Source: Polaribacter sp. KT25b
GTDB taxonomy: Bacteria > Bacteroidota > Bacteroidia > Flavobacteriales > Flavobacteriaceae
NCBI RefSeq assembly: GCF_900105145.1
Contig: NZ_LT629752.1
Span: 124,001 to 188,000, forward strand
Length of the DNA stretch: 64,000 nt
Direction of reading: 5' to 3'
Part shown: one piece after another, positions 1 to 64,000 of the stretch
Numbering within the stretch: the first letter of the stretch is position 1
Layout of the letters: the number at the start of each line of letters is the position of its first letter
Made by a program: the position numbers and the translations under genes
The notes under the pieces: model-generated
The model's database searches: none
What the model was told of the DNA's origin: nothing
Seen by the model: only the letters and a program-made list of their open reading frames with translations

Positions 1-2
1 CA

Positions 3-359
3 GAGTTGTTTGCAGAACAAATTGATAATGAAACTGTAATAAAATATTTAGACAGATATTTAATGTTTTATATGCGTACAGCAAAACCTTTACAAAGAAC
101 TGCTGCTTGGCAAGAGCGTTTAGAAGGTGGTTTAGAGTATTTAAAAGAGGTAATTATTGAAGATAAATTAGGTATTGTAGAAGACTTAGAAACTGAAATG
201 GAAACTTTAGTAAATAAGTTTGAGTGCGAATGGACGCAGGCTGTAAATGACCCAGAAGTTATGAAGCGTTTCAATCACTTTGTAAATTCAGATGAAGAAG
301 ACGATAATATTGTTTTTGTACCAATGAGAGATCAAAAAATGCCAGAACAATGGGTTTAG
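3..359 (+). CDS. nirB: Nitrite reductase [NAD(P)H] large subunit, C-terminal fragment
   Basis: The reading frame is open to the left edge, so only the last ~118 residues of the gene are present and the true start lies outside the window. The tail has the residues typical of the NirB C terminus: an AAWQERLEGGLEYLKEVI segment, then KLGIVEDLE, a CEW tripeptide, KRFNHFVNSD and a final FVPMRDQ-like strand. NirB is the siroheme/[4Fe-4S]/FAD subunit that reduces nitrite to ammonium in the cytoplasm. The siroheme cysteines are not in this fragment. The next gene, 369 bp downstream, is the small subunit nirD, which supports the call. The junction is unusually long and full of palindromic repeats. Confidence 0.9.
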   Translation, partial: ELFAEQIDNETVIKYLDRYLMFYMRTAKPLQRTAAWQERLEGGLEYLKEVIIEDKLGIVEDLETEMETLVNKFECEWTQAVNDPEVMKRFNHFVNSDEEDDNIVFVPMRDQKMPEQWV

Positions 360-379
360 TTTCCTGCTGAAAAATATTC

Positions 380-406
380 CTGCAAGGTTTCAAGAACCTT
401 GTAGGT
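380..406. repeat. Palindromic intergenic repeat, copy A
   Basis: An 11-bp inverted repeat, CCTGCAAGGTT and AACCTTGTAGG (one G-T pair), surrounds a 5-base loop. A second copy lies about 40 bp downstream. It resembles short CCTGnnAGG...CCTnnCAGG palindromes that are common between genes in flavobacteria. There is no T-run after it, so it is not an obvious terminator. Confidence 0.75.
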
Positions 407-447
407 ATTAAAAAAGTGGTTTTTGCTGTTTTCAATTGAATTACAAT

Positions 448-474
448 CCAGGAAGGTTTCAAAACCTTGTAGGT
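448..474. repeat. Palindromic intergenic repeat, copy B
   Basis: This second copy of the 380-406 repeat shares the core AAGGTTTCAA and the right arm AACCTTGTAGGT. Its left arm is more diverged (CCAGGAAGG instead of CCTGCAAGG). The pair sits in the nirB-nirD junction. Confidence 0.7.
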
Positions 475-497
475 GTAAATAAAAAGTAAATTAATTT

Positions 498-579
498 GGG
501 CGTTTTAACGGGCTTTTCGCACTCGCTTTTTTTCTGAAAAAGAAAAAAGAGCTCAAACAAATGCTTCAATCCCTAACGC
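498..579. repeat. Composite intergenic element (GGGCGTT ... CCCTAACGC)
   Basis: A block of unusual composition in the nirB-nirD gap starts with GGGCGTT, contains GGGCTTTTCGCACTCGC, then a T-rich/A-rich hairpin (GCTTTTTTTCT with AGAAAAAAGAGC), and ends in CAATCCCTAACGC. From memory, this start/end combination recurs between genes in many Bacteroidota genomes. That is recollection and could not be checked here. The rest of the 360-728 gap is plain AT-rich DNA and presumably carries any nirD promoter. Confidence 0.5.
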
Positions 580-728
580 AAAATCCAGTTTATACAAGTT
601 AGTAATAATTATTTAATAGATACAATTTTAAAACATAGAGGTCTTAACAGAATAAAATAATACAATTTCTCCAGTAATAATTATTTCTTGCATTAAGAGA
701 TAGTAAGGAGATTTTTAATCACATAATT

Positions 729-1106
729 ATGGAACAAATTTTAGAACAATACACATCAACAAAACTAGAAGATGTAAAAGTCTGGTTTAAAGCTGCAACT
801 GTGCAAGATTTTCCTTTAGATGGTGGTGCTTGTGTAAAGTACAAAAACAAACAAATTGCTGTTTTTAATTTTGCAAGATTAAATAAATGGTATGCCTGCC
901 AAAATGTTTGTCCTCATAAAATGGAAATGGTGTTAAGTAGAGGTATGATTGGTGATGATAAAGGAACTCCAAAAGTTGCTTGTCCTTTACATAAAAAAAC
1001 ATTTTCTTTAGAAGACGGATCTAATTTAACTGGCGAAGATTTTAAAATTGCAACTTATCCTGTTAAAATAGAAGATGAAATTGTGTATATTGGCTTTTCT
1101 GAATAA
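729..1106 (+). CDS. nirD: Nitrite reductase small subunit NirD (Rieske-type)
   Basis: This 125-residue protein is one Rieske-like domain. The two ligand boxes are visible as CPH (in NVCPHKMEM) and CPLH (in VACPLHKKTF), about 25 residues apart, so the [2Fe-2S] site looks intact, unlike some NirD proteins that have lost it. It partners NirB in cytoplasmic NAD(P)H-dependent nitrite reduction to ammonium. Length fits the family (about 105-125). The next gene starts 8 bp after the stop, so nirD, the DUF4202 gene and the sensor kinase are probably one transcript. The call is secure given nirB upstream. Confidence 0.93.
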   Translation: MEQILEQYTSTKLEDVKVWFKAATVQDFPLDGGACVKYKNKQIAVFNFARLNKWYACQNVCPHKMEMVLSRGMIGDDKGTPKVACPLHKKTFSLEDGSNLTGEDFKIATYPVKIEDEIVYIGFSE

Positions 1107-1114
1107 AGCTACCT

Positions 1115-1699
1115 ATGAAACCTACAAGATTTGAAACTGCAATCGCGTTAATAGACAAAAAAAATGCTGAAGACCCAAATACGTATCAAGTTGCTGGTTT
1201 AGCATATCCTAAAGAATTGTTGTACTCACAAAGAATGACAAGAAAATTACTTCAGTTTGATCCTAATGCATCAAAAGCATTACAAATTGCAGCAAGAGCA
1301 CAGCACATTTGCAGGTGGAAAATTGAAAGAAAAGAATATCCTATGGACAGAGTTGGATATTTAAAATGGCGTGAAACGCTTAAAAAAATTCATGCAGATT
1401 TAACTGTAGAAATTTTACAACAAGTAGGTTTTGATGAGCAATTTCAAGAAAGAGTTAAAAAAATAATCCTAAAGAAATTAATTAAGAAAAATGAGGAATC
1501 TCAAATTTTAGAAGATGCCATTTGTTTGGTTTTTTTAGATTATTATTTCGATGAATTTGCTGCAAAACACACAGACGAAAAAGTAATCGATATCTTAAAA
1601 AAGACTTGGGTAAAAATGTCAGACAAAGGGCATGCTGCAGCACTAACAATTCCTTTTTCTGATAAAAGTTTGGCTTTGGTAAAACAAGCTATTTCGTAA
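1115..1699 (+). CDS. DUF4202 family protein
   Basis: This is a 194-residue cytoplasmic, mostly helical protein without signal peptide. It starts MKPTRFETAIALIDKKNAEDPN and contains RAQHICRWKIERKEYPMDRVGY, features I associate with DUF4202. The conserved H, R and C residues of the RAQHICRW and YPMDR segments hint at a binding or catalytic pocket (HD-like helical proteins have similar patterns), but the function is not established. It lies 8 bp after nirD and 15 bp before a nitrate-type sensor kinase, so a role in nitrite reduction, siroheme or ammonium handling, or signalling is a context inference only. Confidence 0.75.
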   Translation: MKPTRFETAIALIDKKNAEDPNTYQVAGLAYPKELLYSQRMTRKLLQFDPNASKALQIAARAQHICRWKIERKEYPMDRVGYLKWRETLKKIHADLTVEILQQVGFDEQFQERVKKIILKKLIKKNEESQILEDAICLVFLDYYFDEFAAKHTDEKVIDILKKTWVKMSDKGHAAALTIPFSDKSLALVKQAIS

Positions 1700-1714
1700 C
1701 AAAAATCACTTAAA

Positions 1715-3526
1715 ATGACAAAAAACGGAAATTCTTTAGATCAACGTACGTTTTCTAAATTAAGCCGTTTGTACATCTTTGCTTTAAGTACAATTGCTGT
1801 TTCTGTAATTATTAGTCAAGTTTTAGTAAGAAATCATTTAGAAAATCAAGAAAGTGATTCAACAGTAATTAATGTTGCTGGTAGGCAGCGAATGTTAAGT
1901 CAAAAACTAACAAAAGAAATTGTTTCTCTTTCTGTTTCTCCGAGTTTAGAAAACAGAATATCACTTAAAAATAAAATTAAAGAAACGCTATTTTTATGGG
2001 AGTTATCTCATATTTCTCTTCAAAAAGGTAATGATAGTTTAAGGTTGCCTAAACAAAATAGTGATGAGGTTAAGCGAAAATTTACAGCTATAAATCCTGT
2101 TTTTAAAACCATAAAATTAGCATCAAACGCCATAGTCAATAAATTAGAAAAAAATCCTGTTATTAATATTGATGATTTAGCTGCTAATATAAAATTAGTA
2201 ACTAATAATGAAAGTTCCTTTTTGTTAAAAATGGATGCTATTGTTAATCAATATGATTTAGAGGCAAATGAAAAAGTAGCTTGGTTAAGAAAACTAGAGT
2301 TTTTTTTAATGGCATTAACCTTAATAATTCTTTTAGGTGAATTTTTATTCATTTTTTGGCCAACTGCAAAATCTGTAAAAGCTACTTTGTCAGAATTATT
2401 GTTAGCGGAAAAAAGAGCTAAAAAAATGGCTTTTAATGCAGATCTGTTAAGTGTTGCTAAAGAAGAATCTGTAAAAGAATTAAGAGCTTTAAGTCATGCA
2501 ATGGATGAAACGTTGTTGTTTGCAAGAATTTCTCCAAATGGAAACTTAATTCATATGGGAAATAAGTTTTCACGTTTGTTTAGATTATCAAACTTTAACA
2601 AAGAAATTTTATTTTGGGATCTTTTATCCATCAATGAAAATGAAAAAATATTAATAGAAAATTTAATAAATAAGCATAAAAAAACAGGGTGGCAAGGAGA
2701 GGTAAAAGCTACTGCTAAAAATGATGTTGTTATTTGGTTAGAAATGTCTATAATACCCTATAGACCCACAGAAAATAAATCCGAATTATTAATTATTGCA
2801 TCAGAAATTACAGACAGAAAAGAGGCTCAAATAGAGGTGGAAAGGCTTACAGAAGTTAGCTTTGAAGAGAAAATGAGTCAGCAAAAAATAATTTCAAGTA
2901 AAATTATTGAAAATCAAGAAAAAGAACAAAATAGAATTGCAAAAGATGTACATGATGGAATAGGGCAAATGTTAACAGGTTTAAAATTTAATTTAGAAAG
3001 TATAAATTTAGATGATATAGAAAAAGCTAAAATTAAAGTTGAACACTTAAAGGAGTTAACTGCAAATATTATAAAAGGAGTTAGAACAGCTACTTTTAAT
3101 TTAACACCTCCAGAATTATCAGATCATGGAATTGTACCAGCAATATCTAAATTATCTAAAGAATTGGGTAAATTAACTGGTAAGGAAATTCTTTTATTTA
3201 ATAAAACAGATTTCAATCAGCGTTTAGATTCCTTAACTGAAATTAATATTTATAGAATTACCCAAGAAGCTATTAATAACGCTATTAAATATGCAGATTC
3301 TTCCAGTATTTTAGTATCACTTTCTCATAGTAAAAATATGTTAAGTATTGTAATAGATGATGATGGTAAAGGGTTTGAGCCATCTAAAGTAAAAAAAGTG
3401 AAAAAAGGAGATGGAGGAATGGGAATGACTTTTATGAAAGAGAGAATTACATATATTAATGGTAGGTTGTTTTTGAATTCTGAGCTAGGTAAAGGAACTA
3501 GGGTTACCTTAAACATTCCAATTTAA
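1715..3526 (+). CDS. Membrane sensor histidine kinase, nitrate-sensor (NarX/NarQ-like) architecture
   Basis: A 603-residue sensor kinase. Transmembrane helix 1 is at about residues 17-36 and helix 2 at about 192-214, enclosing a ~155-residue periplasmic helical domain. Just after helix 1, residues 53-70 read NVAGRQRMLSQKLTKEIV, which resembles the P-box of nitrate/nitrite sensors and the PilJ/type IV pili sensing domain. A PAS-like domain follows (about 255-370), then a HisKA_3 dimerisation domain with phospho-acceptor H413 in KDVHDGIGQ and an HATPase_c domain (EAINNAIKYAD, then DDDGKGF). This is the NarX/NarL-class kinase layout. The cognate regulator gene is 56 bp downstream. Location among nitrate genes supports nitrate or nitrite as ligand, but this is inferred. 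Confidence 0.85.
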   Translation: MTKNGNSLDQRTFSKLSRLYIFALSTIAVSVIISQVLVRNHLENQESDSTVINVAGRQRMLSQKLTKEIVSLSVSPSLENRISLKNKIKETLFLWELSHISLQKGNDSLRLPKQNSDEVKRKFTAINPVFKTIKLASNAIVNKLEKNPVINIDDLAANIKLVTNNESSFLLKMDAIVNQYDLEANEKVAWLRKLEFFLMALTLIILLGEFLFIFWPTAKSVKATLSELLLAEKRAKKMAFNADLLSVAKEESVKELRALSHAMDETLLFARISPNGNLIHMGNKFSRLFRLSNFNKEILFWDLLSINENEKILIENLINKHKKTGWQGEVKATAKNDVVIWLEMSIIPYRPTENKSELLIIASEITDRKEAQIEVERLTEVSFEEKMSQQKIISSKIIENQEKEQNRIAKDVHDGIGQMLTGLKFNLESINLDDIEKAKIKVEHLKELTANIIKGVRTATFNLTPPELSDHGIVPAISKLSKELGKLTGKEILLFNKTDFNQRLDSLTEINIYRITQEAINNAIKYADSSSILVSLSHSKNMLSIVIDDDGKGFEPSKVKKVKKGDGGMGMTFMKERITYINGRLFLNSELGKGTRVTLNIPI

Positions 3527-3527
3527 A

Positions 3528-3565
3528 TACGTATTTTTACTTAAATTTATTATTTTTGTAAGTAT
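3528..3565 (+). promoter_or_regulatory. Putative promoter and operator of the response regulator gene
   Basis: The 56-bp gap between kinase and regulator holds TACGTAT-TT-TTACTTA (3528-3543, an imperfect 7-2-7 inverted repeat), a TATTTTTG box (3551-3558) fitting the Bacteroidota -7 consensus TAnnTTTG, and another TAAGTAT (3559-3565). No TTG -33 box is visible, as at narK. Autoregulation is an inference. Confidence 0.45.
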
Positions 3566-3582
3566 AAAATCGATAATTAATT

Positions 3583-4242
3583 ATGATAAATGTAGTTTTA
3601 GCAGACGACCATGTTTTAGTAAGAGATGGTATAAAAGCACTTTTAGAAGATCAATCAGGAATTACTGTAATTGATGAAGCTTCTAATGGAAAAGAAGCTT
3701 TAGAAGTTATAGCCAAAAATAAACCACATGTTTTAATTATAGACATTCGTATGCCAGAAATGAATGGTATTGAGGCGGTTTCAGAAGTAAAAAAACATTT
3801 TTCTGATGTAAAAACATTAATGCTTTCTATGCACGATTCAGAAGAATACGTTGTAAAATCTATACAAGCTGGTGCAGATGGTTATTTGTTAAAAGGAGCA
3901 AGTAAAGAAGAGTTTTTAAAAGCCGTGATAAAAGTAGCTTCTGGCGGTAAATATTTTACAGGTGATGTTTCTTCTATTATAATGAATAATTTTGTTAACG
4001 GAAACGCAACTAATTTAGAAGTTTCAAAAAAAGTAAGTACAGGGCTCCCCTTTAAATTAACCAAAAGAGAAAGACAAATTTTAGATTTGGTTTTAGAATT
4101 AAAAAATAATAAAGACATTGCTGATGAACTCAAAATCAGCAAGAGAACTGCAGAAGTACATCGTTTTAATTTAATGAAGAAATTAGAGGTAAAAAATCTA
4201 ATGGAATTAACCAATAAGGTTAAAGAATATCAATTAATATAA
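3583..4242 (+). CDS. NarL/FixJ-family response regulator
   Basis: The protein has 219 residues. The receiver domain (about 1-120) has acidic pocket D8-D9, phospho-acceptor D54 in IIDIRMPEMNG and the conserved lysine in LLKGAS. A LuxR-type helix-turn-helix occupies about 150-215: LTKRERQILDLV, then NKDIADELKISKRTAEVH as turn and recognition helix. It should be phosphorylated by the upstream kinase and act as DNA-binding regulator of the nitrate genes. NarL-class regulators bind TAC-starting heptamers arranged as 7-2-7 inverted repeats, and repeats of that geometry are found upstream of this gene, narK and nrtA. I left the symbol blank because orthology to E. coli NarL cannot be shown here. Confidence 0.9.
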   Translation: MINVVLADDHVLVRDGIKALLEDQSGITVIDEASNGKEALEVIAKNKPHVLIIDIRMPEMNGIEAVSEVKKHFSDVKTLMLSMHDSEEYVVKSIQAGADGYLLKGASKEEFLKAVIKVASGGKYFTGDVSSIIMNNFVNGNATNLEVSKKVSTGLPFKLTKRERQILDLVLELKNNKDIADELKISKRTAEVHRFNLMKKLEVKNLMELTNKVKEYQLI

Positions 4243-4348
4243 TTATTAAGGTAGAGTAGTTTTTTAAAACAATCTTTTTTTAACGTCAATTTTACAATAT
4301 CCTTAAAATGAGTATTGTGTAATTGTTGATTTCCTAATAATTAGAATA

Positions 4349-4393
4349 TACGTATTTTTTATACTTAAAATTAAGTATTTATACTTAGTTTTG
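4349..4393 (+). promoter_or_regulatory. narK promoter with clustered inverted heptamers
   Basis: Four heptamers lie in 39 bp: TACGTAT (4349-4355), ATACTTA (4361-4367), TAAGTAT (4372-4378) and ATACTTA (4381-4387). The last two form a perfect 7-2-7 palindrome, TAAGTAT-TT-ATACTTA. Its end overlaps the -7 box TAGTTTTG (4386-4393), which matches TAnnTTTG, and no TTG -33 box is seen upstream. This looks like a regulated promoter; the regulator is inferred (NarL-type or FNR-like protein of this cluster). Confidence 0.55.
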
Positions 4394-4412
4394 TAATATA
4401 AATATATGTATT

Positions 4413-5834
4413 ATGTCTACTTTAGCTCAAGAAAAAGCAACAAAACTAAGTCTGTTTAATTTTAAAAATGTATCCACTCGTACTTTTTGGATTACATCTA
4501 TTTCATTTTTTATGTGCTTTTTTGCCTGGTTTGGTATTGTGCCTTTTATGCCAGATGTTGTAAAAGATTTAGGTTTAACACCAGATCAAAAATGGAATTC
4601 TATCATTTTAGCGGTTTCAGGAACCGTCTTTGCGCGTTTACTAATAGGTAAATTATGTGATAAATATGGGCCAAGATTATGTTATACTTGGTTGTTAATG
4701 TTAGGTGCAATTCCTGTTATTTTATGTGGTTTAGTGCAAACGCCAACTCAGTTTTTGGTTTGTAGATTATTTATCGGTTTTATAGGAGCGTCTTTTGTAA
4801 TTACACAAGTGCATACTTCATTAATGTTTGCACCAAATATTGTAGGTACTGCAAATGCAACTTCTGCAGGTTGGGGTAATTTAGGTGGTGGAGCAAATAG
4901 ATTAGGGATGCCTTTAATTGCGGGAGCAGTTGTAGCATTTGGTGTTGCAGATGCAGAAGCTTGGAGATATTCTATGGTTATTGCAGGTGTTGTTTGTTTT
5001 TTAATGGGTATTGTTTATTTCTTTTTTACACAAGATACTCCAAAAGGAAATTTTAAAGAATTAAAAGCTTCAGGAGAAATAGTTACTGCTAAAAAAGATC
5101 AGATTGGTTTTTTAGAGGTTTTAAAAGATTATAGAGTTTGGATTCTTTTTGTGGTTTATGCAGCAAGTTTTGGAATTGAATTAACAGTTTACGGAACTAT
5201 GGATGATTACCTTCAGAATACGTTCCAATTAGAAAGAGTTACTGCTGGTAACATTGTGCTTTCATTTGCTTTAATGAATATTTTTGCAAGAACTTTAGGT
5301 GGCTTTTTTGGTGATAAATTTGGGAAATTAAAAGGATTAAGAGGTCGAGTTTTATTCTTGTCTTTTATCTTAACCATACAGGGTATTATGTTGATTTCCT
5401 TTTCGGGAGCATCAAGTATAATTTTAGGAATTGTTTTATTAATTTCTTTTAGTTTAAGTGTGCAAATGGCAGAAGGAGCTACATTTTCTGTAGTGCCATT
5501 TATCAATAAAAAAGCAATTGGTTCTGTTTCTGGTATTGTTGGTGCAGGTGGTAATGTTGGTGCTTTTTTAGCAGCAATGTTATTAAAATCAAAATCTGCT
5601 GTAGCAGAAAAAGCAGCTATTGCAGCTAATGAAGGTTTGGGAGAAGAAGCAATTAAAGCAGCTCAATCTGTAGCTTCTTCAAGCGCAGTTTCTAGTGGGT
5701 ATTTATTAATTGGTTTTGTGGTAATTGCAACAGCAATTGTTTCTTTAACTATTAAGTTTTCTAAAGAAGATGAATACTCAGAAGCTCCAGAAAAAGTAAA
5801 AGAAATAGCACCAGAATTGGTAATTGTAAAATAA
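4413..5834 (+). CDS. narK: NarK-type nitrate/nitrite MFS transporter
   Basis: A 473-residue inner-membrane protein with about 12 hydrophobic helices. Both nitrate signature motifs of the nitrate/nitrite porter family can be seen: GWGNLGGG (residues 153-160) and GIVGAGGNVGAF (about 374-385). The MFS loop motif GKLCDKYGPRLC follows helix 2. There is an N-terminal soluble stretch and a charged C-terminal tail. The protein should import nitrate, or exchange nitrate for nitrite, for the reductase encoded next. It has its own promoter region with clustered inverted heptamers. Narrow substrate choice between nitrate and nitrite cannot be read from the sequence. Confidence 0.92.
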   Translation: MSTLAQEKATKLSLFNFKNVSTRTFWITSISFFMCFFAWFGIVPFMPDVVKDLGLTPDQKWNSIILAVSGTVFARLLIGKLCDKYGPRLCYTWLLMLGAIPVILCGLVQTPTQFLVCRLFIGFIGASFVITQVHTSLMFAPNIVGTANATSAGWGNLGGGANRLGMPLIAGAVVAFGVADAEAWRYSMVIAGVVCFLMGIVYFFFTQDTPKGNFKELKASGEIVTAKKDQIGFLEVLKDYRVWILFVVYAASFGIELTVYGTMDDYLQNTFQLERVTAGNIVLSFALMNIFARTLGGFFGDKFGKLKGLRGRVLFLSFILTIQGIMLISFSGASSIILGIVLLISFSLSVQMAEGATFSVVPFINKKAIGSVSGIVGAGGNVGAFLAAMLLKSKSAVAEKAAIAANEGLGEEAIKAAQSVASSSAVSSGYLLIGFVVIATAIVSLTIKFSKEDEYSEAPEKVKEIAPELVIVK

Positions 5835-5983
5835 AGAATTACAGTTGTTGTATTCTTAATCAGAAAAAAATATTTTTTTTTGATGTAAAACCAACTAAAC
5901 TATTTTAAGTTATTAAGAATAATAAAGTCAATGTTTGGTTTGTGAAAATTTAATGTCGTATTTAGTGTAAAATCTTTGTCTAT

Positions 5984-8900
5984 ATGATTAAAAATGAAGT
6001 AAAAACAACGTGTTCTTATTGTGGGGTAGGTTGTGGTATTATCGTAAAAAAAGACATAAACAACAAGGTTTTTGTTGAAGGAGATAAGGATCATCCTGTA
6101 AATAAAGGAATGTTATGTTCTAAAGGAATGAATTTGCATTATGTTGCAAATGATGTTTCTGATAGAATTTTATATCCAGAAATGCGTTGGTCTCGTTCTC
6201 ATCCTAGAGAAAGAGTTTCTTGGGATACAGCTTTGGATAGAGCTGCAAACGTATTTAAATCCATCATAAAAAAACACGGGCCAGATTCAGTGGCTTTCTA
6301 TGTTTCTGGACAAAGTTTAACAGAAGAATATTACATCGCAAATAAATTAACCAAAGGTTTTTTAGGTACTAATAATATAGATACAAACTCTCGTTTATGT
6401 ATGAGCTCTGCAGTTGTGGGGTATAAAAAAACTTTTGGAGAAGATAGTGTGCCAGTTTCTTACGAAGATATAGAATTAGCTGATTGTTTTTTAATAACAG
6501 GTGCAAATCCTGCTTGGTGTCATCCCATATTATTTAGAAGGATAGAGAAAAGAAAAGAAGAAAACCCAAATGTAAAAATTATAGTAATTGATCCTCGTAG
6601 AACAGATTCTGCAAATTTTGCAGATTTACATTTGCAACTAACTCCAGGTACAGATGTAGTTTTATATAATGCAATTGCAAGGCGTTTGTATAAAAGAGGT
6701 TTAATTGATGAAGATTTTATTAAAAAACATACTCAAGGTTTTGAAGATTATAGAAAAATAATTTTAGATACAAATCTTAAAAAAGCTTCAAAAATATGTG
6801 GAGTTTCTGAAGATGATATAGAAAAAGCAGCAGAAATTATTGGGTTATCTAAAGGCTTTATAAGTATGTGGGCAATGGGTTTAAACCAAAGTGTTATAGG
6901 TACAGATAAAAATACATCACTTTTAAATTTATCCTTAATAACAGGTCAAGTTGGTAAGCCTGGTTCAGGTCCATTTTCTTTAACAGGTCAGCCAAATGCA
7001 ATGGGTGGTCGTGAAGTTGGTGGAATGGCTAACCTTTTAGCAGTTCATAAAGATTTAGGAAACGAAGAACATAGAAGGGAAGTTGCGCAGTTTTGGGGAG
7101 TAGAAAAAATATCGCCAAAACCTGGCTTAACAGCAACAGAAATGTTTGATGCTTTAGAGCGCGGAAAGTTAAAAGCGGTTTGGATAGCTTGTACAAATCC
7201 GTTAGTAAGTATGCCAAATTCACATCAAATAGAAAAAGCAATGGCAAATTCTAAGTTTGTTGTAGTACAAGAAATTTCTCATAAATCAGATACTGTAAAA
7301 TATGCAGATTTGGTTTTACCAGCTGCAGCTTGGTTAGAGAAAGAAGGTACAATGACAAATTCTGAACGTAGAATATCTTATTTGCCAAAAGAAATAGATG
7401 CTCCAGGAGAAGCAAGACCAGACGTAGAAATTTTTTGTGATTTTGCACAAAGAATGGGTTTTAGAGGCTTTAATTATAATAGTACTGCAGAAATATATGA
7501 TGAATATGCATCTATGACTAAAGGCACAAATATTGATGTTTCTTTTTTAAATTACGATCGTTTAAAAAATGAAGGTACTTTTCAATGGCCAGTAAATGAA
7601 TATCGTCATTCTGGTACACCTCGTCTTTTTGAAGATAAAAAATTCTATACATCATCTCAAAAAGCAATTTTTAATGTTCCATCAACCATAGAAAATACAT
7701 CAGTAAAAACGAATCAAGATTATCCATTAATACTTACAACAGGTCGTATTCGAGATCAATGGCACACCATGACAAAAACAGGTAAAGTATCGCGCTTAAA
7801 AACGCATTACCCAAAACCTGTTCTAGAAATTAATCCTGTTGATGCGTATTTAAATGGTATAAAAGATGGCGATGTTACAGAAATTAAAAGCGCAAATGGA
7901 GTAGTTAGAGTGCGTGCGAAAATTACAGATGCTATAAAAGAAGGTGTTGTTTTTTTACCTATGCATTGGGGTAAAGTTTTAAAAAGTAATTTAAATAGAG
8001 CAAACAATTTAACAAATACACATATAGATCCTGTTTCTAAAGAACCCGATTTTAAATTTACTTCGGTTTCAGTTTCTAAATACAAAAAAGCCAAAGAAAA
8101 AATAATTGTAGCTGGTGCAGGTGCAGCTGCTTTTCGATTTTTACAGAATTATAGAGATTATAATCAAGTTGATGAAATTCACGTGTTTTCTAAAGAATCG
8201 AATTTGTTTTATAATCGTGTTTTGTTGCCAGAATATATTACAGAAGAATTGACTTGGCAGCAATTATTAAAGATTAAAAATGCTGAATTAAGTAATTTAG
8301 ACATTCATATTCATCCAGAAACTTTAATTGATAAGATTGATAAAGAAACTAAAATAGTTACAGATTCAAATGGTGAAACGCATACTTTTGATAAGTTAAT
8401 TTTAGCCACTGGTAGTAGGGCTTTTATACCAAAAGATGTACAAATAGATTTACCTGGTCGTTTTACAATGCGTAATAAAAGTGATGCTGATGAATTTAAA
8501 AAATACTTAGAAAATACAGGTTTGCCTCCAGAAGAGCAACATGTAGTTATTGTGGGTGGAGGTTTATTAGGTTTAGAATTGGCTGCAGCAATGAAGCACA
8601 AGAATGTGAAAATTACAATTGTGCAAAGAGCATCAAGATTAATGGAGCGTCAATTAGATAAAATTTCTAGTAAATTATTGTCTTTGGATGTGCAAGAAAG
8701 AGGAATTCAAATTTATTTTGATAATGAAGTAAGTACTGTTTTTGATGATGATGAAACAGGTGAATTAACCATCAACCTAAAATCAGGAAAATACATTACA
8801 GCCAATGCAATTGTGTATGCAATTGGTACAAGACCAAATATAGAAATTGCAAAAAATAATGGAATTGTTTGTGGTAGAGGTGTAAAAGTAAATCAGCATT

Positions 8901-9505
8901 TACAATCTTCACATCCAGATATTTTTGCTATCGGAGAAATTGCAGAATTTAACAATCAATTATTTGGTATTACATCTGCAGCAGAAGAGCAAGCAGGAAT
9001 TTTAGCCAATTTTATTGCAGGTGATATTAGTGAATCTTATAAAGGTTCTGTGTTAATGAATATTCTAAAATTCAATGATTTAAACCTCTGTTCAATAGGT
9101 GAAATTAAAGTGCCAGAAAACGATAATAGCTATGAGGAAATCATTTTTACAGATATGTCTAAACGATACTATAAAAAGTGTATTGTTAAAGATGATCTTT
9201 TAATTGGGGCTGTTTTAATGGGCGATAAAAACGAGTTTGCAGAATTCAAAACAATGATAGAAAGCAAAATCGAAATGTCTGATAAAAGAGATACATTATT
9301 AAGAGGTTCTTCTAATGATGTGCCAATGTTGGGTGAGCTAGTTTGTTCTTGTAGTCAAGTGGGTGCAGGTAATATAGAAGAGGCAATTGCTGGTGGTTGC
9401 ACAAACTTTACAGAATTATGTAATAAAACAGGTGCTGGTTTAGGTTGTGGAAGTTGTAAAACTGAGGTAAGAGAAATTTTGAATAACGCAAAAGTAAAGG
9501 TATGA
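5984..9505 (+). CDS. nasA: Assimilatory nitrate reductase fused to FAD/NAD and [2Fe-2S] (BFD) domains
   Basis: A 1173-residue cytoplasmic enzyme of three modules. Residues 1-700 are a molybdenum-bis-MGD catalytic subunit with an N-terminal [4Fe-4S] site (C10, C13, C17, C45) and the Nas/Nap-type Mo-ligand cysteine C139 in SRLCMSSAVVGYKK. Residues about 705-1100 are a NirB/NasB-like pyridine nucleotide-disulfide oxidoreductase fold with two dinucleotide motifs, VAGAGAAAF and VGGGLLGLE. The C terminus is a BFD-like [2Fe-2S] domain with VCSCSQ and CGSC. It thus combines NasC and NasB of other bacteria in one chain and may take electrons directly from NAD(P)H. There is no signal peptide. It shares a 4-bp ATGA overlap with the next gene, implying translational coupling. 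Gene symbol by function. Confidence 0.9.
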   Translation: MIKNEVKTTCSYCGVGCGIIVKKDINNKVFVEGDKDHPVNKGMLCSKGMNLHYVANDVSDRILYPEMRWSRSHPRERVSWDTALDRAANVFKSIIKKHGPDSVAFYVSGQSLTEEYYIANKLTKGFLGTNNIDTNSRLCMSSAVVGYKKTFGEDSVPVSYEDIELADCFLITGANPAWCHPILFRRIEKRKEENPNVKIIVIDPRRTDSANFADLHLQLTPGTDVVLYNAIARRLYKRGLIDEDFIKKHTQGFEDYRKIILDTNLKKASKICGVSEDDIEKAAEIIGLSKGFISMWAMGLNQSVIGTDKNTSLLNLSLITGQVGKPGSGPFSLTGQPNAMGGREVGGMANLLAVHKDLGNEEHRREVAQFWGVEKISPKPGLTATEMFDALERGKLKAVWIACTNPLVSMPNSHQIEKAMANSKFVVVQEISHKSDTVKYADLVLPAAAWLEKEGTMTNSERRISYLPKEIDAPGEARPDVEIFCDFAQRMGFRGFNYNSTAEIYDEYASMTKGTNIDVSFLNYDRLKNEGTFQWPVNEYRHSGTPRLFEDKKFYTSSQKAIFNVPSTIENTSVKTNQDYPLILTTGRIRDQWHTMTKTGKVSRLKTHYPKPVLEINPVDAYLNGIKDGDVTEIKSANGVVRVRAKITDAIKEGVVFLPMHWGKVLKSNLNRANNLTNTHIDPVSKEPDFKFTSVSVSKYKKAKEKIIVAGAGAAAFRFLQNYRDYNQVDEIHVFSKESNLFYNRVLLPEYITEELTWQQLLKIKNAELSNLDIHIHPETLIDKIDKETKIVTDSNGETHTFDKLILATGSRAFIPKDVQIDLPGRFTMRNKSDADEFKKYLENTGLPPEEQHVVIVGGGLLGLELAAAMKHKNVKITIVQRASRLMERQLDKISSKLLSLDVQERGIQIYFDNEVSTVFDDDETGELTINLKSGKYITANAIVYAIGTRPNIEIAKNNGIVCGRGVKVNQHLQSSHPDIFAIGEIAEFNNQLFGITSAAEEQAGILANFIAGDISESYKGSVLMNILKFNDLNLCSIGEIKVPENDNSYEEIIFTDMSKRYYKKCIVKDDLLIGAVLMGDKNEFAEFKTMIESKIEMSDKRDTLLRGSSNDVPMLGELVCSCSQVGAGNIEEAIAGGCTNFTELCNKTGAGLGCGSCKTEVREILNNAKVKV

Positions 9506-10935
9506 GCAAGCAATTGAATCGAGTTATTGTAAAAGGTGGTGTTTTATCTCCAGGAGAACTAAAATACATTTGCGAATCTGTAGAAAGTTTAGGTCAAAAA
9601 ACGATTTCTTTTGGTTCTAGACAGGATATTTTATTGCCCAAAAAAGTTAAAAAAGAAGATTTATCTCAATTTGATAAATTACGAGTGGTAGAAGCAGACG
9701 AGGTTGGTATAGAAAATATTATGTCTTCTTATGTTTGTGCAGATATTTTTCCAAGTACTTCTTGGTTAACAGGAGATCGATACTTGTATATTTTAGAACA
9801 ATTCCGATCAAAATCTACCTTAAAAATAAATATTACAGATCCAAAACAACGTTTAGTGCCTTTATTTACAGGGCATATTAATTTTATTGCTTCAGAACAC
9901 GAAGATTATTGGTATTTGTACATCAGACTTCCTGGTTGGGATGAAATAAAAATGTATCCTGCTTTAATTTATTCTTGGGATTTAGATAAAATTGAAACAA
10001 CAATAGAAAACATTTTAAAAGAAGAACCAGAAACTATTGAAACTATTTTCGAGTTGGTAAACGATGCTTTAGACGCAAATAATAGAACTGTTGATAAGCC
10101 TTTAGAAGTCCCTTTTTATCCTTTTCCGTATTTTGAAGGGATGAATAAAATAGGATCAGATAAATATTGGTTGGGTTTATATTGGAGAAATAATAAGTAC
10201 GATATTTCTTTTCTAAAGGAAATGTGCGAATTATGTTCAGAAAATAAGATAGGTAAAATTTCAATTACACCATGGAAATCTTTTATTGTAAAAGGTATTC
10301 CAAGAGAATCTAAATTGATTTGGGAAAAATTTTTAGGTAAAAGAGGTATCAATGTTCGTCATTCAATGTTAGAGTTAAATTGGCATTTGCCAGTATCCAA
10401 TAAAGATGCATTAAATTTAAAAAAATACTTAGTTGCTAATTTCGATCAAAATGATATTAGTACTTATGGATTAACATTTGCGATTACAAACTATAGCAAA
10501 GCTTCTTATTATTTTACATCTATAGTAGTTCAGAAAAATAAGCAACCAGAAATGATTGGTAATTTTCAAACAAGAGATACTTATAATTTATTGTATGCTA
10601 AAGACTTTGATCCTAATACAAGGCAATATATTATGCACGTTCAAGATGTTGATAAAGTTGAATTACCTGGTTTGTTGATGGAATTAAGTCAGTTGTATTT
10701 TGATGATTTAGGTAGTGAAAAAGAAGATGAAAAAGGCGCAGAAATTAAAAAAGAACAGATAGAATTAGAAGTGTATCAGTGTCAAGATTGTTTCACTATT
10801 TATGATGAAGCTTATGGAGATGTAACACAAAATATAGCTGCAGAAACCTTATTTTCTGAATTACCAATAAATTATGAATGCCCACTTTGCGAAGCTCCTA
10901 AAAGTAATTTTGAAAAAGTGGTATTGGTAAAATAA
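9502..10935 (+). CDS. Sulfite/nitrite-reductase-like protein without siroheme ligands, C-terminal rubredoxin
   Basis: A 477-residue protein. Residues 1-210 and about 211-400 each begin like a ferredoxin-like half-domain of sulfite/nitrite reductases (KGGVLSPGELKYI...SRQDILLP, and LGLYWRNNKYDISFLKEM...ITPWKSFIVKGI). The siroheme/[4Fe-4S] cysteine motifs expected after each half are missing: the CxxxxxC place reads VCADIFPSTSW and the GCPxxC place reads DPKQRL. The tail (about 424-472) is a complete rubredoxin with C427/C430 and C460/C463. So it looks like a catalytically dead reductase scaffold carrying a one-iron electron carrier. The gene overlaps the nitrate reductase gene by 4 bp, suggesting it feeds electrons to, or assembles, that enzyme (inference). 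The half-domain resemblance is read by eye. Confidence 0.75.
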   Translation: MSKQLNRVIVKGGVLSPGELKYICESVESLGQKTISFGSRQDILLPKKVKKEDLSQFDKLRVVEADEVGIENIMSSYVCADIFPSTSWLTGDRYLYILEQFRSKSTLKINITDPKQRLVPLFTGHINFIASEHEDYWYLYIRLPGWDEIKMYPALIYSWDLDKIETTIENILKEEPETIETIFELVNDALDANNRTVDKPLEVPFYPFPYFEGMNKIGSDKYWLGLYWRNNKYDISFLKEMCELCSENKIGKISITPWKSFIVKGIPRESKLIWEKFLGKRGINVRHSMLELNWHLPVSNKDALNLKKYLVANFDQNDISTYGLTFAITNYSKASYYFTSIVVQKNKQPEMIGNFQTRDTYNLLYAKDFDPNTRQYIMHVQDVDKVELPGLLMELSQLYFDDLGSEKEDEKGAEIKKEQIELEVYQCQDCFTIYDEAYGDVTQNIAAETLFSELPINYECPLCEAPKSNFEKVVLVK

Positions 10936-10954
10936 ATATAGAAATTAGAAAACT

Positions 10955-11707
10955 TTGGCACTGAATCAAAACATAGCATTAAAAAACACAAGAAAAGTAA
11001 TAAACGATTTTTCTTGTATGTCTTGTACTAATGCTAATTGTTTGATTAAAAAAAATATATATAACTTAATAAATCCTTCTTTTGTTGATAATAAAAAATC
11101 GCTCAGATGTAAAAAAGGGCAACAATTTATTATTGAAGGAGCACCTGTAAATGGCTTATTTTTTATTTTAAAAGGCACAGTAAAAGTTTTTAGAACAGGT
11201 ATTAATGGTCGTGAGCAAATTGTGCGTTTTGCGAAAGAAGGTGAAATTATTGGGCATAGAGGTTTTGGTACAGAAGAGTATTATTCTATTGGAGCTATTG
11301 CCTTGCAAGATACAATTTTGTGTTATTTTTCTAAAACGGATTTACAAGAAGCTTTGTTAGAAAATCCGAAGTTTGCTTATGACATGATGTTGTTTTATGC
11401 TAACGAACTCAATAGAAGTGAATCTAAAGTAAAATCTATTTCACAAATGACGGTTCGTGAACGAGTTATAGATACTTTATTGTACATCAACAGAAAATTT
11501 GGAGATTTAAGAGGGTTCTTAAACTTGCCTTTAAGTAGAAAGGAGTATGCAGATTATGCAGGTACCACAGAAGAGCAGGTAATTCGCGTTTTTTCTTTGT
11601 TAAAAAAAGAAGGTTTAATTATTGCAAAAGGCAAAAAGATTGGTATAACAAATGTACAAGCTCTTAAAAACGAGATTAGTGAACATAATTACTATTTAGA
11701 TTCATAA
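10955..11707 (+). CDS. Crp/Fnr-family regulator with FNR-like cysteines
   Basis: A 250-residue protein. The first start after an upstream stop is TTG, and the next Met is inside the cysteine cluster, so a TTG start is likely. The cyclic-nucleotide-fold beta-roll is about 50-145, a dimer helix follows, and a winged HTH is near 190-230 (LSRKEYADYAGTTEEQVIRVF). C21, C24 and C29 (CMSCTNANC) plus C123 (ILCYFSK) match the spacing of the [4Fe-4S] ligands C20, C23, C29 and C122 of E. coli FNR, so oxygen or NO sensing is plausible. It lies 19 bp after the rubredoxin gene. In the recognition helix the Glu and Arg of FNR are kept but the Ser is Ile, so its DNA site may differ from TTGAT-N4-ATCAA. Confidence 0.85.
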   Translation: MALNQNIALKNTRKVINDFSCMSCTNANCLIKKNIYNLINPSFVDNKKSLRCKKGQQFIIEGAPVNGLFFILKGTVKVFRTGINGREQIVRFAKEGEIIGHRGFGTEEYYSIGAIALQDTILCYFSKTDLQEALLENPKFAYDMMLFYANELNRSESKVKSISQMTVRERVIDTLLYINRKFGDLRGFLNLPLSRKEYADYAGTTEEQVIRVFSLLKKEGLIIAKGKKIGITNVQALKNEISEHNYYLDS

Positions 11708-11739
11708 AATTAATATATCTTAAATTAATTATTTAAATA

Positions 11740-11775
11740 AAAAGTCTTTCAGTTTATCAATTGAAAGACTTTTTT
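11740..11775 (+). terminator. Rho-independent terminator after the FNR-like gene
   Basis: A 12-bp stem, AAAAGTCTTTCA with TGAAAGACTTTT, around a 10-base loop and ending in a T-run. It closes the narK-to-regulator stretch and separates it from nrtA. Confidence 0.85.
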
Positions 11776-11934
11776 ACGTAGTAAAATTAGCTTAAAATAA
11801 GTATAACTAAATAGTACTTAGTCTTTAATTTATATTTTAAAATATTGTTTGTTAATGTTTTGTAAAAATTATATGTTTTTTGGCAGGTTTTAATATGTTT
11901 TAAAAAGAGGTTTTAGTATGTGTAATATCATAAG

Positions 11935-11961
11935 TTGAAATAAGAACTAGGTATATATTTG
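11935..11961 (+). promoter_or_regulatory. Putative nrtA promoter
   Basis: TTG (11935-11937) and TATATTTG (11954-11961, matching TAnnTTTG) are separated by 16 bp, slightly short of the usual spacing. Transcription would start near 11967, about 40 bp before the nrtA start. The remainder of the 301-bp gap is AT-rich, with TAAGTAT at 11798 and TACTTAG at 11815. Confidence 0.5.
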
Positions 11962-11970
11962 TTAAAAAAA

Positions 11971-11986
11971 TAAGTATTAATACGTA
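11971..11986 (+). promoter_or_regulatory. 7-2-7 inverted repeat in the nrtA leader
   Basis: TAAGTAT-TA-ATACGTA is the narK palindrome with one mismatch. It sits just downstream of the predicted transcription start of nrtA, a position more typical of repression or of a second upstream promoter. Reader protein unknown. Confidence 0.45.
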
Positions 11987-12008
11987 GATTACTAAAACTT
12001 ACGAAACA

Positions 12009-13394
12009 ATGAAAGCTCTATTCAAAAAAACAATTTACATTTTACCTGTAGCAATGTTACTATTTGCTTGTGGTGGTAAAGGAACAAAAAAAGAAATAAC
12101 AACAGAAGTTGTAACAGCATCAAAAACAAAACAATTAGATATAGAAAAACCACAATTAACTTTCGGTTTTATCAAATTAACAGATATGGCTCCTTTGGCA
12201 ATTGCTAAAGAAAAAGGTTTTTTTGAAGATGAAGGTTTATTTGTTTCTGTAGAAGCACAATCTAACTGGAAAAATGTTTTAGACAGAGTTATTGATGGTC
12301 AATTAGATGGTTCTCATATGTTAGCAGGTCAGCCAATTGCAGCAGGTGCAGGTTTTGGTCGTCAAGCAAAATTAGTTACTCCTTTTTCTATGGATTTAAA
12401 TGGAAATGGAATTACAGTTTCTAATGATGTTTGGTCTAAAATGAAACCAAATGTACCTGCGGATAGTGATGGAAAACCAATTCATCCTATTAAAGCAGAT
12501 GCTTTAAAACCTGTAATTACAGAATATAAAAACTCAGGAAAAGCATTTAAAATGGGAATGGTTTTTCCTGTGTCTACACATAACTACGAAATTAGATATT
12601 GGTTAGCAGCAGCAGGGATTCATCCAGGTATGTATACTAAAGAAAATGTACAAGGACAGATTGATGCAGAGGTTTTATTATCTGTAACTCCACCACCACA
12701 AATGCCAGCAACTTTAGAAGCAGGTACCATTTTTGGATATTGCGTAGGAGAACCTTGGAATCAACAAGCAGTATTTAAAGGAATTGGAGTTCCTGTAGTT
12801 ACAAACTACGATATCTGGAAAAACAACCCAGAAAAAGTATTTGTAATGACAGAGAAATTTATTGAAGAAAATCCAAATACAGCAATTGCAGTTACTAAAG
12901 CTTTAATTAGAGCTGGTAAATGGTTAGACAAGCCAGAAAACAGAAAAGAAGCAGTACAGATTTTATCTATGAGTCAATATGTAGGAGCGCCAGTAGAAGT
13001 TTTAGCAAACTCAATGACAGGTACTTTCGAATTTGAAAAAGGTGATAAAAGAGATATGGAAGATTTTAATGTATTCTATAAGTACAATGCTACTTATCCT
13101 TTTTATTCTGATGGAATCTGGTTTTTAACTCAAATGAGAAGATGGGGACAAATACCAGAAGCTAAAACTGCAGATTGGTATTCTTCAACAATCAAAGATA
13201 TTTATAGACCAGATATCTGGAAAAAAGCAGCAGCTCTTTTAATAGAAGAAGGTAACATACCTGCAACAGATATTCCTACAACAGATGGTTATAAACCAGC
13301 AACAGCAGATTTTATTGATGGTACTACTTACGATGCAAAAGATCCAATAGGTTATATCAACAGTTTTTCAATAGGAAATAAAGACAAAAAGTAA
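12009..13394 (+). CDS. nrtA: Nitrate ABC transporter substrate-binding lipoprotein (NrtA/CmpA family)
   Basis: A 461-residue periplasmic binding protein. The N terminus is a lipoprotein signal with lipobox LLFAC and lipidated cysteine C21. The mature part starts with a linker rich in K and T, then the NMT1/NrtA fold: [23 protein letters not shown], then [19 protein letters not shown] and [15 protein letters not shown], typical of nitrate/bicarbonate binders. The family binds nitrate, nitrite or bicarbonate; the permease and two ATPases downstream and the nitrate setting favour nitrate. First gene of the nrt operon, with its own promoter and possible operator. The following gene is 131 bp away across a palindromic repeat. 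Confidence 0.9.
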
Positions 13395-13412
13395 AAAATT
13401 GTAGTTCAGTCT

Positions 13413-13481
13413 GTCATTTTGAGCAAAATGAAATGAAGTAGAAAATCTTACAGTAGATTTCATCACTTTGGTCAAAATGAC
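13413..13481. repeat. REP-like ~70-bp palindromic element in the nrtA-nrtB junction
   Basis: Ends are a perfect 10-bp inverted repeat, GTCATTTTGA and TCAAAATGAC. An inner inverted pair AAATCT/AGATTT sits around a short centre, and GAAGTAGAAAATCT faces AGATTTCATCACTT. The element at 45898-45970 has the same plan, so they are two diverged members of one family. It can fold into a long RNA hairpin between nrtA and nrtB. Confidence 0.7.
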
Positions 13482-13525
13482 ATCCAAACTTAATTAAGAA
13501 AACTATCATTAATTACACTAATATT

Positions 13526-14632
13526 ATGAAAGCAAGTTTAACATTAGGAAAAGTATCTAATTTTATAGGACTAGGTTTTTTTACAACATTAAAAGATCTA
13601 TTTACTGGAAAGCTAGATAAAGAAGATTTTAAAAATTTACTACGCAAGTTTATTGTTCCACTTGCTTCCATTTTATTGTTCTTTCTTTTATGGCATTTAG
13701 GGGCAAAATCTTTATACAATATAGAGGCAGAATATAAAATTGAAAAAGCGTTACAAGATCAAGGGCAAGCAGCAGCAGATGCTTTAACAGCTTGTATTGC
13801 TTCTGGTGAATCTAGTTGTCAGCCAAATACCTTGCCTTCTCCTAGTCAGGTTTGGGATTCTTTTCAATCTTTATTAAGAGATCATAATATTATTAGTGCA
13901 GACAAAGCTGCATTTGCAGAAAAAACTGCAGCTTTAAATGCTAAAAGAATTGCTGCTGGTAAAGATGCAATTGTTTATACGGGTAGACCATCTTTTGTAG
14001 ATCAAATATATAGAAGTTTACAAACCGTATTTGCAGGTTTTTTATTAGCATTAGTAATTGCTGTTCCTTTAGGAATCTTTATTGGGTTAAGTCCTACTTT
14101 AAAAAGTGCTTTTAACTGGTTTATTCAAATCTTTAAACCAGTATCTCCAGTTGTTTGGTACTTGTTAGTTTTTATGATTGTAAAAACGTTACTAATTGGT
14201 TCTGCAGATGATAGTTCATTTACAATTTCATTTATAAGTGTTGGTTTATGTTCTATGTGGGCAACTTTAGTAAACACAGCAATGGGAGTTTCTTCTGTAG
14301 ATAAAGATTATATAAATGTTGCAAAAGTTTTAAAATTAGGAACTTTTCAAAAGATATTTAAAGTAGTATTACCTTCATCTTTACCATTAATTTTTACGGG
14401 ATTAAAAATCACGTTGTCAGTTGCTTGGATGGTTTTAATTGCCATTGAACTTTTGGCACAGAGTCCAGGTTTAGGATTGTTTGTTTGGGAAGAATTCCAG
14501 AATGGAGCTAACGATTCTAATGCAAAAATTATTGTTGCAATGTTTGTTATAGGAATCATTGGTTTCTTGTTAGACAGATTAATGTTAACAATTCAAAACT
14601 GGGTTTCATTTGATAAAACTGATGCAATTTAA
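13526..14632 (+). CDS. nrtB: Nitrate ABC transporter permease
   Basis: A 368-residue inner-membrane protein of the BPD_transp_1 (TauC/SsuC/NrtB) class. One helix lies near residues 40-58; a soluble loop of about 100 residues follows (containing LPSPSQVWDSFQSLL), then a core of about five helices from residue 165 on. The EAA-loop that contacts the ATPases reads INVAKVLKLGTFQKIFKVVLP. It forms the channel for the substrate delivered by NrtA. The first ATPase gene begins 31 bp downstream. The N-terminal soluble stretch before the first helix is longer than in most cyanobacterial NrtB proteins. Confidence 0.9.
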   Translation: MKASLTLGKVSNFIGLGFFTTLKDLFTGKLDKEDFKNLLRKFIVPLASILLFFLLWHLGAKSLYNIEAEYKIEKALQDQGQAAADALTACIASGESSCQPNTLPSPSQVWDSFQSLLRDHNIISADKAAFAEKTAALNAKRIAAGKDAIVYTGRPSFVDQIYRSLQTVFAGFLLALVIAVPLGIFIGLSPTLKSAFNWFIQIFKPVSPVVWYLLVFMIVKTLLIGSADDSSFTISFISVGLCSMWATLVNTAMGVSSVDKDYINVAKVLKLGTFQKIFKVVLPSSLPLIFTGLKITLSVAWMVLIAIELLAQSPGLGLFVWEEFQNGANDSNAKIIVAMFVIGIIGFLLDRLMLTIQNWVSFDKTDAI

Positions 14633-14663
14633 TAATTAGTTCAACAATTAAACATCAAAAAAA

Positions 14664-15521
14664 ATGGCATATTTAGAGCTTAATAATATTTGCAAAACCT
14701 ATGGAAATGATGGGGATGAAACTGAGGTTTTATCTAATATAAACCTTAAAATAGAAGAAGGTGAATTTGTTGCAATTGTTGGTTTTACAGGAAGTGGAAA
14801 AACAACGTTAGTAAATTTAATAAATGGGTTAATAGAACCAACAAGTGGTGAGGTTTTGTTTAAAGGAGAACCTGTAAATGGTACAAGCCATGAAAGAGGA
14901 GTTATTTTTCAGAACTACTCATTATTACCTTGGTTAACTGTTGGTCAAAATGTATTTATGGCAGTAAAAGAAGCTTTTCCAAAGAAAAATAAGGCAGCAT
15001 TAAATGAAATAGTTGCTAATTATGTTGAAATGGTGAGTTTAACACCAGCCATAAATAAAAGACCTAATGAGTTATCAGGTGGAATGCGTCAAAGAGTTGC
15101 AGTGGCAAGAGCTTTAGCAATGAAACCAGAGATGATTATTATGGATGAACCTTTAGGTGCTTTAGATGCTTTAACTCGTGGAAATTTACAGGATGAAATT
15201 TTAAATATTTGGGGAAAAGATAAAAGAACAGCTTTGTTAATTACAAATGATGTAGATGAAGGAATTTATATGGCAGATAGAATTATTCCATTACGTCCAG
15301 GGCCAAATGCAACTTTAGGTCCAGAGTTTAAAATTGATTTAGAGCGTCCTAGAGACAAAACAGAAATGAATGATAATCCTAATTTTAAGAAAACTCGAAA
15401 TGAAATTATTGAGTATTTAATGGATATTGGAAATGAGCGTAAATCTGTGGCTAAAGAAGAAATAATACTTCCAGATTTAGTTCCTAAGGATTTTGTTAAC
15501 CAGTTTAAATTTGGAAACTAA
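14664..15521 (+). CDS. Nitrate ABC transporter ATPase 1 (H-loop His replaced)
   Basis: A 285-residue nucleotide-binding subunit. Walker A is [10 protein letters not shown], the signature is [15 protein letters not shown] and Walker B with catalytic Glu is [11 protein letters not shown]. The switch (H-loop) histidine expected in ITHDVDEA is N195 here ([12 protein letters not shown]). The tail [21 protein letters not shown] is typical of NrtC/NrtD-type subunits; the extra C-terminal binding domain of cyanobacterial NrtC is absent. Its stop codon overlaps the start of the second ATPase gene by one base (TAATG), so the two are probably made as a heterodimer. Symbol left blank because nrtC and nrtD cannot be told apart reliably. 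Confidence 0.88.
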
Positions 15522-16351
15522 TGAGTATGATAACAAAAAGTACAACTACCAAAAATGTAATAGAAAACGGCCTTTTTCCTTCTAGTGAAGTGATGTTGGA
15601 TTTAAAGAACCTAAAAAAAGTATATCCTACTCCAAAAGGTGATTATGTGGTTTTAGAAGATTTGAATCTTCAGATAAAAAAAGAAGAATTTGTTACCATT
15701 ATTGGGCATTCTGGTTGTGGTAAAACAACGATGCTTTCTATGATTGCAGGATTAAACCCAATTTCTGGAGGAAACATTTCTGTACTTGGTAAACATATAA
15801 AAGGACCAGGACCAGATAGAGGTGTTATTTTTCAATCGCCAAGTTTAATGCCATGGATGACTTCTTTACAAAATGTATTGTTAGGCGTAAATCAAGTTTT
15901 TCCTGATGCAACAAAAGCACAAAGAAATGATGTTGCAAAATATTATTTACAAAAAGTTGGTTTAGAAGATTCTTTTCATAAAAAAGCAAGCGAATTATCT
16001 CAAGGAATGCAGCAAAGAGTTGGTATTGCCAGAGCATTTGCAATTAAACCTAAAGTACTTTTATTAGATGAACCTTTTGGAATGTTAGATTCTTTAACAA
16101 GAGGAGAATTACAAGATATATTAATTGAAATCTGGAATAAAGAAAAAATTACTGCTGTAATGATTACTCATGATGTTGATGAAGCCATCTTTTTAGCAGA
16201 TAGAGTAGTAATGATGACAAGTGGTCCCAAAGCAAAAATAGGAGACATTTTAGATATCAATTTTGAAAGACCAAGAACAAGAAAATCAGTTTTAGAACAC
16301 GACGATTATTACAAATACAGAAAGCATTTAATAGACTTTCTAGAACATTAA
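15521..16351 (+). CDS. nrtD: Nitrate ABC transporter ATPase 2 (non-canonical signature)
   Basis: A 276-residue nucleotide-binding subunit. Walker A is GHSGCGKTTM, Walker B is LLLDEPFGMLD and the H-loop is intact (H217 in MITHDVDEAIF). The ABC signature reads LSQGMQQRVGIARAF, with Q161 in place of the first Gly of LSGGQ. Related nitrate transporters have LSNGM, from memory. Together with the missing H-loop His of ATPase 1, this puts both substitutions in the same composite nucleotide site. The ending GDILDINFERPRTR is typical of NrtD. Translationally coupled to ATPase 1. Confidence 0.88.
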   Translation: MSMITKSTTTKNVIENGLFPSSEVMLDLKNLKKVYPTPKGDYVVLEDLNLQIKKEEFVTIIGHSGCGKTTMLSMIAGLNPISGGNISVLGKHIKGPGPDRGVIFQSPSLMPWMTSLQNVLLGVNQVFPDATKAQRNDVAKYYLQKVGLEDSFHKKASELSQGMQQRVGIARAFAIKPKVLLLDEPFGMLDSLTRGELQDILIEIWNKEKITAVMITHDVDEAIFLADRVVMMTSGPKAKIGDILDINFERPRTRKSVLEHDDYYKYRKHLIDFLEH

Positions 16352-16472
16352 AAAATAAAATAGTGATATTTATAGAGTTAAAAACATCTGATTTGTCATA
16401 AATAAGATATTTTTGTCTTTTTATATTGCGCCTTTAAATATATATTAATTTAATACTAAAAATAGAATAAAA

Positions 16473-17747
16473 ATGAAAAAACAATACATAATATTAGCGC
16501 TAATGTTGGTGAGTTGTCAGTTTATAAACGCACAATTTACTCTAGATGGAGAATTTAGACCACGTACAGAGTATAGAAATGGATTTGGAAATTTAATAAC
16601 GGATGGAACAGATGCTGGTTTTGGGATTTCAACAAGAGTAAGACTGAATACAAGTTATATGACAGATAATTATTGGTTTTATGTTAGTTTACAAGATGTA
16701 ATGGTTTGGGGAGAAAACAGACAGATTTTACCTTACGATCAAAATAATTCTTTTGCAGTTTTTCAAGCTTGGGCAGAACTTAAGTTAGGAGAAAATACAT
16801 CTACAAGAATTGGTCGTCAAGTTTTATCTTATGATGATCAAAGAATTTTAGGGGGATTAGATTGGGCACAGCAAGGTAGAAATCATGATGCTGCTTTATT
16901 AAAACATGTAAAAGGAAACTTTATGTTAGATTTTGCACTAGCATTTAATCAAGATTATTCAAATCCAACTGGTTTTCAGTCAGTAGGAACTGCATACAAC
17001 ACAACAGGTTATTTCTCATATAAAACAATGCAGATGTTATATATGAAACAAAAATGGGATAAAATTACTGGTAGTTTATTACTATTAAATAATGGTTTTC
17101 AAGAGTATGATGTTAATAATGCTGCAGATGGAGTAAGTAATTTACAAACATTAGGAACGCATTTAAACTATAAGGAAGGAAAAATTGGTTTAGCTGCAAA
17201 TGCATATTTACAAACTGGAAAACGTCAAGGAAAAGTTGATGTAAAAGGTGCTTATTTATTAGGTTTAGATGCAACTTATAAAGTAACATCTAAATTAAGT
17301 TTAGGTTTAGGTGTAGAGGCTATTAGTGGAAACGATGGTGGAGTTGGGGAAACAGGAGCTTTCTTTCCTTTATATGGAACAAATCATAAGTTTAACGGGT
17401 TTATGGATTATTTTTATGTAGGTAATCATGCAAATTCTATTGGTTTAGTAGATTTTCATGTAAGTGCGAATATTTCTTTAAATAAATCTTCAAGTTTAAT
17501 GGTAAAAGCTCTTAATTTTAGAGGAGAACAAGCGTTAGCAAGTGGAGAAAAATCTTTAGGAACTGAAGTAGATTTAGTTTACAAAAAGAAATTTAAAGGA
17601 TATGCATTAGTTCTTGGATATTCTCAAATGTTTGCAAGTGATGGAATGTATGAGTTAAAAGGAATTGCAAAAACTGCTGCTGCAGGAACTCAAAATTGGG
17701 CTTGGGCAATGTTAGTAATCAAACCAAAATTTTTAACCGGAAAATAA
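16473..17747 (+). CDS. Outer-membrane porin, alginate-export (AlgE-like) fold
   Basis: A 424-residue protein with a signal peptide (MKKQYIILALMLVSCQFINA) and alternating beta-strand pattern through to the C terminus, consistent with an 18-strand or so outer-membrane barrel. The start QFTLDGEFRPRTEYRNGF and the segment TRIGRQVLSYDDQRILGGLDW are typical of the alginate_exp family. The family name comes from AlgE, but members serve many small substrates. Location 121 bp after the nitrate ABC transporter suggests it helps nitrate or a co-substrate cross the outer membrane (inference). A TATTTTTG box lies at 16408-16415, so it may also be transcribed alone. A strong bidirectional terminator follows. 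Confidence 0.78.
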   Translation: MKKQYIILALMLVSCQFINAQFTLDGEFRPRTEYRNGFGNLITDGTDAGFGISTRVRLNTSYMTDNYWFYVSLQDVMVWGENRQILPYDQNNSFAVFQAWAELKLGENTSTRIGRQVLSYDDQRILGGLDWAQQGRNHDAALLKHVKGNFMLDFALAFNQDYSNPTGFQSVGTAYNTTGYFSYKTMQMLYMKQKWDKITGSLLLLNNGFQEYDVNNAADGVSNLQTLGTHLNYKEGKIGLAANAYLQTGKRQGKVDVKGAYLLGLDATYKVTSKLSLGLGVEAISGNDGGVGETGAFFPLYGTNHKFNGFMDYFYVGNHANSIGLVDFHVSANISLNKSSSLMVKALNFRGEQALASGEKSLGTEVDLVYKKKFKGYALVLGYSQMFASDGMYELKGIAKTAAAGTQNWAWAMLVIKPKFLTGK

Positions 17748-17768
17748 TAGTAAAAAACGTTTAAAAAC

Positions 17769-17813
17769 AAAACACCCTTAAAAATTTATAAAATAAATTT
17801 TTAAGGGTGTTTT
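17769..17813. terminator. Bidirectional terminator between the porin and DUF3078 genes
   Basis: A long perfect stem, AAAACACCCTTAAAAATTTAT with its complement, around AAA. It has A-runs on the left and T-runs on the right, so it can stop both converging genes. Confidence 0.88.
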
Positions 17814-17831
17814 TATTATCTTAATTATTCT

Positions 17832-18755
17832 TTATAGAGAATAGCTTAAACCAAATAACCAGTAAGATTGTAGTTTATTATCTACAGTATTAAAAGTTTC
17901 TGCAGGATTAGAAATTAAAGCATTATTTAAAGCTTCTTGTTTATTTTTTCTTAAACCAAGCTCAAAGCCTAAACCAATTCCTTTCCATATAGTATATCCA
18001 AAAGAGTTTGTAAATGTCCAGTTAGAAAAATCACCATCTTTATAGCTTTGAAACATAGATAAGTTAGATTTTACACTTAAACCTCCGTATTTTTTGGTGT
18101 AATCTGCTACTATCTTAGCACCTAAAGAAGATTCGAAAATACTACCAGAATTACTGAAAACAAAATTGTAGTTTCCTGGGTGTATTACAACAACTAAATT
18201 GTTTGTAGGTGTCCATGTTGCACCTACCCCAAGATCTAAAAATCCAGGATCATTAAAATTATCTATTAAAGTTGTTCTGTATTCTGCTAAACCAGAAATT
18301 GCCCATTTTTTATTTAATCTTTTACCATATAAAGAAGAGATTGTAAAAACATCTGTTGCGGTTTCAAAATCTTCATCACCAGTTACACCAGGAGTTTTGT
18401 CATCTAACTTTACCCAACCTAAGTTAATTGCCGCAGAGTTTCTCCAGAAAAAATCATTTTGAATTAAGTTGGCATAACCATTAATTGTAACGCCAATATT
18501 ACCTGCAGATGCATCTGGTGCTGTTCTAGAATACCAATTGTTAAAGCCAGATAAACTAGCACCAATTGTACCAAAAGCACCTTTTCTCCAACCTGGAAGT
18601 GCGTCTATTTTGCCTTGTAAAGCTTTTGCTTTTGATTGTAATTTAGCAATTGAATCTTTTTTAGAAGCTAATGTTTTTTTAAGTTCATCAGCAGTTTGTG
18701 CGTTTATAGATAAACCTATAAAAACGAACAATAATAGGATTGATAATTTTTTCAT
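17832..18755 (-). CDS. DUF3078 outer-membrane-type protein (second of pair)
   Basis: A 307-residue protein with signal peptide MKKLSILLLFVFIGLSINA, then a K/A-rich helical stretch with heptad character (about 22-50), then LPGWRKGAFGTIGASLSGFNNWYS and beta-rich repeats ending in YWLFGLSYSL. The FNNWYS/SGG and final aromatic strand fit DUF3078, a Bacteroidota family of predicted outer-membrane barrels with unknown function. A second DUF3078 gene precedes it in the same direction by about 56 bp. Role unknown. Confidence 0.75.
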   Translation of the reverse strand: MKKLSILLLFVFIGLSINAQTADELKKTLASKKDSIAKLQSKAKALQGKIDALPGWRKGAFGTIGASLSGFNNWYSRTAPDASAGNIGVTINGYANLIQNDFFWRNSAAINLGWVKLDDKTPGVTGDEDFETATDVFTISSLYGKRLNKKWAISGLAEYRTTLIDNFNDPGFLDLGVGATWTPTNNLVVVIHPGNYNFVFSNSGSIFESSLGAKIVADYTKKYGGLSVKSNLSMFQSYKDGDFSNWTFTNSFGYTIWKGIGLGFELGLRKNKQEALNNALISNPAETFNTVDNKLQSYWLFGLSYSL

Positions 18756-18811
18756 TATTAAAATTTAAAATATTTGATTAAGTAATCTTTCTAGTTTAGA
18801 CCTAAAAAGTT

Positions 18812-19717
18812 TTAATAAGTCACTTTTTCATGGAAATTATAATTAAGTCCCATACCAAAAAGTTGCCTAAATTGAATTTTTCCAGATGAATTATCATCAA
18901 TAATTGTATGAAAAGTCATCTGCATTTTTATAAACTTATTTACCTTAAAACGGATATTTGATTGGTAGTCTAAGTCAATGTTTTGAGGGTTTTCTAAATA
19001 ATCAGAATAGAGAGCTACAATGTTTTCCATTTCTATATTTTCCATCAGAGAAAATTTAGAATATCCTGTAAGATTAAAACCTAAACTAAATACAGAATTT
19101 TTGCCTTCTTCTACACCAAATTTTCCAGAAAATTCATCATTTACAAAAGTAAATCTAGCTGTTGCTGGAGCTATATTTACATTTAAATTGTCAGATTTTT
19201 TCCAAAGCATTCCTGGTCCATAACTTAAATATGCAGGAGAAAAGAAGTTAGAAACTGGTGTTTTAGGTTCTGTTTTGTAGTTGTAACCTTCTGAGTATTG
19301 GGTTTTAAAATTTGTAAAGAAAGAAAAAAACCAATAATCTTTAGATTTTAAACCTAAAAGGGAATTAAATTCAAAACGGTCATCAGTTTTACGATATCCT
19401 TTTTCGCTTAAATGGCTTAAACCATAACCGGTTATAATTCTTGTGTCCCAGTTTAAGTTTTTGTGTTTATGATTAATGTCGTAGTTAATATTTATGTTAC
19501 CAGCAATAGTGTTTTCTCCTCCAGAAACCCAATTGGTAAATGAAGATTGATTAAAAATAAATGCAAATCTTCCTTGTATTTTCCATTTAGGAGTAGGCAG
19601 TGGTTCTTTGTCTTTCTTTTTTTGCGCAGAAAAAGTTACTGAAAATAAAATGCAAAAAAGTAAGAAAAAGTTCTTCAAATTTTTATTCTTTGGTATACAA
19701 AAATAACAATATCTCAT
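18812..19717 (-). CDS. DUF3078 outer-membrane-type protein (first of pair)
   Basis: A 301-residue protein. The ATG start gives an odd N terminus (MRYCYFCIPKNKNLK) before a clear export helix, NFFLLFCILFSVTFSAQ. A later non-ATG start would give a cleaner signal peptide. The mature part begins KKKDKEPLPTPKWKIQGRFAFIFNQSSFTNWVSGGENT, the hallmark WVSGGEN of DUF3078, and continues as beta strands to LFGMGLNYNF. It starts 11 bp after the DUF2480 gene, thus at the end of a sufE-led transcript. Function unknown. Confidence 0.72.
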   Translation of the reverse strand: MRYCYFCIPKNKNLKNFFLLFCILFSVTFSAQKKKDKEPLPTPKWKIQGRFAFIFNQSSFTNWVSGGENTIAGNININYDINHKHKNLNWDTRIITGYGLSHLSEKGYRKTDDRFEFNSLLGLKSKDYWFFSFFTNFKTQYSEGYNYKTEPKTPVSNFFSPAYLSYGPGMLWKKSDNLNVNIAPATARFTFVNDEFSGKFGVEEGKNSVFSLGFNLTGYSKFSLMENIEMENIVALYSDYLENPQNIDLDYQSNIRFKVNKFIKMQMTFHTIIDDNSSGKIQFRQLFGMGLNYNFHEKVTY

Positions 19718-19728
19718 AAAAATTAAAA

Positions 19729-20238
19729 TTATTTTTTAGATTTATAAAGAGGAACTGTAGAACAAGCTTCACCAAACATAATGCTTTTTGCAATTGGTTG
19801 TAATTTTGCAATTAAAAAACTGTAAGCAGAATTTGGGATTGGTTTATTTGCACAACCTTTTATAATAACTGGTTTGTCAGCAAAGTCTCTTAAATCTAAA
19901 AACTCCATTAATTCTTGATAAATAACAGTTTCAAGCAAAACTAAATCGCCAATAACAACTTTATTTGCATAAGGTGTTAATTCTGATGCTACTAACATAA
20001 AAGCCCAAGAAGGAATAATTGCATCTGCAGAACAAGTTATAGCAACAAAAGAATTTTTGTATTCAGACCAATTATGTTCACTAACAGATTTTCTAAAATC
20101 TTTTTCTTTTAAAATAATTTCTTGAAATAACCAGTCTTTAATATCTAAAAGAACTCTTTTTCCTTCAGGATAAATTTCCTCAAGATCAAAAGTCATTAGT
20201 TTGCTATTAGATACCCTATTTATTATTTCTTCTTGCAT
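19729..20238 (-). CDS. DUF2480 family protein
   Basis: A 169-residue cytoplasmic protein that I recognise as DUF2480 by its start (EIINRVSNSKLMTFDLEEIYPEGKRV), by AITCSADAIIPSWAFMLV and by IKGCANKPIPNSAYSFLI. In flavobacteria DUF2480 genes are found beside Fe-S cluster assembly genes, as here after sufE and a DUF59 gene. Two conserved cysteines (in ITCSAD and KGCANK) could bind metal or a cluster, but no function is proven. Confidence 0.8.
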   Translation of the reverse strand: MQEEIINRVSNSKLMTFDLEEIYPEGKRVLLDIKDWLFQEIILKEKDFRKSVSEHNWSEYKNSFVAITCSADAIIPSWAFMLVASELTPYANKVVIGDLVLLETVIYQELMEFLDLRDFADKPVIIKGCANKPIPNSAYSFLIAKLQPIAKSIMFGEACSTVPLYKSKK

Positions 20239-20294
20239 TATTAAGGTTTTAAAATTGTTAATTTAATCTATCAGAATTAAATATTTTAACTAAA

Positions 20295-20615
20295 TTAAAG
20301 CATTCCTAATTCTAACTTAGCTTCTTCGCTCATCATATCTTGAGTCCAAGTAGGGTCAAAAGTAATTTCAACTTCACAGTCGTTAATTTCTTTTAGTGTT
20401 TTTATTTTGTCTTCAACCTCTCTTGGTAAAGATTCTGCAACTGGGCAATTAGGTGATGTTAGTGTCATTAATATTTTTGCATTATTTTCTTCGGATACAA
20501 AAACATCATAAATTAAACCTAATTCGTAAATATCTACAGGAATTTCTGGATCAAAAATTGTCTTTAAAACTCTTACAATTTTATCTCCAATTTCTTCTAA
20601 TTCTTTATCTGTCAT
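20295..20615 (-). CDS. DUF59/MIP18-type Fe-S assembly protein (SufT-like)
   Basis: A 106-residue protein of the MIP18/PaaD-like family. It has the TIFDPEIPVDIYELGLIYDV start of the fold and the conserved cysteine in LTSPNCPVAESLP, then EVEITFDPTWTQDMMSEEAK. The family helps load Fe-S clusters onto client proteins. It lies 11 bp after sufE, in the same transcript. The name sufT would fit by context, but the symbol is left empty. Confidence 0.88.
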   Translation of the reverse strand: MTDKELEEIGDKIVRVLKTIFDPEIPVDIYELGLIYDVFVSEENNAKILMTLTSPNCPVAESLPREVEDKIKTLKEINDCEVEITFDPTWTQDMMSEEAKLELGML

Positions 20616-20626
20616 TATGTTTATTC

Positions 20627-21052
20627 TTAATTATTTAATTTTGATTGTTGTGCAATTGCATACATTTTTATTTGTTTTACCATAGACACTAAACCATTTG
20701 CTCTGGTTGGCGAAAGATGTTCTTTTAAACCAATTTCATCAATAAAAGTAGTTTCTGCATTTAAAATATCTGTTGGTTTTTGATTTGAAAAAACGCGCAA
20801 TAATAATGCCACAATTCCTTTGGTTAAAATAGCATCGCTATCTGCAGTAAATTTTATTGTGTTATTATTTAATTCAGAATATAGCCAAACTTTAGATTGG
20901 CAGCCTTTTATAAGATTTTCATCTAATTTATATTTATCATCAATAATTGGTAAAGATTTGCCTAGTTCTATAATATATTCATAACGTTCCATCCAATCAT
21001 CAAACATAGAAAACTCATCAATAATTTCTTCTTGTATTTCTTTGATAGTCAT
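20627..21052 (-). CDS. sufE: SufE-type cysteine desulfurase activator
   Basis: A 141-residue protein with the SufE fold and active-site cysteine in IKGCQSKVWLYSE, the residue that takes sulfur from SufS. RANGLVSMVKQIK near the end is also typical. It supplies persulfide sulfur to the SUF scaffold. sufB, sufC, sufD and sufS are not in the window, so the set is split or lies elsewhere. First gene of a five-gene minus-strand run. Confidence 0.92.
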   Translation of the reverse strand: MTIKEIQEEIIDEFSMFDDWMERYEYIIELGKSLPIIDDKYKLDENLIKGCQSKVWLYSELNNNTIKFTADSDAILTKGIVALLLRVFSNQKPTDILNAETTFIDEIGLKEHLSPTRANGLVSMVKQIKMYAIAQQSKLNN

Positions 21053-21098
21053 TTTTTAAAGTTATTTTTGCGGCATCGTAGCCGTTTTATTAAAGGGG

Positions 21099-21130
21099 CA
21101 AAAATACGATAAAAAAGCATTTAAATGCTT
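21099..21130 (-). promoter_or_regulatory. sufE promoter -7 box with adjacent palindrome
   Basis: On the minus strand, TATTTTTG (21106-21099) matches the TAnnTTTG -7 box about 47 bp before sufE. A perfect 16-bp palindrome, AAGCATTTAAATGCTT (21115-21130), lies just upstream where a -33 box would be. It may be an operator for sufE or for the divergent kinase gene. Confidence 0.4.
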
Positions 21131-21259
21131 GTTAAGTATAAAGTAAACTAATAGTTATTCTAGTTAGAATAATATTTAGAAATAGTAATTGATGTATTAA
21201 ATTCCAATTTTACTTCTTTATTTATAGGTGTTAGAAGTGAAAAAAATAAAAAAAGTAAC

Positions 21260-22186
21260 ATGAGTAAATTATTAGCAGTTGGTACTGTAGCATTTGACGC
21301 AATTGAAACTCCTTTTGGTAAAACAGATAAAATTCTTGGAGGTTCAGGAACTTTTGTTGGGTTAGCGGCAAGTCAGTTTGGTGTAAAAACAGGAGTTGTT
21401 TCTGTTGTTGGTGGAGATTTCCCAGAATCATATTTAAAAATGATGAATGGCAAAGGAATTAATACTGATGGTATTGAAATTATAAAAGAAGGAAAAACTT
21501 TTTTCTGGAGTGGAATATATCATAATGATATGAATTCTAGAGATACTTTAATTACAGAATTAAATGTATTAGAAAAATTTGAACCTGTTGTTCCTGCTGA
21601 TTTTAAAGATGCTGGAATTGTAATGTTGGGTAATTTACACCCATTAACACAAGCATCTGTTTTAGATCAAATGACAGAAAAACCAAAATTAGTAGTTTTA
21701 GATACTATGAATTTTTGGATGGATATTGCACTTGAAGATTTACATACTGTTCTTAAAAGAGTAGATGTAATTACCATAAATGATGAAGAAGCTCGTCAAT
21801 TATCAGGCGAATATTCTTTAGTAAATGCAGCTAAGAAAATCCATGAAATGGGACCAAAATACGTGGTTATTAAAAAAGGAGAACATGGCGCATTGTTATT
21901 TAACGATGGCAGTATGTTTTATGCACCGGCTTTACCTTTAGCAGAAGTTTTTGATCCAACAGGAGCAGGAGATACTTTTGCAGGTGGTTTCTGCGGATAT
22001 TTAGCAAAAACAGAAGATATTTCTTTCGAGAATATGAAAAACGCTATTATTTACGGTTCTAATTTAGCTTCATTTTGTGTAGAGAAATTTGGAACAGAAC
22101 GAATGCAGGAGCTTACAGCAGATGAAGTTAAAGAGCGTTTGCAAGCGTTTAAAGATTTAACCCAGTTTGATATAACATTATCATAA
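21260..22186 (+). CDS. PfkB-family sugar/nucleoside kinase
   Basis: A 308-residue ribokinase-fold enzyme. The N-terminal GGSGTFVGLAAS corresponds to the GG substrate-binding motif and DPTGAGDTFAGGF is the PfkB signature 2 with the catalytic Asp. It phosphorylates a sugar or nucleoside with ATP; the substrate cannot be read from the sequence. It is followed within 65 bp by purF in the same direction but with a terminator between them, so the two are probably separate units with possible read-through. Position next to purF suggests nucleoside salvage, as an inference. Confidence 0.88.
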   Translation: MSKLLAVGTVAFDAIETPFGKTDKILGGSGTFVGLAASQFGVKTGVVSVVGGDFPESYLKMMNGKGINTDGIEIIKEGKTFFWSGIYHNDMNSRDTLITELNVLEKFEPVVPADFKDAGIVMLGNLHPLTQASVLDQMTEKPKLVVLDTMNFWMDIALEDLHTVLKRVDVITINDEEARQLSGEYSLVNAAKKIHEMGPKYVVIKKGEHGALLFNDGSMFYAPALPLAEVFDPTGAGDTFAGGFCGYLAKTEDISFENMKNAIIYGSNLASFCVEKFGTERMQELTADEVKERLQAFKDLTQFDITLS

Positions 22187-22190
22187 ATAA

Positions 22191-22220
22191 AAATCCGCGT
22201 CTAATAACGCGGATTTTTTT
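22191..22220 (+). terminator. Terminator after the PfkB gene
   Basis: Ten-base stem AAATCCGCGT with ACGCGGATTT, a 6-base loop and a run of seven T. Confidence 0.88.
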
Positions 22221-22250
22221 ATACATAAAAAACAACAAAACCCCAGTTAA

Positions 22251-24149
22251 ATGAGTGACGCAATTAAACACGAATGCGGAATTGCATTAGTTAGATTAAA
22301 AAAACCTTTACAGTTTTACAAGGATAAATATGGTTCTGCTTTTTACGGAATTAACAAAATGTATTTATTGATGGAGAAGCAACATAATCGTGGTCAAGAT
22401 GGTGCTGGTTTTGCAAGTGTAAAATTTAATGTACAACCTGGTACAAGATATATTAGTAGAGTTCGTTCTAATCAATCGCAACCAATACAAGATATTTTTG
22501 CGCAAATAAATGGACGTTTAAATAGTGTTTTAGAAGAAAATCCTGATAAAAAAGACGATGTTGATTGGCAAGAAGAAAACATGCCTTATGTTGGAAATCT
22601 GTTTTTAGGACACGTTCGTTACGGTACTTTTGGTAAAAACTCTATAGAAAGTGTACATCCTTTTTTGCGTCAAAGTAATTGGAGACATCAAAACTTAATT
22701 GTTGCAGGGAATTTTAATATGACGAATTCTAAACAAATGTTAGAAGAGTTAATAGAGTTAGGTCAGCATCCAAAAGAAAATACAGATACTGTAACTGTTA
22801 TGGAAAAAATTGGGCACTTTTTAGAAGCAGAAGTTTCTGATTTATATTTAAAAGCTAAAGAACAAGGTTTTAATAAAAAAGATGCATCGCCTTTTATTGA
22901 AGAAAATTTAAGTTTAAAAAATATTTTAAAAAGATCATCTAAAAATTGGGATGGTGGTTACGCAATGGCTGGTTTAGTTGGGCATGGAGATGCTTTTGTT
23001 TTAAGAGATCCAAACGGTATTAGACCTACCTATTTTTACGAAGATGATGAAGTAGTTGTAGTTGCATCAGAAAGACCAGTTATACAAACTGTTTTTAATG
23101 TTAAGATTACTGATGTAAAAGAATTAGAAAGAGGTCATGCGCTAATTATTAAAAAAAGCGGAACTACATCAATTGAAAAAGTTTTAGAGCCTAAAGAAAA
23201 TAAAGCTTGTTCTTTTGAGCGTATCTATTTTTCTAGAGGAAGTGATGCAGGTATTTATGAAGAACGTAAAAATTTAGGAAAATATGTGTTTCCTAAGATT
23301 TTAACTGCAATAGATTCTGATATTTCTAACACCGTTTTTTCTTATATTCCAAACACGGCAGAAACTTCTTTTTATGGAATGACAGAAGCTGCTGAAGATG
23401 TTTTAAATGAACAAAAAACAGCAAAAATTTTAGAAGGCGGAAAAAATTTATCCGCAGAAAAAGTTACTCAAATTTTATCAGAAAGAGCACGTTTTGAAAA
23501 AATTGCAATTAAAGATGCGAAATTAAGAACTTTTATTGCTGATGATAGTTCTAGAGATGATTTGGTAGAACATGTTTATGATATTACGTATGGTGTTGTA
23601 AAACCTACAGATAACTTGGTTATTATTGATGATAGTATTGTGCGTGGAACAACTTTAAAGAAAAGTATTATTAGAATTTTAGATAGATTAGAGCCTAAGA
23701 AAATTGTAGTAGTTTCTTCTGCTCCTCAAATTCGTTATCCAGATTGCTATGGAATAGACATGGCAAGAATTGAAGATTTTATTGCCTTTAAAGCTGCATT
23801 AGAATTGTTAAAAGATCATAATAAATATCATGTTGTAGCAGATGTTTATCAAAAGTGTAAAAATCAACAAGAGAATGAAGATGTAGAGATTGTAAATTAT
23901 GTAAAAGAAATTTACAGTTCATTTACTACAGAAGAAATTTCTGCTAAGATTGCTGAAATGTTAAAAACCGAAGATATTAAAGCCGATGTTGAGGTAATTT
24001 ATCAAACTATAGAAGGTTTGCACAAAGCGTGTCCTGATCATTTAGGTGATTGGTATTTTACAGGTGATTATCCAACTCCTGGAGGTCATAGGGTTGTAAA
24101 TCAGGCTTATATAAACTTTTATGAAGGGAATTCTAAAAGAGCTTACTAA
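22251..24149 (+). CDS. purF: Amidophosphoribosyltransferase
   Basis: A 632-residue enzyme for the first step of purine synthesis (PRPP plus glutamine to phosphoribosylamine). The N-terminal nucleophile is C9 after MSDAIKHE, suggesting an 8-residue propeptide as in the B. subtilis-type enzymes. Glutaminase landmarks KQHNRGQDGAGFA, LGHVRYGT and the PRPP loop VIIDDSIVRGTT are present. The protein is about 130-160 residues longer than usual PurF because of inserts and a C-terminal extension ending GGHRVVNQAYINFYEG, common in Bacteroidota as far as I recall. Terminated by a strong hairpin shared with sodB. Confidence 0.93.
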   Translation: MSDAIKHECGIALVRLKKPLQFYKDKYGSAFYGINKMYLLMEKQHNRGQDGAGFASVKFNVQPGTRYISRVRSNQSQPIQDIFAQINGRLNSVLEENPDKKDDVDWQEENMPYVGNLFLGHVRYGTFGKNSIESVHPFLRQSNWRHQNLIVAGNFNMTNSKQMLEELIELGQHPKENTDTVTVMEKIGHFLEAEVSDLYLKAKEQGFNKKDASPFIEENLSLKNILKRSSKNWDGGYAMAGLVGHGDAFVLRDPNGIRPTYFYEDDEVVVVASERPVIQTVFNVKITDVKELERGHALIIKKSGTTSIEKVLEPKENKACSFERIYFSRGSDAGIYEERKNLGKYVFPKILTAIDSDISNTVFSYIPNTAETSFYGMTEAAEDVLNEQKTAKILEGGKNLSAEKVTQILSERARFEKIAIKDAKLRTFIADDSSRDDLVEHVYDITYGVVKPTDNLVIIDDSIVRGTTLKKSIIRILDRLEPKKIVVVSSAPQIRYPDCYGIDMARIEDFIAFKAALELLKDHNKYHVVADVYQKCKNQQENEDVEIVNYVKEIYSSFTTEEISAKIAEMLKTEDIKADVEVIYQTIEGLHKACPDHLGDWYFTGDYPTPGGHRVVNQAYINFYEGNSKRAY

Positions 24150-24173
24150 AAGCTTTTAAAGAGTAAATAGTAT

Positions 24174-24206
24174 AAAAAAAGCATCCAATTTTTGGATGCT
24201 TTTTTA
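24174..24206. terminator. Bidirectional terminator between purF and sodB
   Basis: Stem AAAAAGCATCCAA with TTGGATGCTTTTT around three T, with A-run and T-run flanks, between converging genes. Confidence 0.9.
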
Positions 24207-24270
24207 TGTATTTGAGTTCAAGTAAAATCACTTTTTTACTTGTGAGAAATACTTAAAGTAAAAACGTTAC

Positions 24271-24879
24271 TTATTTTGCAGCTGCATATCTTTTTTCAGC
24301 TTCGTTCCAGTTAACTACTTTAAAGAAAGCGTTAATATAATCTGGTCTTCTGTTTTGGTAGTTTAAATAGTAAGCATGCTCCCAAACGTCTAATCCTAAA
24401 ATAGGAGTTCCGCCACAAGTAACACCTGGCATTAATGGGTTATCTTGGTTTGGAGTAGAACAAACTTCTACTTTTCCTCCTGGTAATACACATAACCAAG
24501 CCCAACCAGAACCAAATTGTGTTGCAGCAGCTTTAGAAAAAGCTTCGATAAATGCATCTTTAGAACCAAAAGCAGCTTCGATAGCGTCTTTTAATTCGCC
24601 AGATAAATAACCTCTATCTTCTGGATTTAAAACGGTCCAAAATAAAGAATGATTATAAAAACCACCTCCATTGTTTCTTACAGCAGCATTACTCATATCT
24701 AAGTTGGTAAGAATATCTTCGATAGATTTTCCTTCTAAATTTGTACCTGCAATTGCGTTGTTTAAATTATTTGTATAACCTTGGTGATGTTTTGTATGGT
24801 GTATTTCCATAGTTCTTGCATCAATGTTTGGTTCTAAAGCGTCGTAAGCGTATCCTAATTCTGGTAATTCAAAAGCCAT
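24271..24879 (-). CDS. sodB: Superoxide dismutase, Fe/Mn type
   Basis: A 202-residue cytoplasmic enzyme (no signal peptide). The metal ligands are seen as the His in HHTKHHQGY, the His in FYNHSLFW, and D and H in [15 protein letters not shown]. It dismutates superoxide. The sequence [11 protein letters not shown] and the Q in the [10 protein letters not shown] segment do not settle Fe against Mn by eye; the symbol follows the family habit. Monocistronic: own promoter upstream and terminator shared with purF. Confidence 0.92.
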
Positions 24880-24919
24880 AATTGTATATTTTTTTCTGAT
24901 TAAATTAATAATTGTTTTA

Positions 24920-24950
24920 CAAATCTAACAATTAAAAAATGGTTTAACAA
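24920..24950 (-). promoter_or_regulatory. sodB promoter
   Basis: On the minus strand, TTG (24950-24948), a 20-bp spacer and TAGATTTG (24927-24920) fit the Bacteroidota TTG-N17-23-TAnnTTTG consensus, about 40 bp before the sodB start. Confidence 0.65.
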
Positions 24951-24991
24951 GTAGATTTCGTTTTGATAATTTATAGTTGAATAGAAAGGAT

Positions 24992-26002
24992 TTATTCTCC
25001 ATATTCACGCATAAATTCTTCAACTTTATCAACCATATTTTTACTTCCGCAAACAAAAGGTACTCTTTGATGTAATTCTGTTGGCACAACATCCATTGTT
25101 CGTGTATAGCCATCAGAAGATTTACCGTTTGCTTGTTCTGCTAAAAAAGCCATTGGATTACATTCATATAATAAACGTAATTTTCCGTTAGGATTTCTAG
25201 AACCTTTTGGATACATGTAAATTCCGCCTTTAATCATATTTCTATGAAAATCAGAAACTAAAGAACCAATATATCTACTTGTATAAGGTCTTTCTCCTTC
25301 TTCTTCCTGACAATATTTTATGTATTTTTTTATCCCAAGAGGAAAATCTAAATAATTTCCTTCATTTACAGAGTACATGTTTCCATCTTCTGGAAACTCC
25401 ATATTAGGATGTGATAAATAAAAAGAACCAATTGCTGGGTTTAAGGTAAAACCATTTACGCCATCGCCGGTTGTGTAAACAATCATAGTAGAGGTGCCAT
25501 AAACTACGTAGCCAGCAGCAACTTGTTCACTTCCTTTTTGTAAAAAATCTTCTAATTGAACTGGGGTTCCAACAGGAGTAACTCTTCTGTAAATAGAAAA
25601 AATTGTTCCAACAGAAACATTTACATCAATGTTAGATGAGCCATCTAAAGGGTCTATTAAAACAATATATTTATTTTGATGATTCTCATCGATACTGTTA
25701 ATAGATATAAAACTATCTTCTTCTTCACTTGCAATTCCACAAACAATATTTCTACGTGTTAAAGTCTGTATAAATTTGTCGTTTGCATACACATCTAATT
25801 TTTGTTGATCTTCACCTTGAATATTAGTATCGCCAGCAGCGCCAATAATATCTACCAAACCGGCTTTGTTTACTTCGTGATTTACAACCTTAGCTGCTAA
25901 TCTTATAGAGTTTAATAAACTCGAAAGTTCACCAGAACTGTATTTGAAAGCATGTTGGTTTTTAATAATAAATTCTCCAAGAGTTTGTTTTTGTGCAGTC
26001 AT
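24992..26002 (-). CDS. fbp: Fructose-1,6-bisphosphatase, class 1
   Basis: A 336-residue enzyme of gluconeogenesis. Metal-binding motifs [20 protein letters not shown] and the acidic EEEDSF segment are intact, as is the C-terminal substrate region [26 protein letters not shown]. Length is normal. It is divergent from the GNAT-lysC pair with a 201-bp AT-rich spacer. Confidence 0.94.
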
Positions 26003-26178
26003 TTTTTTAATTAAAGTTGATTATACAAAGATGCTATTTTTTTTTTACTATACCGATTTAGTAATCAATGTTTTTACTAAAAAAAAAGGGTGTTTTATTA
26101 TGAAAAGTATAAATTTTTAACAAATCAAAAATAAATGTGTAAAAAATATCAAATATTTTATTGAGATTTCAAAACCAT

Positions 26179-26186
26179 TATCTTTG
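26179..26186 (+). promoter_or_regulatory. -7 box upstream of the GNAT gene
   Basis: TATCTTTG matches TAnnTTTG and lies 18 bp before the start codon, with TTG at 26161 (15-bp spacer, short). Likely promoter of the GNAT-lysC transcript. Confidence 0.45.
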
Positions 26187-26203
26187 ACCAAAATTAGTAG
26201 TAA

Positions 26204-26683
26204 ATGGGTTTTATAATTAGACAAGGAGAAGAAAAAGACGCACAATCTGTATTAAATTTAATTACAGAATTGGCTGTTTTTGAAAAAGAACCAGATGCTG
26301 TAGAAATAACTGTAGACGATTTGTTAAAAGACGGTTTTTCTGATTCTCCAAAATTTAAACTTTTTGTAGCAGAAGAAGATAATGTTGTTATCGGAATTGC
26401 GTTATTTTACGAAAGATATTCTACTTGGAAAGGAAAAACAATTCATTTAGAAGATTTAATGGTAACAGAAAGTAAAAGAAAAATTGGTGCAGGAAAAGCT
26501 TTGTACACTGCTGTTTTAAAATATGCTTTTGAAAACAATTTTAAAAGAGTTGCTTGGGAAGTAATTGATTGGAATACAAATGCCGTTAATTTTTATAAAA
26601 GTACAGGAGCTACTTATTTAAACGATTGGTCTGTGGTACAAATGGACAAAGAAAATTTAGAAAAATATATTCAAAATAATTAA
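26204..26683 (+). CDS. GNAT family N-acetyltransferase
   Basis: A 159-residue single GNAT domain. Motif A with the acetyl-CoA loop reads LMVTESKRKIGAGKALYTAVL (R/Q-x-x-G-x-G/A form) and motif B is AWEVIDWNTNAVNFYKSTGA. It is similar to the diamine/spermidine N1-acetyltransferase subgroup in length and in WEVIDWN. The stop is one base before the aspartokinase start codon, so the two are coupled. Substrate not predictable. Confidence 0.87.
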   Translation: MGFIIRQGEEKDAQSVLNLITELAVFEKEPDAVEITVDDLLKDGFSDSPKFKLFVAEEDNVVIGIALFYERYSTWKGKTIHLEDLMVTESKRKIGAGKALYTAVLKYAFENNFKRVAWEVIDWNTNAVNFYKSTGATYLNDWSVVQMDKENLEKYIQNN

Positions 26684-26684
26684 A

Positions 26685-27938
26685 ATGAAAATTTTTAAGT
26701 TTGGTGGTGCATCTGTAAAAGATGCAGAAGGGGTAAAAAATGTTGCTTCAATCATTAAAAATGAAGGAGCAAAAGATACTTTAGTAGTAATTTCTGCAAT
26801 GGGCAAAATTACAAATGCTTTTGAAGAAGTTGTAGATGCTTACTATAACAAATCAGAAGAATTACCAAGTAAATTAAGTTTTATAGAAGAATATCATAAA
26901 AATATTATGAGTTCTCTGTTTGATAAAGAAGATGAAGTTTACAGAGATGTTGATATTCTTTTTGGCGAATTAGGTTGGTTTTTGGCTAGAAATTCATCAC
27001 AAAGATATAATTATGTATACGACCAAATTATTTGTTTTGGCGAGTTGTTATCAACCAGAATTGTAAGTGGATATTTATCTAAAATAGGCACAGAAAATAC
27101 TTGGTTTGATGTGCGTAATTATATAAAAACCGATAGTAATTATAGAGACGCAAAAGTAGATTGGAAACTTACAGAAGCTATTATTACCAAAAAAGTTGAT
27201 ACTAATAAAATTAACATTACGCAAGGTTTTGTTGCAGCAAACGATACAGAAAATACTACAACTTTAGGTAGAGAAGGTTCAGATTATACAGCAGGAATTT
27301 TTGCATATTGCTTAAATGCCGAAAGCGTTACAATTTGGAAAGATGTAGAAGGTGTTTTAAATGCAGATCCAAGGGCTTTTTCTGATACTACTTTGTTAGA
27401 ACAAATTTCTTATGAAGAAGCAATAGAAATGGCTTTTTATGGTGCATCTGTAATTCATCCAAAAACATTACAACCAATTCAGAAAAAGGAAATTCCTTTG
27501 TTAGTTCGTTCTTTTTTAAATCCTAAAAAAGCAGGAACAAAAGTATCTAAAGGAACTACTTTAGTACCTCATATACCTTGTTTTATTGTAAAGAAAAATC
27601 AGATTTTAATATCGATTTCTGCATTAGATTTTTCTTTTATGGTAGAGAATAATATTAGTTATATTTTTCAACAATTACACGAATATCAACTAAAAGTAAA
27701 TTTAATTCAGAATTCAGCCATTAGCTTTTCTGTTTGTATAGATGATAAATTTAATAAGTTTGATGAATTTTATAATGAGCTAAAAGCGCAGTTTAGAATT
27801 GATGTTCAAAAAGAAGTAGATTTATTTACTGTACGTCATTTTGATGCAAAAGCTATAGCTGTAATTGAAGAAAAAGGAGCTTCTTTGCTAACGCAAATTA
27901 ATAAAGAAACGTCTCAAATTGTTGTGAAAACGAATTAA
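26685..27938 (+). CDS. lysC: Aspartate kinase (monofunctional)
   Basis: A 417-residue enzyme phosphorylating aspartate. The start KIFKFGGASVKDAEGV and the TTTLGREGSDYTA motif define the catalytic domain, and ACT regulatory domains lie from about residue 310 on. It is a second aspartokinase in the window; the other is fused to homoserine dehydrogenase (thrA). Separation from thr genes suggests service to lysine/diaminopimelate synthesis, which is an inference; the symbol is functional. Confidence 0.88.
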   Translation: MKIFKFGGASVKDAEGVKNVASIIKNEGAKDTLVVISAMGKITNAFEEVVDAYYNKSEELPSKLSFIEEYHKNIMSSLFDKEDEVYRDVDILFGELGWFLARNSSQRYNYVYDQIICFGELLSTRIVSGYLSKIGTENTWFDVRNYIKTDSNYRDAKVDWKLTEAIITKKVDTNKINITQGFVAANDTENTTTLGREGSDYTAGIFAYCLNAESVTIWKDVEGVLNADPRAFSDTTLLEQISYEEAIEMAFYGASVIHPKTLQPIQKKEIPLLVRSFLNPKKAGTKVSKGTTLVPHIPCFIVKKNQILISISALDFSFMVENNISYIFQQLHEYQLKVNLIQNSAISFSVCIDDKFNKFDEFYNELKAQFRIDVQKEVDLFTVRHFDAKAIAVIEEKGASLLTQINKETSQIVVKTN

Positions 27939-27995
27939 AAAAAAGTTGCTTTACTTTTTTTAGTAAGTTTGCAAATGCGCGTCTAATTTTAATTT

Positions 27996-29813
27996 ATGGC
28001 ATTAGTAACATCTAAAGAAATTGCACAAGTAATAGGCTTAAAGAAATTTGGTTTTCTTGGTACTTTTATTGGTTGGATTTTATTAAAGATACTTCGCATT
28101 TCTGCGATTAATAGAATCTATGATAAAAATAAAAATAAGTCTGATTTAGATTTTTTAAACGGAGTTTTAGACGATTTTAAAATAAAATTTGAAATTCCAG
28201 AAGAAGATTTAAAAAGAATTCCAAAAGGTGGTGCTTTTATTACTATTTCTAATCATCCTTTAGGAGGAATAGATGGTATTTTATTGTTAAAACTGCTCAT
28301 GGAAAAAAGAGCAGATTATAAAATTATAGCCAATTTTTTATTACATAAAATAGAGCCTCTAAAGCCTTATGTAATGCCTGTAAACCCTTTTGAAGATAGA
28401 AAGGATGCAAAATCTAGCCTTGCAGGTGTAAAAAAAGCACTGTTGCATTTAAGAGAAGGAAATCCTTTAGGTCTTTTTCCTGCAGGAGAAGTTTCTACAT
28501 ATAAAGATGGTAAGTTAAATGTAGATAAACCTTGGGAAGAAGGAGCTATTAAGTTGATTAAAAAAGCAAATGTTCCTGTAATTCCTATTTATTTTCATGC
28601 AAAAAATAGTACGCTTTTTTATTTTTTAGCAAAAATTTCTGATACTTTAAGAACAGCAAAATTACCATCGGAGTTAATGTCTCAAAGAGGTAAAATTATA
28701 AAAGTAAGAATCGGAAAACCAATTTCTGTAAAAGATCAAAATGAGTTTAAAGATATTACGTCTTTCTATGAGTTTATCAGAAAGAAAACTTACATGTTGG
28801 CAAATCCTTTTGAGAAAGCACATAAATTAATTTCTACTCAGAATATAAAAATACCGAAGAAACCTGCTAAAAAAATAACCACTCAAAGAAATTCAGAATT
28901 ATTTGTTAAAGAGATAAATGCTTTAAGAGAAGCAGATGGACGTTTATTAGAAAGTAAAAATTACGAGGTGTTTTTTGCAAACGCCAAAGAGATTCCTAAT
29001 TTATTACATGAAATTGGTAGATTGCGTGAAATTACTTTTAGAGAGGTTGGTGAAGGAACAAACAAATCTATCGATTTAGATAAATATGACAAGTATTATT
29101 ATCACATGTTTTTATGGGATAGAGAAGCAAACTGTTTAGCAGGAGCTTACAGAATGGGACTTGGGAAAGAAATTTTTAAAAAATACGGAATCAACGGATT
29201 TTATATTCAAACCTTATTTAGGATAGAACCAGAATTGCATCAAATGATGAGCAATACCATAGAAATGGGACGTGCTTTTATTATTGCAGAATATCAGCAA
29301 AAACCAATGCCTTTATTTTTACTTTGGAAAGGAATTGTGCATGTTACATTGCGTTATCCAGAATATAAATACTTAATGGGTGGCGTTTCTATTAGTAATC
29401 AATTTTCTGATTTTTCTAAATCGTTAATGATTGAGTTTATGAAATCTCATTATTACGATCCATATATTGCACAATATATTTATCCGAAGAAAGAATACAA
29501 AGTAAAATTAAAAGATGCAGATAAAGATTTTGTGTTTGATTCTACAAAGGCAGACATGCAAAAGTTTGATAAAATTATTGATGAAATTGAACCTGGAGCA
29601 TTAAGAATTCCGGTTCTAATTAAAAAGTATGTAAAGCAAAATGCACGTTTAGTTGCTTTTAATGTTGACCCTAAATTTAACAATGCTGTTGATGGATTAA
29701 TGTATATTAAAGTTGCAGACATTCCTGATAGTACTGTAAAACCAGTAATGGAAGAATTTCAAGCAGAGTTAGAACGTAAAGCTGTAGAAGACCTTCTTAG
29801 CAAGAATAAGTAA
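27996..29813 (+). CDS. Bifunctional acyltransferase, PlsC-like plus OlsB/GNAT-like (OlsF type)
   Basis: A 605-residue fusion. Residues about 70-270 are a lysophospholipid-acyltransferase domain (SNHPLGGIDG, then LFPAGEVSTY). Residues about 320-560 resemble the GNAT-fold N-acyltransferase of the hemolysin/OlsB group (LREITFREVGEGTNKSIDLDKYD, then MGRAFIIAEYQQKP). This order is that of OlsF, the one-protein enzyme for both acylations of ornithine lipids known from Serratia and Flavobacterium johnsoniae. Glycine or other aminolipids are possible products. It acts at the inner membrane. Not clearly in an operon: 57 bp from lysC, 75 bp to the next gene. Confidence 0.8.
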   Translation: MALVTSKEIAQVIGLKKFGFLGTFIGWILLKILRISAINRIYDKNKNKSDLDFLNGVLDDFKIKFEIPEEDLKRIPKGGAFITISNHPLGGIDGILLLKLLMEKRADYKIIANFLLHKIEPLKPYVMPVNPFEDRKDAKSSLAGVKKALLHLREGNPLGLFPAGEVSTYKDGKLNVDKPWEEGAIKLIKKANVPVIPIYFHAKNSTLFYFLAKISDTLRTAKLPSELMSQRGKIIKVRIGKPISVKDQNEFKDITSFYEFIRKKTYMLANPFEKAHKLISTQNIKIPKKPAKKITTQRNSELFVKEINALREADGRLLESKNYEVFFANAKEIPNLLHEIGRLREITFREVGEGTNKSIDLDKYDKYYYHMFLWDREANCLAGAYRMGLGKEIFKKYGINGFYIQTLFRIEPELHQMMSNTIEMGRAFIIAEYQQKPMPLFLLWKGIVHVTLRYPEYKYLMGGVSISNQFSDFSKSLMIEFMKSHYYDPYIAQYIYPKKEYKVKLKDADKDFVFDSTKADMQKFDKIIDEIEPGALRIPVLIKKYVKQNARLVAFNVDPKFNNAVDGLMYIKVADIPDSTVKPVMEEFQAELERKAVEDLLSKNK

Positions 29814-29888
29814 AAAGATTTCATCTGCCAAAAAAGCAGTTTTTTTATTTGGTATAATTTTGGCTGTAAGTAAGTTAAACTAAATGTA

Positions 29889-30245
29889 ATGAAAACCTTT
29901 TTAAAAATATTATTAACAGCTCTAGCAGTTGTAGTTTTAGCTAAAATTTTACCAGGAGTTACGGTATTAAGTTACACAACAGCAATAATTGTAGCTATTG
30001 TAATTGCGCTATTAAACATGTTTGTAAGGCCACTTTTAGTGTTTTTTACTTTGCCTGCAACAATTGTAACTTTAGGATTATTTCTCTTTGTAATAAACGC
30101 AGTAATTATTTTATTAGCAGATAAATTAGTAGATGGTTTTGAGGTTCCAGGATTTTTTACCGCTTTGCTATTTAGTATTCTACTTTCGTTTTTTAGAACT
30201 ATTTTATTTTCGCTTTTAAAAGAAAACAAACAAACTAATTATTAA
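29889..30245 (+). CDS. Phage-holin-fold family small membrane protein
   Basis: A 118-residue protein with four hydrophobic helices (about 5-22, 27-48, 54-80 and 88-110) and the AKILPGV and NMFVRPLLVFFTLPATIVTLGLF motifs of the phage_holin_4 family. In chromosomes these are ordinary membrane proteins of unknown role, and no other phage gene is nearby. Its end overlaps the convergent tsaC gene by 11 bp. Confidence 0.82.
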   Translation: MKTFLKILLTALAVVVLAKILPGVTVLSYTTAIIVAIVIALLNMFVRPLLVFFTLPATIVTLGLFLFVINAVIILLADKLVDGFEVPGFFTALLFSILLSFFRTILFSLLKENKQTNY

Positions 30246-31197
30246 AAGCAGCTCTTTGTAAACGATCATTCATAGATTTTCCTAAACCTATTTCTGGTAG
30301 TTTTTCGGCAATAATAATGTCTAAATTTAAATGATCTAATTCGTGTAGAGAGTCATATAATTTTGATGCTGCTTCATGTAAATTACTAGTTTTAGATAAA
30401 ATAATTTCAGTAAAAATTTCATCAGATGTAAAAGAGGAATTATATGCTAAAACTCCAATTTTTTTAGTTGGATATTTTTTAATTTCTGATGTAATATCCG
30501 AAGTTAAAACTGTAAAAGTTGATGGCGAATAATGCTTGTCTAACATTCCTGGAGCATCAGGATTTTCTTCCTTTTTATTTTTTACGGCAACTTTACCAAC
30601 AACAGCTTCAATATCTTCAAGTGCCAAAGCGCCTAGTCTGTAAATAATTGGTTCGCCATTTTCAAAACCTATAATGGTAGATTCAATGCCATTTTTACAA
30701 GAACCGCCGTCTAAAACTAGTTTCAGTTCGTTTTTAAAATAACGTTCTACATGCTCTGGTTTTGTTGGGCTAATTTGATTAAAAGGATTTGCACTTGGCG
30801 CAGCTAAAGGAAAAGGTAATTTTCGTAAAAGTTCTAAAGTTACAGGATGATTTGGCACACGAACAGCAACCGTATCTTTACCAGCAGTAATTATATTTGG
30901 AATATTTTTTTGTTTTTTTAAGACTAAAGTTAAAGAACCTGGCCAAAATGCATTTGCTAAGATTCTTGCTTTTTCAGGCACTTCAGAAACAATCGTTTCT
31001 AATTCATCAACAGAAGAAAGATGTACAATTAACGGATTAAAAAAAGGTCGTTTTTTAGTCTCGAAAATACTCTTAATCGCTTTTTCGCTAAAGATATTTC
31101 CGGCTAAACCATATACAGTTTCTGTAGGTATTGCAACCAATTCTTCGTTTGATAAAAGCGCAATTGCTTTTTGTATGTCTTTAGAAATAATGCTCAT
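30235..31197 (-). CDS. L-threonylcarbamoyladenylate synthase (TsaC/Sua5)
   Basis: A 320-residue enzyme making the precursor of t6A37 in tRNAs that read ANN codons. The YrdC fold is seen in VAIPTETVYGLAGN, KKRPFFNPLIVH and FPLAAPSANPFNQISPT. Beyond residue 205 is the Sua5 C-terminal domain, introduced by DAPGMLDKHYSP, so this is the long Sua5 form. Cytoplasmic. It overlaps the convergent membrane-protein gene by 11 bp. Confidence 0.9.
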   Translation of the reverse strand: MSIISKDIQKAIALLSNEELVAIPTETVYGLAGNIFSEKAIKSIFETKKRPFFNPLIVHLSSVDELETIVSEVPEKARILANAFWPGSLTLVLKKQKNIPNIITAGKDTVAVRVPNHPVTLELLRKLPFPLAAPSANPFNQISPTKPEHVERYFKNELKLVLDGGSCKNGIESTIIGFENGEPIIYRLGALALEDIEAVVGKVAVKNKKEENPDAPGMLDKHYSPSTFTVLTSDITSEIKKYPTKKIGVLAYNSSFTSDEIFTEIILSKTSNLHEAASKLYDSLHELDHLNLDIIIAEKLPEIGLGKSMNDRLQRAAFNN

Positions 31198-31312
31198 AAT
31201 TCGTTTGCAAAATTACGGATAAAATTGATGCAGCAACATATTTCAAATTAACTTTTACAAGAAATTTAAAACGGAATAGTTTTTGGTAGTTTTGGTTATC
31301 TAAAATTTACCA

Positions 31313-31849
31313 ATGAAAAAAATACTACTTGCTTTTGGATTGCTATTTATTTTTCAAAATTCTTTTTCTCAAGAAAAATTAGGAAGGTCTTTTTTTACAG
31401 GAGATGTTAATTTTACACTAGGAATCAATGAAAATTACACTCCTTTTAATGATGACGATGAAACTTTTTTGGTTCCTTCAGCATTATTTTTTAGAGTAGG
31501 ATTTGGCTACGAATTTAAACGAAAACTTGCTGTTGGCTTTAACGCAGGTTACGATTATCATTGGAATTATGCTGTAAGTGCGTTTCCAACTTATGGAAGT
31601 TTAAAATATAATATTAGCGAAGCTGATGATGATGCATTTTTTGTAGAAGCTCGTTATGGTAAGATGTGGACACCTTCTTCTAATTATCCCGATGGAAATT
31701 ATTATGGTTTAGGTTTGGGAGTTCAAGTTGCAGGAGAAAAAAGATGGAATACAATTATAAGATTAGATTTCCATAGAAAAGGAATTGTTGGTTTTGAAAA
31801 TGATCAATTAGACAGTATTTCTTTCGGAATTGGTTTTTCTTTCTTTTAA
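31313..31849 (+). CDS. Small predicted outer-membrane beta-barrel protein
   Basis: A 178-residue protein with a signal peptide (MKKILLAFGLLFIFQNSFS) and alternating strands up to a terminal phenylalanine (GIGFSFF), consistent with an 8-strand barrel. I do not recognise the family. Its stop overlaps that of the convergent rluA gene by 4 bp. It is short for a transporter and may be structural. Confidence 0.65.
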   Translation: MKKILLAFGLLFIFQNSFSQEKLGRSFFTGDVNFTLGINENYTPFNDDDETFLVPSALFFRVGFGYEFKRKLAVGFNAGYDYHWNYAVSAFPTYGSLKYNISEADDDAFFVEARYGKMWTPSSNYPDGNYYGLGLGVQVAGEKRWNTIIRLDFHRKGIVGFENDQLDSISFGIGFSFF

Positions 31850-33516
31850 AATTCAGGGTCAACAGTAAAATTCATTTTTTCACCTGTTGATGGATGAAAA
31901 AACTCAATAAATTCGGCATGAAGATGTAATCTGTTTACTTTTTTTCCATACAAATCATCACCAATAATTGGAGTGTTTAATCCGTTTTTATGCGCAGCGT
32001 GTACTCTTAATTGATGCGTTCTTCCTGTAATTGGATAAAAATAAACGCGTGTTTTTCCGTTTTCTCTTTGGATGATTTTCCAATCTGTTTCAGCATTTTT
32101 GCCGTGCACAAAATCTACCAATTGTTTAGGTCTGTCGTCTAAATCTACTCTTAAAGGAAGTTTTATTTTTCCGCTATTTTCAGTTAAATTTCCATCTAAT
32201 AAGGCAACATATCGTTTTTTAACGGTTCTATTTATAAACTGACTTTGTAAAATTTTATTAGCTTCTTTCGTTTTGGTTAAAAGTAAAATGCCAGAAGTAG
32301 ACATGTCTAAACGATGCACAATTAAAGGGCCAGTTGCAGTTGGATATTTTTCTTTAATTCTACTATAAACCGAGTCTGTAATTTCTTTACCAGGAACAGA
32401 TAAAAATTCGGCAGGTTTGTTTACAACAATTAAAACGTCATCTTCATAAATGATTTTAAGTTCTTGTTTTTCTGATAAATTTTCTAACAATAAATTATCA
32501 TCCATTTCAAGACCTTGCAACATGTGTGTTAAAATTGGTTTGCATCTACTTTGGCAAGCAGGATAATAGTTTTTGTGTTTTCTAACGGCTGAGTTTGGCG
32601 AAATTCCCCACCAAAATTCTGCCATAGAAATAGGTTTTAAATCATTAGCAAAAGCATAATTTAATAATTTTGGAGCAGAACATTCCCCTGAGCCTGCAGG
32701 AGGTTTTATTGCTGGATCATTAAAAATATCTAATAAGTTTTTTAATTCTTTTTGCTGATTTAAAAATGCATATTTACTAAATAATGTTTGCTGTAAATAG
32801 TTTGATTTTTCCTTTCTTTCTTTTTTTAACGCTGCAATTCTGTTTTCAAAAACAAGGAATTCTTTTCCGTTTTTTTCTAGTTTGTCATCATAATATTCAA
32901 CTAATTCTTTGTAGAAAAATTGATCATTATAACTTTCTTGCATTAATTTTTTGGTGAGATTTTTAAATTCTAAATCACTTAATATTGAGATTGCTTTTTT
33001 CTTTTGAAGTTTTCTATCAGATTTAGAAAGTTTCATTTTCTTTCTTTGGTTTTCTAAATCTTTAGCAATTGATTCACTCAATTTTTTAAACGATTTTTTT
33101 AAAGTTAAATATTGTTCGTTATTTTTTAATTGAGTTAATTGCGCATTTATTTCATCAATTTCAAGTTCCCCTTTTATATAAAAACTGCCTTCTGTTCTCA
33201 TATTAAAAACAGGCGGAACAAATTTTTCTGGTAAACTTTTATCCGCTAGTTTTCCTGAAAAGGCTGCTAAATATCCAATTTCATTTTCCTTGTTTTGCAC
33301 AATTAAAACACCAAACATTTTTCCGATTGGTAAATCCGTTTGATTTTTTTTTAATCCAAAATTATGTTCAAAATCAGTTTGAGATTCTAAATATTCTTGA
33401 ATTTCTTCTGCAGCAATTTTAGCCAAAGAATGTGGTTCGTAATAAAAAGGAAATGTAAATTTTTCTGGAAGCTGAACCTCAGAAATATCAGTTTTAAAAT
33501 ATTGGAAATGTTTCAA
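31846..33516 (-). CDS. RluA-family pseudouridine synthase with long N-terminal region
   Basis: A 556-residue protein. The catalytic domain is about 365-556 with the Asp nucleophile D404 in VHRLDMSTSGILLL and GRTHQLRVHAAH. The first 365 residues hold a lysine/glutamate-rich coiled coil (about 130-265) and a cysteine-bearing block, GSGECSAPKLLNYA ... YYPACQSRCKPI, that I recall from the long RluA proteins of gamma-proteobacteria and Bacteroidota. It modifies uridine in rRNA or tRNA. The gene is 17 bp after the antiporter gene and probably in its transcript. Confidence 0.88.
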   Translation of the reverse strand: MKHFQYFKTDISEVQLPEKFTFPFYYEPHSLAKIAAEEIQEYLESQTDFEHNFGLKKNQTDLPIGKMFGVLIVQNKENEIGYLAAFSGKLADKSLPEKFVPPVFNMRTEGSFYIKGELEIDEINAQLTQLKNNEQYLTLKKSFKKLSESIAKDLENQRKKMKLSKSDRKLQKKKAISILSDLEFKNLTKKLMQESYNDQFFYKELVEYYDDKLEKNGKEFLVFENRIAALKKERKEKSNYLQQTLFSKYAFLNQQKELKNLLDIFNDPAIKPPAGSGECSAPKLLNYAFANDLKPISMAEFWWGISPNSAVRKHKNYYPACQSRCKPILTHMLQGLEMDDNLLLENLSEKQELKIIYEDDVLIVVNKPAEFLSVPGKEITDSVYSRIKEKYPTATGPLIVHRLDMSTSGILLLTKTKEANKILQSQFINRTVKKRYVALLDGNLTENSGKIKLPLRVDLDDRPKQLVDFVHGKNAETDWKIIQRENGKTRVYFYPITGRTHQLRVHAAHKNGLNTPIIGDDLYGKKVNRLHLHAEFIEFFHPSTGEKMNFTVDPEF

Positions 33517-33533
33517 ATTGAACTTCTTATTTT

Positions 33534-34997
33534 CTACTTGTTTTTAAGTGTTTTGTAAACTTCATCAAAGATATGAGGTCTGTCTGCAAGTACAATTAGT
33601 GTGTCTTGTGCGTTAATTATTGTTAAACCATTTGGAATTATATAGCTTTCATCTCTTTTAATCATTGCTATAATTGCATTTTTCGGAAAGCCTAATTCTA
33701 CTATTTTTTTGTCTACAGCAAAACAATCTGGAGTTATTAAAAGTTCTTTCATTTCTGCTTTCGGATTTTCTGCCATTAACATATCTGTTGGAGATAGTTT
33801 TTTTAGTGTTTCTGGCAATCCTACATCTAACCATTTTGCAACAAGTGAAAGTGTAGTTCCCTGAATTAATATGGAGGTAACTGAAATAAAAAACACAATA
33901 TTAAAAATCATATTTGCTTTGTCAATTCCTGCTAAAAGCGGATACGTTGCAAACACAATAGGAACTGCTCCACGCAAACCAACCCAAGAAATATAAAACC
34001 TTCTTTTCATTCTCATTTTAAAAAATAGAAGACTAATAAATACACCAATTGGTCTGGCAACAAGAATTAGAAATACAGAAATAAGTAGTCCAATTCCCAT
34101 GTAAGGAATAATTTCAGAAGGAAAAACAAGTAATCCTAAAGTAAGGAATAACACAATTTGCATTAGCCACGCCAAACCATCGAACATTTTTAAAATGGTT
34201 TTTTTATGAATTAGATCTTGATTTCCTAAATAAACTGCACAAATATAAATAGCAAGAAATCCGTTTCCACCAATAAAATCTGTTGCTGAAAATGTGATAA
34301 ACATCAAAGTAATTACTAAAACAGGATAAAGACCTTCAAAGTCTAATTTTATTTTATTGATAATATATTTACTAGAAAATCCAAAAGAAATACCTGCAAT
34401 TCCGCCTAAAATCATCTGTTGTAAAAACATAGGAATTATAGACATAAAACTTTGATCTTGATGAATTACCAGTGTTAAAAAGGCAATCGTAAGTACATAC
34501 GCCATCGGGTCGTTACTTCCGCTTTCTAACTCTAATGTTGGTCTTAGATTCGTTTTTAAAGCTAAATTTTTAGAACGCAAAATAGAAAATACGGCTGCTG
34601 CATCTGTTGATGATACAATTGAGCCTAAAAGTAAACTTTCATAAATAGTAAAATCTGTAACAAACCAAACAAAAGTTCCTAATGAAACTGCGGTTAATAA
34701 AACACCTACTGTTGATAGCATAATTCCTTCTTTAAGAATTGGTTTTACAGCTGTCCAGTTCGTGTCAAGTCCACCAGAAAACAAGATAAAATTTAGAGAT
34801 ACAATTCCTATAAATTGAGCAGTTTTTGGATCATCAAAACGAATACCTCCAATACCATCAGAACCAGCCAACATGCCAATTCCTAAAAAGAGTAGAAGAG
34901 TAGGAACGCCAAACTTATAAGAAGTTTTACCAGCAAAAATACTTACAAGAAGTAATAAAGAGCCAACAAGTAGTATGTTTTCAATCGTTAAATTCAT
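33534..34997 (-). CDS. Potassium/proton antiporter, CPA1/NhaP2 type
   Basis: A 487-residue inner-membrane protein with about 12 helices of the Na_H_Exchanger fold (SSTDAAAVFSILR, then LELESGSNDPMAYVL with the conserved acidic ND pair). A cytoplasmic TrkA-C-like domain follows from about 400 (CFAVDKKIVELGFPKNAIIAMIKRDESYIIPNG), typical of NhaP2/CvrA. It probably exports K+ in exchange for protons. Confidence 0.88.
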   Translation of the reverse strand: MNLTIENILLVGSLLLLVSIFAGKTSYKFGVPTLLLFLGIGMLAGSDGIGGIRFDDPKTAQFIGIVSLNFILFSGGLDTNWTAVKPILKEGIMLSTVGVLLTAVSLGTFVWFVTDFTIYESLLLGSIVSSTDAAAVFSILRSKNLALKTNLRPTLELESGSNDPMAYVLTIAFLTLVIHQDQSFMSIIPMFLQQMILGGIAGISFGFSSKYIINKIKLDFEGLYPVLVITLMFITFSATDFIGGNGFLAIYICAVYLGNQDLIHKKTILKMFDGLAWLMQIVLFLTLGLLVFPSEIIPYMGIGLLISVFLILVARPIGVFISLLFFKMRMKRRFYISWVGLRGAVPIVFATYPLLAGIDKANMIFNIVFFISVTSILIQGTTLSLVAKWLDVGLPETLKKLSPTDMLMAENPKAEMKELLITPDCFAVDKKIVELGFPKNAIIAMIKRDESYIIPNGLTIINAQDTLIVLADRPHIFDEVYKTLKNK

Positions 34998-35165
34998 TCT
35001 TTTTCTTTTTTGATCTTACATTTCAAAGTTACTTTTTTTCTACTGAAAGTTTTATAAGAATCTTACGTTGTTTTCTATTTAAAATTCGTTTTTATGTTAA
35101 ATTATAAAATGTGTTTTAGAGTTTTCGAAATTGTAATCAGTTTTTTTAATTTTTCAAAAAATGTA

Positions 35166-35552
35166 TCATTCATCATAACTAGCCGTTGGACAAAATAATA
35201 AATCTGTAGGATTGTCAATATCATATAAATACTGATAACCTTTAGATTCCTTTTTACAAAATGGTTCAATAAGTTTTGCCATGTTTATAAAACCATCTAA
35301 TGTTAGAATACAAAAAAAGGTTTGGTTATCTTTTGTAAGAATTCCTTCATCAGACTTAAATAAACCAAAAATTAAATTGCAATTACGTGGCGTTATAAAA
35401 TCTACTTGAGATAAATCTAACTTCTGTTTTTTGTCAATAATGGTATCTTTTATCAGTTTTCTAAACAGAATCGCTTCTGCTTTGTTAAAGTTATATAAAC
35501 GAACAATGTTTTGGTCGTGTCCGTCAATGTTTTCTATGTAATCTAATTCCAT
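35166..35552 (-). CDS. Hypothetical protein downstream of polA
   Basis: A 128-residue cytoplasmic protein starting MELDYIENIDGHDQNIV. I chose the ATG at 35552 over an upstream in-frame codon because it sits 8 bp after the polA stop, while the longer form would overlap polA. It is soluble, with alternating strand/helix pattern and single cysteines, and no recognised motif. Co-transcribed with polA judging by spacing. Function unknown. Confidence 0.72.
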   Translation of the reverse strand: MELDYIENIDGHDQNIVRLYNFNKAEAILFRKLIKDTIIDKKQKLDLSQVDFITPRNCNLIFGLFKSDEGILTKDNQTFFCILTLDGFINMAKLIEPFCKKESKGYQYLYDIDNPTDLLFCPTASYDE

Positions 35553-35560
35553 ATTTATTT

Positions 35561-38410
35561 TTAATGCGCTTCTAACCAATTTTCTCCAATTCCTATTTCA
35601 ACATCCAAAGGAACACTCATTTTAAAAGCATTTTCCATTTCGAATTTAATAATTGGTTTTATAATTTCTAACTCGTCTTTATGCGCATCAAAAACCAATT
35701 CATCATGCACTTGTAATAACATTTTAGATTTAAAGTTTTCTTTCTCAAAACGCTTGTAAATATTAATCATTGCTAGTTTTATAATGTCTGCAGCAGAACC
35801 CTGAATTGGCGCATTTACAGCATTTCTTTCAGCAGCGCTTCTTACAACTGCGTTTCTAGAATTGATGTCTTTTAAATATCTTCGTCTGTTTAAAACCGTT
35901 TCTACATACCCGTTATCTCTAGCAAAATCAACTTGTGCAGACATGTATGCTTTTAACTTCGGATAGGTTTCATAATAGGTATCAATCAACTCTTTTGCTT
36001 CACTTCTAGATAAGTCTGTTTGATTGCTTAATCCGAAAGCAGAAACACCATAAATAATTCCGAAATTAACTGTTTTTGCGTTGCTTCTTTGCTCGCGAGT
36101 AACTTCATCCAAAGGAACATTAAACACTTTTGCGGCAGTTGAAGCATGAATATCTTCACCATTTTTAAAAGCATTTATCATGTTTTCTTCTTCACTTAAC
36201 GCAGCAATTATTCTTAATTCAATTTGAGAATAATCCGCAGCCAATAAAACGTAATTTTCATCTCTAGGAATAAACGCTTTTCTAACTTGTCGTCCTCGTT
36301 CTGTTCTAATCGGAATATTCTGTAAATTCGGATTATTAGAACTCAATCTTCCTGTTGCAGCAACCGCTTGCATATATTCCGTATGAATTCTTTTTGTCTT
36401 CGGATTTACTTCATTTGGCAACGCATCTACATACGTGCTTTGTAATTTTTTATATTGACGATATTCTTGAATATCTCTTATAATTTGATGGTCTTTAGCC
36501 AAGTAAGATAAAATATCTTCGCCGGTTTTATATTGACCCGTTTTTGTCTTTTTAGGCTTGTCAACTAACTTCATATTTTCGAACAAAACGATTCCTAATT
36601 GTTTAGGTGAAGCGATATTAAATTCTTCTCCTGCTTGTTCGTAAATATTTTTTTCAAGTCTGTTGATGTCATCCGTTAAAGCAACTGATAATTCTTTTAA
36701 GAAATCTGTGTTGATGTTAATTCCCTCAATTTCCATAGCAGTTAGCACAGAAACTAGTGGTAATTCAACCTCTTTAAAAAGTTTGGTAACGTTTCCACTT
36801 TCTAATTCTGATGTAAAATGTTCTTTTAATTGAAGTGTAATATCTGCATCTTCAACGGCATATTCTGTTTGATCATTTATAGGCACAACTCTCATAGAAA
36901 GCTGATTTTTTCCTTTTTTACCAATCAATTCTGTGATAGAAACTGGCTGATAATTTAAATAAGTTTCTGCTAAAATATCCATATTATGACGCATATCTGG
37001 ATTGATTAAATAATGCGCAATCATGGTATCAAACAAAATCCCTTTTACAGGCATATTATAATTTGATAAAACTTTGATATCATATTTTAAATTATGACCA
37101 ATTTTTTCAATTTCTGATGCTTCAAAAAACGGTCTAAATTCTTCTAAAATAGTTGTTGTTTCTTCCTGATTTTCCGGAAAAGAAACATAAAATCCTTTGC
37201 CAATTTCGAAAGAAAAAGCGATTCCGATTAACTCAACTTCTAAGGCTTTTAAACCAGTAGTTTCTGTGTCAAAACAAACAGATTTTTGCTGCATTAATTT
37301 TTGCAACAAGATTTTTCTTGATAAAGGCGAGTTTATATGTTGATAAAAATGATTGGTATTTTCTATAGTTTTAAAGCCAGATATTATTTCTTCTTTCGTT
37401 ACACTTCCGGTTCCTGGAGCTGCAAATAAATCAAATTGACCTTCTGCACTTACAGGTGCTTTTTTAGAAGTTGTTTTTGGTTTTTCTTCGGATGAATCTT
37501 CTACTGAATTTACTTTTTCTGCATTTTCAACCGCAAAAGTTCGTAAAAAATTAGTTAATAAATTTCTGAATTCTAGTTCGTTAAAAAGTTCTGTAACTTT
37601 TTCTGTATCTGGTTGATCTAAAGTAAAATCAGTTGCGTCAAAAACCACAGGAACATCTAACATAATTGTTGCTAGTTGTTTAGAAAGCAACCCTAATTCT
37701 TTGGCAGCTTCCACTTTCTCTTTCATTTTTCCTTTTAGCTCATGTGTATTTGCTAGTAAGTTTTCCATAGAACCATAAGCAGCTAAAAACTTTTTGGCAG
37801 TTTTTTCTCCAACTCCAGGTAAACCAGGAATATTATCAGCAGAATCTCCCATCATTCCAAGAAAATCGATGACTTGTAAAGGATCTGTGATTTCAAATTT
37901 CTCTAAAACTTCTGGAACTCCCCAAATGTCATAACCACCACCAAAACGTGGTTTATACATAAAAATATTTTCGGAAACAAGTTGCGCAAAATCCTTATCT
38001 GGCGTAACCATATACACTTTATAATCTTCTTTTTCTGCTTGTTTAGAAAGTGTTCCAATAACATCATCTGCCTCAAAACCGTCTTTTACCATAATCGGAA
38101 TGTGCATGGCTTTTAAGATTTCTTGAATATAAGGAACTGCTAATTTTATAGCTTCTGGAGTGGCATCTCTGTTTGCTTTGTAGGCTTCAAACATTTCAAC
38201 TCGATCTACACTGCCGCCTTTATCAAAACAAACCGCTAAATGATCTGGTCTTTCACGTTTAATTACGTCTAACAAAGAGTTCATAAAACCCATAATTGCA
38301 GAGGTGTCTAAACCTTTAGAATTGATTCTTGGGTTCTTTATAAATGCGTAATATCCACGAAAAATTAATGCATACGCATCAACTAAAAAAAGTCTTTTTT
38401 GATCTGCCAT
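35561..38410 (-). CDS. polA: DNA polymerase I
   Basis: A 949-residue repair and Okazaki-fragment polymerase. The 5'-3' exonuclease is about 1-290 (LFLVDAYALIFRGYYAF; GMMGDSADNIPGLPGVGEKTA). The 3'-5' proofreading domain is intact, with CFDTETTGL near residue 380. The polymerase domain has motif A (LLAADYSQIELRI), motif B (RSNAKTVNFGIIYGVSAFGL) and motif C (LLQVHDELVFD). Ends GENWLEAH as in the family. It leads a two-gene unit. Confidence 0.96.
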   Translation of the reverse strand: MADQKRLFLVDAYALIFRGYYAFIKNPRINSKGLDTSAIMGFMNSLLDVIKRERPDHLAVCFDKGGSVDRVEMFEAYKANRDATPEAIKLAVPYIQEILKAMHIPIMVKDGFEADDVIGTLSKQAEKEDYKVYMVTPDKDFAQLVSENIFMYKPRFGGGYDIWGVPEVLEKFEITDPLQVIDFLGMMGDSADNIPGLPGVGEKTAKKFLAAYGSMENLLANTHELKGKMKEKVEAAKELGLLSKQLATIMLDVPVVFDATDFTLDQPDTEKVTELFNELEFRNLLTNFLRTFAVENAEKVNSVEDSSEEKPKTTSKKAPVSAEGQFDLFAAPGTGSVTKEEIISGFKTIENTNHFYQHINSPLSRKILLQKLMQQKSVCFDTETTGLKALEVELIGIAFSFEIGKGFYVSFPENQEETTTILEEFRPFFEASEIEKIGHNLKYDIKVLSNYNMPVKGILFDTMIAHYLINPDMRHNMDILAETYLNYQPVSITELIGKKGKNQLSMRVVPINDQTEYAVEDADITLQLKEHFTSELESGNVTKLFKEVELPLVSVLTAMEIEGININTDFLKELSVALTDDINRLEKNIYEQAGEEFNIASPKQLGIVLFENMKLVDKPKKTKTGQYKTGEDILSYLAKDHQIIRDIQEYRQYKKLQSTYVDALPNEVNPKTKRIHTEYMQAVAATGRLSSNNPNLQNIPIRTERGRQVRKAFIPRDENYVLLAADYSQIELRIIAALSEEENMINAFKNGEDIHASTAAKVFNVPLDEVTREQRSNAKTVNFGIIYGVSAFGLSNQTDLSRSEAKELIDTYYETYPKLKAYMSAQVDFARDNGYVETVLNRRRYLKDINSRNAVVRSAAERNAVNAPIQGSAADIIKLAMINIYKRFEKENFKSKMLLQVHDELVFDAHKDELEIIKPIIKFEMENAFKMSVPLDVEIGIGENWLEAH

Positions 38411-38545
38411 TTTATCTTTAATTGAAAAAAGATAAAACTACAAAAAGTTATGATGAGTAGGAAACTTCAAAGACTATTTATCAAATTGAAAATTTTTGAT
38501 AAAAATCTATCAATATAAGAAGTTAATTAGATTGTAAATCAGAAT

Positions 38546-39376
38546 TTAAGCTTTGTATTCAGCAGATTTTAACTCCTTTTTAAAAGGTGCTTTTAATTGA
38601 TATAAAATATCTTCGGATTTTTCTGCATCTAAAATATCAATTCCGTACACAATATCTTTGGTGTCTTTATATATGAAGGTTCCAAAAATACGATCCCAAA
38701 AAGAGAAAATATTTCCGAAGTTTGTGTCTGTCCAAGGCATTACATGATGATGGTGAAATTTATGTGTATTTGGCGAAATAAAAACATAACTAATCGTTTT
38801 GTCTAACCAAAGTGGCAATTGAATATCCGCATGCGAAAAGTAAGTGAAAAGTACCGTTAAAATTCTGTACATTAAATAGTAAGAAACAGGCAAACCAGCA
38901 ATTATAATTCCTAATAAAGCAAAGGTTTCTCTAAAAATAAAATCTATTGGATGATGTCTAGTTCCAGAGGTAACATCTACATGCGTGTCACTATGATGAA
39001 TCGTGTGAAAACGCCACATTACAGGAATTTTATGTAACATATAATGTACAATATATTGAGACATAAAGTCTAAAATCATAATTGCTAAAATAATTTCTAT
39101 CCAAACTGGCAAGTCAATCATCTTTAATAAACCAAAATTATTGGCGTCGATCCAAGAGAAAATTCCGACAGTTAAAATTCCGAAAACCACATTAATAATC
39201 ATCGTAGAAAGTAGTAAAATTAAGTTTGTTTTAGCGTGTTTCCATTTGTTATATTGATGTTTTTTTAACGGATAAACGCCTTCTAAAATCCAGAATAAAG
39301 AAAGGCAACCAACAACCCAAAAAAACTTTTGTAGACTTGTTAGGTTTTCAAAAAAAGCAACAATAGCATCCATCAT
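38546..39376 (-). CDS. Fatty acid hydroxylase / sterol desaturase family protein
   Basis: A 276-residue membrane protein with about four helices and the di-iron histidine boxes HYMLH, HTIHHS, TRHHP and HKFHHHH. The family hydroxylates or desaturates lipids. The substrate in this organism is unknown. It is divergent from a metallophosphoesterase gene; two adjacent start codons (MM) are possible. Confidence 0.88.
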   Translation of the reverse strand: MMDAIVAFFENLTSLQKFFWVVGCLSLFWILEGVYPLKKHQYNKWKHAKTNLILLLSTMIINVVFGILTVGIFSWIDANNFGLLKMIDLPVWIEIILAIMILDFMSQYIVHYMLHKIPVMWRFHTIHHSDTHVDVTSGTRHHPIDFIFRETFALLGIIIAGLPVSYYLMYRILTVLFTYFSHADIQLPLWLDKTISYVFISPNTHKFHHHHVMPWTDTNFGNIFSFWDRIFGTFIYKDTKDIVYGIDILDAEKSEDILYQLKAPFKKELKSAEYKA

Positions 39377-39451
39377 TTTATCAAAATTTAATCTATAAAC
39401 TTACTGAAAAAACTTTAACATGATGTTAAAATTCATTCGTTTTTTAACAGT

Positions 39452-39459
39452 TACCTTTG
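39452..39459 (+). promoter_or_regulatory. -7 box of the metallophosphoesterase gene
   Basis: TACCTTTG matches TAnnTTTG and lies 21 bp before the ATG at 39481. It overlaps an upstream in-frame TTG (39457), which argues against that TTG being the start. Confidence 0.5.
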
Positions 39460-39480
39460 TGCATTCTTAAAAATATATTT

Positions 39481-40704
39481 ATGCCACGTTGGGTTTTTCC
39501 TCTTATAATACTACTTATTTTAACTGTAGTTCTTGAAATTTATACATTCCAAGCTTTAAAAACGATTACTAAAAATAAATTTTTACGTTATGGTTTTTTA
39601 CTGATAAGTATTGCTGCATATACCAACTTTTTAGTTACCATGTTAACGTATTCTAGAAGTGATGGTCAAACACCACAATTTCAAATGGCAGTTGGTTTAT
39701 TACTTGTAGTTTTAGTTCCTAAATTAGTAATTGTTATTTTGCTTTTTGGCGAAGATATTTTTAGATCAGCCTTAAAAGGAATTTCTGCAGTTTCTAGTTC
39801 TAAAACTGAACCTTTAGCAGGTAGAAGAAAATTTATTTCGCAGTTGGCTTTAGGTTTGGCGGCAATTCCTTTTGCGTCTTTTATCTACGGAATTGTACAA
39901 GGAAAATACAATTATAAAGTTTTAAAATATCAGTTAACTTTTAAAGATTTACCAGAAGCTTTTGATGGATATACAATTACGCAAATTTCTGATATTCATT
40001 CTGGAAGCTTCACGAATAAAGAAAAAATTCAATACGGAGTTGATTTAATAAATCAGCAAAAATCTGATCTGATGTTATTTACAGGTGATATTGTAAATAA
40101 TAAAGCGGATGAAATGGATAACTGGATTGATGTTTTTAGTAAATTGGAAGCGAAAGAAGGTAAATATTCCATTCTTGGAAATCATGATTATGGCGATTAT
40201 ATGGATTGGGATAAACCAGAAGATAAAGTCAAAAATTTTCAAGATGTAAAAGATATTCATCAAAAAATTGGTTTCGATTTATTGTTGGATGAACATCGTT
40301 ATATAGAAAAAGACGGACAAAGAATTGCGCTTCTTGGTGTAGAAAATTGGGGAAAAGGATTTAATCAAGCTGGAGATTTACAAAAAGCATCCGCAAAAAT
40401 TAAAAAAGAAGATTTTAAAATTTTAATGAGTCACGATCCAAGTCACTGGCAAGAAAAAGTTAAAAATGACGATTTTAATTATCATCTTACTTTAAGCGGT
40501 CATACGCATGGTTTGCAATTGGGAATTGAAATTCCGGGGTTTATAAAATGGAGTCCATCTAAATATGTGTACAAACAATGGGCAGGTTTGTATGAAGAAT
40601 CTAGTAGGTTTATAAATGTAAACAGAGGTTTTGGTTATCATGCATTTCCTGGTAGAGTAGGTATTTGGCCAGAAATTACAGTTATTGAGCTTAAAAAAGC
40701 TTGA
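39481..40704 (+). CDS. Membrane-anchored metallophosphoesterase
   Basis: A 407-residue protein from the ATG at 39481, preferred over the TTG 24 bp earlier because that lies inside a promoter box. The first ~105 residues form three or four membrane helices. Then comes GRRKFISQLALGLAAIP, which looks like a twin-arginine motif with hydrophobic core, and the calcineurin-like domain with ISDIHSGSF, GDIVNNK, GNHDYGDY and SGHTHGLQLG. Similar to the YkuE/YaeI group, which act on the cell envelope. Substrate unknown. Confidence 0.85.
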   Translation: MPRWVFPLIILLILTVVLEIYTFQALKTITKNKFLRYGFLLISIAAYTNFLVTMLTYSRSDGQTPQFQMAVGLLLVVLVPKLVIVILLFGEDIFRSALKGISAVSSSKTEPLAGRRKFISQLALGLAAIPFASFIYGIVQGKYNYKVLKYQLTFKDLPEAFDGYTITQISDIHSGSFTNKEKIQYGVDLINQQKSDLMLFTGDIVNNKADEMDNWIDVFSKLEAKEGKYSILGNHDYGDYMDWDKPEDKVKNFQDVKDIHQKIGFDLLLDEHRYIEKDGQRIALLGVENWGKGFNQAGDLQKASAKIKKEDFKILMSHDPSHWQEKVKNDDFNYHLTLSGHTHGLQLGIEIPGFIKWSPSKYVYKQWAGLYEESSRFINVNRGFGYHAFPGRVGIWPEITVIELKKA

Positions 40705-40799
40705 TGATCAGTATATTTAAAGAGAATTTTTCTAATTTCAATTAAATTTGTTATATTACAATTGTAAAATTATTAGTTCTTAAATCCTAAAAAACTGTT

Positions 40800-41093
40800 A
40801 TGACAAAATTTGGAGAATTAATTGGAGTAAATATACCTGTTTTAATCGATTTTTATGCTGATTGGAATGAGGTAGAAAATAGTACTGATACTTTAAGAGA
40901 TGTGGCTGCAGCTCTAGGAGATAAAGCAAAAGTTATAAAAATTGACATTAAAAAAAATGAGACTTTAGCAGATGCTTTGCGTGTTAAAGGAAATCCTACT
41001 TTTATAATTTATAAAAATGGAGAAATGAAATGGCGCCAAACGGGCCATCAAGATGCAAATACTTTAATTGGTTTAGTGCAAAAATATTTTTAG
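40800..41093 (+). CDS. Thioredoxin-fold protein lacking the CXXC motif
   Basis: A 97-residue protein covering a whole thioredoxin fold: PVLIDFYADWNEVE, then VIKIDIKKNETLADALRVKGNPTFIIYKNGEMKWRQTG, with the cis-proline (GNPT). Where WCGPC is expected it has WNEVE, and the protein has no cysteine at all. It therefore cannot be a disulfide reductase and more likely binds a partner. Related flavobacterial proteins without cysteines exist as I remember them. Followed by a strong terminator. Confidence 0.85.
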   Translation: MTKFGELIGVNIPVLIDFYADWNEVENSTDTLRDVAAALGDKAKVIKIDIKKNETLADALRVKGNPTFIIYKNGEMKWRQTGHQDANTLIGLVQKYF

Positions 41094-41114
41094 CTCTAAA
41101 TCTTTTGTTTAAAA

Positions 41115-41162
41115 AAATGCAGATATTAAAGTTGGTTTAAACTAACTTTAATATCTGCATTT
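41115..41162. terminator. Bidirectional terminator between the thioredoxin-like and DUF2723 genes
   Basis: A 19-bp perfect stem (AAATGCAGATATTAAAGTT and its complement) with a GGTTTAAACT centre that can pair further; A- and T-rich flanks; converging genes on both sides. Confidence 0.85.
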
Positions 41163-41168
41163 GTTGTT

Positions 41169-44100
41169 TTATTTTGCTTCTTCACTTGGTATTATATGAT
41201 CAAACAATTGTAATGTTTGATTAAACTCTGTTTGTAACTCCATTATAAAAGCTTCATCTGTATCAAACTCTACAACTTGATCGATAACGCCTCTAAATAA
41301 ATATCTAAACGTCATATCAAACTCATCAAAAACCATATCAAACTTTTCTGACGGAAAAGTACTATGCCAAACTAATTTATCTTTAAATAGCTTAATTAAG
41401 GTTTTTGCTGCGGCTCTAGCTTTTTCTGGTTCACCTAATTTGTAATACATTTCTGGATAATCCATAGATAAGCTATAATGATCAAAATCTTCAATTGGTA
41501 GTTTTTCTAATGATAAATCTAACACTTCAATAGCTTTTAAAGTGTCGCCTTCAATTGCAAAAGCACTAGATAAACGCATTAAACTATTTCGTAAAGAAAT
41601 GGCATTTCTTTTGGTTTGTTCATCTAAATAAATTTTACCATCATTAATATTTCTCCAATTCCATTTCTGTACATTTTTGTACATTTTCTCTGGATCTATT
41701 CTACCAATGTCAAACAAACTTAGTTCTCTAACTAATTGTCCGTTTTCATTATAAATTTTGGTTGGTGTTTTAATTGGTACAAATTTAAAAGCAACACCAT
41801 CTAACTGTAAATAATCTTTAAGCCAAATATATTCGCTATCAGTATTAGAGCCACCAGTAAAATAAATTGGACGTTCCCAATTAAAATTATTTAAAATATC
41901 TAACATTAAAATAGTGTTTTTAGCCAAAGCTCTATCAACTGTAATATCAATATAAGGCACAATTTTGTCTGCATCTTTTTGAGCTACAATTCCATATTTT
42001 AAAACATTTTCTTTATTAACAGGAATTCTAATTTTATTAGTTGGTAGCATTTTTTCAGGAATTCCATCATCATCTAAATCATAAAAAGTTCTTGGGCTAT
42101 CGCTACGAATCCATTTCATATAACTGTCTAAATCAATTACAGAATCTTTTAAACTAGGAAATAATTCATGATAGTAATATGCAACATCTAAAGTTCCGTA
42201 TTTATATTCATCATGTGTTAATTCTGATGGAATAGGAGCTGCTTTATACGTTGCGCGTTTCATTTGATCTATATACCAATCTGTTTGAAAAAGGCTTGTA
42301 TTCACTAGTTTTACATCCGTTCTAATACCTTCTACTTCTTGCATGTACCAAAGCGGAAAGGTGTCGTTATCACCAATGGTAAACATAATTGCATTTGGGT
42401 CGCAACTTTCTAAATACGCTTGTGCATTTAAATGTGTTGTGTATCTGTTTGAGCGATCGTGATCATCCCAGTTTTCGAACGCCATTAATGACGGAACTGC
42501 TAATATTGAGATTAAAGTAATTGCAATTGCTATCGGTTTTTTTGGACCTAATTTTTGTAAATATTCAAATAAAGCAAGTACTCCAAAACCAATCCAAATG
42601 GCAAATATGTAGAAACTTCCTACAACTGCATAATCACGTTCTCTAGGTTCAAAAGGCTTCGGATTTGTGTAAAATATAATTGCAAAACCTGTAAAAACGA
42701 AAAACATAAACAAGGTGAAAAAGTTCTCTTTGTCCCATTTTATTTGATACAATAAACCTATGATTCCTAAAATAAGCGGTAAAAAATAATAGGTATTACG
42801 ACCTTTATTTTCTAATACATCTGCTGGAAGTTGTTGTTGAGAACCTAATCTTACTTCATCAATAACATCAATTCCGCTAATCCAATTCCCGTTAAAAATG
42901 TCTAAATTTCCTTGGGTATCATTTTGACGCCCAACAAAATTCCACATAAAATAACGCCCATACATATAACCAAATTGATAGCTTACCATAAACTTAATGT
43001 TCTCTGCAAACGTTGGTCTTCTGTTGCTTTTTTCTGGAATGCCAGCAATAGCTTTGTACATTTTTTCTGAAGCAGGATTTACCATTCTTGGAATAAAACC
43101 CTTGTGTTTATCAGACCAATTAGGCAACACATCTTTGTAGATATTTACGATAACATATTTACCATCTTTTTTCTCATATTTTGGTTTATCGTCTTTTGTA
43201 GGATTTTTAGCATCTTGTTCTCTACTGTAAGAATTTGAATAATAGGTGTCGTAAAAAACATTTGCATCACCATATTGTTCACGTTCATAATACGCTAATA
43301 ACTCACGCGCACTTGACGGATTATTTTCGTTAATAGTTGTATTTGCATTGGCTCTAATTGGTAACATCATCCAAGAAGAAAAACCAATCATAATAAATAA
43401 AACAGAAAGTATTAAAGTGTTTGCTGTAACTTTTTTAGTTTTTCTGGTGTAGTTTAATCCAAAATAAAACAGAGCAATTAAAATTATAGCAGCAATTATA
43501 GAACCAGAATTATAAGGTAATCCAATTGTATTGATAAAAAATAATTCTGAAGCACTAAAGAATTTTAGTGTAAAAGGGAATAAAAATTTAAAGACAAACA
43601 TTAAAACTATCACAGAAATTACGGTAGCAATTGCCGTTGTTTTTAGGTTGATTGTTTTATAGGTTTTAAAGAAATATAATAATACAATTGCAGGAATCAC
43701 CAATAAAGAAAGTATGTGAACACCAAATGATAAACCAACAACAAAACTAATTATAATTAACCATTTATTTCCTCTTGGTTGATGTAATTCGTTTTCCCAT
43801 TTTAAGCCTAACCAGAATAATAAAGCCATTAAAAACGATGACATCGCATATACTTCACCTTCAACAGCACTAAACCAAAAGCTATCAGAAAAAGTATACG
43901 CTAAAGAACCCACTAAACTACTTCCAAGAATTGCAATATATTTTCCGTCAGTAATTCCACCAGTTTTTACAGCCATTTTTTTGGCTAAATTGGTAATCGT
44001 CCAAAACATAAATAAAATAGTAAATGCGCTCGCTAAAGCAGACATGAAGTTTACCATTTTAGCTATTTCTGTAACATCCGAAGTAAACATTGCAAAAAAC

Positions 44101-44291
44101 GCACCTAACATTTGAAAAAGAGGTGCTCCTGGTGGATGCCCAACTTCTAATTTTACTGAGGTTGATATGTATTCTCCACAATCCCAGGCACTAACAGTTG
44201 GTTCTAGCGTTAAGGTGTAGGTAATTAAAGCGATAGCAAATGTAGCCCATCCTAAGATGATGTTCCATTTTTTAAATTTTTCTGATGTCAT
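41169..44291 (-). CDS. DUF2723 membrane protein, predicted O-glycosyltransferase
   Basis: A 1040-residue protein. The N-terminal half (about 1-590) has roughly a dozen membrane helices and the DUF2723 start LEPTVSAWDCGEYISTSVKLEVGHPPGAPLF, with the acidic pair typical of C-type (GT-C) transferases using lipid-linked sugars. The C-terminal half is soluble, presumably periplasmic, with an early FTIGDNDTFPLWYMQEV segment. The family is Bacteroidota-typical and may take part in protein O-glycosylation or surface glycan assembly. Monocistronic. Confidence 0.85.
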   Translation of the reverse strand: MTSEKFKKWNIILGWATFAIALITYTLTLEPTVSAWDCGEYISTSVKLEVGHPPGAPLFQMLGAFFAMFTSDVTEIAKMVNFMSALASAFTILFMFWTITNLAKKMAVKTGGITDGKYIAILGSSLVGSLAYTFSDSFWFSAVEGEVYAMSSFLMALLFWLGLKWENELHQPRGNKWLIIISFVVGLSFGVHILSLLVIPAIVLLYFFKTYKTINLKTTAIATVISVIVLMFVFKFLFPFTLKFFSASELFFINTIGLPYNSGSIIAAIILIALFYFGLNYTRKTKKVTANTLILSVLFIMIGFSSWMMLPIRANANTTINENNPSSARELLAYYEREQYGDANVFYDTYYSNSYSREQDAKNPTKDDKPKYEKKDGKYVIVNIYKDVLPNWSDKHKGFIPRMVNPASEKMYKAIAGIPEKSNRRPTFAENIKFMVSYQFGYMYGRYFMWNFVGRQNDTQGNLDIFNGNWISGIDVIDEVRLGSQQQLPADVLENKGRNTYYFLPLILGIIGLLYQIKWDKENFFTLFMFFVFTGFAIIFYTNPKPFEPRERDYAVVGSFYIFAIWIGFGVLALFEYLQKLGPKKPIAIAITLISILAVPSLMAFENWDDHDRSNRYTTHLNAQAYLESCDPNAIMFTIGDNDTFPLWYMQEVEGIRTDVKLVNTSLFQTDWYIDQMKRATYKAAPIPSELTHDEYKYGTLDVAYYYHELFPSLKDSVIDLDSYMKWIRSDSPRTFYDLDDDGIPEKMLPTNKIRIPVNKENVLKYGIVAQKDADKIVPYIDITVDRALAKNTILMLDILNNFNWERPIYFTGGSNTDSEYIWLKDYLQLDGVAFKFVPIKTPTKIYNENGQLVRELSLFDIGRIDPEKMYKNVQKWNWRNINDGKIYLDEQTKRNAISLRNSLMRLSSAFAIEGDTLKAIEVLDLSLEKLPIEDFDHYSLSMDYPEMYYKLGEPEKARAAAKTLIKLFKDKLVWHSTFPSEKFDMVFDEFDMTFRYLFRGVIDQVVEFDTDEAFIMELQTEFNQTLQLFDHIIPSEEAK

Positions 44292-44413
44292 AGTTTCCTT
44301 AATAATCTGTGGGCGAATTTACTAATAATTATGATTAAAAGTATGTTTGTTCTATTTTCTGATGTGATAAAAGCTCATAAAAAAATGTTAAACTAAAAAT
44401 TTATAAAAAAAAA

Positions 44414-44444
44414 TTTGTAGAATTAAAAGATTAGGTTAAATTTG
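44414..44444 (+). promoter_or_regulatory. tRNA-Gln promoter
   Basis: TTTG (44414-44417), a 19-bp spacer and TAAATTTG (44437-44444) exactly match the Bacteroidota housekeeping consensus, 17 bp before the tRNA. It is the best promoter match in the window and a useful reference for the others. Confidence 0.8.
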
Positions 44445-44461
44445 CACCCGCATAAAAGCAT

Positions 44462-44533
44462 TGGCCTATGGTGTAATTGGTAACACACCGGTTTTTGGTA
44501 CCGACATTCAAGGTTCGAGTCCTTGTAGGCCAA
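44462..44533 (+). tRNA. tRNA-Gln (anticodon UUG)
   Basis: A 72-nt cloverleaf. Acceptor TGGCCTA pairs with TAGGCCA, the discriminator is A, the T-loop is GGTTCGAGTCC and the anticodon loop TTTTGGT gives UUG. The U1-A72 pair is typical of tRNA-Gln. The 27-43 pair is a C-A mismatch, so the anticodon stem has four pairs. CCA is not encoded. Confidence 0.95.
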
Positions 44534-44534
44534 C

Positions 44535-44575
44535 AAAAAACTCCTAACAAATTAAATTTGTTAGGAGTTTTTACT
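44535..44575. terminator. Bidirectional terminator between tRNA-Gln and thrC
   Basis: Stem ACTCCTAACAAAT with its complement around TAA, A-run before and T-run after. It ends the tRNA transcript and the convergent thr operon. Confidence 0.9.
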
Positions 44576-44597
44576 TTTATAGAAATAACTTATTTTA

Positions 44598-45881
44598 TTA
44601 TTTCATTAAATAAGCTTTCAAATCTTCATAAGTTGAAGCTTTTATAGCTACTTTAGTATTATTGATTACTTTTTTAATTTGTTCTGGTATTTCTACTTTT
44701 ACTGGTAAAGTTTCTTCTACAACATCTAAGAATTTTACTGGATGTGCAGTTTCAAGAAAAACTCCGAATTCGTTTTCTTTTAATCCATGCTTTTTTAAAC
44801 CTAAGTAGCCAACTGCTCCATGAGGATCTGCAACATAGCCAGAGTTTTTGTAAATCTCCTTCATTGTTTCACGAGTTTCATCGTCAGAAAAACTATACGA
44901 AGAAAAAGCGCTTTTAAGAGCTTCTAAGTCATTATCAAACAATTCTTGTATTCTGATAAAATTACTTGGGTTACCAACATCCATAGCGTTAGAAATGGTT
45001 GCTTTAGATGGTTTTGGTTTGTAAACTCCGTCAACTAAATAATTAGGAACAGTGTCATTTACATTTGTAGATGCTACAAAATGTTTAATAGGTAAACCTA
45101 ATTTTTGTGCCATAATTCCCGCGCAAATATTTCCGAAGTTTCCACTTGGTACAGAAAAGATTAAATCTTTATGTTTTTTATGTAATTCTTTATAAGCAAA
45201 GAAAAAGTAAAACATTTGTGGCAACCAACGTGCAACATTTATAGAATTTGCTGAGGTTAATGTTTTTGTAATTTCTTCATCTAAAAAAGCGGTTTTTACC
45301 ATTTCTTGACAATCATCAAAAACGCCATCAACTTCTAGCGCAGTAATATTCTGACCTAAAGTTGTTAATTGTTTTTCTTGAATGTCACTTACTTTTCCTG
45401 AAGGATATAAAATAACAACATTTACACCTTTTGCTCCTAAAAATCCATTGGCAACAGCGCCTCCTGTATCTCCAGAAGTAGCCACTAAAACTGTAACTTC
45501 ATCATCATTATCTTTATTAAAATACTCTAAACATTGTGCCATAAATTTAGCACCAACATCTTTAAAAGCCATGGTTGGTCCGTGAAACAATTCTAGAGAA
45601 GCAATATTGTCATCAATCTTTACCAAAGGAAAATCGAAAGAAACCGTTTTTGCAACAATCTCTTTTAATTTTTCAGCAGGAATTTCATCACCGACAAATT
45701 GTTTTATTACTTCGTAAGCAATTTCGTGATTTGAATAATCAGAAATATTTTCAATAAAATCTTTTGAAAGTTGTTGAATGTTATCAGGAAAATAAATTCC
45801 TCTATCTTTTGCTAAACCTTGTACAACTGCATTTTTAAAAGTTGATTTTGGTGATTTATGGTGTAAACTGTAGTAGTTCAT
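44598..45881 (-). CDS. thrC: Threonine synthase
   Basis: A 427-residue PLP enzyme converting phosphohomoserine to threonine. The PLP lysine is in GPTMAFKDVGAKFM and the phosphate-binding loop in ATSGDTGGAVANGF. I start it at MNYYSLHHKSPKSTFKNA (45881); a longer frame back to 45953 exists, but those codons lie inside a palindromic repeat and do not look like coding sequence. Third gene of thrABC; the junction with thrB is occupied by that repeat. Confidence 0.92.
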   Translation of the reverse strand: MNYYSLHHKSPKSTFKNAVVQGLAKDRGIYFPDNIQQLSKDFIENISDYSNHEIAYEVIKQFVGDEIPAEKLKEIVAKTVSFDFPLVKIDDNIASLELFHGPTMAFKDVGAKFMAQCLEYFNKDNDDEVTVLVATSGDTGGAVANGFLGAKGVNVVILYPSGKVSDIQEKQLTTLGQNITALEVDGVFDDCQEMVKTAFLDEEITKTLTSANSINVARWLPQMFYFFFAYKELHKKHKDLIFSVPSGNFGNICAGIMAQKLGLPIKHFVASTNVNDTVPNYLVDGVYKPKPSKATISNAMDVGNPSNFIRIQELFDNDLEALKSAFSSYSFSDDETRETMKEIYKNSGYVADPHGAVGYLGLKKHGLKENEFGVFLETAHPVKFLDVVEETLPVKVEIPEQIKKVINNTKVAIKASTYEDLKAYLMK

Positions 45882-45897
45882 TTTTTGTTGATTATTA

Positions 45898-45970
45898 GTC
45901 ATTTCGAGAGAAACGAAGCAATCTGTCTGTTCGAAAGAGATTACTTCAGTCATTCTTCCTTCTTAATGAC
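45898..45970. repeat. REP-like ~73-bp palindromic element in the thrB-thrC junction
   Basis: Ends GTCATT and AATGAC, inner arms GAAGCAATCT and AGATTACTTC, and a central spacer. It has the same plan as the element at 13413-13481. It nearly fills the 94-bp gap between thrB and thrC. Confidence 0.72.
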
Positions 45971-45975
45971 GATTA

Positions 45976-46896
45976 TTATAATATTTTTATTCCTTCGTGA
46001 TTCACTTTTGAAATAAACATTTCAAAATCAATTCCCGTATTTTTATAACTTTCTTCAATGCTTTTGTAAACATTAGTAGCAACTTCATCGCCTTTACATA
46101 AAGCAAAAATTGTGGGTCCAGAACCGCTAATTCCAGCACCTAAAGCTCCAGATTTTAATGCTGCGTTTTTTACATCATCAAAAAACGGAATTAATTTTTT
46201 TCTATGAGGTTCTACAATAATATCTACTAAAGAATTACTGATTAAATTATAGTTATCTGAATATAAACCGCTAATTAAACCACCAACATTTGCCCATTGT
46301 GTAACAGCATCTTTCAAAGCTATTTCTGTAGGTAAAACTTCTCTAGCATCTTTTGTTTTTACTTCTACCTGCGGATGAATGGCTACAACTCTTAATTCAC
46401 TAGGAACCGGTAATTTTATAATTTCTAAAGGACTGTAGCTTCTTACTAAAACGAAACCACCATAAATTGCTGCAGAAACATTGTCTGCAATTGGAGTTCC
46501 GCAAGCAACTTCTTCGCCAAACATGGCAAATTTTGTCAATTCTAAATCAGAATATATATTTCCTAATAATTGATTTGCTCCAAAAGCAGCACCAGCAGCA
46601 CTTGCAGCAGAACTTCCTAGTCCGCTTCCTGGAGAAAAGCCTTTGTGAATTGTTAATTCAATTCCGAAATCTGCATTTGCTTCATTCAGTATTTTTTTTA
46701 CAACGGCACTTGCGGCATTTTCATCAACATTGTAAGTTAAATTTGCACCTGTAATATTGGTTATTTTAACGCCCTTTTCAGTTGTTTTTGTAAAGGTCAT
46801 TTCATCTCCAATTGCATCAACAGCAAAACCTAGAGAATCAAATCCGCAAGAAACATTGGCAACAGTAGCGGGAGCAAAAATTTTTAAATAATCCAT
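45976..46896 (-). CDS. thrB: Homoserine kinase
   Basis: A 306-residue GHMP kinase. The ATP-binding motif is SPGSGLGSSAASAAG and the start KIFAPATVANVSCGFDSLGFA and SGSGPTIFALC complete the family pattern. It phosphorylates homoserine for ThrC. Second gene of the thr operon. A second palindromic repeat separates it from thrA. Confidence 0.95.
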   Translation of the reverse strand: MDYLKIFAPATVANVSCGFDSLGFAVDAIGDEMTFTKTTEKGVKITNITGANLTYNVDENAASAVVKKILNEANADFGIELTIHKGFSPGSGLGSSAASAAGAAFGANQLLGNIYSDLELTKFAMFGEEVACGTPIADNVSAAIYGGFVLVRSYSPLEIIKLPVPSELRVVAIHPQVEVKTKDAREVLPTEIALKDAVTQWANVGGLISGLYSDNYNLISNSLVDIIVEPHRKKLIPFFDDVKNAALKSGALGAGISGSGPTIFALCKGDEVATNVYKSIEESYKNTGIDFEMFISKVNHEGIKIL

Positions 46897-46904
46897 TTTT
46901 TTAA

Positions 46905-46966
46905 GTTTTCAGTAAGCAGTATTCAGTTTGCAGTCAGTTGATTACTGATAACTGCCTACTGAAAAC
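46905..46966. repeat. Palindromic CAGT-rich repeat in the thrA-thrB junction
   Basis: Arms GTTTTCAGTAAGCAGT and ACTGCCTACTGAAAAC match at 15 of 16 positions, and inner CAGTCAGT/ACTGATAACTG can extend the pairing. No T-run follows on the minus strand, so it is not a standard terminator. Confidence 0.7.
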
Positions 46967-46978
46967 TGTTTACTTATT

Positions 46979-49417
46979 TTATTGATTCGCAATTCTAATT
47001 ACATCAGCAAAAATACCAGAAGCAGTAACATCTGCACCAGCACCAGCACCTTTTATAATTAAAGGATTTTCTGGATATCTGTCAGTAAAAAATAATACAA
47101 TATTATCACTTCCTTCTAAATTATAAAAAGGATGATCTGAAGGAATATGTTGTAAACCAACATTCGCTTTTCCGTCAACAAATTCTGCAACATATTTTAA
47201 ACGACAGTCTTTGTCATTTGCTTCTTTAAATATATTTTGAAAATGTGCTTCGTTTTTAGTTAACGATGCATAAAAATCGTCATTATTAGTTGTGTTTAAA
47301 CTGTCGTCAGGTAAAAAAGCATTTTTAGCAATTTCTTCTAATTCCATTTTATAACCACTTTCTCTGGCTAAAATTAAGATTTTTCTAGCAACATCAACAC
47401 CACTTAAATCAATTTTTGGATCCGGTTCTGTATATCCTTCTTTTTGAGCAGCAGCAACCACATCATGAAAAGTTGAATCTGCATTAAAGTTATTGAAAAC
47501 AAAATTTAAACTTCCAGATAATACTGCTTGAATTTTATTGACCCTATCGCCAGAGTTTACTAAATTCTTTAAAGTATCTATAATTGGTAAACCTGCACCA
47601 ACATTTGTTTCAAATAAGAAAGAAGCATTGTATTTTCTAGAAACTTGTTTTAAGGTTTTATAATTGTCGAAGCTAGAAGCACAAGCAATTTTATTACAAG
47701 TTACAACAGAAATGCTATCACGTAAATATTTTTCATAGATTTCAGAAACTTGCTGATTTGCAGTATTGTCTATAAAAACACTATTAATATGGTTGCTTTC
47801 TTTTACTTTTTTATGAAAACTGTCTAAAGTTGTAGGTTCTCCGTTTTCTAAAGCTTCTTTCCAATTATTTAGATCGATACCATTATCATCGAAAGCCATT
47901 TTTTTAGAATTCGCAATTCCGATAACCTTAATACTTAATTTTAAGTTTTCTTTTAAGAACTTTTTTTGTTGATGTATTTGAGCTAAAAAGCGTTCGCCAA
48001 CATTACCAACACCAGTTACAAACAAGTTTAGTTGTTTCGTTCTTTCTTCAAAGAATTGCTCATGTAATGTGTTTAAAGCCTTTTTTGCATCGTATTTATT
48101 AATAACTGCAGAGATGTTTTTTTCTGATGAACCTTGTGCAATTGCTCTAACATTTACATTATTTCTTCCTAAGGCGCTAAACATTTGTCCGCTTAAACCT
48201 TGGTAGTTTTTCATGCTCTCACCAACAACAGCTATAATTGCCAAATCTTTTTCTACAATGATTGGCTTTATTTTTTTCTTGTCTATTTCTATGCTAAAAG
48301 TTTCGTCTAAAAGTTCTTTTGCTTTTGCAGCATCATTTTCATAAACACCCACACAAATTGAATGTTCAGAAGAAGCTTGTGTTATAAAAACAACATTTAT
48401 TTTTGCTATAGAAAGTGTTTCGAACAAACGCTTAGAAAAACCAGGGATGCCAATCATTCCTCCGCCTTCTAAAGTAATTAAGCTGATGTCTTCAATATGC
48501 GAAATTCCTTTAACTTCATTGCTGTTTTTTGGATTATTACAAATTAATGTTCCAAAATTATCTGGCTCAAAAGTATTTTTAATTCTAATAGGAATTTCTT
48601 TTCTTAAAGCTGGTTGAATTGTTGGTGGATATAAAACTTTTGCGCCAAAATGAGACAATTCCATTGCTTCTTCATAAGAAATTTCTGAAATAGGATATGC
48701 TTGTTTCACAACTCTCGGATTTGCAGTAAACATCCCAGAAACATCTGTCCAAATTTGTAATTCATCAGCATTTAAAGCAGCAGCGTAAATTGCTGCGGTA
48801 AAATCAGATCCACCTCTTCCTAATGTTGTAGTTTCTCCATTTATATCAGAAGAAATAAAGCCACCTAAAACAACAACTTGATGTTTGTTTTTTTCAAAAA
48901 ATGAAGCTATATTTTTATCAGTAACCTTAAAATTCACTTGAGCATTTAAATAATCATTATTCGTAATTATTAAATCTCTGCTCTCTCCATGAATTGCGTC
49001 AAATAATTCTTTTGCAGCATTTGCAATAATATAAGAAGAAAGTCTTTCGCCAAAACTAGAAATCTTAGCCAATGTTTTGTCAGACAATTCTTGTAATAAA
49101 AAAACACCTGAATAAATGGATTCTAATCTATCAAACAGATAAGTAACCTCTTTTTTAACTTCTTTTATGTTTTTTGTAATTAGATCATCAATGGTATCAA
49201 AATGCAATTCTTTAATTGAGTCTAAGGTTTTTTTAGCTGAAACAATATCTTCTAAAGCTGCATCAGCACCTGCTAAAAGGTTATTTGTTGTTTTTCCAAA
49301 AGCAGAAACTACAACAGCTACTTTATTTTCTTTTGCTATTTTAGCAACAATGTCTAAAACTTTTTTGATGTTTTCTGAGTTAGCTACAGACGAGCCTCCA
49401 AATTTTAATACTTTCAT
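46979..49417 (-). CDS. thrA: Bifunctional aspartokinase / homoserine dehydrogenase
   Basis: An 812-residue fusion. Residues 1-300 are aspartokinase (KVLKFGGSSVAN; TTLGRGGSDFTA), about 310-460 are two ACT domains, and about 465-812 are homoserine dehydrogenase (LFVTGVGNVGERFL, then KIDLSGVDVARKILILARE). It catalyses steps 1 and 3 of threonine synthesis and is likely threonine-inhibited, as in E. coli ThrA. It heads thrABC and is preceded by a candidate threonine leader peptide. Confidence 0.95.
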   Translation of the reverse strand: MKVLKFGGSSVANSENIKKVLDIVAKIAKENKVAVVVSAFGKTTNNLLAGADAALEDIVSAKKTLDSIKELHFDTIDDLITKNIKEVKKEVTYLFDRLESIYSGVFLLQELSDKTLAKISSFGERLSSYIIANAAKELFDAIHGESRDLIITNNDYLNAQVNFKVTDKNIASFFEKNKHQVVVLGGFISSDINGETTTLGRGGSDFTAAIYAAALNADELQIWTDVSGMFTANPRVVKQAYPISEISYEEAMELSHFGAKVLYPPTIQPALRKEIPIRIKNTFEPDNFGTLICNNPKNSNEVKGISHIEDISLITLEGGGMIGIPGFSKRLFETLSIAKINVVFITQASSEHSICVGVYENDAAKAKELLDETFSIEIDKKKIKPIIVEKDLAIIAVVGESMKNYQGLSGQMFSALGRNNVNVRAIAQGSSEKNISAVINKYDAKKALNTLHEQFFEERTKQLNLFVTGVGNVGERFLAQIHQQKKFLKENLKLSIKVIGIANSKKMAFDDNGIDLNNWKEALENGEPTTLDSFHKKVKESNHINSVFIDNTANQQVSEIYEKYLRDSISVVTCNKIACASSFDNYKTLKQVSRKYNASFLFETNVGAGLPIIDTLKNLVNSGDRVNKIQAVLSGSLNFVFNNFNADSTFHDVVAAAQKEGYTEPDPKIDLSGVDVARKILILARESGYKMELEEIAKNAFLPDDSLNTTNNDDFYASLTKNEAHFQNIFKEANDKDCRLKYVAEFVDGKANVGLQHIPSDHPFYNLEGSDNIVLFFTDRYPENPLIIKGAGAGADVTASGIFADVIRIANQ

Positions 49418-49505
49418 CTTTTTATGATAATAGTTATGTAATATATTTTATGATGTTATTTCGTTTTTACGAAAAATAGTTGACCTAAATGATATGAATA
49501 TAAAT

Positions 49506-49520
49506 AACCCCTAAAGGGTT
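49506..49520 (-). promoter_or_regulatory. Hairpin overlapping the end of the thr leader frame
   Basis: AACCC and GGGTT form a 5-bp stem around 5 bases over the leader stop codon. Only a weak T-rich stretch follows, so it may be a pause or protector hairpin and not the terminator. A further small hairpin, TTTCGT-AAAA-ACGAAA, occurs nearer thrA. Confidence 0.5.
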
Positions 49521-49555
49521 GTAGTTGTAGGTGTTGTGCGAATAATAGTGTTCAT
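49511..49555 (-). CDS. thrL: Candidate threonine operon leader peptide
   Basis: A 14-codon frame, MNTIIRTTPTTTTL, ATG at 49555 and TAG at 49511, lies 94 bp upstream of thrA on the same strand. Seven of 14 residues are Thr and two are Ile, the same regulatory pair as in the E. coli thr leader. Six of the seven Thr codons are clustered in the last eight codons, where a stalled ribosome would cover the overlapping hairpin. A -7-like box lies 65 bp upstream. The composition is very unlikely by chance; function by attenuation is inferred. Confidence 0.75.
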   Translation of the reverse strand: MNTIIRTTPTTTTL

Positions 49556-49619
49556 AGAAATACATACTACAGAAGTAGTTTTAGAAGAATTTGTATTTAA
49601 TTTAGAAAGATTCACATCA

Positions 49620-49627
49620 CAAAAATA
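49620..49627 (-). promoter_or_regulatory. Putative thr operon promoter -7 box
   Basis: TATTTTTG on the minus strand matches TAnnTTTG and would give a start near 49613, about 58 nt before the leader ATG. No TTG -33 box is evident. Confidence 0.4.
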
Positions 49628-49712
49628 GTGGTATTATTTATTTTGATAGGTTTTACTGGGTATTATTTTATGTTTATATGTAATTAATACGATTATCTTA
49701 AAAAACTAAGGA

Positions 49713-51293
49713 CTATACATGTAAATTCCTATTTTTTTTAGATATAATTATTTTTTCTTTAATAATTGTAGCTATGGGTTTGTTTTGTATTTTACTTTCT
49801 AACCAAGATAAGATATCTAAATATAAAAACGCTCTTTTTTCATACGGATGATCTTCGTATTTTTTTAATTTTGAATGTATTTTTTTAAATTCATTTTTAA
49901 TTTCATGCGGAAAGATATCACTTAAATCTCTAATAGAAGTTAAGAAAACCTTTTGTACTTCTTGTAAGTTTTCCATTTTCAATAAAAATTTATAAGTATC
50001 TAAAAACTGTCTTTCTAAATCATAATCTAAACCACATTCATAATGTGCAATTAGGTTTAAAATTCTGGCGAAGCATTGTAAATCTTCTGCGGAACTTAAA
50101 TTTTTAGACTTGATAATTTTTTGTAAATATTCTATACAAAGCTCGTTTTTACCCATTCCAAAATACAAACAGGCAATTTTGTAATAAAGCATTACTATGT
50201 GATGATTATCAAGTCTGTCTCTGTAATTTTCAATTTTTTGATTGATAATATCAACAAGATATTCACCTTCAGAAAAAGTAGCTTCTAAAAAGTGTAAATG
50301 TAATTTGTTTGTGTATGTGTATTCGAAAATTAGTAACTCAGTATTTGTGTTTATTGGTATATTTTTTTGTGCAACATCTTCTTCAAAAGAAGTGAGTTCT
50401 TTTTTAAATGTTGTTCTTTTCTGAACAAGAAAACAGGCTTCTAGTAAATAGTTTATTCCTTTTAAGTAAAATACAGGGTGTAAATTAATGTATTTTTTAT
50501 CCTCTTTAAATAAGTCTACCCATTTTCTGGCATATTTATAGCTTTGTAAAAAATCTTGAGTTAAGAAACTAAACCATAAATGAGATTTGTATAACCATAG
50601 TTTTTCTCTAAATCCTAGATTATTAAATTTATATCTTGGTATTTTACCATAAAAATAGGTGTTCACAAACTCTAATTCTTCATTGTTTTTTACATACCCA
50701 TTTTGCAATAAATGACTGTATAGTTGAAGCGACAAATTAGATAATTTACTTGCCAGCACATTTTGCAAACTCAACTCTTTTGCTTGTACAGAAAGTTGAT
50801 CTGCTCTGTTGCTTAAACTTCTTGTAATGTATTGTGTTTCAATTACTTTTTCTAGTTCTACAATTTCGTAAGCAATATTTTTCTCTTCATTATCAAGTGC
50901 TAAATGTTTCGCTTTTTCTAACAGTTTTAAACTTTGTTTGTATAATCCTTTCTGATACAAAACGGTTGCGAAATCTAACTGTTCTCTAAGTTGAATTCTG
51001 ATGTTTTTATGTGCAGGATTCAATCGAAGACTTATTAATATTTGCTTGTACAAATGCGCTTTTAAATTAGAAAGCTGTTGTTTCGAAACGATACCGCTAT
51101 TTATAATGACTTTTTCGTCATATACTTTTAATTTTTCTAAAAACTTAAAAAGCGAAAAGAATTTAGCGTCAATATTACCACCTAATCTACCAACATATAA
51201 ATTAAACTGCCTCTTTTCAGACTTTGTTAAAGACTTGATAAGAACAAAAAGAGCGTCATTTTGTTGATTGGCTGATGTAACAATTTTACTCAT
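49713..51293 (-). CDS. Conserved helical protein of unknown function
   Basis: A 526-residue soluble protein, almost wholly alpha-helical, rich in K, L and Y with repeated ~35-residue helix pairs that look TPR-like (LYQKGLYKQSLKLLEKAKHLA; ACLYFGMGKNELCIEYLQKI). No signal peptide, membrane helix or catalytic motif. I recall similar proteins in flavobacteria without function. It is divergent from leuA and 295 bp upstream of thrA; the thr promoter lies after it, so the two need not be co-transcribed. Confidence 0.7.
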   Translation of the reverse strand: MSKIVTSANQQNDALFVLIKSLTKSEKRQFNLYVGRLGGNIDAKFFSLFKFLEKLKVYDEKVIINSGIVSKQQLSNLKAHLYKQILISLRLNPAHKNIRIQLREQLDFATVLYQKGLYKQSLKLLEKAKHLALDNEEKNIAYEIVELEKVIETQYITRSLSNRADQLSVQAKELSLQNVLASKLSNLSLQLYSHLLQNGYVKNNEELEFVNTYFYGKIPRYKFNNLGFREKLWLYKSHLWFSFLTQDFLQSYKYARKWVDLFKEDKKYINLHPVFYLKGINYLLEACFLVQKRTTFKKELTSFEEDVAQKNIPINTNTELLIFEYTYTNKLHLHFLEATFSEGEYLVDIINQKIENYRDRLDNHHIVMLYYKIACLYFGMGKNELCIEYLQKIIKSKNLSSAEDLQCFARILNLIAHYECGLDYDLERQFLDTYKFLLKMENLQEVQKVFLTSIRDLSDIFPHEIKNEFKKIHSKLKKYEDHPYEKRAFLYLDILSWLESKIQNKPIATIIKEKIIISKKNRNLHV

Positions 51294-51386
51294 AATATAT
51301 TGATGTTTAAATACTTGTGTTTTTTATAAGTATATTAGAAATCGTGAAAGATGTTGTGCAAAAGTAATATTTGAAAATACAATATA

Positions 51387-51394
51387 TACTTTTG
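51387..51394 (+). promoter_or_regulatory. leuA promoter -7 box
   Basis: TACTTTTG matches TAnnTTTG and lies 28 bp before the leuA ATG. It overlaps an upstream in-frame extension that begins at TTG 51371, so that extension is not used as the start. Confidence 0.5.
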
Positions 51395-51421
51395 GTCAAA
51401 TATAAAGATAATCTTTACAAA

Positions 51422-52600
51422 ATGATGCAAGATAATAAAGTTCAAATTTTTGACACTACTTTAAGGGATGGAGAGCAAGTGCCTGGTTGTAAACTTGATA
51501 CTAAACAAAAATTAGTAATCGCAGAAAGATTAGATTTACTAGGTGTAAATGTTATAGAGGCAGGTTTTCCAGTTTCAAGTCCTGGAGATTTTATTTCTGT
51601 GTCTGAAATTGCTAAAATTGTAAAAAACGCTACAGTTTGTGGTTTAACTAGAGCTGTAGAAAATGATATAAAAGTTGCTGCAGAAGCATTAAAATTTGCA
51701 AAATATCCAAGAATTCATACTGGTATTGGAACAAGTGATTCACATATAAAATTCAAATTTAATTCAACCAGAGAGCAAGTTATAGAACGCGCAGTAAAAG
51801 CAGTTTCATATTCAAAATCTTTTGTAGAAGACGTAGAGTTTTATGCAGAAGACGCAGGTAGAACAGATAACGAATTTTTAGCAAGAGTTTGTGAAGCCGT
51901 TATAAAAGCGGGTGCAACTGTTTTAAATATTCCTGATACAACAGGTTATTGTTTGCCAGAAGAATATGGAGCAAAAATGAAATATTTACGCGAAAACGTT
52001 AAAGGTATTGATAATGTAATTCTTTCTTGTCATTGTCATAACGATTTAGGAATGGCAACTGCAAACTCAATTGCTGGTGTAATAAATGGTGCTCGACAAA
52101 TAGAATGTACCATAAATGGGATTGGTGAAAGAGCAGGAAATACAGCTTTAGAAGAAGTTGTAATGGTACTAAAACAACATCCATATTTAAATTTAGAAAC
52201 AAGTATTAATACAAAACTGTTATACGATACTAGTATTATGGTTCGCGAAAGTATGGGAATGCCTGTGCAACCTAATAAAGCAATTGTTGGTGCAAATGCA
52301 TTTGCTCATAGTTCTGGAATTCATCAAGATGGAGTTATAAAAAACAGAGAAACATACGAAATTATGGATCCGGAAGATGTTGGTGTTACAGAAAGTGCAA
52401 TTGTTTTAACAGCAAGAAGTGGAAGAGCGGCGTTGGCTTATAGAGCAAAAAAAATAGGATATGAACTTACAAAAGTACAGTTAGACGTTGCGTATACTTC
52501 ATTTTTAAAGTTAGCTGATACACAAAAAGAAATCAAAAATGATGATATTCACACTATTATGAAAGTGGTGAGTAAGGTTTCTAAAATTACAATGGTATAA
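51422..52600 (+). CDS. leuA: 2-isopropylmalate synthase (short form)
   Basis: A 392-residue enzyme from the ATG at 51422 (a second ATG follows at once). The catalytic TIM barrel is complete: [27 protein letters not shown] and the GIHQDG motif. It stops shortly after the linker domain and lacks the C-terminal LeuA dimer domain that binds leucine in ~515-residue enzymes. Direct leucine feedback is therefore unlikely. Homocitrate or citramalate synthase are alternatives, but leuB next door favours LeuA. leuC and leuD are not in the window. Confidence 0.85.
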
Positions 52601-52695
52601 AAAAGCAAAAGAAATTTTGTCTTCAATAATAGTTATATTACTTTTGATTTAACTTCTGTTTAAATAAAATAGTAGTTTTAATCATAAAATAAATA

Positions 52696-53817
52696 ATGAA
52701 ATTAACAATTGCTGTAATTCCTGGAGACGGTATTGGACCAGAAGTAACTGCACAAGCTAAAAAAGCTTTGGATGCAGTTGCAGAAGTTTATGACCATATT
52801 TTTTTATACAAAGAAGCACAAATGGGTGCTTGTGCAATGGAATCTACTGGAAATCCTTTGCCAGATGCAACTATCGAAATTTGTAAAAAAGCAGATGCTA
52901 TCTTATATGGAGCAATTGGAACTTTAAAATACGATAACGATCCAGAAGCTAAAATAAGACCAGAACAAGGGTTATTTCGATTAAGAAAAGAGCTAGGTTT
53001 ATATTGTAACGTAAGACCTGTAAAAGCTTACGAAAAATTAGTTAAAAATTCTCCACTAAAAAAAGAAGTAATACAAGGTGCAGATATTGTAATTTATAGA
53101 GAATTAAGTGGCGGAATTTATTTTGACACAAAAGAATTAAGTGAAGATGGATTATCTGCTTTTGACATTTGTTCTTATACTGTTGATCAGATTTCAAAAG
53201 TAGCACACTTAGCTTTTAAAGCAGCTCAAAATAGAAAGAAAAAAGTTACTTTAATTGATAAAGCTAATGTTTTGGAAACTTCTCGTTTATGGAGAAAGAC
53301 AGTAACAGAAATCGCAAAAGAATATACAAATGTAGAGTTAGATTTTATGTTTGTAGATAATGCAGCATTACAAATTGTTTTAAATCCAAAACAATTTGAT
53401 GTTATATTAACAGAAAACCTTTTTGGTGATATTATTTCTGATGAAGCCAGTGTAATTAGTGGTTCTATTGGTTTGTTGGCTTCGTCTTCAATTGGAGAAA
53501 AAACTGCAATGTTCGAGCCTATTCATGGTTCTTATCCGCAAGCAAAAGGAAAAGATATCGCAAATCCGTTAGCTTCAATTTTATCAGCAGCTATGCTTTT
53601 AGAACATTTTGGTTTGCAAGAAGAATCAGATGCAATAAAAAGAGCTTTAGAAAAATCGTTAACTTTAGGTATTACAACAGAAGATATAAAAGGTAAAAAT
53701 CAATACTCTGCATCAACATCAAAAGTAGGAGGTTTTATTGCAGACTATATTTTAAATCAAGAAGATAGTAATATGAATTTTAAAAATATTCATATGGGTC
53801 AAAGTACAATTATTTAA
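52696..53817 (+). CDS. leuB: 3-isopropylmalate dehydrogenase
   Basis: A 373-residue NAD-dependent dehydrogenase: VIPGDGIGPEV at the start, YRELSGGIYFD, LTENLFGDIISDEASVISGSIGLLASSS and EPIHGSYPQAKGKDIANPLA. It oxidises isopropylmalate in leucine synthesis. The tail NFKNIHMGQSTII extends past the usual end. It starts 95 bp after leuA. A leader peptide and terminator separate it from ilvD. Confidence 0.93.
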   Translation: MKLTIAVIPGDGIGPEVTAQAKKALDAVAEVYDHIFLYKEAQMGACAMESTGNPLPDATIEICKKADAILYGAIGTLKYDNDPEAKIRPEQGLFRLRKELGLYCNVRPVKAYEKLVKNSPLKKEVIQGADIVIYRELSGGIYFDTKELSEDGLSAFDICSYTVDQISKVAHLAFKAAQNRKKKVTLIDKANVLETSRLWRKTVTEIAKEYTNVELDFMFVDNAALQIVLNPKQFDVILTENLFGDIISDEASVISGSIGLLASSSIGEKTAMFEPIHGSYPQAKGKDIANPLASILSAAMLLEHFGLQEESDAIKRALEKSLTLGITTEDIKGKNQYSASTSKVGGFIADYILNQEDSNMNFKNIHMGQSTII

Positions 53818-53833
53818 AAAGATAAAATTTTTA

Positions 53834-53865
53834 TTTGGATATTAAACTTTAATTTCAAATATTTG
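53834..53865 (+). promoter_or_regulatory. Putative promoter of the ilv leader
   Basis: TTTG (53834-53837), a 20-bp spacer and AATATTTG (53858-53865, one mismatch to TAnnTTTG). Transcription would begin a few bases before the leader ATG at 53875, making it nearly leaderless. Confidence 0.5.
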
Positions 53866-53874
53866 AAGCATAGA

Positions 53875-53934
53875 ATGAAAAAACAAATTTTAAATATTAT
53901 TTCAATTATTGTCATCGTAATTTCTACGACATGA
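53875..53934 (+). CDS. ilvL: Candidate branched-chain amino acid leader peptide
   Basis: A 19-codon frame, MKKQILNIISIIVIVISTT, between leuB and ilvD. It has seven Ile, two Val and one Leu, and ends in two Thr (Thr is the precursor of Ile). It is followed 31 bp later by an 8-bp hairpin with nine T. The bases GGAAG just after its stop (53938-53942) can pair with CTTCC of that hairpin, a possible antiterminator. This is the classic layout of an ilv attenuator. The symbol is by analogy with enterobacterial ilv leaders; the ribosome-stalling mechanism is inferred. Confidence 0.8.
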   Translation: MKKQILNIISIIVIVISTT

Positions 53935-53965
53935 TAAGGAAGTGGTATTTATTTTTAAAATTATA

Positions 53966-53995
53966 GCCTTCCAATTATTTGGGAGGTTTTTTTTT
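53966..53995 (+). terminator. ilv attenuator (terminator hairpin)
   Basis: CCTTCCAA and TTGGGAGG pair over eight bases (one G-T) around TTAT, followed by nine T. It lies between the leader frame and ilvD, 168 bp before ilvD. The rest of the gap to 54162 is AT-rich with no further gene seen. Confidence 0.85.
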
Positions 53996-54162
53996 GAATT
54001 TATTTTAATGATTGAATGTCATATTTAAATAGGGTTAATACGCTTTTTATCAGCTTGTTATATGTTTTTTTTAACACCTGAATTTAAAGAGTCTTATTGA
54101 GTGTTATTCAATGAAAATAGAGAAATAGTCTAATTTAGTCATCAAATTGAAGAATATATTAA

Positions 54163-55839
54163 ATGGAATTAAATAAACATAGCAAAAGATTAACGCAAGA
54201 TGAATCTCAGCCTGCATCACAAGCAATGTTGTATGCTGTTGGATTAACAGATGAAGACATGAGTAGGGCTCAAGTTGGAATTGCAAGCACAGGTTATGAT
54301 GGAAATCCTTGTAATATGCATTTAAATAATTTGGCTGCAGAAGTCAAAGTAGAAAGCAAAATTGCAGGTTTAGTTGGTTTAGGATTTAATACAATTGGAG
54401 TTTCTGATGGAATTTCTATGGGGACTTCTGGTATGAATTATTCTTTAGCTTCAAGAGATATTATTGCAGATTCTATAGAAACTGTTATGAATGCTCAAAG
54501 TTATGATGCATTGGTTTCTGTGGTTGGTTGTGATAAAAATATGCCAGGAGCAGTAATCGCAATGTTACGTTTAAATCGTCCATCAATTATGATGTATGGT
54601 GGTACAATTGCATCAGGAAATTACAAAGGAAAAAAATTAAATATCGTTTCCGCCTTTGAAGCTTTAGGTCAAAAAATGGCTGGAGAAATTGAAGATGATG
54701 AATATAGAGAAATTATAAAAAGGGCAATTCCAGGAGCAGGTGCTTGTGGAGGAATGTATACAGCAAATACAATGGCTTCTGCAATAGAATGTATGGGGTT
54801 TGGGTTGCCTTATAATTCATCAATACCAGCAGAAAATCCGAATAAATTATCAGAAGCGGAAAGAACTGCTATCGCAATTAAAAATTTATTAGAATTAGAT
54901 TTAAAACCTTTAGATATTATTTCTAAAAAATCTTTAGAAAATGCAATCGCATTGGTAAATGCTTTAGGAGGATCAACAAATGCAGTTTTACACTTTTTAG
55001 CAATTGCGCATGCAGCAGATATTGAGTTTACTTTAGAAGATTTTCAAAGAGTTTCAGACAGAACGCCATTAATTGCAGATTTAAAACCATCAGGAAAATA
55101 CTTAATGGAAGATGTTCATGGGGTTGGAGGTACGCCTGCAATTATGAAATATTTATTAGAAAATGGATATTTACATGGAGATTGTATGACTGTTACAGGT
55201 AAAACATTAGCAGAAAATTTAGCAGATGTAAAAGCAATGGAATTTGAAGATCAAGATGTAATTTATCCAAAAGATAAAGCATTAAAATCATCAGGAAACC
55301 TACAAATTTTATTTGGAAACTTAGCAGAAGAAGGAGCTGTAGCAAAAATTTCTGGTAATGAAGGTTTATTGTTTGAAGGAAAAGCTGTGGTTTATAATGG
55401 AGAACAAGCGGCAAATACAGGAATTATAAATGGAGAAGTAGAAAGAGGAGATGTAGTCGTCATTCGCTATGTTGGACCTAAAGGAGGACCAGGAATGCCA
55501 GAAATGTTAAAACCAACTTCTTTAATAATGGGAGCAGGTTTAGGTAAATCTGTAGCTTTAATTACTGATGGTCGTTTTTCTGGAGGAACTCATGGTTTTG
55601 TGGTTGGACATATTACACCAGAAGCTCAATCTGGAGGAACAATTGGGTTATTAAAAACTGGAGATAAAATTAGAATTAGTGCAGAAGATAACTCTATAAA
55701 TGTTTTAATTTCTGATGAAGAATTAGCAGAAAGAAAATCTAAATGGGTTGCACCAGCATTAAAGCACAAAAAAGGGATTTTGTATAAATATGCAAAAACA
55801 GTAGCATCAGCATCTAAAGGATGTGTTACAGATTTATAA
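54163..55839 (+). CDS. ilvD: Dihydroxyacid dehydratase
   Basis: A 558-residue Fe-S dehydratase of valine and isoleucine synthesis. Cluster cysteines are in [19 protein letters not shown] and [12 protein letters not shown], and the [17 protein letters not shown] signature is present. It is the first enzyme gene behind the ilv attenuator; ilvB starts 49 bp later. Confidence 0.95.
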
Positions 55840-55888
55840 TCAAAAAGACTGTTATTCCTGCAAATTCAGGGATTTTAAATAAAAAAGT

Positions 55889-57622
55889 ATGGAAACACAA
55901 ACCATAAAAAACGAAAAACCAGCTACTAAAACTACAGAAAGAATTTCTGGTAGTGAAGCAATTGTAAGATGTTTAATTGAAGAAGATGCTAAGATAATTT
56001 ACGGTTATCCTGGTGGAGCAATTATGCCAGTTTATGATGAATTATATAAGTATCAAGATAAAATTCATCACGTATTAACACGTCACGAACAAGGTGCAAC
56101 ACATTCTGCACAAGGTTTTGCTAGAATTTCTGGTAAAGTTGGTGTTTGTATAGCAACTTCTGGTCCAGGAGCAACAAATTTAATAACAGGTATCGCTGAT
56201 GCTCAAATAGATTCTACACCAATGGTGTGTATTACTGGGCAAGTTTTTTCTCATTTATTAGGTTCTGATGCTTTTCAAGAAACAGATATTGTAGGAATTT
56301 CTACACCTGTAACAAAATGGAATTGTCAAGTTACTAAAGCTTCTGATATTCCTGCTGCGATGGCAAAAGCTTTTTATATTGCAAAAAGTGGTAGGCCAGG
56401 TCCTGTTTTAATAGATATAACGAAAGATGCACAGTTAGAAGAATTTGATTTTTCTTACAAAAAGTGTACAAGAGTAAGAAGTTATAACCCAATTCCTAAA
56501 ACAGATCTTTCTTCTGTAGAGGCAGCTGCAAAATTAATTAATGGTGCTAAAAAACCATTAATTGTTTGGGGACAAGGTGTTATTTTAAGTGAAGCTGAAG
56601 AGCATTTAAAAGCTATTGTAGAAAAAGCAGGAATCCCTGCAGCATGGACTATTTTAGGTGCTTCTGCAATACCAACTTCGCATCCATTAAATGTTGGTAT
56701 GGTTGGTATGCATGGTAATTATGCGCCAAACAAATTAACAAATGAATGTGATGTTTTAATAGCTATCGGTATGCGTTTTGATGATCGTGTTACTGGTACT
56801 TTAGCTACGTATGCAAAACAGGCAAAAGTAATTCACTTTGAAATTGATCCTGCAGAAGTAGATAAAAACGTAAAAACAGATGTTGCTGTTTTGGGTGATG
56901 CAAAAACAAGTTTAGAGTTGTTATTGCCATTATTAAACGAAAATACACATCCAGAATGGCGCAAAGAATTTGCAGATTTATATGCTGTTGAGTACGAAAA
57001 AGTAATTAAAGACGATATTTATCCAACGAAAGAAGGATTAACCATGGGTGAGGTTCTTCATCAAATTAATATTCAGAGTAAAGGAAACGCAGCAATAGTA
57101 AGTGATGTTGGTCAACACCAAATGATAGCTTGTAGATATGCAGAATTTAATAAAACTAAAAGTAATATTACTTCTGGTGGTTTAGGTACAATGGGCTTTG
57201 GCTTGCCGGCAGCAATTGGGGCAAAAATGGCGGCTCCAGAAAGAGAAGTTGTTTCTATTTCTGGTGATGGTGGTTACCAAATGACCATTCAAGAATTAGG
57301 TACTATTTTTCAACAAAGAGCAGCGGTAAAAGTAGTTGTTTTAAATAACGACTTTTTAGGAATGGTTCGTCAATGGCAACAATTGTTTTTTGATAAACGT
57401 TATGCTTCAACAGAAATGGTAAACCCTAATTTTGTTGCAATTGCAGAAGGTTATTATATAAAAGCTAAGAAAGTTACTAAACGAGAAGAGTTAGCAGACG
57501 CTGTTGCAGAAATGATGGCAAGTAAAGAGGCTTACTTTTTAGAGGTTTGTGTAGAAAAAGAAGGAAATGTTTTTCCAATGATTCCTACGGGAGCAAGTGT
57601 TTCAGATATAAGGTTAGAATAA
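55889..57622 (+). CDS. ilvB: Acetolactate synthase large subunit
   Basis: A 577-residue thiamine-diphosphate enzyme. The N terminus has YGYPGGAIMPVYD and the catalytic Glu of RHEQGATHSAQGFAR; the ThDP/Mg motif is GDGGYQMTIQELGTI ending NN. It forms acetolactate and acetohydroxybutyrate. The regulatory subunit gene follows after 109 bp containing a repeat. Confidence 0.95.
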   Translation: METQTIKNEKPATKTTERISGSEAIVRCLIEEDAKIIYGYPGGAIMPVYDELYKYQDKIHHVLTRHEQGATHSAQGFARISGKVGVCIATSGPGATNLITGIADAQIDSTPMVCITGQVFSHLLGSDAFQETDIVGISTPVTKWNCQVTKASDIPAAMAKAFYIAKSGRPGPVLIDITKDAQLEEFDFSYKKCTRVRSYNPIPKTDLSSVEAAAKLINGAKKPLIVWGQGVILSEAEEHLKAIVEKAGIPAAWTILGASAIPTSHPLNVGMVGMHGNYAPNKLTNECDVLIAIGMRFDDRVTGTLATYAKQAKVIHFEIDPAEVDKNVKTDVAVLGDAKTSLELLLPLLNENTHPEWRKEFADLYAVEYEKVIKDDIYPTKEGLTMGEVLHQINIQSKGNAAIVSDVGQHQMIACRYAEFNKTKSNITSGGLGTMGFGLPAAIGAKMAAPEREVVSISGDGGYQMTIQELGTIFQQRAAVKVVVLNNDFLGMVRQWQQLFFDKRYASTEMVNPNFVAIAEGYYIKAKKVTKREELADAVAEMMASKEAYFLEVCVEKEGNVFPMIPTGASVSDIRLE

Positions 57623-57629
57623 AATAAAA

Positions 57630-57728
57630 ACAGAATAGAATATAGAAGAAAGAATAAAGACAAGTGTAGTAAGAAAAATAATGTTAATTTAAGTCTATTT
57701 TCTAATATCTATTTTCTAATATCTATAA
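57630..57728. repeat. Repeat-bearing ilvB-ilvN junction
   Basis: The unit TATTTTCTAATATC occurs twice in tandem (57696-57723), and the left part of the gap (ATAGAATATAGAAGAAAGAA) is roughly its reverse complement, so the whole can fold back on itself. Similar AT-rich tandem/palindromic blocks recur in flavobacterial intergenic DNA as I recall. Confidence 0.55.
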
Positions 57729-57731
57729 AAA

Positions 57732-58262
57732 ATGAGTACAGAAAAACAATTATATACAATATCAGTTTATACTGAAAATAACATTGGATTGTTGAATAGA
57801 ATTTCGGCAATTTTTCAAAGAAGACACATTAATATTGAGAGCTTAAACATTTCTCCATCAGAAATAGAAGGTGTTTCTAGATTTACTATTGTAGTAAATA
57901 TGATTGAAGTAAATGTTAAGAAAATTATAGGCCAAATAGAAAAACAAGTAGAAGTTATAAAGGCTTATTATCATACGCTAGATGAGGTTATTTATCAAAT
58001 ATCTGGTTTGTTTAAAATAAAGTCAGAGCTTTTGTTTGAAGAGCGTCAAATACAGAATATTATTAAAGAAAGTAACGCTAGAATTGTTACTGTAAATAAA
58101 GAGTTTTTTGTTTTAGAAAAGTCTGGAAAAAAGGAAGAAATAGTAGATTTATATAATGCCTTAAGTGTTTTTGGAATTATGCAATACACACGTTCTGGCC
58201 TTATTTCTGTAACTAAAGACGAAATGAAAATATCAACATTATTAGAGTCATACAACAACTAA
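57732..58262 (+). CDS. ilvN: Acetolactate synthase small (regulatory) subunit
   Basis: A 176-residue protein with an N-terminal ACT domain ([24 protein letters not shown], then [11 protein letters not shown]) and an ALS_ss C-terminal part. The ACT site usually binds valine for feedback control of IlvB. Ten bp before ilvC. Confidence 0.93.
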
Positions 58263-58272
58263 ATACATAAAA

Positions 58273-59748
58273 ATGTCAAATTATTTTAACACATTAACAT
58301 TAAGAGAAAAATTAGAGCAGTTAGGAAAATGTAGATTTATGGATGCTTCAGAATTTGAAGACGGCGTAAATGCATTGGTAGGAAAGAGAATTGTAATTGT
58401 GGGTTGTGGAGCTCAAGGTTTAAACCAAGGTTTAAATATGAGAGATTCTGGTTTAGACATTTCTTATACATTAAGACAAGCAGCTATAGATCAAAAAAGA
58501 CAATCTTTTATAAACGCAACTTCTAATAATTTTAAAGTAGGATCTTACGAAGAAATGTTACCTACAGCAGATTTGGTTATTAACTTAACGCCAGATAAAC
58601 AACATACAAATGTGGTAACTGCTGTAATGCCTTTAATGAAAAAAGGAGCAACATTATCGTATTCTCATGGTTTTAATATCGTTGAGGAAGGTATGCAAAT
58701 TCGTGAAGATTTAACTGTAATTATGGTTGCGCCAAAATCTCCAGGATCGGAAGTTCGTGAAGAATATAAAAGAGGATTTGGAGTACCAACATTAACGGCA
58801 GTTCACCCAGAAAATGATCCAGAAGGAAAAGGTTGGGCACAAGCAAAAGCTTATGCAGTTGCAACTGGAGGAAATAGAGCAGGGGTTTTAGAATCTTCTT
58901 TTGTTGCTGAAGTTAAATCTGATTTAATGGGAGAGCAAACTATTTTATGTGGTTTGTTACAAACAGGAGCAATTTTATCTTTTGATAAAATGGTAGAAGA
59001 AGGTATTGAGCCAGGTTATGCTGCTAAATTAATTCAATATGGTTGGGAAACTGTAACTGAAGCTTTAAAACATGGAGGAATCACAAATATGATGGACAGA
59101 TTGTCTAATCCTGCAAAAGTAGAAGCTTTCAGACTCTCTGAAGAATTAAAAGACATTATGCGTCCGTTGTTTCAAAAACATATGGATGATATTATGACTG
59201 GTCATTTCTCTGCAACAATGATGGAAGATTGGGCTAATGATGATAAAAACTTATTAACTTGGAGAGCGGCAACTGGAGAAACTGCTTTTGAAAAACAAAC
59301 AATTACAGATCAAGAAATTCCAGAACAAGAATATTTTGATCACGGAACTTTATTAGTTGCTTTTGTAAGAGCCGGTGTAGAATTGGCTTTTGAAGCTATG
59401 ACAGAATCTGGAATTATTGCTGCTTCTGCATACTACGAATCTTTACACGAAACACCATTAATTGCAAATACAATTGCAAGAATGAAGCTAGCAGAAATGA
59501 ATCGTGTAATTTCTGATACAGCAGAATATGGTTGTTATTTATTCGATCATGCTTGTAAACCTTTATTAACAGATTTTATGAAAACTGTTAAGACAGATAT
59601 TATTGGTAAGAAATTTACAGACTCTAATGATGTTGATAATAAAGAGTTAATTAGAGTTAACAAAATTATTAGAAATCACCCAGTAGAAAAAGTAGGAGAA
59701 AGATTAAGAACTTCTATGACGGCAATGCAAGTAATAAAATCTGCATAA
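58273..59748 (+). CDS. ilvC: Ketol-acid reductoisomerase, class II
   Basis: A 491-residue enzyme, the long class II form as in E. coli. The NADPH Rossmann motif is [23 protein letters not shown], with [18 protein letters not shown] following, and two C-terminal knotted domains ([21 protein letters not shown]). It isomerises and reduces acetohydroxy acids for Val, Leu and Ile. Confidence 0.95.
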
Positions 59749-59774
59749 TAAAATAAAGATTTTAACTTTTATAG

Positions 59775-59806
59775 AAACCTGTCAGAATTTAAAATCTGAC
59801 AGGTTT
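59775..59806. repeat. Palindromic hairpin in the ilvC-ilvA junction
   Basis: Arms AAACCTGTCAGA and TCTGACAGGTTT (12 bp) around ATTTTAAA, then CTTTTTAT. It could be a terminator of ilvC, but its CCTGNCAG arms also resemble the intergenic palindromes at 380 and 448, so repeat family membership is possible. TATATTTG (59813-59820), a -7-type box, lies 4 bp before the ilvA ATG. Confidence 0.65.
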
Positions 59807-59824
59807 TCTTTTTATATTTGATTA

Positions 59825-61087
59825 ATGAAAACTCAAGAAACCTATTTCCCTAGTTTAGAAAATATCAAACAAGCTGCTTCAAATTTAAAAGACGTTGCTT
59901 ATGTTACTCCATTGATTCAAAATCAAAACCTTTCTAAGCAATTTCAATCTACTGTTTTATTTAAAAGAGAAGATTTACAAGTAGTTCGGTCGTATAAAAT
60001 TAGAGGTGCTTATAATAAAATTTCTTCTTTAAATGATGATGAAAAACAAAGAGGAATTGTTTGTGCTAGCGCAGGAAATCATGCACAAGGTGTTGCCTTA
60101 TCATGTAAGTTATTAGAAATAAAAGGTACTATTTTTATGCCTTCTCCAACGCCAAATCAGAAAATAAATCAAGTAAAAATGTTTGGCGAGGAGTTTATAA
60201 ATATCATTATTGAAGGTGATACTTTTGATGATGCATTTAATTCTGCAAAACTAGAATGCGATTCTAAAAACAAAACTTTTATTCATCCTTTTAATGACGA
60301 AAAAGTAATAGAAGGGCAAGCTACAGTTGGTTTAGAGATTTTAGAGCAAACAAATAAAAAAATAGATTATGTTTTTGTTCCTGTTGGTGGTGGAGGTTTG
60401 TCATCAGGTTTGTCAACTCTTTTTAAGGAATTATCACCAGAAACAAAAATTATTGGTGTAGAACCAGAAGGCGCACCTTCTATGCAAACATCTATCAGGA
60501 ATAAAAAAAATACAGCACTAGAAACTATAAATAATTTTGTAGATGGTGCAGCTGTTAAAAAAGTAGGTGATTTAAATTTTGCTATTTGTAAGCAAAATTT
60601 AGATGCTATAATTACAGTTCCAGAAGGCAAAATTTGTCAGACAATTTTAGATTTGTATAATATAGATGCCATTGTTGTAGAACCTGCAGGCGCTCTAAGT
60701 ATTGCTGCATTAGATTTTTATGCTGATGAAATTAAAGGAAAAAATGTTGTTTGTGTAGTTAGCGGAAGCAATAATGATATTACACGAACAGCAGATATTA
60801 AAGAAAGAGCATTATTGTATGCAAATTTAAAGCACTATTTTATTGTAAAATTCCCTCAAAGAGCAGGAGCTTTAAAACAATTTGTGGCAGAAATTTTAGG
60901 ACCTAATGATGATATTACTCATTTTGAATATACCAAGAAAACAAATAGAGAAAAAGGTGTTGCAGTTGTAGGTTTAGAACTAAAATCGGCAAGTGATTTA
61001 GAACCATTAATACATAGAATGAAAGAAAATAATTTCTTTGGCGATTATTTAAATGATAAGCCAGATTTGTTTCAGTTTTTGGTGTAA
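59825..61087 (+). CDS. ilvA: Threonine ammonia-lyase (biosynthetic)
   Basis: A 420-residue PLP enzyme making 2-oxobutyrate for isoleucine. The PLP lysine is in RSYKIRGAYNK and the phosphate loop is VGGGGLSSG. A single ACT-like regulatory domain (about 330-420, LKHYFIVKFPQRAGALKQF) is shorter than the tandem domain of E. coli IlvA. Last gene of the ilv run; it may be transcribed separately. Confidence 0.93.
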   Translation: MKTQETYFPSLENIKQAASNLKDVAYVTPLIQNQNLSKQFQSTVLFKREDLQVVRSYKIRGAYNKISSLNDDEKQRGIVCASAGNHAQGVALSCKLLEIKGTIFMPSPTPNQKINQVKMFGEEFINIIIEGDTFDDAFNSAKLECDSKNKTFIHPFNDEKVIEGQATVGLEILEQTNKKIDYVFVPVGGGGLSSGLSTLFKELSPETKIIGVEPEGAPSMQTSIRNKKNTALETINNFVDGAAVKKVGDLNFAICKQNLDAIITVPEGKICQTILDLYNIDAIVVEPAGALSIAALDFYADEIKGKNVVCVVSGSNNDITRTADIKERALLYANLKHYFIVKFPQRAGALKQFVAEILGPNDDITHFEYTKKTNREKGVAVVGLELKSASDLEPLIHRMKENNFFGDYLNDKPDLFQFLV

Positions 61088-61268
61088 AATTGAGTTGTCT
61101 AATTCAATATTTTAAGAGAAAATACCGAAAAGCATTTCGTGATTAAACCGATAATTGTAAAAGCAAACAGGATAATTTAAGCTTATTTTTTGTTACTTTG
61201 AACCAATAATAATTAATCTAAATAGATTACAGAGGTTATTTTTAAGCTTCAAAATTAAATTTAAAATT

Positions 61269-62861
61269 ATGAAACAAGTCTTTGAGGAAATACCAGACGA
61301 ATATAAAATTGAATCACTTTTACATCAAAAAACGTATTTAGTTGATGGTGAATTAAAAGCATGGAAAGGAGATACTGCTGATGTTTTTTCTACAATTTCA
61401 TCAACAGAAAATTATAAGCCAACATTATTAGGTACTGTACCAAATTTAGGAGAAGATGAAGCGTTAGAGGCTTTAAATTCTGCTATAAAAGCATACGGAA
61501 AAGGGCAAGGTTTATGGCCAACAATGAAAGTTGAAGGTAGAATTGCAGCGATGGAGAAGTTTGTAGTTCAAATGAAAACCAAACGTGAAGAAATTGTAAA
61601 ATTGTTAATGTGGGAAATTGGTAAATCTTTGCCAGATTCACAAAAAGAGTTTGATAGAACTGTAGAATATATTTACGATACTATTGAAGATTACAAACAA
61701 ATGGATAGAGATTCTGCTAAGTTTGAAAAAAATAGCGGAGTTCATGCACATATTAGACGTGGACCTTTAGGTGTTGTTTTGTGTTTAGGGCCTTACAATT
61801 ATCCTTTAAATGAAACTTTTGCATTGTTGATTCCTGCTTTAATGATGGGAAATACAACTATTTTTAAACCAGCAAAACATGGTGTTTTATTATTATCACC
61901 ATTATTAGAAGCTTTTCAAAGTAGTTTTCCTGCGGGCGTTGTAAATATTATTTATGGTAGAGGTAGAACTTTAGCTACACCAATTATGAAAACTGGTAAA
62001 GTTGATGTTTTAGCTTTAATTGGTAACAGTAAATCTGCAAATGCAATTCAAGCAAATCATCCACAAAAAAATAGATTGCGTTTAGTTTTAGGTTTAGAGG
62101 CTAAAAATCCTGCAATTGTTTTAGAAGATGCCGATTTAGATTTAGCAATTAACGAATGTTTATCTGGTGCAACTTCTTTTAATGGTCAACGTTGTACAGC
62201 TTTAAAAGTAATTTATGTTCACGAAAATATAGTGGAAGAATTTAATAAGCGTTTTTCTGATAAAGTTGATGCTTTAAAATTTGGAAATCCGTGGGAAAAT
62301 GGAGTACAATTAACACCATTGCCAGAACCTGGTAAAACAGCATATATTCAAGAATTAATTGATGATGCAGCGGAAAAAGGTGCTAAAATTATCAATAAAA
62401 AAGGTGGAGAAACTACAGAGAATTATATTTTTCCAGCAGTTTTATATCCAGTTTCTAAAGATATGAGAGTGTATCAAGAAGAACAATTTGGGCCAGTAAC
62501 ACCTGTTTTGTCGTTTAAAAATATTGACGAACCGTTAGATGATATGGCAGAGTCTAATTACGGGCAACAAGTAAGTGTTTTTGGAAGCGATGTAAAAACA
62601 TTAGCGCCTTTAATTGATACACTTGTAAATTTAGTTTGTAGAGTAAACTTAAACAGTTCTTGTCAACGTGGGCCAGATGTGTATCCGTTTACAGGAAGAA
62701 AAGATTCTGCAGTAGCAACTTTAAGTGTTCACGATGCTTTGCGTTCTTTTTCTATTAGAACTTTTGTAGCTTCTAAAGATACACCTTATAATAATGCTAT
62801 TTTAGAAGAATTATTAGATAAAAAAGCTTCTAATTTTATTAGTACAGATTATATTTTGTAA
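61269..62861 (+). CDS. gapN: NADP-dependent glyceraldehyde-3-phosphate dehydrogenase
   Basis: A 530-residue aldehyde dehydrogenase superfamily enzyme. The catalytic cysteine is C309 in [10 protein letters not shown], the general base E277 in [11 protein letters not shown], and [23 protein letters not shown] is the cofactor region. The QRCTALK and YGQQVSVFG segments fit GapN, which oxidises G3P to 3-phosphoglycerate with NADPH production, without phosphorylation. It is 181 bp after ilvA with no link in function seen. Confidence 0.85.
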
Positions 62862-62886
62862 ATAAAATTGATTTTAAATCATAAAA

Positions 62887-62924
62887 AAATCCTGAGTTAA
62901 TTAAAACTCAGGATTTGTTTTTTT
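62887..62924. terminator. Bidirectional terminator between gapN and mscL
   Basis: Arms AAATCCTGAGTT and AACTCAGGATTT around 6 bases, with flanking A- and T-runs between converging genes. Confidence 0.88.
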
Positions 62925-62940
62925 ATAGAAATATGATTAT

Positions 62941-63354
62941 TTATTTTTTTGCTAATAAATCTCTAATTTCTGCTAATAAATCTTCTTGACTAGGACCTGC
63001 TGGTGCTGGTTCTGGTGCTGGTTCTTCTTTTTTCTTAGTTGCATTAATACCTTTTACAATCATAAACATTACAAAAGCAACAATAATAAAATCGATAACA
63101 TTCGTAATAAAATCACCATATAAAATAGCTACTTCACCAGTAATTTTACCAGCTTCATCTGCAATACCTTCTTTAGCAATGTATTTTAGATCTTTAAAAT
63201 CAGCATTAAATAATAAGCCAATTAACGGAGAAACAATTCCCCCTGTAAACGAAGTAACTACTTGTTTAAAAGCAGCTCCCATAACAAAACCTACAGCAAT
63301 ATCAATAAGGTTTCCCTTCATTGCAAAGTCTTTAAATTCTTTAAGCATTCCCAT
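62941..63354 (-). CDS. mscL: Large-conductance mechanosensitive channel
   Basis: A 137-residue inner-membrane protein. The N-terminal helix KEFKDFAMKGNLIDIAVGFV leads into TM1 (GFVMGAAFKQVVTSF) and TM2 follows near 80-100 (FIIVAFVMFMIVKGIN). The cytoplasmic tail is KKKEEPAPEPAPAGPSQEDLLAEIRDLL with a final helix that bundles in the pentamer. It releases solutes on osmotic downshock. Length and layout are normal. Confidence 0.94.
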   Translation of the reverse strand: MGMLKEFKDFAMKGNLIDIAVGFVMGAAFKQVVTSFTGGIVSPLIGLLFNADFKDLKYIAKEGIADEAGKITGEVAILYGDFITNVIDFIIVAFVMFMIVKGINATKKKEEPAPEPAPAGPSQEDLLAEIRDLLAKK

Positions 63355-63399
63355 TTTAAATTGATTTTTAATTTGTTAGGCTGTAAAAGTAGTAAAAAT

Positions 63400-64000
63400 T
63401 TATTTATTTAACACTTTTTTAACACGTTGCGAAATTGCAGTTAATGTTTCATAAACTATAGTTTCGGAAACCGTAGCAATATGTTGTATCATTTCTTGAT
63501 TGTTAAAAATGATTACTTTATCACCTTCTTTACAATCAATTTTAGTAACATCAACCATAATCATATCCATACAAACATTACCAATAATTTTTGCTTTCTG
63601 ATTGTTAATGATTACAAAACCTTTTTTATTTCCCAATCTTCTAGAAATTCCATCTGCATGACCAACAGGAATTGTTGCAGATTTTATAGGTTTTTTAGCA
63701 ACGAAAGCTCTGTTATATCCTACAGTTTCTCCAGGTTCAATTAAATGAATTTGAGTAATTATTGAAGTTAAATTGTGCGTATTTTTTAATGTTGATGTTA
63801 CTTTTTCATCATTTCCAAAACCGTATAATCCAATACCGATTCTAACCATATCAAATTGCGCTTCTGCATAATTTACAACTCCAGATGTATTTAAAATATG
63901 TAACATTGGTTTATAGCTTAAGTGTTTGTAAAACTGTTGTGCTATGTATGCAAAATTATTTATTTGATTTATTGTAAAATCCCTTTCTTCTAAATCTTCA
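63400..64000 (-). CDS. alr: Alanine racemase, C-terminal part (cut by window edge)
   Basis: The frame is open to the right edge, so the start is outside. About 200 residues are present: part of the PLP barrel (LHILNTSGVVNYAEAQFDMVRIGIGLYGF) and the C-terminal domain with GYNRAFVAK, GHADGISRRLGNK and the active-site loop VCMDMIMVD. It makes D-alanine for peptidoglycan. In Bacteroidota this domain is often fused behind a MurF ligase; which form this is cannot be told here. Confidence 0.88.
   Translation of the reverse strand, partial: EDLEERDFTINQINNFAYIAQQFYKHLSYKPMLHILNTSGVVNYAEAQFDMVRIGIGLYGFGNDEKVTSTLKNTHNLTSIITQIHLIEPGETVGYNRAFVAKKPIKSATIPVGHADGISRRLGNKKGFVIINNQKAKIIGNVCMDMIMVDVTKIDCKEGDKVIIFNNQEMIQHIATVSETIVYETLTAISQRVKKVLNK

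What the first reader, a model, noticed from the sequence alone, without database searches (positions are those of the whole stretch)
53834..53995. Complete branched-chain attenuator between leuB and ilvD
Leader frame MKKQILNIISIIVIVISTT (10 of 19 residues Ile/Val/Leu, then Thr-Thr), a GGAAG able to pair with the CTTCC arm of the terminator, and a strong 8-bp hairpin with nine T occur in order within 120 bp, before the ilvDBNCA genes. This is a textbook attenuator layout found de novo in a Bacteroidota genome. It lies inside a leu-ilv cluster, so it would uncouple ilv expression from leuAB.
Basis: partly seen in the sequence, partly recalled or inferred. Interest (0 to 1): 0.82.

Follow-up and report, generated by a model that had tools for sequence, protein, structure and literature searches.

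The report
Ile/Val attenuator before ilvD, flavobacterium
In front of the isoleucine/valine genes of this marine flavobacterium sits a tiny isoleucine- and valine-rich reading frame with switchable RNA hairpins that very probably lets those genes be read only when these amino acids run short: a classic switch, kept in many relatives, and probably started in an unusual way.

Summary
Between leuB and ilvDBNCA lie a 19-codon Ile/Val leader (53875-53934), a 1:2 hairpin over its codons, a GGAAG antiterminator arm and a terminator with nine T. A strict scan of 1.31 Mb, both strands, finds 104 such places; 103 lie within 1.5 kb upstream of ilvD, and the window has one, the finding. Leader and terminator occur at 26 of 33 same-genus leuB-ilvD junctions; 7 lack them or are degenerate. 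Antiterminator arms co-vary with differing terminators (0 of 20,000 permutations). Ile/Val are kept in one frame; rare GTC makes up 46% of leader Val codons, 1-2% in this genome's genes. Same-genus loci without leuB upstream mostly carry two attenuators in series (16 of 22). The kind is known (E. coli, Corynebacterium; clues in Flavobacterium psychrophilum). No function was measured.

The parts
53835..53837 (+). possible -33 TTG element of promoter P1, 20 nt before the -7 box
   Evidence: sequence, (TTG spacing 20 in the window; many relatives show no TTG at 17-23 nt); the TTG element of Bacteroidota promoters is recalled
53858..53865 (+). -7 box AATATTTG of promoter P1, 9 nt before the leader ATG; predicted transcript start about 53870, 5'UTR about 5 nt
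   Evidence: nAnnTTTG 4-12 nt before the leader start in 24 of 32 same-genus leaders, shuffled mean 0.7, max 4; consensus TAnnTTTG at -12 to -5 in F. psychrophilum (PMC9723704)
53875..53934 (+). leader frame MKKQILNIISIIVIVISTT with stop TGA; control codons ATT ATT GTC ATC GTA ATT at 53905-53922
53891..53903 (+). arm 1, inside the leader frame; pairs with arm 2 (anti-antiterminator hairpin 1:2)
   Evidence: 53891-53951 folds to -16.4 kcal/mol, z -4.6; 10 of these pairs recovered by RNAalifold on 30 relatives
53938..53951 (+). arm 2, with GGAAG 53938-53942, pairing either with arm 1 or with CTTCC of arm 3
53965..53974 (+). arm 3, 5' side of the terminator, with CTTCC 53968-53972
53979..53995 (+). 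arm 4 (53979-53988) and T9 run (53987-53995): intrinsic terminator 3:4
   Evidence: 53962-53993 folds to -13.2 kcal/mol, z -4.9; conserved
54012..54023 (+). conserved motif TTGAATGTCATA after the terminator, kept also in relatives without an attenuator; function unknown, perhaps an operator
54131..54138 (+). promoter-like box P2 TAATTTAG, 24 nt before the ilvD ATG and downstream of the terminator
   Evidence: TAnTTTnG 22-24 nt before the ATG in 32 of 33 same-genus leuB-ilvD junctions, shuffled mean 0.58, max 4
54163..55839 (+). ilvD, first controlled gene; ilvB, ilvN, ilvC, ilvA follow to 61087

Best explanation
A ribosome-mediated transcription attenuator for ilvDBNCA that senses charged tRNA-Ile and tRNA-Val. 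RNA polymerase starts at P1 a few bases before the leader ATG; a ribosome starts on this near-leaderless message. With enough Ile and Val it reaches the stop codon, its footprint covers GGAAG, and the terminator 3:4 forms. When Ile- or Val-tRNA is short it stalls in ATT ATT GTC ATC GTA ATT, keeps arm 1 covered and leaves GGAAG free; GGAAG pairs with CTTCC before arm 4 is made, and polymerase reads into ilvD. With no ribosome, hairpin 1:2 takes GGAAG and transcription ends. Shown here by sequence and comparison: the anatomy, its conservation and the pairings. Inferred: promoter use, leader translation, the response to starvation. A second promoter-like site P2 probably gives some ilvD transcript that skips the switch.
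For: The finding is the window's only strict leader+terminator hit, and 103 of 104 such places in 1,307,576 bases lie within 1.5 kb upstream of ilvD (loci chosen for ilvD). Leader and terminator at 26 of 33 same-genus leuB-ilvD junctions. RNAalifold on 30 relatives gives 1:2 and 3:4 unprompted, -8.5 against about 0 for shuffled columns. 2:3 complementarity 14.8 against 11.4 (sd 0.3) for shuffled arm 2; co-variation over 20 units, 0 of 20,000 permutations. Ile/Val fraction 0.56 in frame against 0.09 and 0.03 in the other frames; changes at Ile/Val codons 28 synonymous, 13 to I/V, 28 other against 16, 8, 45 expected. GTC is 46% of leader Val codons against 1-2% in genes of this genome, with one tRNA-Val gene (UAC) among 36 tRNAs found. 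Folding downstream of a ribosome before arm 4: P(2:3) 0.10 with no ribosome, 0.96-1.0 at codons 5-18, 0.03 at codon 19, 0 at the stop. His, Trp and Phe leaders before their genes in the same genome.
Against: No expression data. On the full transcript at equilibrium the terminator wins at every ribosome position, so the switch must be kinetic. The window's 2:3 helix is weak: -7.5 kcal/mol, z -1.4, 18 of 200 shuffles as good; in 10 of 62 attenuators it has at most 4 contiguous pairs. 7 of 33 relatives with the same gene order lack the unit or are degenerate. The nearest named relative, L002 (95% in ilvD), has a 15-codon leader without the control stretch. GTC enrichment may partly reflect the inner hairpin, and in seven relatives' loci GTC is 0.5-22% of Val codons, so part of the contrast may be species mix. 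P2 could carry most ilvD transcription.
Confidence: 0.9

Rival explanations
1. An ordinary leuB terminator next to a chance open frame; ilvD is driven by P2 alone.
For: P2 box in 32 of 33 junctions; 5 of 7 junctions without an intact attenuator have the perfect box TATTTTTG and 0 of 26 with one do; terminators at gene ends are common.
Against: Frame, Ile/Val codons, 1:2 hairpin and co-varying 2:3 arms are conserved; the unit is also found before ilvD or ilvE where no leuB lies upstream in the fetched flank.
Confidence: 0.05
2. The frame encodes a functional small hydrophobic membrane peptide; the hairpins are incidental.
For: The peptide is hydrophobic and about one membrane span long; its frame is conserved.
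Against: Leu share of I+L+V is 0.089 in leaders against 0.399 in hydrophobic 16-mers of window frames; the rare codon GTC is enriched; leaders with quite different ends keep the Ile/Val run and an RNA arm at the stop.
Confidence: 0.03
3. The attenuator works but is a minor contributor: P2 with the conserved block before it (perhaps a repressor or activator site) is the main control of ilvD.
For: Conserved block with box and palindrome-like motifs, without RNA structure (RNAalifold 0.0), kept also where the attenuator is lost.
Against: Attenuator sequence and pairing stay conserved at 26 of 33 junctions; where the attenuator is intact P2 is TAATTTAG in 24 of 26, one base off the sigma-A consensus, and no TTG was seen by eye at the usual distance (window sequence).
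Confidence: 0.25

Closest known systems
E. coli ilvGMEDA and ilvBN leader-peptide attenuators (recalled, no call)
   Same: Branched-chain leader peptide, alternative hairpins, terminator before ilv genes
   Different: Other leader sequence; start at a Shine-Dalgarno site on a longer 5'UTR (recalled); here the predicted 5'UTR is about 5 nt
Corynebacterium glutamicum ilvBNC attenuator with leader IlvL (PMC11857589, passages seen)
   Same: Leader whose ATG lies one nucleotide from the transcript start; terminator, antiterminator and anti-antiterminator; further promoters
   Different: 15-residue leader of other sequence with Val, Leu and Ile codons; other phylum; tested by mutation
Leader-peptide attenuation clues before amino-acid operons in Flavobacterium psychrophilum (PMC9723704: passages, section 15 part 1, section 19)
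   Same: Same family Flavobacteriaceae and same proposed mechanism; conserved 5' elements before pheA and hisG named
   Different: ilvD does not occur in its main text; arms, codons and promoters of the leaders were not described in what I read; Table S7 not readable here
Salmonella mgtCBR tandem attenuators (PMC3641672, title and abstract start)
   Same: Two short ORFs in the leader before the controlled genes
   Different: A Mg2+ transporter and virulence operon, not an amino-acid one; comparable only to the tandem relatives, not to the single unit in the window

Membership tests
ribosome-mediated (leader-peptide) transcription attenuator | short frame rich in codons for the product amino acids | tested here: met
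   9 of 19 residues Ile/Val; in 60 distinct leaders 0.56 in frame against 0.09 and 0.03 in the other frames
ribosome-mediated (leader-peptide) transcription attenuator | intrinsic terminator between leader and first gene | tested here: met
   53965-53995; 53962-53993 folds to -13.2 kcal/mol, z -4.9
ribosome-mediated (leader-peptide) transcription attenuator | antiterminator 2:3 exclusive with terminator 3:4 | tested here: met
   GGAAG/CTTCC in the window; co-variation 0 of 20,000 permutations over 20 units; at most 4 contiguous pairs in 10 of 62
ribosome-mediated (leader-peptide) transcription attenuator | anti-antiterminator 1:2 reaching into the leader codons | tested here: met
   53891-53951, 13 outer pairs; RNAalifold on 30 relatives
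ribosome-mediated (leader-peptide) transcription attenuator | stop codon so placed that a ribosome there masks arm 2 | tested here: met
   stop 53932-53934, arm 2 from 53938; P(2:3) is 0 at the stop in a model with a 12-nt footprint
ribosome-mediated (leader-peptide) transcription attenuator | transcription starts upstream of the leader | tested here: inconclusive
   promoter box conserved, no transcript data
ribosome-mediated (leader-peptide) transcription attenuator | leader is translated and read-through rises on Ile/Val starvation | not testable with these tools
   needs RNA and reporter data
T-box or a leader family of Rfam | match to a curated covariance model | tested here: not met
   the window's only match at the gathering threshold is a tRNA; over 53600-54200 the leader families score far below threshold: PyrG_leader 21.3 of 65, Phe_leader 20.9 of 55 bits
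leaderless mRNA | transcript begins at or within a few nt of the start codon | tested here: inconclusive
   predicted 5'UTR about 5 nt in the window and 0 nt in 5 of 32 same-genus leaders (box 4 nt before the start); no 5'-end data

The most novel reading that the evidence does not exclude
In Bacteroidota, which do not rely on Shine-Dalgarno starts, classical attenuation is a general control of amino-acid operons (ilv, his, trp, phe and a variant at thr), run from near-leaderless leader messages and tuned with the poorly decoded Val codon GTC; in many relatives two ilv attenuators stand in series, so that both must be passed.
Probability: 0.5. Interest if true: 0.62.

Novelty: new member of a known kind. 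Interest (0 to 1): 0.5.

Why it matters
It gives a defined, testable case of ribosome-coupled transcription control in a phylum whose ribosomes hide their anti-Shine-Dalgarno sequence (recalled) and for which the papers seen here offer only clues. If real, the leader ribosome must load on a message that starts almost at the AUG and keep pace with RNA polymerase. The tandem versions are a natural test of attenuators in series, and the GTC bias suggests that decoding speed itself is selected.

Tried and rejected
Rfam at the gathering threshold over the window and at E up to 10 over 53600-54200 gave no attenuator family. A structured RNA in the conserved block between terminator and ilvD: RNAalifold gives none, so I read it as DNA signals. 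Membrane-peptide reading: the Leu share argues against it. Equilibrium folding of the full transcript cannot show switching, as the terminator always wins. The first P1 script picked wrong sites in several rows because ties went to an upstream match; the count used is. The thr-leader distance script picked an overlapping start in 5 rows, spanned wrongly in 1 and found nothing in 1 of 30; I read these distances from the outputs instead.

Rows dropped or not used. The 62 attenuators were listed by hand; they leave out L084 (same leader as L083), L006, L065, L072 and the units found only (the ilvE-type loci among them). Alignment A1 holds 30 of the 32 same-genus first attenuators (without L113 and L135). 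Of 55 same-genus genomes with an ilvD match G031, a fragment at a contig end, was not fetched; 55 loci from 54 genomes were examined (G023 gives two). The strict scan misses L094, L099, L104, L109 and L113, which have leader and terminator. Its 105 hits count the window's own place twice (L001 and the window), so 104 places; L003 and L108 have identical upstream regions. For thrA, loci of 30 of 57 genomes were fetched.

Full report
OBSERVATION. The sequence is as described. Leader ATG at 53875, TGA at 53932-53934; GGAAG at 53938-53942; terminator stem 53965-53988 with T9 to 53995; ilvD ATG at 54163. NCBIfam names leuA, leuB, ilvD, ilvB, ilvN, ilvC and ilvA in that order. The window is 124001-188000 of the single 3.95-Mb contig of its genome. 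The closest ilvD among the listed GTDB records is from an uncultured Polaribacter (95%).

CHANCE. The terminator alone is weak evidence (1 site, 0.4 expected). The combination is not. A strict scan looked for an ATG or GTG frame of 12-32 codons with at least 6 Ile/Val in 10 residues, ending -5 to 60 nt before a T-tailed hairpin. It covered both strands of 1,307,576 bases (the window and 135 loci) and gave 105 hits, or 104 places, since the window's own place is also locus L001. One place (L058, 5.8 kb past the ilvD start) is elsewhere; the other 103 lie within 1.5 kb upstream of an ilvD start. In L011 the gene between is ilvE by NCBIfam; I did not run the others, which look alike. The loci were chosen because they hold ilvD, so the count speaks for specificity within them, not for whole genomes, and many are related.

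CONSERVATION. At 33 same-genus junctions with leuB upstream, 26 have leader and terminator. Of the other 7, L093, L098 and L110 show neither; L096, L108 and L111 keep a terminator-like remnant (L111 by eye); L115 keeps the terminator and an Ile-rich frame without an ATG. Eight more loci have ilvD with no leuB in the fetched flank; 7 have an attenuator, L113 and L135 with poor leaders, and L119 has none. Fourteen further loci (L120-L133) have another arrangement, 13 with attenuators, not L132. In all 46 of 55 loci. Of the 22 loci without leuB, 16 have two units in series. Against the reading, the nearest named relative L002 has a 15-codon leader, MNKQVLNIISTVKTR, without the control stretch but with arm 2 and terminator, and L003 has lost the unit. 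By record title the hits include Flavobacteriaceae, Saprospiraceae, Chitinophaga and other Chitinophagaceae, Cyclobacteriaceae, Fulvivirga and other Cytophagales; L022 and L043 carry titles of other groups, which I did not check.

STRUCTURE. 53891-53951 folds to one hairpin, -16.4 kcal/mol (z -4.6), pairing leader codons with the bases after the stop; 2:3 is -7.5 (z -1.4), 3:4 -13.2 (z -4.9). RNAalifold on 30 relatives gives 1:2 and 3:4, 18 pairs, 4 of them with a double change; shuffled columns give about 0. Most columns hardly vary within the genus, so the main co-variation evidence is between units with different terminators: CTTCC, CTGTATC, CCATTCC, TCTCAA, CCGTTC and others face a matching arm 2. 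Over 20 such units the own-pair score is 16.65 against a permuted mean of 12.99, highest 15.8, 0 of 20,000 (some of the 20 are close relatives). Over 62 units it is 14.76 against 11.36 (sd 0.30, highest 12.26 of 200) for shuffled arm 2. Against this, 10 of 62 have at most 4 contiguous pairs, five of them Flavobacterium loci (L048, L054, L058, L061, L075), and in L082 and L037 the best helix is an A/U/G-U one that is not the expected arm.

CODONS. In 60 distinct leaders the Ile/Val fraction is 0.562 in frame, 0.087 and 0.026 in the other frames, and 0.172 when shuffled (highest 0.208 of 1000). At Ile/Val codons of 30 relatives the changes are 28 synonymous, 13 to I/V and 28 other; 16.3, 7.7 and 45.0 would be expected at random (rows are related, so this is a description). 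Leu is 8.9% of I+L+V in the leaders against 39.9% in hydrophobic stretches of window frames. GTC is 46% of leader Val codons, against 1% in long window frames, 1.9% in other loci of this genome, 5.4% in same-genus ilvD loci and 0.5-22% in seven other loci. It is high in all terminator classes: 60 of 135, 19 of 40, 34 of 80. The only tRNA-Val among 36 tRNA genes found has anticodon UAC (the search scored 150 of 355 candidates, so one may be missed). GTC is thus probably the slowest Val codon here. Confounders are the species mix of the leaders and the inner hairpin, in which GTC can pair with GAC.

MECHANISM. Folding only the RNA downstream of a ribosome (12 nt ahead of the A-site codon) before arm 4 is made, P(2:3) is 0.10 with no ribosome, 0.96-1.0 with the A site at codons 5-18, 0.03 at codon 19 and 0 at the stop. 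With half of arm 4 made the two compete; with all of it the terminator always wins. The switch must therefore be kinetic, as is assumed for the classic cases (recalled).

PROMOTERS. nAnnTTTG lies 4-12 nt before the start in 24 of 32 same-genus leaders; shuffled sequences give 0.7. In F. psychrophilum this sigma-A box spans -12 to -5 (PMC9723704), so the transcript would start 5 nt before the ATG in the window and exactly at it in five relatives. Six Flavobacterium leaders have TACTTTTG 18-22 nt upstream, an ordinary short 5'UTR; 6 of 24 leaders outside the genus show no such box. A second box, TAnTTTnG, sits 22-24 nt before the ilvD ATG in 32 of 33 junctions (0.58 expected), downstream of the terminator. 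Five of the seven junctions without an intact attenuator have TATTTTTG there; none of the 26 with one do. The seven are probably few lineages, so this is suggestive only.

PRIOR KNOWLEDGE. Leader-peptide attenuation is textbook. C. glutamicum ilvBNC is the nearest working parallel: start site one nucleotide from the leader ATG, three hairpins, further promoters (PMC11857589, passages). PMC9723704 reports strong clues for leader-peptide attenuation before amino-acid operons in F. psychrophilum and names pheA and hisG elements as conserved in the family (section 19). The B. thetaiotaomicron map mentions sORFs reminiscent of attenuation leaders (PMC7366714, passages). A 2010 attenuation survey by Lopatovskaya and others is cited in PMC4833913 (passages); I could not read it and it may cover Bacteroidetes. 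Passages of PMC2864571 and PMC6429828 held nothing on this. In the listings (59 and 60 show 20 of 26 and 15 of 31 papers) no title or abstract start describes an ilvD attenuator in this phylum; the library lacks most subscription journals. Hence: new member of a known kind.

Noticed in passing
window 49627-49505, minus strand (upstream of thrA 46979-49417): Promoter box TATTTTTG, then 4 nt later a GTG frame of 34 residues with a Thr-rich end (..MNTIIRTTPTTTTL), its stop codon inside a hairpin AACCCTTTAGGGGTT without a T run. In the 30 loci fetched (of 57 same-genus genomes) the ACCCTTTA(G/A)GGGTT hairpin and the Thr-rich end are in 30 of 30 and a GTG or ATG lies 4 nt after the box in 29 (5 nt in L163), the box being one base off in a few. 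By the -12 to -5 rule the start codon is the first transcribed base: a leaderless Thr/Ile leader without an obvious terminator, so perhaps a variant mechanism.
   Followed up: partly
same genome outside the window: L170 (hisG), L171 (trpE-like), L173 (prephenate dehydratase): Leader frames MTFIQFHHHHFYNCNQAI, MKNNTKNTWWWNSLIK and MLNNNFTRFYFYFYFYNKRRDFVSCY, each followed by a terminator-like hairpin before the gene (by eye; the T run after the trp hairpin is short and broken).
   Followed up: partly
L107, L116, L118, L120-L131, L133 (same genus); L009, L011, L022, L025, L028, L038: Two ilv attenuators in series. Commonly the first leader has a CTTCC terminator and the second, often ending ..SSPPS, a CTGTATC terminator (exceptions L022, L025, L028, L128, L133, and L131 with CTGTGTC).
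   Followed up: partly
window 54012-54138: A block between terminator and ilvD with TTGAAyATCATA, imperfect palindromes (for example TTGAGTGTTATTCAA at 54097-54111) and a promoter-like box is conserved in the genus and kept where the attenuator is lost; possible operator.
   Followed up: partly
window 51371-52600: LeuA is short: the 2-isopropylmalate synthase models of 494-523 positions match only to about position 383, so the C-terminal part that carries Leu feedback in other LeuA proteins (recalled) is missing.
   Followed up: no
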